Below are positions 1 to 64,000 of a stretch of 64,000 bases of DNA, piece after piece (within the stretch, counting starts at the first letter, position 1; each line of letters begins with the position of its first letter). The translations under genes and the position numbers were made by a program. The stretch covers positions 19,758,742-19,822,741 of the forward strand of contig NC_089730.1 of NCBI RefSeq assembly GCF_035083965.1, given 5' to 3'. Source of the DNA: Branchiostoma lanceolatum (Eukaryota > Chordata > Leptocardii > Amphioxiformes > Branchiostomatidae). The notes beneath the pieces are model-generated. The model was not told where the DNA came from and searched no databases. It saw only the letters and a program-made list of their open reading frames with translations.

Positions 1-185
1 GTACATGAAGTTGAAACAGCGCTCTGAACAGCCATTATTGAAGATCACTGGCATAACTTGTCTTGTAAGATTCTTTAGTTCTCACTGGTAATTTGGAGAC
101 TTTCTCAGCACGGAATGACGGATTGTAAAATCGATTCCGTCCTGGCGTGTGCTAATTAGCGATAAGTCATCAACCCACTCGAATG

Positions 186-285
186 NNNNNNNNNNNNNNN
201 NNNNNNNNNNNNNNNNNNNNNNNNNNNNNNNNNNNNNNNNNNNNNNNNNNNNNNNNNNNNNNNNNNNNNNNNNNNNNNNNNNNNN
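186..285. other. Assembly gap (100 N)
   Basis: Exactly 100 undetermined bases, which usually marks a scaffold gap of unknown true size. The rest of 1-519 holds only the 5' flank of the DNase II gene; I see no other gene in it. Confidence 0.97.
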
Positions 286-519
286 GGTGGGAGGGGGGCG
301 GGTATGACATTCCGATGACATGTGAAAGTTTCAGTTCCGGATCATCACATGATTAGAACGCTTGAAAGAACATCATTTATACCACTGGTACGGGTTGAGA
401 GAAGCTGTTGTCAGACCGCAATTTTCACCTTCTTCGACACAAATTTCTCCAAGAAACCAACGTCTTAAACATCTAAGACGTAAGCTTTCGTAGGACAACA
501 AAAGCTTAAGTCAAATGAG

Positions 520-3500
520 ATGTCTCCAGCGAAGTTTGTGGCGTTTCTTCCCATGTTCTGGCTGTGTCTGGGCGTTGCCGATGGTCTGGCCACTGGCCTG
601 TCCTGTCTCAATGAACAGGGAAAGGCCGTGAACTGGTGAGTCTTGTATATAGAATTTAGGCTTTATAGTAAATAAAGTAATACCATTCCGGTTGAATTTT
701 TTTATTGAAGATCTTTAAAAAGATCTTGAATCGGGCATTTAAAAGTATCAACTGACATGTACAGTTGAACCTGATTTGTGATTCCAAACTATATGGTAGC
801 AAACGTAAGTGGTCTTGTTATACACATGTTGTAGTTAGTCAAACCTGTCCGGGCAACCACCTGTCCTCAGCAATCATTTTTCCTCAGTCCCTTGGATGCT
901 CGCCTAATCCAGATTTGACTCTATGTAGTCAAACCTGGATTCAGCCACCATTCAAGGAACTTACTAGTAGGAAAAATGCAGCTAAGGACAGGTGGTTTGC
1001 TCGGGACAGGGTGGGGTTAACTCAAAATGGACAGGACAGTTTCAATGTGGCTTGTGACTGGAGTTGGTTGCCTGTGCCAGGCTTGACTGTATTTAAAAAA
1101 TGATATACCTTCACATTTCCAGGTTTATTGCGTACAAGATCCCGAAGATTGCAGAGAGTCCGCACAAGTTGGTGCAGGAAGGCCTGGGACATGTGTACAT
1201 GGATGTTAACACACAGGTGGGGTTACTGTGATTATTCCCGTTCTTCTTTCAAGTTTCATAATCTGTTGTAACATTCACACTGCTAGTTCCTTTATCTACT
1301 TGTGATGGGTTGGTCTCTTCAGCCAAAATAACATAACAGTACAAATATGTAGCCTTTTTCCTGCATGTAGGTTGCTTGCTAAAAGTTTCACACTCTTTTC
1401 TCTAAACGGGGACGGGTTAACATTATATTTCTTCTTTCTTATAAAATATAATTGATTCTTGAGCATAGCTGAGGTCAGCTCCCATTCTGAAAGATTTGAT
1501 ATCCTAACAAAGGTTGATATGAGTGTTCCCTTTTTGAATTTTTTCACTTTTTTTGTTATTGTGTGTTTTGTTTCACTTCCCATTGCAACTGGACCTTTAA
1601 TTTCGTATTCACTTCACATTTGCAGAAGTAAGTAGTGTGCATGACTTTTTCAATATTTTTCACAATCACTATTTTGCAACTGTTGCATTAATTCTCTAGC
1701 CCAATAAATCATCATGATGCATACAATTTTAGAATAATGAATCTTTGCTGGACCTGATTTTTTGTTCCCTTTGCAGAAGTGGAGTGATGTCTCCCCAGAA
1801 TCCCTGAACAACACCGACAACGCTATCGGCCGTACCTTACAGCAGATGTACAGCAGAGGAAGCAGACAGGTGTGTTATGATGTTTCAGACAAATGGTCTG
1901 TGTGTTAGTACAATGTACATGTAGTCCCATAGTTGAAATTCCTCAGAGACCATAGTATAAGTGACACATTCCATACTTTTGCCAATGTTTTTGCATAGCC
2001 AACCATAATATATAACCATAATATATTATGTACCTCTTGCCCCTTTTTAGTGACCATCAAAATTCAAATCTGAAGCCATATGATTAGCCCAAAGAGTACA
2101 GCCATAGTACTGTACATGGTGTGGAGGGGTATGTTATGTGGCTGTTACTGTAACGGTGTTAGTGTTACATCTCTGTTCTGTCCATTACCCAATCCAGGAT
2201 ATTGCCTATGTTCTATATGATGATGAGTTGCCAGACAGTATGTTAGCCGCCACCTCTACCACCAGGGGCCACACTAAAGGTTTGTGTTACTATTCACCCA
2301 TTCCATTTTGTTCTGATCACAATGTAACCTTTGAAAATAAGAACAAGTAAAGATTATGTCTAAAAAAAAGAAAAACTTTGAAAATAAAGGACATCTCTAC
2401 TGATTTCTAGATCTGGCACTTATCTGGTTGCCAAAGAGTGAATTTGATTTTTGGGCATACTTTTTCCTAATTTTTGATAGCTTATATAAAACAATTGTGA
2501 CCATGTGCACCCTGCAACATAATACAAATTACAATATGGCATACATCTATCGGTACACTGTCTTCTGTGTTTGCAGGTGTGTTAGTGTTTGATAAGAGTG
2601 GCGGGTACTGGCTGGTCCACAGCACACCAAAGTTCCCCAACCCTGCTAAGGACTGCTACTCCTGGCCTGAAAACGCCGTCATCTATGGACAGAGCTTCCT
2701 CTGTATCAGCTTTCAGTACAAGGAATTTGAAAAGATTGGTATGTTTCTCTAATCTTCTTTTTTATTGTTTTTTGGTTGAGTTTGCAAGATCATCACTTCT
2801 GCCTCTAACTTTTTTTACTGGTTCATTTACTTTAAAAAATGTCAATAATATTTGTTTGTACTTGATGAGTAAATCTCGCAACTGTTACAAATGTTAACCA
2901 CCTTGGAATAATCAATATTGCTAATTTCAGCTTTTTTTAAATTTTAGCAATGGCTTGTCTGTCTTCTTCTTGCTTAGTGCTGTGCAGTGTACAAAGTGGC
3001 GAATTTGTAGTGGCCTTAAAAGCAGTCAAATGCATGTACTATGTTTCTCTGCTTAGTCATTCACTATACTGTAGCATTTGTAACCCATTTATAGCCAAAG
3101 GAATGACATTTAATTTAATATCTAATGATAATTAATGTTAATAAGACCACTGTAATTCCAGGACAACAGCTCCTGTACACCTGGCCCAGGGTGTACGACA
3201 GCCAGCTCCCAGCATCCTTTGCTCCTGACTTCCCCTCCCTGTCCAAGGTGCTGAAAGGTCAGCACGTGGGGTCGTCGCCATGGAACCACACCCAGGTGCT
3301 CACCTCAAGGGGCAAACAGCAGTTCCACAGCTTTGTCAAGTTTGGGACCTTCAATGCAGGTGTGCAGTTTTACCCTAAAGCCATGTTAACCTCATTTTAT
3401 TAACGGAATCTTTTGGACACCCCAAATCTGATGAGAGAGTGCAAATACAAGAAATTATTGACATACATTGATGTCATTTTGATATCATTTTGTAGTAGTA

Positions 3501-5023
3501 GCTTTACAAAGCTGTAAAGTATTATTCATGACAAGTTAGAATATCAGCTACACGTACTGGAGGGTATGACATACAAGTAGGTAGATATCTATGAAAGCTA
3601 TTACAAAATGTATCGTACATGTTTAAAAAGCAACTCAGTCTCAAAAGTGTGCCTGCGAGGTGAATGTAAATGATAAGTATAACGAGATCTGATGATTTAT
3701 CCCACCCCTCTGCAGACATCTATGCCGCCTGGCTGGCTCCGTACTTCCAGACCGGACTGTTGACAGAGACATGGCAGAATGGGGCGGGCAAAATGGACTC
3801 CTTCTGTGGGAAGTACAAGGTAGATATCCGCTCCTCATGGCACTCAGAAATGAAGGGATACATGTTCAAGATTTTCTGAAAACAGAATTTTCTGGACTCA
3901 ATATGAGTGAAACAAATATCTAGAGCTTTACTTTGTATAAGGAAATTGATATATGTTGTTTACCATAACAGATGAACCTCCATACAAAGATCTAGAGGTT
4001 TTTACCTTTCAGATATACAATATACAGTAAAGAAGTACAGCCAAAGCTGTACTAGTGACCACCTAGTCACCTACATATCAAATACTATGCATATAAGTAT
4101 CACCTTGCCATTGTGACCACTTTTTTTGCCCAAACACCCAGGCATCAACAATCCAGCCTATTGTAGCCTTCTGTCTACTTTGACAATTCATATATACGTC
4201 TTGCACGTTAACCATGGTGCATACATCATTAAAGTCAAAACTGTACCATGTATGTTCAGACTTCTTTGTTGCATCCTTGCAGGTGTTGAACATCAAAGAA
4301 GTAAAACTTCCGAACAACATCAGTTTCACCTCCACCAAGGACCACTCCAAGTGGGCTATCACTCTGAACACTGGCAAACCATGGACATGTATAGGGGGGC
4401 TCAACAGACAGGTCAGAGTTTAACCTTGTCTATAGAGAATGGGGTGCCAAACTTCAGTGTGCTAAATGTTAAGACTGCTATCTACCTAGACTTCTTGTAC
4501 AGATATTTACATAATAATTATAAATTTATCTTTGCCCACACCCATGAATTTTTTGTTGTTCTCAGATCTTAAACATATAGGTTGATCATAGTCAATTCAG
4601 CTCCATAGATTGTAATTACCTGTATTAGGAAATAGGGATGTAATGAAAGAAGGATGTACATCGATGAAGGTTAGACATTCAGGTATCACTGACAAAAAGT
4701 AGTGGATGCTCCTTGAAGCGTCTGACCGTTTCCAACATATCCTGTTGCTTGTAATGAGTAACCGCTGTTTGGCATAAAGAATCATGTACATGTATGTCCT
4801 CAATGTGATGTCCATATGCATGAGGTCAGGTGATGGACTCTTGCTCCCCACAGAAAGATTCTTATATATGAGATGTCTTATGTGAAATTTTATGTGTTTT
4901 CCCCTGTAGCTGAGTCAGGAGGACCGACCTGGGGGTACTGTGTGTGTCAATCACCTCCAAATATGGCAGGCTTTCATTTCCATTGTCAAGGACATGGAGA
5001 AATGTACCAAGACTGGTGAATAG
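520..5023 (+). CDS. DNASE2: Deoxyribonuclease II (acid DNase), nine exons
   Basis: Acid endonuclease that cuts DNA to 3'-phosphate ends in lysosomes or the gut lumen. Exons: 520-635, 1123-1216, 1777-1869, 2198-2279, 2577-2738, 3162-3359, 3716-3819, 4283-4411, 4910-5023. All introns are GT-AG, and the sum is 1092 nt, i.e. 363 residues (human about 360). Residues 1-24 are a hydrophobic signal peptide. The two HxK half-sites of this PLD-like pseudodimer are present: GHTKG with H126/K128 and DHSKW with H304/K306; WLVHS carries H143. The C-terminal exon keeps the conserved PWTC and GGTVC segments. The ATG at 520 directly precedes the hydrophobic leader, which fixes the start. The first polyadenylation signal (AATAAA) after the stop is at 5329-5334, with others near 5788 and 5841. 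Alpha and beta paralogues cannot be told apart from sequence alone. Confidence 0.93.
836..1091. repeat. MITE with imperfect inverted ends, DNase II intron 1
   Basis: The left end AGTCAAACCTGTCC and the right end CAGGCTTGACT are imperfect inverted repeats of about 30 bp, and TA dinucleotides lie at both edges. This suits a non-autonomous Tc1/mariner-type element. Related sequence (TCAAACCTGGTCC, ACCACCTGTCCTCAGC) recurs at 58455-58650 downstream of the first zinc-finger gene. No coding capacity. Confidence 0.55.
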
Positions 5024-5160
5024 AGAACACTACCTACATACATCACATCATCAAGGACATGGAGAAATGTACCAAGACAGTTGACTAGATAGTAAAACCC
5101 ACATACATGTCCAACATAAAGGATCTGTATACATGTACCAAGACTGTTGACAAGACAACA
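4988..5160 (+). repeat. Tandem copies of the DNase II coding end in the 3' UTR
   Basis: The last coding stretch, starting CAAGGACATGGAGAAATG near 4988 and running to ACCAAGAC, recurs near 5052 with a similar downstream TAG, and again in shorter, more diverged form near 5128. These are short local duplications overlapping the stop codon and 3' UTR. Confidence 0.8.
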
Positions 5161-6497
5161 ACTAAAGTTAGAATTACAAATCACTAGATAACAACTCTTA
5201 CAGACTGAGATATAAACCACTTAGTCCAGGTAAACTTCCTGTTGCAAAAGAAAGGGACATAATATTATTATTTAATACTAACTTATATTTAGCTTGCAAA
5301 GGATACTGCACTGGTAGTGAAATACATGAATAAAGCTGGGTTTTGTGAAGTAGTCAATATGCAGAAATATATACTTTGTGTGTCTTGGATAAAAGTGAAA
5401 AACTGGCTGGACCAGTGTTTTTATGTGAGCATCTTCTGAGTTAGAGTTTTATACTGCTATAAATGCATTTGTATTTTGCTGTATTATGTTGTATGTATTG
5501 AGACCAGTGCTAGTGCTGTAGACCCTCTACCAGAGGACACAAACAGCCAAAGATACTGTACTGTATTGTGTTGCATTCAAGCAACTTTGGTTACATGTTA
5601 GATAAAAGTATATAACCCTCCAACTTACAATTTGTGTATTGTTAGATATTCTTCCTGCTTATTGGAATATACTAATTGCCAAGTGATTCTTGACATAAAC
5701 AGCTCTTGTGTATATCTGCCCTGGTAAAGCAAGTACTTAACTTCATGTAACTCAAATGACAGCATCCACAATGTATCAAGACCACTGAATAAATTTCAGT
5801 CTCTAGAGGTTGGAAAGACTTTAAATTGCATTATATCTAGTGAATAAAATGTTGCTAGCATGACCAAAGATATTTCCTCCTTGGGTAAATTTATTGCTAA
5901 AATTGTCAAGGACGTTGCCAGACTAAGTATGTTTGAACCGTGGTTAATAATTGTTAGATATACATGCTAATGGTATTTAGAATTATCGTTTTGAACTGTG
6001 TCTTCCCCTCTAAAGCTAACAGTGGTAGAAGTTTTAGCTGATTTGACATATCAATCAGTGAATATTGAATTTCCTTAGTTTTACCGACATTAGTTTTGGT
6101 ATAGAATTTTCCAATGAAGACCGGACTTCAATGACCCGGACTACATGTACATTTACTTGTCAAACAACATGCAGACTTTAGACTTTTCTCTGTCGTTCTA
6201 GAGTCTGAAAGGTTACCAATGGTGTAACTAAGGTTTGCTGTACTCTGTGTTAGTGGAGATATATCATAACGTGTTAAGTTGAAAGGCACGGGGCGAGTAG
6301 TACATGTACGGTTTCCTGGCTCCCGGGAATCGAACCCTGGGTCGCCAGCAGATAAACCCAACGCACTTATATATAGGTTACTACGCCTAAGGGTCCGGAC
6401 CAGTTAGAGTGGTTAGTAAGTGGCGCCTGAACCACGTTCACTAGTACTGTTACATAGTATTAGGAATTTGGTGAATGTACAGTTAGTGGTGTCTCAG
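5024..6497. other. Intergenic: DNase II 3' UTR and PIPOX upstream region
   Basis: AT-rich, with polyadenylation signals for the upstream gene between 5329 and 5850. A tRNA-derived SINE-like repeat occupies about 6117-6392. I see no gene. Confidence 0.6.
6117..6392 (-). repeat. tRNA-derived SINE-like repeat
   Basis: On the minus strand the segment from about 6362 reads as a tRNA-like head with a perfect pol III B box (GGTTCGATTCC), preceded by an A-box-like segment, followed by an unrelated body. It lies just upstream of the PIPOX gene, and its outer edge is about 100 bp from the proposed ATG. Confidence 0.5.
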
Positions 6498-9400
6498 ATG
6501 GCGGAGCCGGGCGCAGTTTGGGACTGTATTGTTGTTGGAGGCGGGGTGATCGGATCTGCCACCGCACTACAGCTAGCGGGGAGAGGCGTCAGGACTCTGA
6601 TGTTAGAACAGGTAAGGATGGTCTGGCTGTCAAGTGTTTGTCCTATCCTGGGTACGGTCTGGTTGAGAAGTGTGAGTAGGTACGCAGTAACATGCACGTA
6701 GCGCCCCGGGTTGTGTATCAACCTAAATCTGATAATGTCACCGCCGCGCTATAACAACAGTTAACGTAAATAGGCGTCGGGAATCTGCTGTTAGAACAGG
6801 TAACGTTAAGTGTGGTCTGGTTGGGAAGTGTTTTTCCTATCCAATTGTTGACGGTTGGTATAGGTACGCAGCATCCTGCACGTAGCACCTCGGGTTGTTT
6901 ATCAGCCTAAATCAGATAATACCACCTCCTCCACCGCGCTACAACAACAGCTAGCGGTGAGAGGCGTCAGGCTGAGCTTATTATAAACAGGTACAGTCTG
7001 TTTGAGAAGTGTCTGTCCTCTCTTCTTGGGTAATGGTTTACTGTAGGTACGCAACATCCTGCACGTACGCAACACCCTGCACGTAGCATCTCAGGTTATT
7101 TATCAACCTAAACCAGATAATGTCTGTCGGAGGGAGGCGTCGGGACTGCCCTGATTGAACTGGTTATTATGGTCTGGTTAAGAAGTGTTTGTCTCATGCT
7201 GGACAATGATTAACTGTAGATACGCTACAACCTGCACGTAGCACCTCGAGTTATTCATCAACTTAAATCAGATAATGTCACCCAACCGCCAAGGAGGTTG
7301 AATCGATCGTATCTTAAGTGTTGTTTGATCGGCCGTTTTGTTTGTTTTTACAATAAACCAGTCGTTTGGTCGGCCATTAGTTTACGTGTTTGTTGCGAAC
7401 GTGTCCAAAATTGTGAGAAAGCGTGTTTTCAGTCACGTGATGAATATGACAAAAAGTATCGTCCTACATTTTGAAAGTCATGACAGATACTCTGGAGGGC
7501 AATAAGAAATGCTAACATCGTCCGTGCCCTTTGTCTGACTGCATGTAGTTTTTTCATCTTTGCTTAATATATTTACAAATATATATATACATAGAGAGAG
7601 AGAGATAGAGAGAGAGGGAGGGAGAGAGAGACTCGGAGGATAGATATAGATATAAATGTGTAGATATAGATATAGATATTGATAGATCTTTTTTTTGTCC
7701 GTCAATGGTTTCATTAGGTTGCTATCGGCATACAATTGAGTATCACAGTTTTCTTGTAAACAACTATGTTCCTCTTTCTACTTACTAACACTTCGGCAGC
7801 CTATGTATATGCTGCCTCCTTTTTCTTAATTTCTTCTTGTTTTGCTATTAAGCTCCTCTTTTAAGAATCATAAGCATGTTTCAATCAGGTGCAAAGCTAT
7901 CTATTAGACTCATACATTGAAGGGAACACCTTTTATTTGTGTTCCAGTTCGCCCTCCCCCACGCCAGAGGCAGCTCGGTGGGCGGTACCCGGGTGATCCG
8001 CCGTGCGTACCCGCAGCAGCTCGCCTACATGGCCGACATCGTCACGCAGTCCCTCAACATGTGGGAACGCCTGGAGGAGATCACCGGCGTCAAGCTGCTG
8101 GTGTGAGTCTATGAACAATGTTTCAAATTCATAATCTTCACGTTCTGAAACGGTTTCCAATCAAAGGTAGAATTGTTACTTTCCAAGCAGAGGTTCGTCG
8201 TGTTTTAGGCGTTTTTGTCGGGCTTTCTGTTTTTGTCCTAGGCCTGTTTGCCAAAGAAAAGGCTGGACAAGATAGAGATCCCGACAAAGTCGCCTAAAAA
8301 CGCCCAAAAAGCCGAACCTCTGTTTAATGGAGAGTATAAATGTGTGTCATCAAACAACGTAGGTTTCCTAAAACGTCACGATCTATATTACACTAATACT
8401 GAAGGACTAACCTTTGCACTAAACTAAAAGCTATCTGTAACTTTAAAAGGTCACATTTCTTATAAACCATTACGTTCCTTACTACATACTAAATACTTGA
8501 TATGTGTATGTTGGAGTCCGAAGCCGTTTGTGGTAGTGGCCGATAAGACCGTGGAAGGTCTCCGCTCCAAAGCCCGTACCCTGCAGACCGTGGGCCTGCC
8601 GCACAGACTGGCGGGCGGACCTGCTCTCCGGACCGACTACCCCGCGCTACGGTACCCGGCCGAGTTCACCGGGCTCGTGGACGAGCAGGAGGCACAGATT
8701 AGAGCAGATAAAGCAATCAGGTGTTTTCTGGTAGAAAAGTTACTTCTTATTTCACATAATCATTCATTTTGCAGGTTTTATTAGAAAAAAATAGAGAGGA
8801 ATCAACGATGACTTCACGTACATGTTCATCACATGCTACCATCGCTCCCTTCCCTCCCCAGAAAGTGTTCTTACAGAAGGGCGGTGTCCTCCGGGATGGG
8901 GAGAAAGTGGAGGCCATCACACATGGTGACGTCATCACGCTGCACACGTCACGTGGTACATATCGCACCCGCCGATTGGTTCTCACCTGCGGCCCCTGGG
9001 CTGGTGACGTTCTATCCGGGATAGGGTTACATCCTCCACTGCAGGCAAATCGCACATTCCTTTTTTTATCAAATGGTCTGAAAAACAAAAGAAGTAAGAT
9101 AGCTTAAACATATTATATATGCTTGATTACAGTTTCAAAGATTGGCTTGTCATCCAACACAGGAAAATTGAAATTGATGCTTGGCCAACTTTTTCGTCCA
9201 CATGTGTTCAGCCTAGACTTCATAATGACGCCGAAAATAGTTACTCCAGCAACTGGATAGAATTTTGAGACAGCCAGACGTTCTTCATAATGACTTTCAT
9301 ATGTAATTGTTAGGCCGTTCATACTTCCTTCATCTACCCATGAACTGACGGGAAAACTATGTGGTGTACTTGGGAGGCATTCCTCTATGTAGGTGAACTA

Positions 9401-11742
9401 TTTCTGATGGACCTTTTGGATCAGGCTTTGGAGGTTCTTAATTCATTTCAGTTTGATGTTTCTCTCTTACATTGTGCTCCCAAAATCAAGGTGATGCCCA
9501 TAAACCTGCTGTACATGCGAAAGTCGCAAGGGGCGCTTATCTGCCTGCTAGATGACTTCCCGTGCCTGTTTGATGATGACAACGAGGTTGGAGCGTTTCC
9601 GTCCCTGGAACATCCCGACACCATCAAGGTGCTTGTAAATTTGTTTGCCCGATTCCCTGTTTTATGACATAGATTTGCTACTACACATATAGGAAAAGTA
9701 ATAAGACAGTGTTTCTGTCCGACATGAATCTTCTGACCACTATACGCGTCTTGAAACTTTGAAGACAGCTTGTTTTGGAGGCCACGCCTGCGCTCGTTGA
9801 GCAAAAAGCCAATCAAGAACCGTAAAGTTATTGACTCCGTAAATTATAGAATTGTACTCTCTCTCTTTCTCCATGATTCTTTCTCCCTCTCTCCCTCTCT
9901 GAGTCTCTCTCCCTCTCTAAGTCTCTCTCCCTCTCTGAGTCTCTCTCCCTCTCTCTGAGTCTTTTTCCATCTCTGAGTCTCTCTCCCTCTCTCTTAGTCT
10001 CCCTCTCTAAGTCTCTCACATTCTCTGAGTCTCTCTGATACGTTAATCTATAGTATAAACGTTATATCTTTGAAACAATCTCCCATGCTTTCCCATCAGA
10101 TCAGTTTCAGTCAGCAGGGCGGGACTGACCGGGGCCACACCGCCCACCCGGACCGGCGGGACGCTGACATGGCCGCGCAGCTAGCGGCGGACCAGGCCTT
10201 CCTCAGGGACTACGTCACCAAACACTTCCCGCACTTCGAGAGCCAACCGTGCCTGGTGGAGAGGTGCATGTATACGGTCAGTTCAATGACCTAAATTGCT
10301 AGCCTCCGATGCAGACTCCTCCCGGCTGTTTTCTTTTTCAAGTTATAGTTTTTATACCATTACATTTTTTTCTAATTCCTTCCCGGCCAACAACAAGAAA
10401 AAATGTAATAGTAAAACTGGAACTTAGAAAATGAAAACAGCCGGAAGGAGTCTGCAATGGAGGCTACTAAATTGCCCGGTGTCAAGCCAAATGTTTTCCC
10501 CTACCAAATAGTTGCGATCGCCCCTACACTTTTTGGGGTTTATAGTGACAATTAATCTATATCTTCAATATTCAGGGCTTGCTTTAACCTTAAGCTTTGT
10601 TCCTTCATGAGAAGGTCAAATCGGCCTGCAGGCCACTTTTCGTTGAGGTCTAGTGAGCCATTGGCAATGACTCTGGCTAGCCTTGGAAACTTGTAAACAT
10701 AACCCCAATCCGTCCGACGATCGGGGATCGTAAACTGAGAATGTTCTTTGGGAAAAGTGCATACGTCGCATGAAATTCAGTTACGGGAAAAGCTGTCTTA
10801 GATTCTTGTCGGCGATTGGTTCTGTCACAGCCGGCTTGGTAATTCTACATCAAGATTGAACGACATCCTAGGACAAATGTGACCACGCCGTTGACTTGAC
10901 ATCAAATCAGTCTAGACTTCGTAGCTTGAGACTGTCGCTCCTTTAGTCGAGTGGAAAATGATACAATTGATGATAGAATCCATTTACTTACAGAACACGC
11001 CAGATGGCAATTTCATCCTGGACAGACACCCTGCCCATCACAACATCGTTTTCGGTACCGGGTTTTCAGGTAAAGCTTTTTTATTTCTTTATAAAAGGAT
11101 CATGTCTTAAATCTGTTAGAGGTACCTTGTGTCACTGTACAAAAACGATCGACTTGCTACTTAGACACGGATCTTGGCAACATTGATAAATGAATAGAAT
11201 GATTATATAGACTAACCTAATTCCACCAGGGTACATATTTCCGCCACCCTAAAAAGATAGACCAAACAGATTTCCAACGCAACATCCCCCAGTATAATGC
11301 ACCCTTTTAAGTGCTAACTGTGCATACCGGGGGTGCTGCACTAGAGATCTCTCAGACCCACTGTTTTTCAAAGTGGCGGATTAATGTTAATGAACGTTAT
11401 ATTAAATTTTTGCTTTATAACATCACCGTTCCACCAGGGTATGTGTATTTATTTGTAGATGGTAAGGTTTCATGGTACCCCTTCCTCGATGACCAAGGTT
11501 TTTTTTTAAAATCAAAGTTCATATAACTCATTGGTATAAAGTGCAATTGCATTTCACTAGCGCCACAGTTTCAAGGCAACCCACGCGGTAAAGTCTTCGT
11601 GTATGTTTCCTCAGGGCACGGTTTCATGGCGGCCCCCGTGGTGGGAGAGCTCCTGTGTCAGATGGTCCTGGACCTGCCCACCAGTTATGACGTCACACCC
11701 TTCAGTCTCTCCCGTTTCCCGCGCAAAAAGTCACCTCTGTGA
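6498..11742 (+). CDS. PIPOX: Peroxisomal sarcosine oxidase / L-pipecolate oxidase-like flavoprotein
   Basis: Oxidises sarcosine, L-pipecolate or related N-methyl amino acids with release of H2O2. Exons: 6498-6611, 7948-8102, 8517-8730, 8862-9044, 9491-9628, 10100-10276, 10994-11069, 11615-11742. Sum 1185 nt, i.e. 394 residues (human 390), aligning almost gap-free with human PIPOX from memory. The N-terminus holds the FAD-binding VVGGGVIG followed by acidic LEQ. CMYTNTPDG in exons 6-7 carries the Cys that binds FAD covalently in this family. The C-terminus HGFMAAPVVGE is typical. Intron 4 appears to use a GC donor (CAG/GCAAAT), and the exon 3 acceptor has a poor pyrimidine tract. The last three residues are SPL rather than a canonical SKL-type peroxisomal signal. 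An in-frame upstream ATG at 6420 exists, but 6498 matches the family start. Confidence 0.9.
6559..7295 (+). repeat. Four decaying tandem units of the PIPOX exon 1/intron 1 junction
   Basis: Unit 1 (about 6559-6738) covers the 3' end of exon 1, its donor and about 130 bp of intron. Three further units begin near 6739, 6924 and 7123. Each carries versions of GCGCTACAACAACAG, GAGGCGTCRGG, GGTCTGGTT..AAGTGTTTGTC, CCTGCACGTAGCACCTCGGG and ATCAACCTAAATCAGATAAT. Units 2-4 are degraded in the exon-derived part. Confidence 0.85.
7577..7687. repeat. Microsatellite (GA)n and (TAGATA)n
   Basis: Runs of GAGAGA followed by GATATA/TAGATA repeats inside PIPOX intron 1. Confidence 0.9.
8179..8334. repeat. 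Hairpin MITE of the TCCAAGCAGAG family
   Basis: Left end TTCCAAGCAGAGGTTCG and the reverse complement of the right end (CAGAGGTTCGGC) match. Internal GGCGTTTTTGTCGGGC and its inverted partner extend the fold to about 50 bp per arm. Lies in PIPOX intron 2. Confidence 0.75.
9857..10037. repeat. CT-rich minisatellite, unit about 18 bp
   Basis: About nine imperfect units of CTCTCTCCCTCTCTGAGT in PIPOX intron 5, shortly upstream of the exon 6 acceptor at 10099. Confidence 0.9.
10300..10466. repeat. MITE with 37-bp inverted ends and 8-9 bp target duplication
   Basis: The ends TAGCCTCC...GGAGGCTA form inverted repeats of about 37 bp extending through GCAGACTCCTYCCGGCTG. The flanks CTAAATTGC at 10291-10299 and 10467-10475 are identical direct repeats. 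An 8-9 bp duplication suggests a hAT- or Mutator-derived element. Lies in PIPOX intron 6. Confidence 0.85.
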
Positions 11743-13043
11743 CAGACAACCCAATGGGTATCAGGACATTTCTTCGGCAAGATTTTTCACCATTACCTGT
11801 ACAATGTATTGTTAGGGTTAGGGATGAAATTTGGGTTTCGGTTAACGTTGGAGTTAGGCGCCACCTTGATGGCTTAACATCTTGACGGCGAAACGTCTAG
11901 AAACAACAAAGACAAAAGTAAGGGTAAAATGGCCACCTTGGTCCTCTGTCCCTAAATTCATCATATTTGGCCAATTCCTACTACTGAGCAACTAAAAGAA
12001 TGGCCAAAAACGCGAGCCGTGGCGAAGCCGCATTGCACTACCACTGGCTACTTAAACAAGAGCTTTTAAAAAAAGCTGGCGTTTCGGCTACGTTTATAAG
12101 TGTGAATTGTCTTTTCCCTTTACTTGAAGTAAAATCTGCCAGAGGAAGTCACTCAAGGGCTGTTCAGTCTATAAGAAAAATTGTCATTTTGGGAAATGAG
12201 TACTGTTTTAATAGAGAAAGGCAGATTGGGGAAAGCAATTTTGAAGTTACGTCACTTAACTTAAGTGCTTTTGAAAAAGCTGGTCTTGGCCTACAACTTG
12301 TGCTTATTTGTAAAATGTATAATAGGCTCATTATAAAAGCTATCAATGTAATTATGTACATGGCACGCAATAAAACATAAAATTTGAAAAAGCACCATTG
12401 AATCATCAGCACTATGGTAATTAAGTGAAATAGAAGTTCATAACAGCTAAGGTTCTATCTAAAATGACTACCAAATGTCAAACAAATCAACAGCTACCGT
12501 ATTTCTTCTAATAAAGGACGCACCCCAAATAAAGTGCGCACCCCCGATTTGGGCTTCACCGCAACCCCAATCACGCCAGCTGAGATACTTCACAGAAAAA
12601 CCTTAATAAAGTGCGCACCCCCCATCTGCCGCTGTCGCTCGGCGCGTCTCCAAGATGTGACCACGCCCCGGTATTCGGCACGCTATGAAGTCCTGGTGTC
12701 TTTCTTAATCGTTCCATTTTCAAGGAATTTTCGGGAAAACATTACCATTATTTGGGGTCAACACTTAACCCTCTACTCCGCTCAAATTTTGAGTAAAACG
12801 TTTTGAAGTTTAAACGTCACGCTGCTGAGAACCTCGCGCCAGGATATCTGACAAACTCCCTTGATATTGAAGGACCAGACGACGATCCGCTTGATTTCTA
12901 CCGGGCTAGTCAAAGACAAACGTGTAAAACGCATTTTGAGATAAAAATAAAAGTTCGTCTCTCGGCATTTATGCCGCAAAATACAGCGTTGCATTGACGA
13001 AATCATTTCATTTTCGATCACCCGTCGCCATATTGTTCAAATC

Positions 13044-13172
13044 CTGCTGCCCCAAGATGCATTTCGCGTGTTACGTAATCATCATCACATGATCGCATTA
13101 CGCGTCTCTGATTGGTTATTGCTGGAGCTGAAGGCGGGAATATTGCAGACGAAGTGCATCATGGGGCAGCAG
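13044..13172. repeat. 129-bp MITE nested in copy A
   Basis: Left end CTGCTGCCCCAAGATGCA and the reverse complement of the right end CTGCTGCCCCATGATGCA are inverted repeats of about 23 bp, flanked by AATC on both sides. It lies within the block that copy B lacks. Confidence 0.75.
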
Positions 13173-13892
13173 AATCGCGGTCTAAGTTTTTTCTTTGTCT
13201 GAAATGTTACACATGAAAACGCAATAAAAACGCGGTTTTATCGACTACATAGCAACATTATGGTGAAGAAAATGTAAAACCAAAAGATGTTTTCGGGAAA
13301 GCATACATTTATTTGCCGATTGATGGTGGCTTTTGCGTAATTTTAGCGATCAATGAACCCGGAAGTGTGCCGAAAGCGGCGTGGGTTTTCGCGTTTTATC
13401 CGTCAAAACAAAAACAAAACTCCCGCTGAAGCGAACTCCCATATGAAAATTCCCATAGTTTTGTGCCGAGGGGCGCCACTTTCCACGTCCGTGTTGTCTG
13501 AATGAAGTCGATACTGAACAATGGAGCATTTGCTACTGTAACAAAGAATCGCTGTTTTGCAAACAACATCAAGAGCCTCTGTTTACATCGGGGATAGAAG
13601 TTTAGTGGCGAGTGTTTTGCAAGAATCATCTTACCGCGCATAGGAGCCGCTGCACGGTATTTTCCATTACAATGAACAGAAAAATTCGAATGCCGGGTTT
13701 GGAATCTATGAAGTCCTGTTCATAAGACAAAGGCCTTGTATATATTAAATGAATATTTAAAAATAACAAATATAAAATATTTCTTTATTTATTAATGAAA
13801 AAAATGATATTCATAAATATGATATTGATAGATTAATATAATATCAATATATATTTTTGATATTCAATATCTAAAAAGAAAAAAAAAAATCC

Positions 13893-13965
13893 ATGCACGG
13901 AGACGAACCCGGATCTTCTGGGTCCGAAGTGCTTGGCGTTGCCAGATCGGCCAAGCTGCGGTACG
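13893..13965 (-). repeat. tRNA-like segment inside copy A
   Basis: On the minus strand CTTGGCCGATCTGG resembles a pol III A box, and GGTTCGTCTCC is close to the B-box consensus at tRNA-like spacing. CTTC/GAAG could form an anticodon stem around a 7-nt loop, but the loop lacks U33 and the T stem is imperfect. A second copy lies at about 47591-47663. More likely a tRNA relic than a working tRNA. Confidence 0.35.
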
Positions 13966-14369
13966 TAACTATTTACTCTGGACGTAATGCTATAACCTCA
14001 CTACATGGTATCATTTATGCCGATTTTTGCTCGTTTTCTTGACGAAATCATTTTTTTTCTTCTGCAATCTTGTGGAATAGATGTAATATGGTCATTTTTC
14101 AGGATATCAAAGTCCGAAACCACAATGCAATGATATTTCCGAACAGTTGTAGCATTTACATGCGGTCGCCGTCCTGTGTCACATGCAAATCTGGCGTGCG
14201 TGCCTTTTCCTGCTCTCTTGCCATATAAGGCAACGGCTATACAAGGATTTGAGAACGTATTGCCATATAAGGTCTTATTGTGTGCGACACAGTGTTGAAC
14301 CAAGCATGCATGCTTGAAGGTAAAAGCCAGGACATTGCGTTTCGGTGCGAAAGCACCGAAACGCAAAAA

Positions 14370-15427
14370 TCATAATGCTTCACCTCAAATGAGGATGCCT
14401 GCTTTACCTTTACTTTAAAAGAATCCAGCAAGGACTAATGGAACCTTTGCCATTTGGCACCAAACCTGTATTGGTTACAGGGTTAGGCAGCAGGGAGAAG
14501 GTTAAGAAACTTGGAGTTTGTCGTCAATCAAAAAGCCACACAACATAATTACCACCATCATCAGTGTCTTTAATTCTCCTCAATTGCACAACAGCATCAA
14601 AATGTTTATGGCATAAGCCATGCAACATTGGCAACAAAAGTAGCAAGTTTCCCTTACAAATTTCAAGCTCCATTTAGATATTTGTTTAAAGTAAACTATA
14701 CATTCTTGCACCAAGCAACAATATGAAATATATCTTCACACTACATGTACATGCATAGATATGTATGTGATATAAAAATAACTTTTCATCAAGTATGACA
14801 AAGATATGGCTTAGTATGGCATGTAAGGTAACAAAACTAAACCTAAATGCTCACATACACACTCTTGGCAAGCTCACAAATTAACTAACTTAAAGCAACT
14901 GTTACAGTTGTAGTATTCTTCCATAAAGCTATACAACTTAGAGATAATATTAGTTGTTCAAGATTTTGCTCCATGGCATTATTCATTTTTCAAGGACTCT
15001 CAAAAGAGGTAACTTTTAACTGGAACAATTTTGGCCTGCAAATGTTCCATACTTCAAGTCTCTAAGTGTGCTGGTAGGTATTCAGATTTCTTATTGTTCT
15101 ATAGCTGCCACTATTAAGCCAAGATAGCTACCATTTTCCAATTAAGCAATAATTGTACACCCTTTTGATTTTTGCATTGATTTAGCTAGGCACAACTTGA
15201 AAAGCAACAAATAAAGTACAACAAAAGTACCCCCTTTTCTAAAGCTAGCAAAACATGCATTATGCAACTTCAACTCTTCCCTGGTTGGTTGGCAGTCAAG
15301 TAACAGAACGTTCATTCAAATATACAGTGCAACAACTAGAAAAAAAAACAATAATAGCTGACCATGCACCAGCTCTTCTCTTATTGGATGATAAATGTAA
15401 CTTCCTTCTGATTGGTTGATAGTAAAA
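14370..15427. other. Intergenic region and 3' UTR side of the GTPase gene
   Basis: 14370-14430 carries CATAATGCTTCACCT...GAGGAT...CTGCTTTAC, which recurs at 15955-15995, so it is the tail of a dispersed repeat. The remaining AT-rich stretch holds no open frame I can support. It would include the GTPase 3' UTR on the minus strand. Confidence 0.5.
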
Positions 15428-18400
15428 CTACAGAACATCTATTCTAAATATCCATAGCAACCACTGGAAGAACCCAACCACAGCTGACCACCAGCCCTGC
15501 CGTGATTGGATGATTTTCTGAATGTCCTTCTCTGATTGGATGAAGTGGTCGATGATGCTGGCCTTCAGCTCTGGGTGCCAGTATTTGGGCTGGCCCTGGT
15601 TCAACTGCAGCAGACAAACCTGCCGAATCTGCAAGCAAATAAGCAAGGAAATCTTCTTATAAAAAGTTTCTTGAAATAAATCTCAAAACACAAGGGGTAC
15701 TGCTGTTTGTCGTACAATTCCATGGATCTGTGGACTGGGGTTTGATCCCCAGCTCGGACATGTTATAAGGATTACATTTGTCATTTTCGATGGTGAGAGA
15801 GCTTAAGGCATAGCCTCAAGTGTCAAACCTCTGCACATAAAAGAACCCAACACACTTATTGAGAGGAGTAGTGGTGACCCGGTTTGCCAATGTATATAAT
15901 GGCAAACCTTAGAGAAGCTATACTACTATCTACTTGAAAAAGCCAAGGAAAAAGCATAATGCTTCACCTTGGCTGAGGATAACTGCTTTACATGTACCTT
16001 TGTGGTTAAGATACACTGGTTACAAATAGTATGACAGGGATGCAATACTCACATACTGAGTCACACTGAAGACTGTGTCGTATTTGTCTGCCGAGAGTTT
16101 TATGATGTCGCGAGCTGTCTTCAGAGGAACGTCCACCTGGGTTTGTAACAAGAGTTTTGATTAACCTTTGTCCTGCTGAGACACTCTGCATTTCATTAGG
16201 GAAGTATTAATTGTATGTGTAAAAATTGCATGTCTAAAAAGTAAGAATATGCTGGGCTTTTCCTAGTCTGAGGTCAGCCGAAAAAATAGAGGTCAGTTGT
16301 CCGTTTTTTTCTCCCACTTTTAATTTGTTTTCTAAGATTTAGTAAATACAAATCAGATTTAGTTTCTCCTTTCAAATGCAATTCAAACAATGATTATTAT
16401 AGCTTATGATGTATTTACAACATGATTGTAACTCATTTATGATGCCAGCAAAATATTTCACTTACTTCCCTTGCAAATGCCTCCACATTTTCTTGCCTCC
16501 TCTGTTTGCACACCTCCTCTACTCTTTCCTGGAAAGAAACAAATCAATGCCATGTCTTACAGCCTAACTTTACCTTGTTGTGGAAAGGAAAATTATGTAT
16601 TTGTTAGCCAATTGAGAGGACTTTAATTTGTTATTCTATCTATTTTAAAACTACTAGGTATACTACATTGTATGTATACTACCGTACATAGTTAAACTGT
16701 CTCCTACCTGCAAAGTTTTCATGCCGTCATCGTAGGCTGAAAATAGTGAGTAGTCATCCTGAGGCGTAAAAATAGTCATTGGATTATCAAGAGAGAAGAA
16801 AAAAAACATTAAATGAGAACAGTTGCAAGATCTGGTCATTGTCTGTATCTATATTGTCTGACTCTAGCTGAGTTATGAGCTAACTTTACATTTGATTGAA
16901 TAATTCAGTAAACTATGGATTAATATCACAGTGACTATAATATCATTACTACCAGAAGGAGTGTTATCACACTGAAGGAAGGTATAAACAGTGTCAACTT
17001 GCCTCAGCGTCCCTGTACTGAGACTCCACCCTGAGCCAGCTCTGTTTCAATCTGGGAAAATAAACAAAATTCACTGAATACGTTGATTCAGGTTACTAAA
17101 ATACTGATTAAGGCACTTGATGAAATCAATAAAAATAAACTTTAAGCTTTATTCATAATTATATATAAATAAATGTACCTCATTTCCAACTCAGTGTTGT
17201 TGATGGGCAAAATAATCTCAGTGCTCCCAGTACTGCTCTTAAACTCATCTACAAGATCACGGACCTGGAGAATGCAAGGAAAAACAACAAATGTGTATAC
17301 ATTAGTGCTGCGTACCTTAACGTAACATCAGGTACAGGTACGGGTACCAGTACAGAGGTCCGGACCTGCACCTGTACCTGAACAATTTACAAATTAAAAT
17401 GCATTGTGTTCTTCTGAAATTCTTCAATAATGACAGAGACATTAATAAGCTGTTTCCAACTTGTCAGTATCTTTATTCAAAGAACATAACTAGGTTTCCA
17501 ACTCCCCGCCCTCCTGAATGATCTGTTTCATATTAGTTAGTAGTTACACTGTCCCAAGGTGTCACCTTGGTCATGTTTGGTGTCGCATGAGGCCATGCGG
17601 TTGGGAGATCAGTCCCAAAAATAAGCATAGGCTTGATGTAAATTTATATCGGTACAGTACCGGTACTTCATGATCCGGTATTTTGGACCTGTACCTTATC
17701 GATTTTCACAGTACAGTACCGGTACACAGTACAGTACCGGTACGCAGCACTAGTATGTATGTAGTAATGACCACAAAACTTGCGGCACAGAATGTTTGTA
17801 AATTTATGAGGAGGCTCTAGTAATAAGTACAGTACCTTAGAGAGACAGAAGAGCCTGACCAGCTCACTGTTGGCCTCTTCAAACCTCTCCTGCTCTTCAG
17901 ACATTCGGGTCTGGAACAGTCGGAAGGAACATTCTGTGTATTACTTCATGTAAGCTCTCAGTACAAAAACAAAAATATCATGGAAGAAGATTTTCACAAT
18001 ACCGCCCCTGCAGTTCCAGGGCAAGCTGCTAGGGGGCCCAACCCCACATCACTTCTTCATTACATCACAAGCTATCTGTCACCCAAAACTCAAGACCATA
18101 GCACGTCCAGGTCAAAAGATACAAAAACGGAATTTCTGCTGCAGTACCAAGGTCACATACCAGGGGGCTGAAAATCGACCTTGAATTTCGGCTTCACAAC
18201 ACCTGCCCACATACCAAATATCATCGCAATCCATCAAGAGGTTCTTGAGTTATGCTGACTACAGTAGTCCGGAAACACAGACAGACAGACAGACAAACAA
18301 ACAGACAAACAGACACACCCAAAACTATATCTCCATTTTTCATGGAGATAACAACAACATAACTACACAACAAACTGACTTTTGTTGCCAGTCAGGTACT

Positions 18401-21400
18401 TCAAGTGTGCAAAGTAGTGATCTCTGTGATGGAACTGTCTAGAGACTGTTGGGGATATTCTCACCTGGAGTACTGCCTGGTACGGTTCATACATTTTCTC
18501 TCCTTCAGCTGCCTTCGCTTCAGCTGAAAATATCTGGGAATGACAGAAAGCGGTGACTGTTATGTTTTACTTCAAACAATAGTTCATGTGCACATTCTTC
18601 AGATGAGAGAGGATTAGGAATTGATACAACCATGCATGTATGAAAATCAAGACTGACAACTTCAAATTTCAAAAGGCAATGGGGGTTTGTAAAACCTGAT
18701 TAATTTTAGGCCTTACAATTACAACATGTTGATGAGTGTATAGATTTCCTTGCGTGGGAGACAACAAGCAGAGCAGTCAGTAATCACCTGTGGAGAAGTT
18801 AAATAATGAAATAAGGGAATCTTAATTGCCCAGTGTTTAGTCTATACGTGTACACACATACACACACCTTAGTGGCTGTGAGCGTTGCCTCTGCTACCTG
18901 CCTGACCACAGCTCCGGGGGACAGGGGAACCTTGTCAGGGATCACTGCCTTCTCACGGAAACCATCTGAGGAAAGGGCAGAAACCATCCACACAGGCAAT
19001 TAAGCCGACAGTTATATGCAAAAAAACAAAATTTCATTCCATGTCCATTCAGAATTTTTCTCGGGACCAAAATGTATGTGGTACATGTATGTAATGTGGA
19101 TGGGTAAGTGGGCACACTTTTTGATGTTTAAATTTGAGACTTAAAATTCAAGTACATAAACATCAAAAATCAATGTGGATGAGAGTCACAGCTGATTTTC
19201 AAGCCATCCCTTCATTTTTCTAGATGATTTTCCTAATACACGGTTATCAGTCCTTACCTATGGCGTTTTGCACAGCTTGGTCCAACAGCTCTTCTAACAT
19301 CCTGGTGTTCCTCAGAGCAAACTTGTCGTGGACATTCTGTAGTGAGCTCTGTGCAAACAAACATTACACTGTAAGTGTAAGAAGACAATCCATGAATTTC
19401 CTAACTGTATAGTTACCAGCAACGTTGCTATACAAACTTAGCCTTTATACGGTTCCGCATATCGCTGGAAAAATAGTAGAAATTGGCCAAATAGGGTGGA
19501 TACTAATTGCTAGGTGAGTAGGCCGGTTTGCCAGTATTGGGCCCCTATTGGCTAACTGACTTCCAGCATGCTATCCACTATTCGGTCGATTTCTACTATT
19601 TTCCCAGTGATCCGAGGAGCCTGATAGAGGCTAATACAAACTGTGGTTTTCTGTGCTGTGTGTGTAAAACTTCCTTAGTCGTAAGTCCGTACAACCTAGG
19701 CAGCCTAGCCCATTTTCACAGGCCAGCTTCTGGGCTAGGCTCTAATGCGAGCGCTGGCCCAACCAGGTCCCATCCCAACATGTGCACCTGGCGGGGAGCC
19801 CCCCCTGGAGAGGGGCTCGGCCATCAGCCTAGGCTGTCTTCAAGGAGGTACAAATTAATGTACCCCCTCGGATTATGATGGAGGGTGACAAAGTCAAGCA
19901 AAATCAGTGTAGGTTCATGTAGTGGCAACTGTCATGTTCACTTCTGGCTATTTCTATGTAACAAATGAAGCTTAAATAAGTCTGAAGTCTCTAATTTGAT
20001 TTAAGGCATATTAGAATGATGTTAAGCAAAACTTTCTCCTTTTTTTGCCTTAAACATTAATCTGCAATGACACCATTTGGCCACATTGTTCACAAATGTT
20101 GTGTACAACAAAGCAAATTGTTACCTGCTGCAAGGCCCTGCTTCACATAATATATCCGAAACTTGATCACGTGTTAAACATTATACACAATAGGCTATTC
20201 CATGTGCAAACTGTTAAAATTCATATGGGGGCCATTATTAGGTTGCTCTTTTTCACCAACAATAAAATTTGTGTTAAAACATAATACAAAATACACACAT
20301 TTCCTAATTCTTATTCTTCAGAACTTCATTTTACTTTTCTCTTTGCATTCTGTCGCTTCCTACAAATGGAATAGTCCTATGCAAATGTATCTGTTTACGT
20401 TACCGCAGGCTACATTGTAAGGGCACTGCACACAAACAATGACATTGGCTGGACGGTAGTATTTTGTTCATGTATCTGTTTCAACAGGCCCGCTTGAAAA
20501 CTATTATGTCTAACGTAGTTAGGAGAGAATTGTTGATCAAATATAGTTTATATTGAGGAATAGGTGATGTTTGCATCAAACAATCAATTATCAACAGGAC
20601 CTGGTATTTTGTGACAGGACTCTTACGCAACCAGGGAGTAAAAGGATCAGGTATTGTGGAGCCAGGTGTGCACATACTAGCAGTACTACATTGTACATTG
20701 TATAATGTTAATTAAACCCACATGTACATTGGGTGTGACGGTCACTCTCTCTTTGCAGCCATGCAGGGGCTGAATTGCAAGGAGCTTAGAATTAGTACTA
20801 GTGGGGCTGCATCACAAGGGTCTGGAGTGGCTTTTTGGCGCTAACTCAGGTGACTTCAATACTAGTATGACAATAAATAATTGCCCCAAGTGCCAAGACT
20901 ATGTTAGATCTCAAGGGAAGGACCTGAATTCAGAAGTGGTACTACCCATCAGAGCAGCTTTTATTTTGTAGTTTTGTAGCACCTATCTCATATAGACCTG
21001 CCTTATTTCACCTGTCCAGTATACTTCTGCTACTTTCAGGCTTGCTCCTTAACTTGGCGCATTGAGCTTACCAGGGACTGGAATGTGCCCTGTACATTGA
21101 ATCTGCATAATAGTCATATTGCAGAGTGGGTCTCGTTTTCATCTCACAATGAGCATGATCTAGCTATAGATTGTATGCTTGCAGATAAGAAGAAGCTCAA
21201 CCTTGAATTGCTCCATGTGTTCTGGTTCAACAGTTTCCCAAATGTCTGTTGGCATACACACACCCAATAAAAGACATGAGTATAACATTCACAGACACAT
21301 CCCTACCTTGAGTTGCTCCATGTACTTCCTGTAAGCCTTCTTGTTCAGTAATTTCCCCACCGCCTGCTGGAAGCTGCTGACACAGCTGGTTTCCACGGTG

Positions 21401-24400
21401 ACAAACTCCTCCTCCAGAACGCTGGACCGGGTCGGCAGCTGCACACTCTCCAGTCTCTCCTCCGCCTCAAGCTGGGGATGGCAGGAGCTGAATATTTTTA
21501 GCCATTTTTCATTTCAGGTATCATCAATCTCTAATAGTTGCCGATTGTCTCTCATCCTCTGCGCAAAAAGGTCTGGCCCTGACAGACAGGCGATCGTTCA
21601 AAACTTGAATAGTCCAAATTGGCTGCTCTATTAGGGATTGATACTGTGCTAATATCTTTAGCATCCTTACATGCTTCAATGTACTTTCACTTGCCTTTAC
21701 TAAGTGAAGTCTAGTAATCTTAATCATCTGAGTGGCCTGCACCTGGACAATTTTGTCTCCTTCATTTGCCATCATAGATGGTCTTTCCAGTGTTCTTTCA
21801 GTGTGTCTGTTAAGAAGATGGTGTTCTAGGGGATGTTGCACTAGAGATTTCAGAGCGGCATGTACAGGTAACCTGGCAGCTAAATGTTAATGGTGATTCA
21901 ATATGACGATTATCATTATAGCAGTTGTCTAATTCAAGCCTTTTTATTTGGACAATTGTACATATTGTACCACATGAAACCTGTCCCACCTCCAGTCTCC
22001 TCTGCCACTCTGTACACCTCAGCTTGATCTTCTTGTCGTTCATCTCCAGTGTCTTGTCGAACTTGCTGCGGATCTCACGCCCAAGGTCAAGGGAAGACAT
22101 CTCCACAGAGTCCCCCAGTCTGGCAAGGAGTACACAAGACAAAGTGATCTTAAGACTTGATTTCCTGCATTATATCTTTCATTTCTATCATGTTTGATCT
22201 TTGTGATTTTTAGGTTTTTAAAAAGCTACTAAGCTCCTTGATGATCTACAAAATAATGTAGATGTTAAACAAAAAGGAGAACAAGGTTGAAATAGACTTA
22301 CCCAAACAGCAGATGTTGTAGCAGATTCAGGGACTTATTGTACATCTGGTTGTGCCAGTCCTGGGTAAAACAAAATCTGGTTATTCAAACAGCCCTTGCA
22401 ACAATTCTTGATATCGACTTGAAGTTAGAAGGAATCAGATGCTTGTGAATAACTATTAGTAATTCTTTAAACTTGCTGTTGCTCTCACCTCCAGTTCCTG
22501 AGGTATGATTGGTCCATTTTGGTTTTATCTAACCTTGACCTGATTGACCTTACCTGACACCTAATCTGACCCTTACCTCCAGTTCCTGAGGTATGATTGG
22601 CCCATTGTCTAACACTGACCTTACTCAATCCCTGACTCTCACCCTCAGTTCCTGTGGACCTGACCTTGACCTTACCCGACCCTTAACCCTGTAACCCTCA
22701 CCTCCCATTCCCAAGGTACGATTGGTTTTCTGTCTAACCTTGAGCTGGCCCAGGTCTGACCTTATTCAACACCTGACCCCAACCTTTACCTCCAGTTCCT
22801 GAGGTACGATTGATTTTCTGTCTAACCTTGAGCTGACCCTGGCCTGACCTTATTCGACACCTGACCTGAACCCTTACCTCCAGTTCCTGAGGTATGATTG
22901 GTCCGTTGTCCCGTCCCTTGTACAGAACCGCCATCTCTCCCTCGTAGAACAGCAGACAGTCCTCCTTTGCTGTCCTCTCAAGCTTGTCAATAAACACATT
23001 CCAACGGCTCGGAATCTATGGACAAGAATGGGAATAAACAAATCAACAATAAGCCACAATTTTGGGGTCGCCACATTTGATTACAAAAAATCAGTTATAC
23101 CATCAATAGTCTATAACTATGAAAATGTCTAAAATCAAATATCAATTCTTGAGTAGAAATATAGTTAAGCCTATGAAGTATGGCTATTCGAATAAAAAAA
23201 GATGTCCATGTTTTATGTCTTTAGAGTTCTGCATACAAACAAAACGAGGATACCTGAGCCAGTGATCCTTCGTTGGCAGCGTTGACCAGAATGTCCAGGA
23301 GAGAAGCCAGCTCTGCTCCAGTGATGGGATTATCTAAAGTACAATCATTATGTAGATTTTTTTTAGTTGTAAAGTTAAGATATATCATAAAAAGCAGTGG
23401 TTGTTCAACTTGTTGGAAAATGATGCAATATCCTTGAAAAGGAAATAAACTTGAAAATTTGTTAAGTATTAAAGACCCTGCCTTACCGTTTTTCTCCTTG
23501 GGAACCAGCCCTTTCCTCAGTTTGGTGATCAGACTGTCTCTCTCCTCCCTGTACTCCTCTGTCAGGTCTTCTTCTCGTGCCTACAAAATACAGACATGTC
23601 AAATACATTATCTTAAGCTTAATAAGTACATGTAGTCCACACCATGTGCATGTTTACTCTTGGCATCTTACTTAAAACATTTAGCCTTAGTTGAGCATGA
23701 TTATGCAATCAATTTCTTTGCCTGTGTCATTGTACCTTCAAATTCTACAGTACATAGTAAATAAATCTTCCTACTTGACATACCTTTACCTAGTCCTATC
23801 CTCATGCCTAATATACTTTTACCAATTCAGGAACAATTGCTAGTGAAAAGCTTCTCACCCAGTCACTTTTCTTAAGGGGAGACTAAAGGGATTGCGCCTG
23901 CGCCCAGACCGCACGATGAGAGACTCCAAGTAAAAAACATGGTTTAAACCATTGAAAATTCTTTTTGGTGGGATTTTTTGTGAAATCTGGGCAATATAGG
24001 ATAGGCTGTGGTAGGATAGACTCTGTATTTGCTGAATTAGTTGAAATAAATGGTCTTTCTCTACCTTGTGGGGTTTGGCACCCCCCTGATATAGTGGGAT
24101 GGTCTTCAACTGGGTGTTTGAAGCCTGTAGGGCCTATCCAAGGGCTCTGATTAGGGGGGGTTATCTGGAGAATAGCCGTATAGAATTTGTCAGGGATGAA
24201 TCTGATGACAGTTGACATAACTGGTTAGTATTTGAGGGTAAGTTATTGTAGTCTGATGTTTTGATTCCTGAGATAATGACACCTTCTTTTTCTTAACTTC
24301 CCCATAGGGCTACATGCATTAATGGCATTTATTGTATCCCTTTAGTCTCCCCTTAAATGGTGCTATGATCATGGTATCAACTCTTTTGAGTGGCTCCCTC

Positions 24401-27400
24401 TAGCATTAAAGCCTAGTACTACAGGTCCCATGTTCCATTACACATACATGTATACATATGTACCTGAGACAGGTCCTGAAGTAGTTCCCTCCTAGTTGCA
24501 GGGAGGAACAGGGTGTGGCAGTCCACTGACTTGAAGACACCTGCGAATATTGGGATGAGAGGCAAGACATTATACAATATGTTCCAAATGATATCTTCTT
24601 TTTAAAATCACAAAGTTGCACCCTTTGAAACTCATCAAAGGTTTAAAACATTTAAAAAAATATATTTTCCAGCTGTAAATATTGTGGATAATTACCTATG
24701 ATATATCCTGTGGACTGCAATGGGGTGTAGCACCCACACCAGTATTGTACAGAAGTACATGTACATGTAGCAAACTTTGATGAGGATTTCAAAAACATCA
24801 TTTCATCATCATTAAACTTGATTTATGATGAAAACCAAAGAGTTAGTAGGCAAGTTAAAGAGTTCCCTAAAACTTAGAAGATTGCAAAGTCTTTACCCAG
24901 CAGGCTGATCTCGTAGTCCTCGTTGTCCCATGCTGACGTGTCCATGAGTTTCCTAAGCCACTCCTGGGGCGAGTCGTTATCTCCTAACAGCTGGGCAAAA
25001 TCCTGCACTACCTGGAAGAGATTAAACAATTCAATATACTATTAGTCATGCAGTGTTTGAAAAAGAATAAGTGGTTAATGATGGTACAATCTATCCTGTT
25101 AATACATATAGTGACTATGCACCGAAGGGACTTGGGGACTGAGAAAAGTTACAGTAGGTGACTGCCATAGACAGGATTCGTAATTCTTGAGTCAATGGTT
25201 AGGGCTCACAATAATGGCCACCATGACCTGACTGAGGTAGTACAAGAAAAAATGGTATTTAGAATTTTTTTTCATTTTAATAAGACTTGCAGTTGCCTCA
25301 ATCTATCATTCAGTAGAATAAAACTGTTCTGTTCAAAGTCGTCCATAATCAGTAGTCTGCAGTACGTGGCACTTGGCTGACCCTTATCTTTTTTCACCTC
25401 ACCATGCAGCTTATACTTACCTACTGGTGTGATGACAATTACCGTGTGACAGTTAACTATTTGTGAAACTTGACAGTTAGACAGACTCACCCAGAGTAGA
25501 GGAGGGAAGCTGAGCAGGTCGTGGTTGAAGTCGTCGGCCCACTTGGATCTGGACATCTGAGACCGCAGGGCAAACAACTGAAGGGGATTAAGGACAGTGG
25601 CAGTTGTATGAGCAGCAACTCTTTTGACAAAGCAACTGCTAGAAACCAAGGTCTAGGGTTCACGCTCAATCCAATATTTAATAATTATATGCGGGGCACT
25701 TGTATCCAAAGTGGCTAAGCTTTGGAAGGAGATATAAATAGCAGGCAACATCTGAAAGTTACTTAGAGAGAAATGCCATATGGAAACATCAACATCATTA
25801 TAAGAACAGATCACAGCTGTACAAAGTGTGGGCATGACTGTACATGTGCTTCAGCATTTGGACTCTGGAGCCACATGAGGTTCCACAAACTCCCAAGATG
25901 AGAACACAAAGTCATTTTTGGCAATGTAGGACAACCAAGAAGTTCAAGGAAAATTTTATATGAGGACAAAAAAAGGTTAAGTCATAGGAAAAAGCTCAAA
26001 TCTAAATTGAGAATAGAAAGTTGTGTGAGTCATACACACCTGAGTTCTCCTGGCCAGTAGTTCCAGGTAGTCAATGTCGGCCTGGTCAATTATTTTGACG
26101 GAGTTGTAGATGAGGTAGGAGCTGAGGAGAGTCGACACGGCAAAGATCTTGGCATCATAGTTCTCTGAGATGTTGTTGGCTGCAAACCCTGAGGAGGAAG
26201 CAATGGGAGGACTATCATAAGCTGAATTATTTGCATATCTCTTGCATCTATAATCTGATCTTCCTGACTACTTACACCCAAATTTGGAAATGGAGTAGCC
26301 TTAGCATTAAGTTAAACAGAGTGGCATTTTTGAAGGACCTCATACTGACCTTCAGTGTCGAGGAAGATGACAGAAACTTTGTCTCCTGAAGGAAGGGTCA
26401 TCTCCATGGGCTACAGGGAGACAAAAATAAAAGGAGTGATTGCTGGACTTTAAAGATTAATGGGTAATATAAGTTTCCCTTAGATTTATCTGAAGGTCTT
26501 GTTGGAGACAGATAGTAGTAGAGTTAGATGACGACAGCTAATAGGTTCTTGATAACTTCTTCCCTATAAAATGAGAGACTGCTGAAGGCACAAAAAAGTC
26601 ATTTTGTAGGTTCTCATCAGACATTGCAGTAGGCATGTCAAGATGAAAAAAGAGGGTGAGGGAGGAAAAATTGTATCCAACAATTTTCACTCCATGAAAC
26701 TGTGTGTATCAATACACAGACTCTGTTTTCATGTCAAGTTTTTAGCATTATTTTCTTTAAACCCCAAAACTATCTAATTGATTTGGTGCATCTAGATCTA
26801 ATCTAAAGTAGTGTGACAGAGTCTTCACCTTTCCCCACATCCATATGCCCATGGTGTGCGGCCGTACGTAGGGGCCGACCCCAAACCCGCTGGACTTCCC
26901 CATCAGCTGGTTCATGAGGAAGGACTTCCCCGAGTGGAACTTCCCCACCACAGCGATGGTCGCCACCGCTCCGGATATCCTGTGCAGAAGCTGGGAGGAA
27001 ATAACAATAACCACAATAAAGCTAGGGAGCTCATGTTATTGTCTGATTCTTGTTATCATACTGCTAAGCTATATTGTGGAAGTATGGCACCAAATCAGGT
27101 TACTGGGTACAGCAGGAGGGAGCTTAGATTAAACTTAAAGTTGGTAGAATTCATTCTGAATCTGAATCTGGATTCTTAACTCAATTTCTAACACATGAAA
27201 ATTTGGACTCTGAAATTCTTGACCGTACTTATTACAATTACATGGTCTTAAATGTCATTGGGTGAACAGGCCCACTACTGGTAGTACTAGTAGTAGCTAG
27301 TGACATCCAACATAAAGTTTAACCTGAATGTGGCTCAGTACCGCTCACTCACTGTTGAGAATCTTTTTTTGGAAAACCCCTATACTCACCTTGGCATTTT

Positions 27401-28643
27401 TCTGTACAACTACCAGTTTCTTGTGGGTGACATCAGGCATCACTAACTGTAGGGGCTGTTCAGGGAAGTCGTGCCAGTGGTCCAAAACCTCCTGATTTTC
27501 TTCACCCTCAAACTCAACTTTTTTATCCACTTTTTCCACCTGTTTGACTACCTTGTTTGGAGGTGTTGGCTTGTGTACTTCAGGCTGCACATGCTGTGTA
27601 TTATGTTTTAAAACCTCTGCCTTGACTTCCCTCTTCACCTCTGCTTGTTCCTCAAGTTTCTCTGTGTGTTTACTACTACTAGTAGTTGGGTTGTTGGGGG
27701 AGTTCTGTGGTTGAAACTTGACATGTTGAGTACTGTGGGGAGGGCCAGACTTGGGTTCTGATGGGACAGGTCTGACCACAGGGGGGCCATGGACACCTGA
27801 AAAGTAGTAGTAAAGGAGGTGATAACTGTTATGAACTAGCTTGTAGTAGCCGTGGCGACTAACGAAGGGTGTTTTTGCTTGATATTACATACACTATCAA
27901 GCAAAAACACCCTTCGTTAGTCGCCACGGCTAAGCTCGTAGTAGCTGCCTCTTTAAATTTGTAAAGCAGTGCTATAGTGTATATATACAGTACTGTATAG
28001 AAATATATGGCTATATAATTGTACTTTTTCTTTGTATGCCATTGTGCAATTATCAGTCAATAACAACAATTACCATACTACAAACAACGTTCATATGTAT
28101 TAAACATGCGGTGAAGTGAACATAAGAAAACTTGAACTCACTGTGAAACCAAGACATTTTTGTTTGCAGTAGAAAGAAAAGTAAGATTGGTTATAAAACC
28201 TCAAGCAATGACATTACCACAAAAACATGACAATTTGGATTTGACATTTCTAATACGACATGCTAGCTAGGTCACATGAAATTAATTAATCAAGGAAAAA
28301 CTATTTACATTGTGCTGAATAACAAATGAATAAAAAATGTAGAAATAAATAAATAAATTTGAAAAACACACAAATAAATCATACCAAACAGAAAATCAAA
28401 GTAATCAAACCGAATATGAATATATGTGATCATATGTGGATGAACTTCTCTTTTACACGTGTGACGTCATGATAATTTCTAAACTTCCGTGACAGCATTT
28501 CAAGTCCCCAAACACTTTAGGGTTTCTCAGGTTGGCCTACCTTCGTCAACAAACTTCTCAGAAAACTCCTTGTGCAGTGCTGAGACTGTCGCCGCGCAGA
28601 AGACAAGACAGAAGAACAAAACCTTCCTGCATGCAGAGGACAT
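15428..28643 (-). CDS. GBP-family large GTPase with signal peptide, 24 exons, 897 aa
   Basis: Dynamin-superfamily GTPase with a GBP N-terminal domain. Exons (descending): 28643-28541, 27796-27390, 26990-26829, 26410-26350, 26188-26040, 25577-25491, 25011-24897, 24540-24464, 23580-23487, 23333-23254, 23015-22878, 22360-22302, 22119-21990, 21471-21307, 19348-19258, 18965-18868, 18533-18465, 17910-17836, 17264-17179, 17051-17003, 16758-16708, 16528-16466, 16136-16053, 15628-15428. Sum 2694 nt in frame; intron 20 uses a GC donor. Residues 1-22 are a signal peptide and 35-150 a Pro/Lys/Glu-rich linker. The G domain follows: P loop GKFHSGKS 186-193, HTMGIWMW switch, DTEG 242-245. The RD motif is VVQDF (324-328). 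A long helical, charged region covers about 450-830, and 876-892 is Trp-rich and hydrophobic. The canonical catalytic Arg of the P loop is His189. A signal peptide implies the secretory lumen, unlike cytosolic GBPs. An in-frame ATG seven codons upstream is also possible. Confidence 0.88.
15700..15998 (+). repeat. tRNA-derived SINE-like repeat in GTPase intron 23
   Basis: GGGGTTTGATCCCC at about 15728 resembles a pol III B box in a T arm. The body ends in CATAATGCTTCACCTTGG...CTGCTTTACATG, whose tail recurs beside mobile-element copy A at 14370-14430. Confidence 0.5.
17306..17750. repeat. 445-bp MITE with TA flanks, GTPase intron 18
   Basis: Ends GTGCTGCGTACC / GGTACGCAGCAC are perfect 12-bp inverted repeats that continue imperfectly into GGTAC-rich subterminal repeats. 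TA lies at both edges (17304-17305, 17751-17752). No coding capacity. Confidence 0.8.
17985..18335 (+). repeat. Dispersed repeat with (ACAG)n/(ACAA)n tail
   Basis: Contains ACCAAATATCATCGCAATCC and GTTCTTGAGTTATG followed by a CAGACAGACAGACAAACAAA tail. Tails like this are common at the 3' ends of retroposed repeats in marine invertebrates (recalled, not searched). Lies in GTPase intron 17. Confidence 0.5.
19461..19611. repeat. MITE with 40-bp inverted ends, GTPase intron 14
   Basis: ATCGCTGGAAAAATAGTAGA... and its inverted partner ...TCTACTATTTTCCCAGTGAT pair over about 40 bp. A fragment of the same family (TATTTGGCCAATTTCTACTA) lies at 34669-34710 in a GH76 intron. The rest of this 1.9-kb intron (19349-21306) holds nothing I can name. 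Confidence 0.75.
22486..22910 (-). repeat. Tandem copies of the GTPase exon 11 end and donor
   Basis: The true exon 11 end and donor lie at 22873-22910. Intron 11 carries five more versions of the same exon-end/donor segment, near 22486, 22574, 22641, 22697 and 22787. They are spaced about 50-90 bp apart and share CCTCCAGTTCCTGAGGTAYG on the plus strand. Linking TCTAACCTTGAGCTGACC and TGACCTTATTCRACACCTGA segments repeat too. Confidence 0.85.
23876..24352. mobile_element. 477-bp TTAA-flanked MITE (piggyBac/Kolobok type)
   Basis: Perfect 17-bp inverted ends (GGGGAGACTAAAGGGAT) flanked by TTAA at 23872-23875 and 24353-24356. TTAA duplication is the mark of piggyBac and Kolobok transposons. No transposase frame. 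Lies in GTPase intron 8. Confidence 0.88.
27847..27932. repeat. Perfect 38-bp inverted repeat with 10-nt loop, GTPase intron 1
   Basis: Arms 27847-27884 and 27895-27932 are exact reverse complements (starting TAGCCGTGGCGACTAACG). Near-identical 13-bp direct repeats, AGCTTGTAGTAGC at 27838-27850 and AGCTCGTAGTAGC at 27933-27945, flank or overlap the arms. It could be a very young foldback element, or an RNA hairpin if transcribed. Confidence 0.9.
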
Positions 28644-29118
28644 CTTCACATCTCGTCTGGGCATGCCTTTGGTAGAGTTTCGGGGAAATCCACTCAACTA
28701 ACAGGGGTTTGTATAGAACATTTAGCTCTATTCTACTGAGTTTTGGAAAAAAATGGTCACTTTTAAATATTAATTAAGTCAAAAAATAAATTTTGTATTA
28801 TATTTTAAAGAAAATAATGACATTTGATGGGTGAATTGAGTCAAATAATATATTTTTGTGCAAATATTTATTCCCCGTTTACAAATGAACTATGCCGATA
28901 CCCTTTGACCTAAAATTCTCTGCATTCCCGCCATCTCTGGTCGTGTGGTGTTAGGTTGTGTTCTGTGTCTGATGATTTGCGCTGTCAGATCGTTTGCATT
29001 GACAAACGCCACTGCGAAGTGTGTCCTACCTGTGATCAACAGTGCACGGTAGTTTCTGTGTGAGTTGAGGGAACCTTCGCTCGGAAATAAAACGACATTT
29101 TCCCGCCAAGGTTCAACC
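28644..29118. promoter_or_regulatory. Divergent promoter region, GBP-like GTPase / PHPT1
   Basis: The GTPase start (28643, minus) and the PHPT1 start (29119, plus) are 475 bp apart and head to head, so both promoters must lie here unless a leader exon is missing. I see no TATA box or other motif I would name. The 28740-28880 part is strongly AT-rich. Confidence 0.6.
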
Positions 29119-31679
29119 ATGTCTGCTGAGGGGGGAGGGGCGGAGGCCAAGTTGGCAGGTACGGATAAAGTTTTTTCTCACGCTCTGACAGCTGCTTTCT
29201 TGCAAATTGATTTCTGTTGTTCAGTTAACTACACAAGACAGTGTAGGTATTTATTGAACACGAGGTGTTATATGTAAGGTATGCTGTCTGCTAGCAAATG
29301 TTGGGTGAAACCACGGACAGTCAGAAAACGTTATGATCGTGCAACACAACATCTGCTTGGAGATTACAAAGCTTTGTCCAACCAGAAAAAGAACCTTTGA
29401 TAGATTATGATTGCACATACGCATTATGAAATTGAATTCGTTTACATATCATCTAAAACAGTCACTACAAATGACGGTACATATGTACATAATGCACTGG
29501 ACCTCACTTGCAATCAGGAGCCAAGAGGTTTGTGATATGATACAGATGATTAAACATTATATTTAACACTTGTTTTGTCCATATTCTCTGTAGCCATTCC
29601 TGACGTTGAGATTGACCCCGACGGAAAGTTCAAGTACATCCTGATCCGTTGCCATGGTCCCGGTGATGTCAGCAAGGACATCGTCAGGGGGTTTGCCTGG
29701 GCAGAGTTCCACGGTAGATACGCTTTCATTTAATCATTCGCAATGTTCATGCCTGCATGTAGAGTACAGCATAGTCAGTATGGCATATTACTATGAAAAT
29801 TTGTAGATCATTTAGTAGTATAAATCTATACATGTTTTCCACTTAATTTTGAGGTTGCATGGCTTCAGACATACTAGTAGACAAAGTGTACCAGCCTGAA
29901 CTTCTAACCATTGTTTTCATCTTTTCTACGCTATAAGATCATTAAGAGCTTTGTGCTTGTCTTTATGTTGAACATTGCATACTTAATTTGTAGGAAAATA
30001 GTAACTGTTTTGTAAGTGCCCTGCCTATATAGGTAAGTAGAACACTGTCATTATGCTATGATCTGCCTAGGGTAGAACGCTATGCCCTAATATACAATTA
30101 AAATACAATTCTTGTCGACTGCTGAAACAGCTGTGCTTGAAGAGCTTGTATTGTAATAAATAATCCCGTTCTCCAGCTGATATCTATGACAGAGTTGCCC
30201 CTGGGATTGAGGCTCTAGGGTTTGACTGTGAGTGTATAGGCGGCGGCAGAATACAGCATAGCAGGAGTCAGAGGAACATCCTAGTGTTTGGGTACTCCAT
30301 GGTATGTTTTGTTTTATGTACTTTCTGTGTCTGTGGGAGATGATACTAGTAGTGCACAGGCTTATTTGAAAGGAACGACTTAAATTCTAAAAGCTTTCTT
30401 GTCATTCAAGAAAAAACGTGGGAAAGCCTTAACAGTTCTCCTGAAAACTCAAGATTGCAAAAACATTAGCAGGACTTTTCAAGTATTTTCTTCTACTGAA
30501 AAACATGTCAAAATGAAGTGCCCCTCAATAATCCATCCAAAAGCCACAAAGTGTAGAGGAAAAAGGGGCATAGAAAAAAAGTCAAGTAGTACCTTTTTGT
30601 AATGTTTAAACTTTAATTAGACTTTAAATTTTACATATTTCTGAATTCTGTATACACAACATCATGGTACATTGTGTGCTATCTACCATTCATTTCACAC
30701 AGACAGAGAAACACTTGTCACTGTGTAGTCCTTGAGCAGTAGTTCCACATTGTTTGTAACCACTTGGCTTTCAGACCACATCTACGGTAAGGTGAAGCCT
30801 GTGCTCGATGAGCTGCAGATCACGTCCGAGGTGCTAGGGGGCGGCAAGATCACCCACGAGAGCGCAGAGAAGAAAATCCATGTCTATGGAAAATCCACTG
30901 TTTGTCATGTGGGGATTGGGGAATGGGTTTGGAGCCTGGGAAACATTAACAGTGACATTATTGGCTGTGAACCTGACTAAAGCATGCTTCCAGCAGCCCT
31001 CCTCTGGTAAGGCCCCTGTAGGAAGAGTACTATAGAGCTTTAGACAATGAGCTTTTGTGTTACATAGACTAAGCTGTGTAGCACAAGGAAGAAAACATTT
31101 GTTTTCCCACTTCCAATGTTTCCCTTGTTCCAGGCCTTGCTAAAGCTGTGTGTTTATTTTTAAATTCAGGGACCAGATTTTGTATCACAATATGTGTCAT
31201 ACATGTGATTTTTTGTGTGCACAATATACCATTTTGTATTTTACACTGGTATCCATAGCCTATCACTTTTGTTTGACGTGTATTGAACATGAATGCTTTT
31301 CAGCACTTTTCTCAAATATTGTCTGCTGTCTACTAACCCGATGTTGTTGAGAATGTTTTCTATTTCATTTTTGGAAGACATGGTATCAAAAACGTCTGTC
31401 TGCCAAGAAGTCAATATTTGGCTAAGCAGTATACTAATCTGCAGTGCATACATACAACAGTACAGTACTACAGTGTAAAATAGCAATGTGTTTAACACCT
31501 TTGGAAGTGTATCTTTATAGAGTTTTGCACAGATTTACAACTATTATGTCAGTTTTAACAACTTCTTTTCTGTGTTTCTCCAGGGTTTTGGTCAGGCTGA
31601 CCACTCCATCACAGTGGAGAAACTCAAGAAGCAATTCCCTGACTACTCAAGCATCACCTTCAACAACGAGGGCTACTAG
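29119..31679 (+). CDS. PHPT1: 14 kDa phosphohistidine phosphatase, four exons (form A)
   Basis: Removes phosphate from phosphohistidine in proteins; a small cytosolic Janus-family enzyme. Exons: 29119-29158, 29594-29713, 30177-30301 (3A), 31584-31679; sum gives 126 residues (human 125). The catalytic His is residue 53 (WAEFH/ADIYD), the same number as in human, and Lys21 in DGKFKY also matches. GGGRIQH and [14 protein letters not shown] form the rest of the active-site loop, and the end PDYSS...NNEGY is typical. A second version of exon 3 lies downstream (30775-30899). AATAAA at 32330-32335 is a plausible polyadenylation signal. The gene is divergent from the GTPase and convergent with the GH76 gene. 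Confidence 0.94.
30775..30899 (+). CDS. PHPT1: PHPT1 alternative exon 3B
   Basis: A second exon-3 homologue in the intron between exon 3A and exon 4. It is exactly 125 nt, as is 3A. It has the same entry phase (1) and exit phase (0), an acceptor in TTGGCTTTCAG and a weak donor GTTTGT. It encodes [14 protein letters not shown]...[21 protein letters not shown], closer to human PHPT1 (GGG..S/TH...KKIHVYG) than 3A is in its second half. Using both exons would shift the frame, so choice between them is expected to be exclusive. Both Cys of 3A (CEC) are absent, and Tyr-Ser-Met is replaced by Lys-Ser-Thr. Confidence 0.75.
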
Positions 31680-32757
31680 AGACTTAAGAAGTGACCTCTC
31701 TCCTTAAAGAGTTGCTCTGAAAGGTTTCCTTTCCTTACAAGGGTTCGAGTCTTAAAGAGTTGTTCTGCAGAGAATTCTCATCTTGTGCATAGGACATGAG
31801 ACTTGAAATGCTTATTGCCTAAGGCAAGTGCTGAGGCATGTGTAGCAAAAACCTCTGGTTCGAAAGGACTTGTGATCATTGTTACAGAACTACACTGTCG
31901 TTTTCTGTATAATTTTGATGACTGTGAAAAGCTAAGTTTCTTGTGTTGCAATCTTCAGGATATGTTTTGTCTAAAACAGCTGTTCATCAGATTTTGTCAG
32001 AAGGAAAGTTATAAGTCATGTTTAACTTCTATAGCCTCTCAGAGGCCTGTAGTGACAAAAATATAATGACTGTTTGCAATAGGTCTGTAGATGCAAACGT
32101 GCACTGTCGTCATAATTGTTACTTGTGTCGTCATTCTCAGCATATGTTTGTCTAAAACAGCTGTTCATCAGACTTGGTCAGAAGGAAAGTTATAAGTCAT
32201 GTTAAACTTCTATAGCCACAGAGGTCTGTTGTGCTAGTGACAAATAATGACTGTTTGCAACAGTTCAGTTATACTGAGTGTGGCTGAAGGCTGTAGTATA
32301 ATGTGTTGGTGTCAAGTCTTGACTTCTAAAATAAACGACAAAGCGACGAGCAATTGTGGAAAAAATTTCCTGTATGAACATCATTTTATTGCCATGAATA
32401 TCTTATCAGACTTGTAGGTCAAACTGTAGAAAAATTAAGTTCTAGAGATGCAACCTGAAGAAAATTTACCTGGCTCCAAGGAAGCTAGACAAGTAAATTT
32501 TCTTTACTTTGTATCACAAGAACTTTATTTTCCTTTCCTTAGGCCAGTCCATTTAATATGTTGGTTCTCAGAAAAATTAAAGAACTATGGACTTTATGTT
32601 GTTTCAGAAAAATATCCTTATCCTATCATTTCAAGTAGACACTTACAAGAAGACTCACAGCAGAGGAGTTACCATAGAGTCCATTGCTCACAGGTAAATT
32701 GTAGGTTGTACATGTATCACACGAACATTATTTTTCCTGCTACTTTACTGCCCTGTG
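31680..32757. other. Convergent 3' UTRs of PHPT1 and the GH76 gene, with duplicated 3' UTR block
   Basis: A block at about 31975-32080 (GTTATAAGTCATGTTTAACT, ATAATGACTGTTTGCAA) is repeated in tandem at about 32155-32262 with slight divergence. The PHPT1 AATAAA follows at 32330. No other gene. Confidence 0.75.
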
Positions 32758-35700
32758 TCACGTGCAGACCCCCTTGATGCACTTCTGCGTGGTCTCGCAG
32801 CAGGTGTAGTACTGCTGGTACTCGCAGCACGGCTCTCCCGCGGGGCAGGGCTTGTCCGCGCAGGTCAGGTGGCGGGGCGGGGGAACGGGCGGGTCGTACG
32901 TGCACCCCGCCCCGCTACAGGTCGTCCCCGGCTCGATGTTAGCCACGAGAAGGTCGAACACCTCTGCCTGCACCTAGAAACAGAAAACCACTAATCTTGA
33001 TATCTAACAAACTTCCGCAAGATAGCATGTGTATAGTCCAGTGGTTAGCAACCCTGCCCCTGGACCAGGAATTTGTGCACCTAGAAACACAGAATTCGAA
33101 ATGAGCCGGGATAATTGCTCACCTAGGCTTGACGCTTACACTTTCCATATATGCAAATGCTAGGTGTGACAGGTCGTTCAGTGTACTTAAACCAGCTGCT
33201 GCTGCGCCGCGTGTCTGCTAGCTGGTGTGCTATGCCAAAGAGCGGCTTTACCGGCTATGTAGATGAAAATATAGAGATAGGTTGATGTCATTTTGCTGTT
33301 ACTTGTCCACTTCCTCAACCACAGTAGACATGCTTTTTGACCCAAATCGACTCAAGTTGATATCTCCCATGGATCTTGACATGCCGCGTGGCAGAGATCC
33401 TAAGACAGTTTACTTGCCACTTCTCTAGTCCTTATTGCAAAATTAACGTTAAACTTAGATACCGCTATGATATGATTTACTATGGACATTATTTACCATT
33501 GGGTTGGAGATGTTAAAAGGTCCTCTCCAGTCCAATGTGAAGACAGGTCCAGTTTTGTTGTTCAGAGAAGGTCCGTCCCGATAGGTGATGTTACATGCGC
33601 TCTTCTCGGGCCAGCAGATGGCATTGGCAATCACGGACCTGTTGCATGGGGGTATACGGCATTTCAGATAACGTTATGTAATGTCCAATAAATAACGATC
33701 TCTTGCCGAGTCTCCATACGAAGTAAGTGTACAAAACACTTGACTGTAGTTGGAGATACGGCACTCGGAAATACAGTCACATAAAAGTTGGCCTACATTG
33801 TACAAAGTGGCACACTATACAAAATTTTATTGCAAAAACCACGACGTCCTAAAGGAAGGTTCTGTTGCATAATTCCTCAAAGCAGTAATTCCATGATAAT
33901 GCAAAATTACCTTTAGGCATTATCATCAGTACACATATTGTCTACATTTTCATAGCTCAAAACATGTTCCTCATTGAAAGATAAGAATAACTGACTTGAT
34001 GTTTCCGTCCAGCCAATCACTGTAGGCCCTCCTGGTGTCGTCATCAGACACGTCCATGAGGTAGCGCAGGTAGCGGACAAAGAGGCCTGTTTAATCGGGG
34101 AACAGAAATTTATTTATCAACTTATCTATCTAATGATCTCTTTGAGATATGATAGATATGTACCAAGGCAGATCGCAAACCTCGCTGGCAACATAAAGAA
34201 CTGGAAGCTACTTACAGTCGCCTTCATTGCAGCCGACCAATGATGAATGGTGATGAGATGTTTAGGAAAGGCGCGATTGATAAGCTAGCCTTAATGCATT
34301 GTACTTCTACTAAGTTAGCATTAAAGTTCATCTGTGTTGGCAGTTAAGATACTGCATAGTGAAAACTGTTTTCGACACAAAAATTAGCGCATCGAAATTT
34401 CGACAGTATAACTACCGTCTTCCTGAAATTTCAAGTGTCTAATAAGTAGATCATGTGACCCTACGGACATCTGACGTCAGCAGTTGTCATAAGTGCTGTG
34501 AAGTTTATTCCGCTCGCCGTCTGTTGTAGTCTCTACCAGACTAACTACGCCGGCTATGTAATATGGAGAATATTTGCCGGGGGACTTTGGCCGTAGAGGG
34601 TGTCATTTGCAGGCGTAGGGTTGCAAATTTGACCCTCTCTCCGTAGCCGATTCCCTTCATACAATTGACTCTATTTGGCCAATTTCTACTATTTTCAAAG
34701 CGACCCGTGGAGAATGGTAGAGCCTACGTCCGTTGGGTTATTGTACCTTTGTAAACATATTCATCTTCGTCACATCCCTCCGGCCAGCACCGTTCCACCA
34801 GAACCCCTCCCCGTGAGCTGTAGAAGATGGTGGCCTGCGCGACCCGATGGGCGAGCGTCAGGTAGCTGCTGTCGTTCAGAATATGGTACATCTCCACGAG
34901 ACCCCCCACTAGCACCCCGCTGTTGAAGGTCTTGTTGAAGTCGCGGTTTCCGGTACAGTCTTTCGTGGCTATGTTCGACACCTGTAGATGACGCATTATA
35001 AGTTCTAATCAGTGCAATTTGCTTCATATGGAGTATCAATATCAAACTCTATGTGCACAATATGGAACAATGAGGAATCGCTGAGTCAGACGCTCCTCCC
35101 CATCTAGATATCTTTCGCAACTTGTAGAGGTGAATATGCACCTGTATTGCCCTCTTTCACATTGTAACCAATTTAGATAGACAATAAAACAATAAATGTA
35201 TGGAAAAAAACAATGAGGAAGTGATACATTTTTGACAGTTGGCTGTGATGAGATGCTGTTGTCTGCCGTTTGGTCTCGAGGGATTTTGATACTTGGGTAG
35301 AAATGCTACTTCTGTTATTCCCCTACCTCTTGCTTCATTATCTACCATTCATTGTGCATCATTATCCAGACAAACATTTAAACGCCATACAAACGCTACT
35401 CGTCAACGTCCTGTATAATAATTCCTGTACATCACTGCTGCTAAGCTAAGGTTTTGGAAAATAGCATAGATAAAAACGACTGACCTGGAACGTATCCGGG
35501 TCAATTAGTCCGTTCTTCTGGATGTACTTCCAGGTCATCGTCATGTTTCTTAGGTATGACGTGTCGTTGGTGTGTCTGTCTCCCAGATTAAGAAAACAAA
35601 GTCTCAGGTTTTAATTGAACGTTTCTATTCGTGAGTCAGCAGAATTCATTTCGTTCTTCATATATCTTACATGTAATGTATGTGAATCAAAGTTAAACTG

Positions 35701-38120
35701 TGAATTACCAACACACCAAAAATAGACTTCACAAATGTTTGACTCTCATCAGCTCCAGTCTTTGTCAAGCAAGGAATGAGCAATCCAGATGAATTTCATT
35801 TTCAGATGTAACAAATTTGGATTGATTTTATCATTTTTACATGAAGTATTACTTATATCTTCTAATGATTCTTGTATCATCTGTTTGGTGGGTGATCTCC
35901 GTTATCCTAGACTGATACCTTTTTTCAGCTTTCATTCTGCACAGATACACCAGCTCAATACGACAGACCCAGTCTTTGTCAATGAATTAGCAATCCAGAT
36001 GAACTTTAACAAATGCGGATTAGTTTTATTCTTTTTACATGAAATATTCCTTATATCGTGGATTGATTGCACAGATACACTAACTAAATCAAACAGACCT
36101 GTACAACTTGGCGCTCAGCTGCAGCATCTGCACGTTAGTGATGGTGGTTTTCTGATCGTAGAACCAGTACCCGCCTGGAAATGTACCAATTCATGCCAGT
36201 GACGGTACGTTTTTTGTCGAATTTTCATTGTTTAGAAGTTGCAATTTACACAAGATGCCTATCACATCTTGAATTCACTTCAGCGTGCTTCGTGATGTAA
36301 ACGTAAACTGGCCAAATGATTATCGAAATTGATGTGCAATGCATTGGTGATAACGGTAAAAGTTCATGCGAATTTGTTTATTTATTTCTGTATTCTTTAG
36401 CCAGGTTCAGTGACTATCTACTGCTTTACAGTGCTGTACTGGACATATACATGAATGAAAAGCTTCTAGCTACGTGTTTACCTCCGCAGGCTCCCGTGTG
36501 GTCCCAGCCGTACTGGTAGTTCCAGTCGTGAATCTGCTTCGCCAAGGTCAGGAAATCCTCGTCACCGAGAACCTGGAACAGATTTTCTGACATTTTGATA
36601 TTGGATGCACAAGTCCTTGCTTCTTACAGACTTAGTTGGATTGAACTGCAAATGTTTCAACCTCGGTTGGAAAAAATGTCAGCTTTCAGGGACTGTCTTT
36701 TTCGATGTTGCCAAGGATGAATTTACTTGCTAATCATTGCTATATCATATTGTATGAAAATATCCCGAGTGCCATTGTTGTTGGTTTGCTGGGGCTCCTA
36801 TAGTCTCCCCTAACTTTCAGTCGCTATGGGAGAGTATTGGAGCCCCGGTAACCTAACTAGGACGACACCAAGGCTAGTTTGGAAATAAATGTTAAACAGA
36901 AACGATTTTTTTTCTTCAAATTTTAAAGTCGTTGAAGAAATTATACATTCAGAAAAGTTCACCTCATATATCCTGAGGTAGCTGAGAGCGAACCACGCCA
37001 TGTCGTCATAGGAAGGAGCGGGCGCGTAGGCCAGTTCCAGGTCGTACATTTGACGTAGGGACGACTTCAGACAGGTCTGGTATCTAATCGAATACAAACC
37101 AACAAAGCAGACAACCATTCTGATTAAAACTTTCGAATAAAAAGGTCGAAACCGGGAATTGATTTTGGTGTCTAAGCCGTCCTCCCTCTGATGCCCAGTC
37201 GACTAAATACCATGTTTGAACACTCAATTGAACTTGATTCATATCCATTAAATTCAATGCTATAGCTTTCGTTTACACAAATACGGATATACCAGTACGT
37301 CTGGTGATCAGCAATGTGGTGATCCAATATCAATGACAAAAAGAAATTACTTTCCTAGTTACCTGGTGTGATTGCCGTAGTACATGAAGTTTGCGAACGT
37401 CTCCAAAACCGCTCCGTTTTGCCAGAACCCATCAAAACCGTTCCAAACCTTTAAAGCAAAGTAGGTCATTTTTTAAAGCATAATGAGTATGCATATAGGT
37501 TTAAAAGAGGTGCTTGGATGGCCAACTTGAAATGTATTGACATATACAAAAAAGACCATGTGCATTCTCGATATGCAAAGGCACTTGAAGGTGCTGGAAA
37601 CTGCCAACAGACTTGTAACCTTGTAGGTATTGTTAACTACTAGTCCCTACCTCCCACATTGGGAAGAATCTTGGGTTCACGTTTTTGTTGCAATATACAA
37701 AGATACATATAATACACAGTGGTGTCGTGCTCAAGCATATTGCTTATGTTAACGGCACCACATGACAGACCTTCCATTTGGCATGGGTTCACATTTGGTG
37801 CAGGGCCACTAGTCACTAATCTCCAAGCAGATCTAACGGTGGCAAAGACAGTATCCAACTGGCAAAAGAAGTATACCAGTTGGATAGATATTCGCCAGCG
37901 TTGGATCTGCTTGGAGATTAACTACCTGATAGCTGAAGAGCCCGGATATGGGTGACGGGAACCAGTTCCGCTGCAGTGCCAGCTGCGTCCGGCAGGCCCA
38001 CAGCGCCGTGGAGGAGTTACCGAACATCTCAGCCGTGCAGTCTTCTGGCGTGGGCGCTGAGGACGCCAAGCTCGCCAGAACAAGCGCCAGGCAGATCCAC
38101 AGCCCTCCTGCAGCCGCCAT
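32758..38120 (-). CDS. Secreted glycoside hydrolase family 76 protein with Cys-rich tail, ten exons
   Basis: Family GH76 contains alpha-1,6-mannanases of bacteria and the fungal Dfg5/Dcw1 wall proteins. Exons (descending): 38120-37926, 37448-37363, 37083-36963, 36572-36482, 36174-36099, 35575-35485, 34981-34747, 34086-33996, 33638-33497, 32973-32758. Sum 1344 nt, i.e. 447 residues, unbroken. Residues 1-23 form a signal peptide. VWNGFDGFWQNG and SYDDMAWFALSYL (residues 118-130) match the family; the Asp pair D120-D121 is at the expected catalytic site. GGYWFYDQ and FNSGVLVGGLVEMY are further family landmarks. The last exon ends in a Cys-rich tail with the spacing CPxGxPCC...CC...KC..GVC, partly granulin-like. 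Activity is likely outside the cell or in the gut. The start could also be the in-frame ATG at 38153. Confidence 0.85.
33029..33110 (+). repeat. SINE head fragment, GH76 intron 9
   Basis: TAGTCCAGTGGTTAGCAAC resembles a pol III A box, and an ATTCGAA-type B-box relic follows about 60 bp on. Degraded. Confidence 0.35.
36791..36846. repeat. Short foldback repeat, GH76 intron 3
   Basis: GGGGCTCCTATAGTCTCCC (36791-36809) and GGGAGAGTATTGGAGCCCC (36828-36846) are inverted repeats with two mismatches and an 18-nt loop. Confidence 0.8.
37817..37920. repeat. Hairpin MITE beside the GH76 exon 1 donor
   Basis: TAATCTCCAAGCAGATC and its inverted partner GATCTGCTTGGAGATTA extend to arms of about 27 bp with TA at the edges. 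It belongs to the CTCCAAGCAGA family also seen near 8179, 52147, 63168 and 63366. On the minus strand it begins five bases after the GT of intron 1 (exon 1 ends at 37926). Confidence 0.85.
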
Positions 38121-39448
38121 GTTTCTCCTGACCTTTGGAGCGTCACCTTGCACCGTTTACCTTTACAGGTGTCAAAGGTTGTTTGTTCGACTGAGATCTC
38201 TCGCGATCAGCTCAAGGACGTGTTCGATTCAGGGAGACTTTTTTTTGGGGGGGGGGGCGAACGGGCTTTCGACAGCGATTTTCTCCTGGGATGATAAGTA
38301 TATCATGGCTTAAGAACGTGCGTCCTATCGGCTGTATGGCTATTCCTGTAGATTAGAATTGCATGCAGGTGTTAAAGGTTGTTTGTTCGACTGAAATCTC
38401 TCGTGATCAGCTCAAGAACGCGTTCGATTTAGGGGACAAAAATCTTGTTCCCGGGCGGGTGGACACCGGCCCGATCGCGATTTTCTTGTAGAATGATACG
38501 TGTCATTCGTACGTTCTATTGCCCATAAAGTTAATTCTATTTACCTAGAATTACATGATCGATAAAAGTTCCTATCACTTAAAGGTTAAAGTCTGACGGA
38601 TGGACAGTATACATGGTAAAAGTGGAAACCCGACATACAAACATGTAGCCTTGTGTCATTTATTCATCAAAATCGTTAATATACGTGTATTGTATTTGTC
38701 GTTTCACTAGTGCTGGTGCACCATCGCCGTGTAAAGCATCAACACATCTTTTTATATAATCGTAGTCCTTAACACATAATACATTGACAAGACTACCGTA
38801 AAGTTTTAAAATTAGTCCCGCTATTCTGTTACTATTCGATCTTCCTTGAAATTATGTAAAATAGAAATGTCTTACTTTTGCAACATTTACTCAAATAATT
38901 CGTATACTTACAATGCAACGAGGCATCAATGCAATCATAAAGTACATGGCTTTCCTATGGCGGTGCTGTTTGAGTAAATCGCACAATGAGGTATAGTGGC
39001 ATTTCAATCCATTGTGAAAAAAAACAAAACATAACACGCCGGGCACAGTAAAAGTACATTTGGTTCATCTCTATCCAACAATGTGCACACCGGCTGCTTT
39101 TTATAGATGAAGATCGTTCCTCAAGTGGGCCTGATCCTGATAATGTCCTTAAGTAATTAGAAGTAGGACCGCCCCCCCCCCCCACACACACACACATACA
39201 CTCCCCCTCCCCTTACGTAGACGTTCTCCTTGAGTGAGTAAGTGTATCTGTGTCACCTCTGTACCACACCCCCTAAACCACACCCCTTCCCCTTACTCTA
39301 CCCCCCCTCCCCTCACGCCGGCCTGATCCTCATGACGCTGCCCTTGAGTGAGTACGTGTAGCCGTGCCACGTACCACCCCCCCCCCCCCCCACACACACA
39401 CACACTGCATCAACGATTCCGCCTAAACCCCTCACTCTACCCCTCCCC
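38121..39448. other. GH76 5' flank with tandem duplication
   Basis: About 75 bp at 38166-38245 (AAAGGTTGTTTGTTCGACTG) is repeated at 38365-38440, with weaker similarity beyond, as a duplication of about 199 bp next to the presumed promoter. G/C homopolymers occur at 38246-38260, 39171-39184 and 39376-39390. 39216-39376 holds copies of the last exon of the neighbouring fibrinogen-related gene. No gene in between. Confidence 0.7.
39216..39376 (-). repeat. Partial copies of the fibrinogen-related gene's last exon
   Basis: 39318-39372 repeats the final coding stretch of the terminal exon (39449-39504): GATCCTCATGACGCTGCCCT, TTGAGTGAGTACGTGTAGCC. A weaker copy (CTTGAGTGAGTAAGTGTATC) lies at 39228-39250. 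Each is followed by a C-rich tract. Confidence 0.8.
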
Positions 39449-50707
<11,259 letters not shown>

Positions 50708-52883
50708 CGTGACCGCAAATGACCTCAGCCTATCCGTCTTGAAAACCTTCTCGCACTGAAAAACGCGCGGCTATCTGTGGTGTCATCTTGTTCGACGTCT
50801 GTTTTCTCCCGGCAACCGAAGTAAACCGTGCCGCGACTCGGGGCGGCTATGGGAAGGCGTTGGCATTTATTGGAGTAAATTTGAGCGGAAGCGGTGGAGA
50901 GAGAGGTTGTTTTTCAGGAAGCGATACAGAGTAATGAGGTGACTGATTGTTTGATGTATGCATCGGTTGCGTAACAGGAACTGTCAGGAACCAGTGATAA
51001 CTTAATTGGACAACAATTGTACAAGGTACAAAATATGGCTGGTACAGAACTACAGTTCTATATACATGTGTATTTAAGGGCTAATCTACCTAATACACGA
51101 GTGTATAGTATGGGTTTCGAACGGGTTCTTACAATCATTGGAGGAATTTCTATCAATACATTATTTTATATTATTCCTATTTATACCATGCAGGGGTTGT
51201 CACATGTCAATATGTACCTAAGTTTGCTATTCATCTAAGTCCATTGAAATACATCCTGGTATATAAGCCTTGTGTACAATGAAGTACGTACATGTAATAT
51301 TAAAATATTTGGGTCATACCATCAAGAAGTGATATTCGTTTTCAATTAGCTCTGGACAAAATGAACAAACCCTCTGGTCGATAGGATTTTTTGGAATTTC
51401 CCGGTTTCTATTCTTAATTTGATAAATGTATTGTCCTGAACATTCATGATATTGAAAACAACCCAGGGAACTTCGACAAGAAAACAACACTCGTCCCCAT
51501 TTCCGCGATTTGACTACCCGTCCCCATTTCCGCGATTTGACTACACGGCCCTCAAAAGTGATGTTTTACACGTGCATTATAGAAATAAAGTTTCCAAACT
51601 TTTGTGTAAGGTGTAACATGTAGCGATACAAACTTAAGGTGCTGTTACTATTGCATTTGTATTTCAACTACTCCCAATAGATTTCTTTTTGGGAATAACG
51701 TCCATAAGTTGACATTTAACAGTGAAAGCGAGTATATCTAGAAATAATTTACTTGCGGCGTCCGACAAAAACTCCTAAAACACGTCAAAAACCAGCCGGA
51801 TCCACTCCTCTACTCGGAGAGAAACAGAATTTATCTATTTTGACTTTGTTACGAAAAGTCACTTGGAAATAGCTTAGCTAATTTAATTTAAGGTTTTTAG
51901 CCTTCCATCGTTGTCACAGTCAACACTTTCCTCCTTTGCCCCAAGACGTGGCGTTACCTACATGTGCGTTTGTCATTCTTTGTCCCAACAATTACGTATA
52001 TTTCAATTATCGAGTTCTCGCTAGTTTACCCAGACATCCGGTCCACCGTGGTTTAGACGAGCTCTCTTCGGGACAGAGGGTGGTCTCTACCGCCGGTGTC
52101 GTCTTTGGCACCCGGTAGTAGTTCACGCGGTAGCCTAAAACTTCTATTGTCCAAGCAGAGGTTTCATTAGATTTGATTAACAAAGTACAGTCAGGACTAC
52201 TCAACTAGCCGAAGGCTAATACAAAGGGTCAGCCCTGGGGACAATATTCAAAATTCAATACACAGAGGTTCGGCTCCGACTCGCCGTGTTTTAGGCAAAT
52301 GTATTGCACAGAAATGCGGACTTTGAAATCTCAAATAATTTCGTGAATCTTCTTACGCAGTATATACGACGGTCAAAGAAAAGAAAAAGCATGAGACGAT
52401 ATCCTGCAACAAAATTCATAGCTAGTAGTGACCGACATACGGTTTTATCTCGACTGCTAGAGGGAAACTGGTAATCAGGATCCATTGCACAATATCTCAC
52501 CTTTGACCCGCCGTTCTATTTGTCCGCCATTTTGATTCGGGAAACAGCTGATCACCATATAATTTTTATTTCTGACGTTATGTTTTATATCTACATAATT
52601 TGACGCTATATTGATTAGACAACATTATCAACCAACAGGTAAGACCTTTATAAGCTGTACCAACGTCTTGTAGGAGGAAATACAGAACGTTTGTGAGCTA
52701 TGTTATTTTGTGTCAGCCTGAGGGGTAGGGGGGCAGATGTTTATTTTTCGTATCCTTTCACCTAGCTATGTATCAGGACAACTCGGCCCCTAGTCAATCA
52801 GGACAAATTATTTGGCTCATACTCAGGACGTCCTGGGTTTGGGTTAAGGTTCAAATTAGGGTTAGAATTCTTGTTATACTTAA
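50708..52883. other. Intergenic region upstream of the FReD gene
   Basis: It contains a 28-bp direct duplication at about 51488-51545 (CGTCCCCATTTCCGCGATTT). A MITE fragment lies at 51769-51826 (ACACGTCAAAAACCAGC, related to 63168-63325), and a TCCAAGCAGAGG end near 52147. I see no gene. Confidence 0.6.
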
Positions 52884-54741
52884 CCCCCTTAACCCGGGGA
52901 GCCAGAATTCTGGCTTCACGCTTAAACCCGGGAGGCCGAATTTTCGGCTCAGTTTAAATCTCACGAGAAATCATATGCCCCAACAGGGAATCAACCAATC
53001 AAAAAGCTTCTAACTAGTGGAATCAACCAATCAGAAGATAGTAACCTATGGGGCCTTGTTTCCTTACGTCATTTTGAGTTTTTTGAGGGAGATTTTGAGT
53101 GGAGATTTTGCACGTCGATCGAGCAAAAATGTCAGGGTCGGAGGGTCATTTGGAAGACGGGGACACAAGTGGGGATTCCAGTGAGGACTCCTGGGATTCT
53201 GAGGAACACAATGAAGGTAAATAACTTATGTTTTGGTTGCAAATTGGGATATCTAGGTCAAATTATTCAGGGCTCAGAGGTCCTGGGCCCCACGTGGTTG
53301 AAAAGAGAAGTTCCTTTGTTTTTGCTGTGGCCTTATTAGCACAGTGTCAGGCCTCAGACTGACAACAACAGCTGTTACATGGCATGAGTCCCTTTCTACA
53401 CTATTCTGTGTTTATGTCTGTGTCAGGATGTTGGTCCTAGATGTGCATGATGATTTGATTTTGATTTTGAAATGCATTTCGGAGTAGATAACTGTTCAAG
53501 TAGATGTGGGGAGGGGGGGGGGGGCAGCATATAATGGTGGGCGTGGCACTGACTTCTGAGGGTTCATCAACACTGAACTTTGTGAAGTTATTTCATATTA
53601 CTCAGGTCTTTTTTTAGTTTTGTTTAATATTGTCAGTTTTATATACTCAAGCACAGTATTTTGTCTTGAATTACGAAGCTGAATATGAATATAATCACTT
53701 GATAGTTGAACATTTTTATATCCGTTAGTTTTTTTTTCTTCAGTTTTTCAGAAAGCAGCAATTAATTCTTTTATCGTACAATACACAATAGATTCATATG
53801 ATTGTATCTATACTTATTATGTTTATTTTGTTCTCTCCCTAGGGTCTATCAGTCACAACAGCTCTAGTGAATCCAGCAGTGACAGCAGTTGTGACACTAG
53901 TGATGAAGATGATGAAATGGGCGATGCATTACCAGCATTGCATACGTATACATATAAATGTGTATATATACATAGTAGAGGTGTAGTTGATTGCTTCTGC
54001 AGAGATTTTGTGTAGTACAGGTGTAGTTGATTGCTTCTGCAAAGACATTGTTGTCCCTGGACATCCCTGGACAAACTTTTTCATTGGTGTGACATTGTTT
54101 TTTCAGTGTTTTTTCAGTTTTCCGTATAGTCTCTGAAGGTAATCAAATGACTTTTTCTGCCAACAGATTAATGCTATGATGTTTGTTTTACTTCTATTGG
54201 AAAGAGCAGTCTGAGAGCTTTCTAGCAATATATAGTTTTCCTAGTCTTCTCTTTACATAAGAGCTGTATAAATGGTAAACCAAAAGTTCATGTTAACATC
54301 TGCAAACTCCAGAATTGAAGTCAGTATTCTGGTATAAAAAAAAATCCGTTGTAATTGTCAACCAATAGTGAAACTACCAGCATACCAGCATTGTATATAT
54401 ATAGTTAAGTACTTCTGCAGAGTTTTATGGTAAAGGGAAAGCATTTTTGCCCCTGGACAGACCTTTGCATTTGTGAGACTTTTTTTTTCCAGTTTTTCGT
54501 ATTGTTTCTGGGGGTACTCAAATGGCTATTACTGCCATCAGATTGATGCTATGATGTTTGTTTTACTTGCATTAAACAGAGCAGTCTGAGAGCTTTACAG
54601 CAATATATAGTTTTCCTAGTCTACTCTTTATATAAGATCTATATTAATGTTAAACAAAAAGTACACATTGACACCGGTCAAGCCTGGAATTATAGCCAGT
54701 ATTCTGGACTACGGAAAAAATTTTATCCAGTGTCAAGGGGG
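52884..54741 (+). mobile_element. piggyBac-like element, internally deleted (1858 bp)
   Basis: Flanked by TTAA (52880-52883 and 54742-54745). Ends CCCCCTTAACCC and, inverted, CCCCCTTGACAC give a terminal repeat of about 12 bp, as in piggyBac. Two exons remain, 53129-53216 and 53843-54015, encoding MSGSEGHLEDGDTSGDSSED..., an acidic Ser-rich stretch ending DTSDEDDEMGD. This resembles piggyBac transposase N-termini. No catalytic domain is left. The second half is a tandem duplication. Confidence 0.8.
53950..54725 (+). repeat. Tandem duplication of about 370 bp inside the piggyBac-like element
   Basis: 53950-54350 and 54380-54725 share ATGCTATGATGTTTGTTTTA, AGCAATATATAGTTTTCCTA and CAGTATTCTGG in the same order, about 85 percent alike by eye. 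Confidence 0.85.
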
Positions 54742-54776
54742 TTAAAGGGGTTATAGGGTAATACTCAAGGGTTAGA

Positions 54777-54890
54777 CCAAGGACATTATAATGTCCTTGG
54801 GTAGACTTAGAGTATTTGCTTGTATATTACAATGTATAACTGTTATACATGTAGGAAAACACCGATATACAATGTAATGTACAAGCAAAT
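54777..54890. repeat. Palindrome and foldback pair
   Basis: 54777-54800 is a perfect 24-bp palindrome centred on CATTATAATG. It is followed by 25-bp inverted arms (54814-54838, 54866-54890; ATTTGCTTGTAYATTAC) with two mismatches and a 27-nt loop. Confidence 0.85.
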
Positions 54891-55105
54891 ACATCCTCCC
54901 CGTAGTGGTCGCAATCACAATTACAGATCACAATATTCAATGTATTTATCTTGTTTTATTAATCTTTATTAGGGTGGTCATAGGATTAGCAATATTAGTT
55001 GGTGTATTGTGATCGTATAAACCTGCCCGAATATTCAGCTTGTACTCTTCAGGACAAACCTGGTGTGTTATGCCTTGAAGCTGTTGATTTACTGGGTATG
55101 CAATA

Positions 55106-55970
55106 GGGCGTATTCAGTCACGTGACCCTCCCCCTAGCAACGAGCACTGGCGGCCATGTTGGTGCTCACTTGATAGTGGAGCCCTATGGAACTCTCCGTA
55201 TAAATAGCAGATGTTTTCTACGCCATTCACAATTTCCCTTCGAAACGTTTTGTCTCATAATCATGGTGTTTGCCTCGTGGTCAGATGTTGGATTGGGACT
55301 GATAAAGCACACACTGATCGGGTAACAGTAAGATTGGTTTGGCGTTTCTAGTGTAGGTGAGGGAACATACGAAGGGACTAACGACTGAAACAAAAGTGGA
55401 TTTCTGACATACGAACAGCGGATCTAAATAGTTTAAGTTTGAGAATCAACGTGAGTGTATGGAAACCTTTGTATCTGGTCGAAAAGCAAATTACAGGCCC
55501 GTTGTGTAACACAGTGGCGGCACCGTGTAGCCGTTGCTTGAGATACGTTCGTAAACTGGGGGGTCTTTCAACGTCGAACTTTCCCGATCATAACGTACTC
55601 CCTGTCAACAAAATTTTTCACGACACTCAAGACACTGTACTACGTGGTTGCAGGCCTTGGAACACTTGTATGCTGTGAACTGATTTTATGCGTACTCTGT
55701 AAACAGTTTAGCGGCCATGTTTGTAGGCAGCTGGGGAAAACATTTCCTCGCTCGTCGATAATGGGTCATTTCCAGTAGGTGAAATTGGATTTTTGTAGCG
55801 AAAAGGATGTGAGGCTGGAGACTCTTTGCATATAATAAAACATCGATCAGACGACTTCGCATTCCTTGGAAATTTAGAGACCGTAGGACACCGAGAAACT
55901 TCGCTGCAGGGTGAACACCAACATGGCCGCCCACGGAGGGCAGGGGTGATGACGTCACGTGAATACGCCC
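55106..55970. mobile_element. 865-bp TA-flanked non-autonomous DNA transposon
   Basis: GGGCGTATTC...GAATACGCCC ends, extended by CACGTGAC and GGCGGCCATGTTGGTG in both arms, flanked by TA. Tc1/mariner-type target site. No transposase. Its right end is about 90 bp upstream of the zinc-finger ATG at 56064. Confidence 0.8.
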
Positions 55971-56063
55971 TATACAAACATACAAACAAATGAATAAACA
56001 AACAAGTTAGAAATCTAAGACATTCCATTTTCTAATTGTTCTGTTCCAGTTTGACTTGCAGAT

Positions 56064-58403
56064 ATGGAGGAGAGAAGCACAGTTGTCGTGCATCTACTGG
56101 ACACCTCGTCACCTGTCGTTATAGTGTCCTACTCTTCTCCCACTGAAGATCCTGTGAACGAGATTAACAGCAGAGAGTGTCATGTAACAGACAAGGGGAG
56201 GCAACAGGACAAAGAAGGAGTGAGTCCATGTAAGGAAACCATCACGATAGGCTCTACTCAGCCTGCGAGCAGGGAAAACAGCAGATCTAGATCTAGAGTG
56301 GACCAGACAACAGGCAATGTCAGGCTGCAGCACAAGATAAAAGTGACTCCATTTAAGAAAACCTACACTGTGGACTCTACCCAGCCTTTAGGCAGAATAG
56401 ATGGCAGAGAGGGCCAGACAACAGAGACAGGAAGGCAGCAGCACAAGATAAGAGTGAGTCCATTTAAGAAAACCTACACTGTAGATGCTACCCAGCCTGA
56501 TAGCCAGGCAGACAGCAGATCTAGAGAGGACCAGACAACAGACTCAAGAAGGCAGCAGCACAAGGAAAAGCAGAGTCGTGAGGAAACAGTCAGTGTAGAC
56601 TCTACCCAGCGTGACCACGTTTGTTTCGAGTGCGGATACAGAACAAGACATCTTGCAATCCTTTCTGTACACATGAGAAGGCATACAGGTGAATATCTTT
56701 ACAGCTGTGAAACGTCCGAAAACATTGATTATAATGACGCCAACAGCAGTGAGGACCAGACAACAGACACAGGAAGGCAGCAGGACAAGGAAAAGGAGAG
56801 TCCATGTGAGGAAACCTGCAGTGTAGGCTCTACACAGCCTGTAGAAAGGCGAGATAGCAGAAAGGACCAGGCAACAGACACAACAAGGCAGCAGGAAAAG
56901 GAAAGGCAAAGTCGTGAGGAAACCCACCGTAAAGTCTCTACCCAGCGTGACCATGTTTGTTTCGAGTGCGGATACAGCACGAGTCGTCTTGCAAACCTTT
57001 CTGTACACATGAGAAGTCATACAGGTGAAAACCCTTACAGTTGTGAACTGTCTGAAAAATATGATGACGATGAGGCCAACTGCGAAATGTCTGAAAAAAT
57101 TGACGACAGTAAGGCCAACAGCGACCAAGGGACAGACACAGAATGGCAGCAGGAGGATGAGGATGGAAGTTCGAGCGATGAAACTTTTTCCGAGAACTCT
57201 GTCCAGCCTGAAGAGAAACATAGAGGACGTCAAGACAAGAATGATTCACCACAGCCTAGTACTAGTAGGAAAACTACAGCCATAGAAGACTACCGTTGCA
57301 CACAGTGCAGCTATTCCACAAGAAACGAAAAAATGTTGAAACCACACATGCAGAAACATGACAGGGACAAGCTTAAGCCCCTCATGTGCGACAAGTGTGG
57401 TTACAGAACTGCTTTTAGATGGTCTCTAGACCAACACATGCGTCGACACACCGGCGATAAACCCTACTTGTGTGAAGATTGTGGGTACAGAACAGCTCAG
57501 AAGTCTCGGTTGGTTATACACAAGAGAAGCCATACAGGCGAGAAACCCTACAAATGTGACCAGTGTGACTTCGCCGCCGTAACAAAATGCCGTCTAGATG
57601 ACCACATGGTGAAACACACTGGTGAAAAACGTCTAGCGTGTAAAGAGTGCACATACAGGACTGCTCGTAAGTCTCAGCTGGTGGTTCACATGAGGACACA
57701 TACCGGTGAGAAGCCATACAAATGTGACTGGTGCAACTATTCTGCTACAGGGAAAGGCACTTTAGATAGGCACATGGTTAAACACACCGGTGTAAAACCC
57801 TTCAAATGTGACTTATGTGACTATTCTGCTGCCCAGAAATTCAGGCTAAATCAACACATGACGAAACACACTAGTACTGGAACGAGACAACTAGTACTGG
57901 CGAGAGACCCTACAAATACTGGTACTACAAAGACTAGTACTGGTGAGAGACCCTACAAATGTGACCAGTGTGACTATTCTGCCACCGAGAAAAGGTATCT
58001 AAACCAACACAAGCTGAAGCACAGTAGTGAAAAACCCTTCATGTGTGAGGAGTGCGGTTACACAACACGTTACAAGCATCAACTCTCAGTTCACAAGAGA
58101 AAACACACGGGAGAAAAACGCTACAAATGCGACCTTTGTGACTATTCCGGTGCTCGGAAACAGAACTTAGACCAACACATGGCCAAGCACACCGGTGAGA
58201 AACCCTTCGTATGCGGGAAGTGTGGGTACAGGACAGCTGACAAGTATTACCTAAGAAAGCATGAGGCCAAAAAACATAGCATTAAACGACAAGATGCTAA
58301 GCAAGAGAAGAAAAACAAGAGTGCCTTTCAGCGCTTGCCTACAGCACAGGAAACCCTTGAAGCTTGTCAGATTATTGTGGAACCTCATGAGCCGCCAATG
58401 TGA
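56064..58403 (+). CDS. C2H2 zinc-finger protein, 779 aa, 13 fingers
   Basis: Probable nuclear DNA-binding regulator. One long coding exon; a splice acceptor just before the ATG (ag at 56048 or 56060) implies a 5' UTR exon upstream. Residues about 30-400 consist of degenerate repeats (DQTTDTGRQQDKEKESP, ETCSVGSTQP) interrupted by two lone fingers at about 186 and 299. Then comes one finger at about 412 and an array of ten from about 442 to 736, joined by TGEKPYKC-type linkers. The seventh linker is expanded by a local duplication (57867-57950). There is no KRAB, BTB or SCAN domain. Polyadenylation signal AATAAA at 59053-59058. Target unknown; an orthologue name is not supportable. Confidence 0.9.
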   Translation: MEERSTVVVHLLDTSSPVVIVSYSSPTEDPVNEINSRECHVTDKGRQQDKEGVSPCKETITIGSTQPASRENSRSRSRVDQTTGNVRLQHKIKVTPFKKTYTVDSTQPLGRIDGREGQTTETGRQQHKIRVSPFKKTYTVDATQPDSQADSRSREDQTTDSRRQQHKEKQSREETVSVDSTQRDHVCFECGYRTRHLAILSVHMRRHTGEYLYSCETSENIDYNDANSSEDQTTDTGRQQDKEKESPCEETCSVGSTQPVERRDSRKDQATDTTRQQEKERQSREETHRKVSTQRDHVCFECGYSTSRLANLSVHMRSHTGENPYSCELSEKYDDDEANCEMSEKIDDSKANSDQGTDTEWQQEDEDGSSSDETFSENSVQPEEKHRGRQDKNDSPQPSTSRKTTAIEDYRCTQCSYSTRNEKMLKPHMQKHDRDKLKPLMCDKCGYRTAFRWSLDQHMRRHTGDKPYLCEDCGYRTAQKSRLVIHKRSHTGEKPYKCDQCDFAAVTKCRLDDHMVKHTGEKRLACKECTYRTARKSQLVVHMRTHTGEKPYKCDWCNYSATGKGTLDRHMVKHTGVKPFKCDLCDYSAAQKFRLNQHMTKHTSTGTRQLVLARDPTNTGTTKTSTGERPYKCDQCDYSATEKRYLNQHKLKHSSEKPFMCEECGYTTRYKHQLSVHKRKHTGEKRYKCDLCDYSGARKQNLDQHMAKHTGEKPFVCGKCGYRTADKYYLRKHEAKKHSIKRQDAKQEKKNKSAFQRLPTAQETLEACQIIVEPHEPPM

Positions 58404-60549
58404 GCGTGTACCACAAATGCTGAAGCTTGAATAGACATGTATTATTATAAGGATCAAGTCAAACCTGGTCCAGCAACCACCAGTCACAGGAAACTGCCTC
58501 CAGTCACAAGCCACATTAAAACAGTCCGTCCACTTTTACATACCGTATTAGTTAACCCCACAATGCCCTCAGAAACCACCTGTCCTCAGCACAAAAATTC
58601 CCAGTCCTTCGAGTCTTTGCTGAGGACAGGTTTGATGGTATGGTGCCATGAACACATTGGTGACAAAGGCATATTGGTCTTGTTTCATTCAGGACAGTGT
58701 ATTACTGCATTGGGACTTTTTGAATAGGATTAAACCCGTCTTCAGTTTCCTAATGAATTACATATTACATGTATTACCCATTTGATGATTCTGCTGTTTT
58801 TTTATTTTTATTGGATGATATTCTTTACATTCTGCTTTGTACCATTCTTTATTTTGTATCATTAGTAGTTGTTATAGATATATATAATGTGCTTCATGTA
58901 TAATGTGCTTCATTATACATAGAGGAATTCCCTAAAGTATATCTGATTTAGAATAGTATAAACTGTAATTGTTGAATAATTATATGCTTAAGCATATGAT
59001 GAATGATATATCTATTGTTTATTGTATCATGTATTATGCATGTTATTTTGCAAATAAATAAACAAACAATAGTCGATCACAATAAATCAATCTTTTATTC
59101 AGTTACATGTTTTGGTCCTGTTTGTGTTGCATGTTTAATTGAGTCGATGAGCAAGTTGGTGTGCATGTTAGTAAGAACGTAGCCTCCACCAGGCCTTTCT
59201 ACTTGCGTGTGAATCGTAGAATTCGGAAGTACTGGTAGCATAGATACAATAATATGATAATAAAAAAGAGTGACATTGCCAGAAATTATATGCCGAAAGC
59301 ATGATACATGTAGAAATCATACAGTTCATCCACTAAATTAAATATATCTAAAGAAAAAAAATAGTACCCAATGAAACCTAAACTTAAGTATACAAAGAAA
59401 GATAATTAAACAGCTAATAGAGTCAATTCCATGTCACCGAGAGGGTTTTCAGGTAATATTGCTAGTGAGTTCAAACAATTTTAGATAAAAGACTATTCAA
59501 GTCGAAATAGTTCTAAATTGTTCAAACAATCAAGAATGAAAGTTTGAACATGTTTGAACTTACTTATATATGTTGGAACTATTTGGAAAGTAATTGCACA
59601 AATATCTCTTTATTTAGAACAATTTTCAAACATCTATGTGATTGTTTCACTGTTCGAACATGTTGGAACAATTTGAATCATTTTTCAAATGGTAGATTTG
59701 GGTTATTGCCCCCATAAAAGTAGGTGCTAATCACACTCTGTTGCCTGCCTCTGTATATTTTTAGATTTCACGTCTGGACTTTTGTCTTCAGGTGTCTATG
59801 CATGGCACCCAGGCCTAATCCCCTATACTTTGAAGGGATGTGTGAATTGCCCTGTTCCCATCCCACTGACCCAGTTATACCATGTTGTTATGATGTTGGA
59901 ACATGTAGGAACAAATGATCAACCTATTTTCCAACAGTTTCGAAAATAATACAAATAACATGTGCAATGTTAGAAATTTGTCTAACATCTTGGAACACAG
60001 CAGAAACTATTTAGAACATCACATGAATGTTGGAAATTGTTCTAAACAGTCACTTATCTCCCTTAGATTGTTACAAAGGTTTTACAAATGTTAGAACAAA
60101 AGGCAACAAACACCCTCTCGGTAATGTGGAATCGACTCTACTACGTAGCACGCCAAACGAAAGGCTTAAACCAACATAACAAGACAAGCAGAAAACTATA
60201 AAAGATAGAAAACCCCAAGCAACTACTAGATACACAAGATAATACGGTCAAATTTATAATAATAAGAATGAACATAAGTCAAACACTGCAGTTCAAGGCT
60301 CCATTTGGATAATTGCCAGCTTCATGTAGCCTCCTGCCTTAAATTTTCCCTAGAACAAAGTTTATAACTGACTGACCAAACTAACTTCGCACTTCCTCCA
60401 AATGTTTGTCAGTCATCAGTTTTGATCCTTTTTCCTTGCTGCAAAAAGTCAATTTTCCACATTTTTCTAGAGTTTCTCATCCGTACATGTACGTGCATTC
60501 ATATTCGACCGTCAGGGTTGACATGTTGATCGCTCTGTACCCGTATACT
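58404..60549. other. Convergent 3' region between the two zinc-finger genes
   Basis: 3' UTR of the plus-strand gene to about 59075, including a partial repeat at 58455-58650 related to the DNase II intron MITE. TTTATT (minus-strand polyadenylation signal) occurs near 59093. A MITE fills 59420-60138. No further gene. Confidence 0.6.
59420..60138. mobile_element. 719-bp TA-flanked MITE rich in GTTSGAAC-type subrepeats
   Basis: GAGTCAATTCCATGTCACCG and the inverted right end GAGTCGATTCCACATTACCG make a terminal repeat of about 30 bp, with TA on both sides. The interior carries about twenty short near-palindromic words such as GTTGGAAC, GTTCGAAC, GTTAGAAC and GTTTGAAC. Confidence 0.85.
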
Positions 60550-62808
60550 TCACTTCTTAATCTTTCCACTGTGTCTGAGTTTGTGTCGGTCCAGATTGTA
60601 TTTCCGTGCAGCAGAATAGTCGCACTTGTCACATTTGTACGGTTTCTCACCTGTATGTGTTGCCATATGTCTCTTCAGAAAATTTCTTACAGCCGTCCTA
60701 TAGTCACACTCCCCACACATGTATGGCTTCTCTCCACTGTGTTTAACCATATGTCGGTCTAAATTACCTTTATGTGCAGCAGAATAGTCACACTGGTCAC
60801 ATTTGTAGGGCTTCTCGCCTGTATGTGTTCTCATGTGTATAGCTAGCTTAGCCTGGCTAGCAATCCTGTACCCGCACTGATTACACGTGCAGCCTTTCTC
60901 AGCAGTGTGTTTAACCATGTGTTGGACCAAACAGTTTTTCCAAGCTGACGAGAAGTTACACTGATCACACTTGAACGGTTTTCCACCACTGTGCTTTGTC
61001 ATGTGTGAGATCAGTTGAGACTTTTCAGCCGCCATGAAATCGCACTCTTCACAGAAGAAGCGTTTTACACCACTGTGTAACAACACATGTCGGTTTAAGC
61101 ATTCTTTCCGTGCGGCAGAATAGTCGCACTGGTCACATTTGTAGGGCTTCTCTCCTGTATGTCTCCTTTTATGTGTGTTTAGTTGAGACTTTGTAGCTGT
61201 CTTGAACCCGCACTCCTTACACACATGGGGTTTTGCACCAGAGTGCGTGAGCATGTGTCGATTTAGATTGCTTCCTCGTTTGAAAGAAAGGCTGCACTCT
61301 TTACATTTGTACGGTTTCTCGCCCGAATGATTTCTCATGTGAACAGTTAGAGTAGATCTGTAAGCCGTCCTGTAGCCGCATACTTCACACATGTACACAG
61401 ACTTGTTGCTCTCTGGCCTCTCACCAGTGTGTCTTCGCACGTGTCGATCTAAGTTGTATTTCCGTGCAGCAGAATAGTCGCACTTGTCACATTTGTACGG
61501 TTTCTCACCCGTATGTGTTGCCATATGTCTTTTCAGAAAATTTCTTACAGCCGTCCTATAACCACACTCGCCACACATGTATGGCTTTTCTCCGCCGTGT
61601 TGGACCATGTGTCGGTCTAAATTACCTTTATGTGCAGCAGAAAAGTCGCACTGGTCACATTTGTAGGGCTTTTCGCCTGTATGTATTCTCATGTGTATAG
61701 CTAGCTTAGCCTTGCTAGCAATCCTGTACCCGCACTGATTACACGTGAAGCCTTTCTCAGCAGTGTGTTTAACCATGTGTTGGACCAAACTGTTTTTCCA
61801 AGCTGACGAGAAGTTACACTGATCACACTTGAACGGTTTTCCACCACTGTGCTTTGTCATGTGTGATATCAACTGAGACTTTTGAGCCGCCATGAAATCG
61901 CACTCTTCACAGAAGAAACGTTTTACACCACTGTGCAACACCACGTGTCGGTTTAAGCATTCTTTCCGTGCAGCGGAATAGTCGCACTGGTCGCATTTGT
62001 AGGGCTTCTCTCCTGTATGTCTCCTTTTATGTGTGTTTAGTTGAGACTTTGTAGCTGTCTTGAACCCACACTCCTCACACACATGGGGTTTTTCACCAGA
62101 GTGTGTGAGAACGTGTCGTTTGAGATTGCTTGCTTGTTTGAAAGTATAGTTACACTGCGTGCACTTGTAGGGTTTATCACCCGAATGGCCTCTCATGTGG
62201 ACAGTTAGGGTAGACCTTTCACTCGCTCTGTACCCGCATACGTCACACATGAACAAGAGCACCTTTCTCACTGGTTGCTCAGAGTGCGTAAGCTTGTGTC
62301 GGTCTAAGTTGTATTTCCGTGCAGCAGAATAGTCGCACTGATCACATTTGTGCGTTTTTTCATGTGTATGTTTTGCAATAATATGTCTCTTCAGCCAAGA
62401 TCTGTCCGTCGTCTTATAACCACAATCAGCACACATAAATGGCTTCTCCCCACTGTGCAGAAACAAGTGACGGTTTAAACTGGCTTTGTGTGCAGCAGAA
62501 TAGTCGCACTGGTCACATCTGTAGGGTTTTTCTCCGGTATGTGTTCGCTTATGTTGAGCAAAGATTCCTCTTCTTGCCGTCCTGTATCCGCACTCTTCAC
62601 ATTCGTAGGCGTTCTCACCTGAATGCTTTACCATGTGTTGTTTCAGACTCCTTTTCCACGAAAATGAGGAATCACACTGATCGCACTTGTAAGATTTTTC
62701 GTCCCTATGCTTGCTAATATGCTTGACCAATGTACCCTTGTTAGTCGCCCCATAACCGCACTCTTCGCACATGTAGCGTTTCTTACGAGTTTGTTTAGAC
62801 GATGACAT
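60550..62808 (-). CDS. C2H2 zinc-finger protein, 752 aa, 26 fingers
   Basis: Almost entirely zinc fingers, probable DNA-binding regulator. Single exon from ATG 62808 to TGA 60552-60550. I count 26 C2H2 fingers in TGEKPYKC-type arrays alternating CGYRTA- and CDYSAA-type units. Fingers 7-16 are duplicated as fingers 17-26, a block of about 286 codons; the corresponding DNA repeats at about 858 bp offset with few differences. The N-terminal leader is only about 10 residues (MSSSKQTRKKRYM), with no KRAB, BTB or SCAN domain. It faces the 779-residue zinc-finger gene across about 2.1 kb, suggesting local paralogues. Target unknown. Confidence 0.92.
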   Translation of the reverse strand: MSSSKQTRKKRYMCEECGYGATNKGTLVKHISKHRDEKSYKCDQCDSSFSWKRSLKQHMVKHSGENAYECEECGYRTARRGIFAQHKRTHTGEKPYRCDQCDYSAAHKASLNRHLFLHSGEKPFMCADCGYKTTDRSWLKRHIIAKHTHEKTHKCDQCDYSAARKYNLDRHKLTHSEQPVRKVLLFMCDVCGYRASERSTLTVHMRGHSGDKPYKCTQCNYTFKQASNLKRHVLTHSGEKPHVCEECGFKTATKSQLNTHKRRHTGEKPYKCDQCDYSAARKECLNRHVVLHSGVKRFFCEECDFMAAQKSQLISHMTKHSGGKPFKCDQCNFSSAWKNSLVQHMVKHTAEKGFTCNQCGYRIASKAKLAIHMRIHTGEKPYKCDQCDFSAAHKGNLDRHMVQHGGEKPYMCGECGYRTAVRNFLKRHMATHTGEKPYKCDKCDYSAARKYNLDRHVRRHTGERPESNKSVYMCEVCGYRTAYRSTLTVHMRNHSGEKPYKCKECSLSFKRGSNLNRHMLTHSGAKPHVCKECGFKTATKSQLNTHKRRHTGEKPYKCDQCDYSAARKECLNRHVLLHSGVKRFFCEECDFMAAEKSQLISHMTKHSGGKPFKCDQCNFSSAWKNCLVQHMVKHTAEKGCTCNQCGYRIASQAKLAIHMRTHTGEKPYKCDQCDYSAAHKGNLDRHMVKHSGEKPYMCGECDYRTAVRNFLKRHMATHTGEKPYKCDKCDYSAARKYNLDRHKLRHSGKIKK

Positions 62809-63167
62809 GTTCCTTTCCTGTTACTGTCGTTGGGCCAGTAGATGCGTTACTAAGATTTTATACAGTTACGATGGGCAGAGTTTATATAGCGAGGATCTTT
62901 GCTTTCCGTGTTCCAACTTCACCTTCTGTGTTCTTGTGTCTGCTTCTCCTTGATGCTTGTTTTTCCCGGGATGAGTGTTCGGCGTCTCCACGACATCTAG
63001 GAAGCCCACAGGTTGTCTCGACAGGCAGTCCGTGCCTTGTAAGGAATCGCGCTAATTGAAAACACAGATGACCAGAATTATTACTACGTAAACACACCGG
63101 TAGCCTGGATGCCAGACCCAGCGTGAGGCGATACAGACCACTTCGGCCGGAAGAGCAACATATCTAT

Positions 63168-63325
63168 TCTCCAAGCAGAGGAGTGGGTCCGGCTGGTTTT
63201 TGACGTGTTTTCTGTCAGACTTTCTACTTTGGCATGTCTTTTTATGGGTAAGTGACAAAGTGTAAGCCCGACGAAACGCCTGAAAACACGTCAAAAACCA
63301 GCTGTATCCACTCCTCTGCTTTGAG
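63168..63325. repeat. Hairpin MITE, CTCCAAGCAGAG family
   Basis: CCAAGCAGAGGAGTGGGTCC and GGCTGGTTTTTGACGTGTTT are mirrored by ACACGTCAAAAACCAGC and CCACTCCTCTGCTTTGAG. The arms are about 45 bp. Confidence 0.85.
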
Positions 63326-63365
63326 GGTACAAGAGTTCTAGCGCAAGATAACTCGTGGCTTTGTG

Positions 63366-63590
63366 ACTCTCCAAGCAGAAGTTGGTAGGGAAAATCGTGA
63401 AGTTCATAACATATGCCTCGTTAGCATGGAGTCTAGCCTTCTCAGCTTCAGTCCGCTACCTACCCCTGGCGGGGAGCGGAGTTTGGGTTGCAGCTGGACT
63501 CTAGGCCTCGTTGACTTCGAAGTGCGGAAAATGGGGAATTTGATACGGTCATGATCTCCCCTCTCCCCCACCAACCTCTGCTTGGAGAGT
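63366..63590. repeat. MITE, CTCTCCAAGCAGA family
   Basis: ACTCTCCAAGCAGAAGTTGG and its inverted partner CCAACCTCTGCTTGGAGAGT bound 225 bp. It lies 41 bp from the preceding related MITE and shares its terminal motif but not its interior. Confidence 0.85.
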
Positions 63591-64000
63591 AGGCAGCATG
63601 CCATCTCTGTGAGCGGGATGCTCCTAATGTAAATGAAAGTGGTGCCGAGAGTTTTTTGTGTGTGTTTAGGGTGGGGTGAAAAGGGTGTACCTTTCAAATA
63701 TTGGGTTGCACCATCCCCCTTTTTATCTTTCAGGATTTTTTTCGTCTCGCGCGTTGGGTCAGTCTGGGCTCTGGCATCACCCAAGATCAAACAACACAAG
63801 GAGAAAACATTCTACATTATTTAAAACACAAATGAACACACAAGCTATCTAAGTACGACGTGTAAGGTACCAGGCTGCTTGAAACTCTTACAGTGAATAA
63901 TGCAATTTGCTTTGTCAATTGGAATAATTTTGCACCGTTATCTCTAAAGTAACTCAAGCTCTGGCCCCTCCCAACGAAGCGTAAATTTTAGGTTACATGT

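Follow-up and report, generated by a model that had tools for sequence, protein, structure and literature searches.

The window analysed here, a 64-kb stretch of amphioxus DNA taken at its full length, contains a complete PHPT1-like gene on the + strand, running from an ATG at 29119 to a TAG stop that ends exon 4. The coding part of exon 1 (29119-29158, +) was defined by its reading frame and closes with the donor CAG/GTACGG (score 4.09; the slash marks the splice junction). Exon 2 (29594-29713, +; donor ACG/GTAGAT, score -0.11) was placed by tblastn and by PDB alignment to human PHPT1, and its 3' end consists of the catalytic His53 and one further base, giving phase 1. Downstream lie exon 3A (30177-30301, +), which corresponds to human residues 54-95, and exon 3B (30775-30899, +), a homologous alternative to 3A. 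A 473-nt intron separates the two, and 3B sits inside the 1,282-nt interval separating 3A from exon 4. Exon 4 (31584-31679, +) encodes GFGQADH...NNEGY and the stop codon, and its acceptor falls in the 99.7th percentile. Isoform A (with 3A) and isoform B (with 3B) are both open, end at the same stop and are each 126 aa long, matching human PHPT1 (2ai6) at E = 1.9e-40 and 9.1e-35, respectively. Both belong to the PHPT1/Janus-Ocnus family, with PF05005 (Janus/Ocnus) scores of 134.2 bits for A and 126.1 bits for B against a curated cut-off of 23 bits; the product of a longer version of 3B, described below, also exceeds this cut-off at 91.1 bits. His53 and Ser94 are invariant in the alignment of isoforms A and B with human PHPT1.

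An AATAAA at 32330-32335 (+) is the probable PHPT1 poly(A) signal. Within the presumed 3' UTR, a 71-nt stretch is repeated with 96% identity (31966-32036 and 32147-32217, 181-nt spacing), and the 26-nt stretch that follows the repeat unit is likewise duplicated at the 181-nt spacing (88%). Shortly past the presumed poly(A) signal, an inverted repeat (32428-32534) has 48-nt arms with 79% complementarity and 11 nt between them. Elsewhere in the window, + strand open reading frames match DNase II (3119-3400, E 2.8e-12) and an FAD-dependent oxidoreductase (6420-6698, E 6.6e-07). On the - strand, one frame matches glycosyl hydrolase family 76 (34727-35008, E 5.6e-09), a family found mainly in bacteria and fungi, and two others match the fibrinogen C-terminal domain (39452-39739 and 40116-40340, E 8.6e-26 and 8.3e-15). 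Two long C2H2 zinc-finger frames, 782 and 756 aa from stop to stop, occupy 56055-58400 (+) and 60553-62820 (-). A run of 100 N at 186-285 is probably an assembly gap.

The first-pass annotation had described 3A and 3B as 125-nt exons with shared phases and AG/GT borders, and we found every one of these details to be correct. Both enter in phase 1, taking one base (G) from exon 2, and both exit in phase 0. They are neighbouring internal exons flanked by exons 2 and 4, similar in length, compatible in splice dinucleotides and frame, homologous in their peptides and unproductive when included together, all of which are marks of a mutually exclusive pair. The resemblance of 3B to 3A exceeds what chance would give. 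A tblastn search of the window with isoform A recovered 3B at E = 7.6e-06, and the best match outside the gene had E = 0.71. Among 17,679 open 42-codon frames from both strands of the window, 3B is the best match to 3A after 3A itself (15 identities, next 10), and against human exon 3 it is second to 3A (20 identities, next 11). The two peptides agree at 15/42 residues, and they share 23/42 (3A) and 20/42 (3B) with human PHPT1. Thirteen of the 42 positions are common to all three sequences, ten to human and 3A only, seven to human and 3B only, and two to 3A and 3B only. Taken alone, the exon peptides score 55.1 (human), 47.5 (3A) and 40.2 (3B) bits with the Pfam Ocnus profile PF05005, 3A covering profile positions 45-86 and 3B positions 46-86. 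The suggestion that 3B resembles the human protein more closely in GGGKITH...KKIHVYG holds for KKIHVYG, which is identical to human; over the whole exon, however, 3A is the closer by both identities and bits, and in the GGGKI stretch Arg78 is changed in 3B but kept in 3A.

The duplication does not look recent, because a direct-repeat search, which misses copies less than ~65% alike, found no ungapped flank similarity of at least 20 nt between the two copies. The small number of positions common to 3A and 3B alone likewise makes them look unlike a recent pair. By codon position, identity between 3A and 3B is 29, 24 and 13 of 42 at the first, second and third positions (first and second versus third, Fisher p = 0.0012). 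Third positions are nearly saturated, with a Jukes-Cantor distance of 1.90 (bootstrap 2.5% bound 0.98), whereas first and second positions are not. G or C occupies the third position in 31/42 codons of 3B and 23/42 of 3A, in a gene whose introns have a G+C of 0.35-0.38; the value for 3B has a binomial probability of 7e-7 at 0.36. Against 3A, 3B has accumulated no indels, and it contains no stops. In drift simulations run with an assumed 0.12 indels per substitution and mutation free of base bias, the copies remaining intact (open frame, no indel, AG/GT) amounted to 11% at 0.1 substitutions per site, ~1% at 0.2 and 0/4000 at ~0.5, the last value placing half of the 0.98 bound on 3B. On the strength of these simulations, the codon-position identities and GC3, selection has acted on 3B as coding sequence through most of its history, which speaks for past constraint and is not direct proof for today. 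Not all of that constraint need date from time spent in the PHPT1 gene.

We scored splice sites with vertebrate matrices. The acceptors of the two exons are alike, at the 93.4th (3A) and 95.5th (3B) percentiles of 3,906 AGs. The donors are not. Relative to the same 4,171 + strand GTs in the window, the 3A donor scores 3.64 (98.8th percentile) and the 3B donor -4.13 (59.7th percentile). The GT border claimed for 3B is thus present, but it belongs to a weak donor, ACT/GTTTGT, with T at -1, +3 and +4. Neither 3A nor 3B has a strict YTNAY branch-site motif in the region lying 60 to 12 nt before it, whereas exon 4 has one upstream. Other candidate donors lie close by. One at 30908 (CAT/GTGGGG, score 1.21) would extend 3B in frame by three codons, Val-Cys-His (30900-30908, +), preserving phase and giving a 129-aa product. 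Another at 31006 (CTG/GTAAGG, score 5.43) would produce a long form of 3B (30900-31006, +) that runs through an in-frame TAA at 30978-30980. Two donor-like sites within 3B, at 30786 (5.06) and 30791 (3.33), are also stronger than its own, and use of 30791 would remove the greater part of the segment without shifting the frame and leave a 90-aa product. These two sites make the splicing of 3B less certain still. Given the poor donor at 30899 and the strong one at 31006 past an in-frame stop, 3B may give an in-frame isoform (30899 or 30908), give a truncated isoform (31006) or have been recently silenced.

Reading 3B as a longer exon of 232 nt, from 30775 to 31006 and carrying a stop of its own (30978-30980), accounts for the donor at 31006, which scores highest of those listed from 30760 to 31300, and for local base composition. 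At 0.495, the G+C of 30900-31006 is higher than in any of the 1520 overlapping windows of equal length (107 nt) taken from the rest of the gene's introns (maximum 0.449), and it drops to 0.355 past 31006. The resulting 121-aa protein would keep the part up to human residue 95 and replace the exon-4 part with a 26-aa tail, and it could be unstable, act in regulation or serve to lower PHPT1 output. Its transcript would probably be stable, since the stop lies 26 nt from the junction and should escape decay. The composition signal is, however, less distinctive when the 82-nt stretch up to the TAA is taken by itself (G+C 0.451, reached by 16/1620 intron windows), and G+C is also somewhat raised upstream of 3B (0.40-0.47 in 60-nt windows, of which the last overlaps 3B). 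Homology to 3A and to human extends to 30899, exactly where phase is kept; 3B retains Ser94, which makes most sense together with Ala96 and His102 of exon 4; and the 26-aa tail has no Pfam match at E <=1. We regard the long exon as unlikely, though as a reading to be taken seriously. A further outcome, use as an alternative terminal exon carrying a separate poly(A) site, was rejected, as neither AATAAA nor ATTAAA occurs between 30899 and 31584.

The weak donor beside an intact coding part is also the pattern expected if splicing were lost first. 3B might then be a long-standing alternative whose donor decayed from a GTATGT-like sequence to GTTTGT, leaving 3A to do all the work. A short time since such a loss is possible, given that 11% of simulated copies are intact at 0.1 substitutions per site, but the intact frame, acceptor and GC3 require the loss to be recent, as only ~1% survive at 0.2. 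We consider this silencing rather improbable. The 15/42 likeness of 3A to 3B, lower than that of either to human (23 and 20) and with two positions common to the pair alone, suggests that the two lineages may have split early, and it would suit an origin of 3B in a separate PHPT1-like gene, either as a copied exon or as a nested paralogue exon in the intron, constrained elsewhere earlier. Against such an origin, tblastn in six frames found no further PHPT1 exon in the 64-kb window, and 3B is collinear with exons 2 and 4, lying between them in matching orientation and phase. This is the least probable of the readings, and a very unlikely one. In its form as a separate nested gene we rejected it, as the window holds no extra exon 1, 2 or 4. 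Scans for relatives gave 30 pattern matches among viral contigs (isoform A as query) and 128 among prokaryote genome contigs (three-row alignment), none confirmed, both in collections not meant for animals.

Reading frame bears directly on whether the two exons can be used together. As the first-pass annotation had argued, joining 3A to 3B breaks the frame: the product ends ...GYSMTTSTVR, and its stop precedes the last junction by 104 nt, far enough for nonsense-mediated decay (NMD) to be expected. Skipping both exons brings a stop after GFWSG and a truncated protein. Because of this frame conflict on one side and truncation on the other, a full protein results only from one of 3A and 3B at a time. 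The 473-nt intron between them is too long for steric exclusion. We also considered RNA pairing as the enforcer and rejected it, as Markov-resampled sequence pairs formed ungapped helices at least as good as the best ones joining the three introns in 52, 23 and 56 cases out of 100. For human genes, a comparison with Drosophila gives frame incompatibility leading to NMD for 20/28 (71%) genes with validated human mutually exclusive exons (PMC5740500). The claim of mutually exclusive use stands in part, for a duplicate kept under coding constraint whose protein-coding use is exclusive by frame; that 3B is spliced in and ends at 30899 is a prediction, weakened by the poor donor there and by the strong one 107 nt further on, which would give a truncated protein. 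3B is best read as an alternative exon that excludes 3A from any one protein product, and from the sequence we lean, without great confidence, towards mutually exclusive use of 3A and 3B, with the 3B donor as the weak point.

The explanation we favour, if by no wide measure, is that exon 3 of PHPT1 was duplicated in tandem long ago and that the copy, 3B, is still kept as an alternative, so that one gene would supply two full-length histidine phosphatases differing over human residues 54-95. Exclusivity would be set by the reading frame, double inclusion giving an early stop and decay, and skipping a truncation. Having the better donor, 3A would be the default exon. With an ordinary acceptor and a weak donor at 30899, or the one at 30908 with three added residues, 3B would need an activating factor and might therefore be used in some tissue or stage only. 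Form B would still be expected to bind phosphate, since His53 (from exon 2) and Ser94 are kept, and it might prefer other substrates while lacking the oxidation and phosphorylation sites of form A.

The residues that distinguish the forms can be placed on the known active site. In human numbering, 3A keeps Ala54, Cys71, Cys73, Arg78, Tyr93, Ser94 and Met95, including the CEC cysteines and the YSM tripeptide, as had been noted, and it has Ile and Phe in place of Met64 and Cys69. The 3B peptide reads Asp54, Leu64, Ile69, Ser71, Val73, Lys78, Lys93, Ser94 and Thr95, and contains no Cys or Met anywhere; use of donor 30908 would restore one Cys to form B. The human substrate-pocket residues Arg78, Tyr93 and Met95, all kept in isoform A, are replaced in isoform B by Lys, Lys and Thr. 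According to PMC4817053, the human enzyme binds substrate through Glu51, Tyr52, His53, Tyr93 and Met95, and phosphate through the NH of His53, Ala54 and Ala96 and the OH of Ser94, with Lys21 and Arg78 contributing anchoring or transition-state stabilisation; the roles of His53 and Ser94 are also covered in PMC11277029. Oxidation by H2O2 falls mainly on Met95 and to some extent on Met64, and on Cys71 at 1 mM (PMC4817053), to which PMC11277029 adds Cys69; among phosphorylated residues, the latter gives greatest prominence to Tyr93 and Tyr116. Form B would thus keep the catalytic base and Ser94, differ at most of the pocket residues named for this segment, and lose the oxidation sites and Tyr93. 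The proposal that the two forms differ around the phosphate-binding loop and in redox-active Cys fits these published residues, and its functional effect is a prediction from them.

A redox switch acting as simple loss of function was rejected, as H2O2 oxidation, mainly at Met95, is reported to have no negative effect on human PHPT1 function (PMC4817053). In another assay, reducing agents increased PHPT1 activity (reviewed in PMC11277029). Given these results, a redox-resistant isoform is only one possibility. We suggest, tentatively, that exon choice might toggle between a regulated form, with oxidisable Cys71, Cys73 and Met95 and phosphorylatable Tyr93, and a stripped form whose rebuilt pocket (Asp54, Lys78, Lys93, Thr95) would serve other substrates or oxidative conditions, a split perhaps older than the animal's lineage. 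If natural, an isoform without the oxidation-prone residues and Tyr93, and identical in its remainder, would offer a ready-made comparison for the role of those residues. Should 3B not be spliced, it would still illustrate how an exon can lose its donor while its coding sequence survives.

In Drosophila, the same family diversified by whole-gene duplication, as janus A, janus B and ocnus, and not through an exon pair. A splice variant of human PHPT1 is reportedly degraded by the proteasome. Searching titles and the starts of abstracts, we came across no account of such an exon pair in the PHPT1 family or in amphioxus. Both amphioxus isoforms align over nearly their full length with human PHPT1, the 14 kDa phosphohistidine phosphatase (PDB 2ai6, 2nmm, 2hw4), with His53 and Ser94 kept, whereas isoform B differs at Ala54, Cys71, Cys73, Arg78, Tyr93 and Met95. 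Alternative splicing is shared with the human gene, whose alternative transcripts (uc004cjq/NM_014172) have been measured (PMC5249009); the part of that paper available to us describes no homologous mutually exclusive exon pair. With mutually exclusive exons that arose by tandem exon duplication, as characterized in Pillmann et al. 2011 (PMC3228551) and Hatje et al. 2017 (PMC5740500), the candidate pair shares equal length, GT/AG borders, phases, homology and a premature stop on double inclusion. It differs in the weak donor of 3B with a stronger one downstream. Junction reads from each exon bridging the other are a further criterion for a mutually exclusive pair (PMC5740500). Such exons are well known, with over 855 in human according to the same source; the splicing arrangement proposed for amphioxus PHPT1 is of a known kind, and the surprise it holds is moderate.
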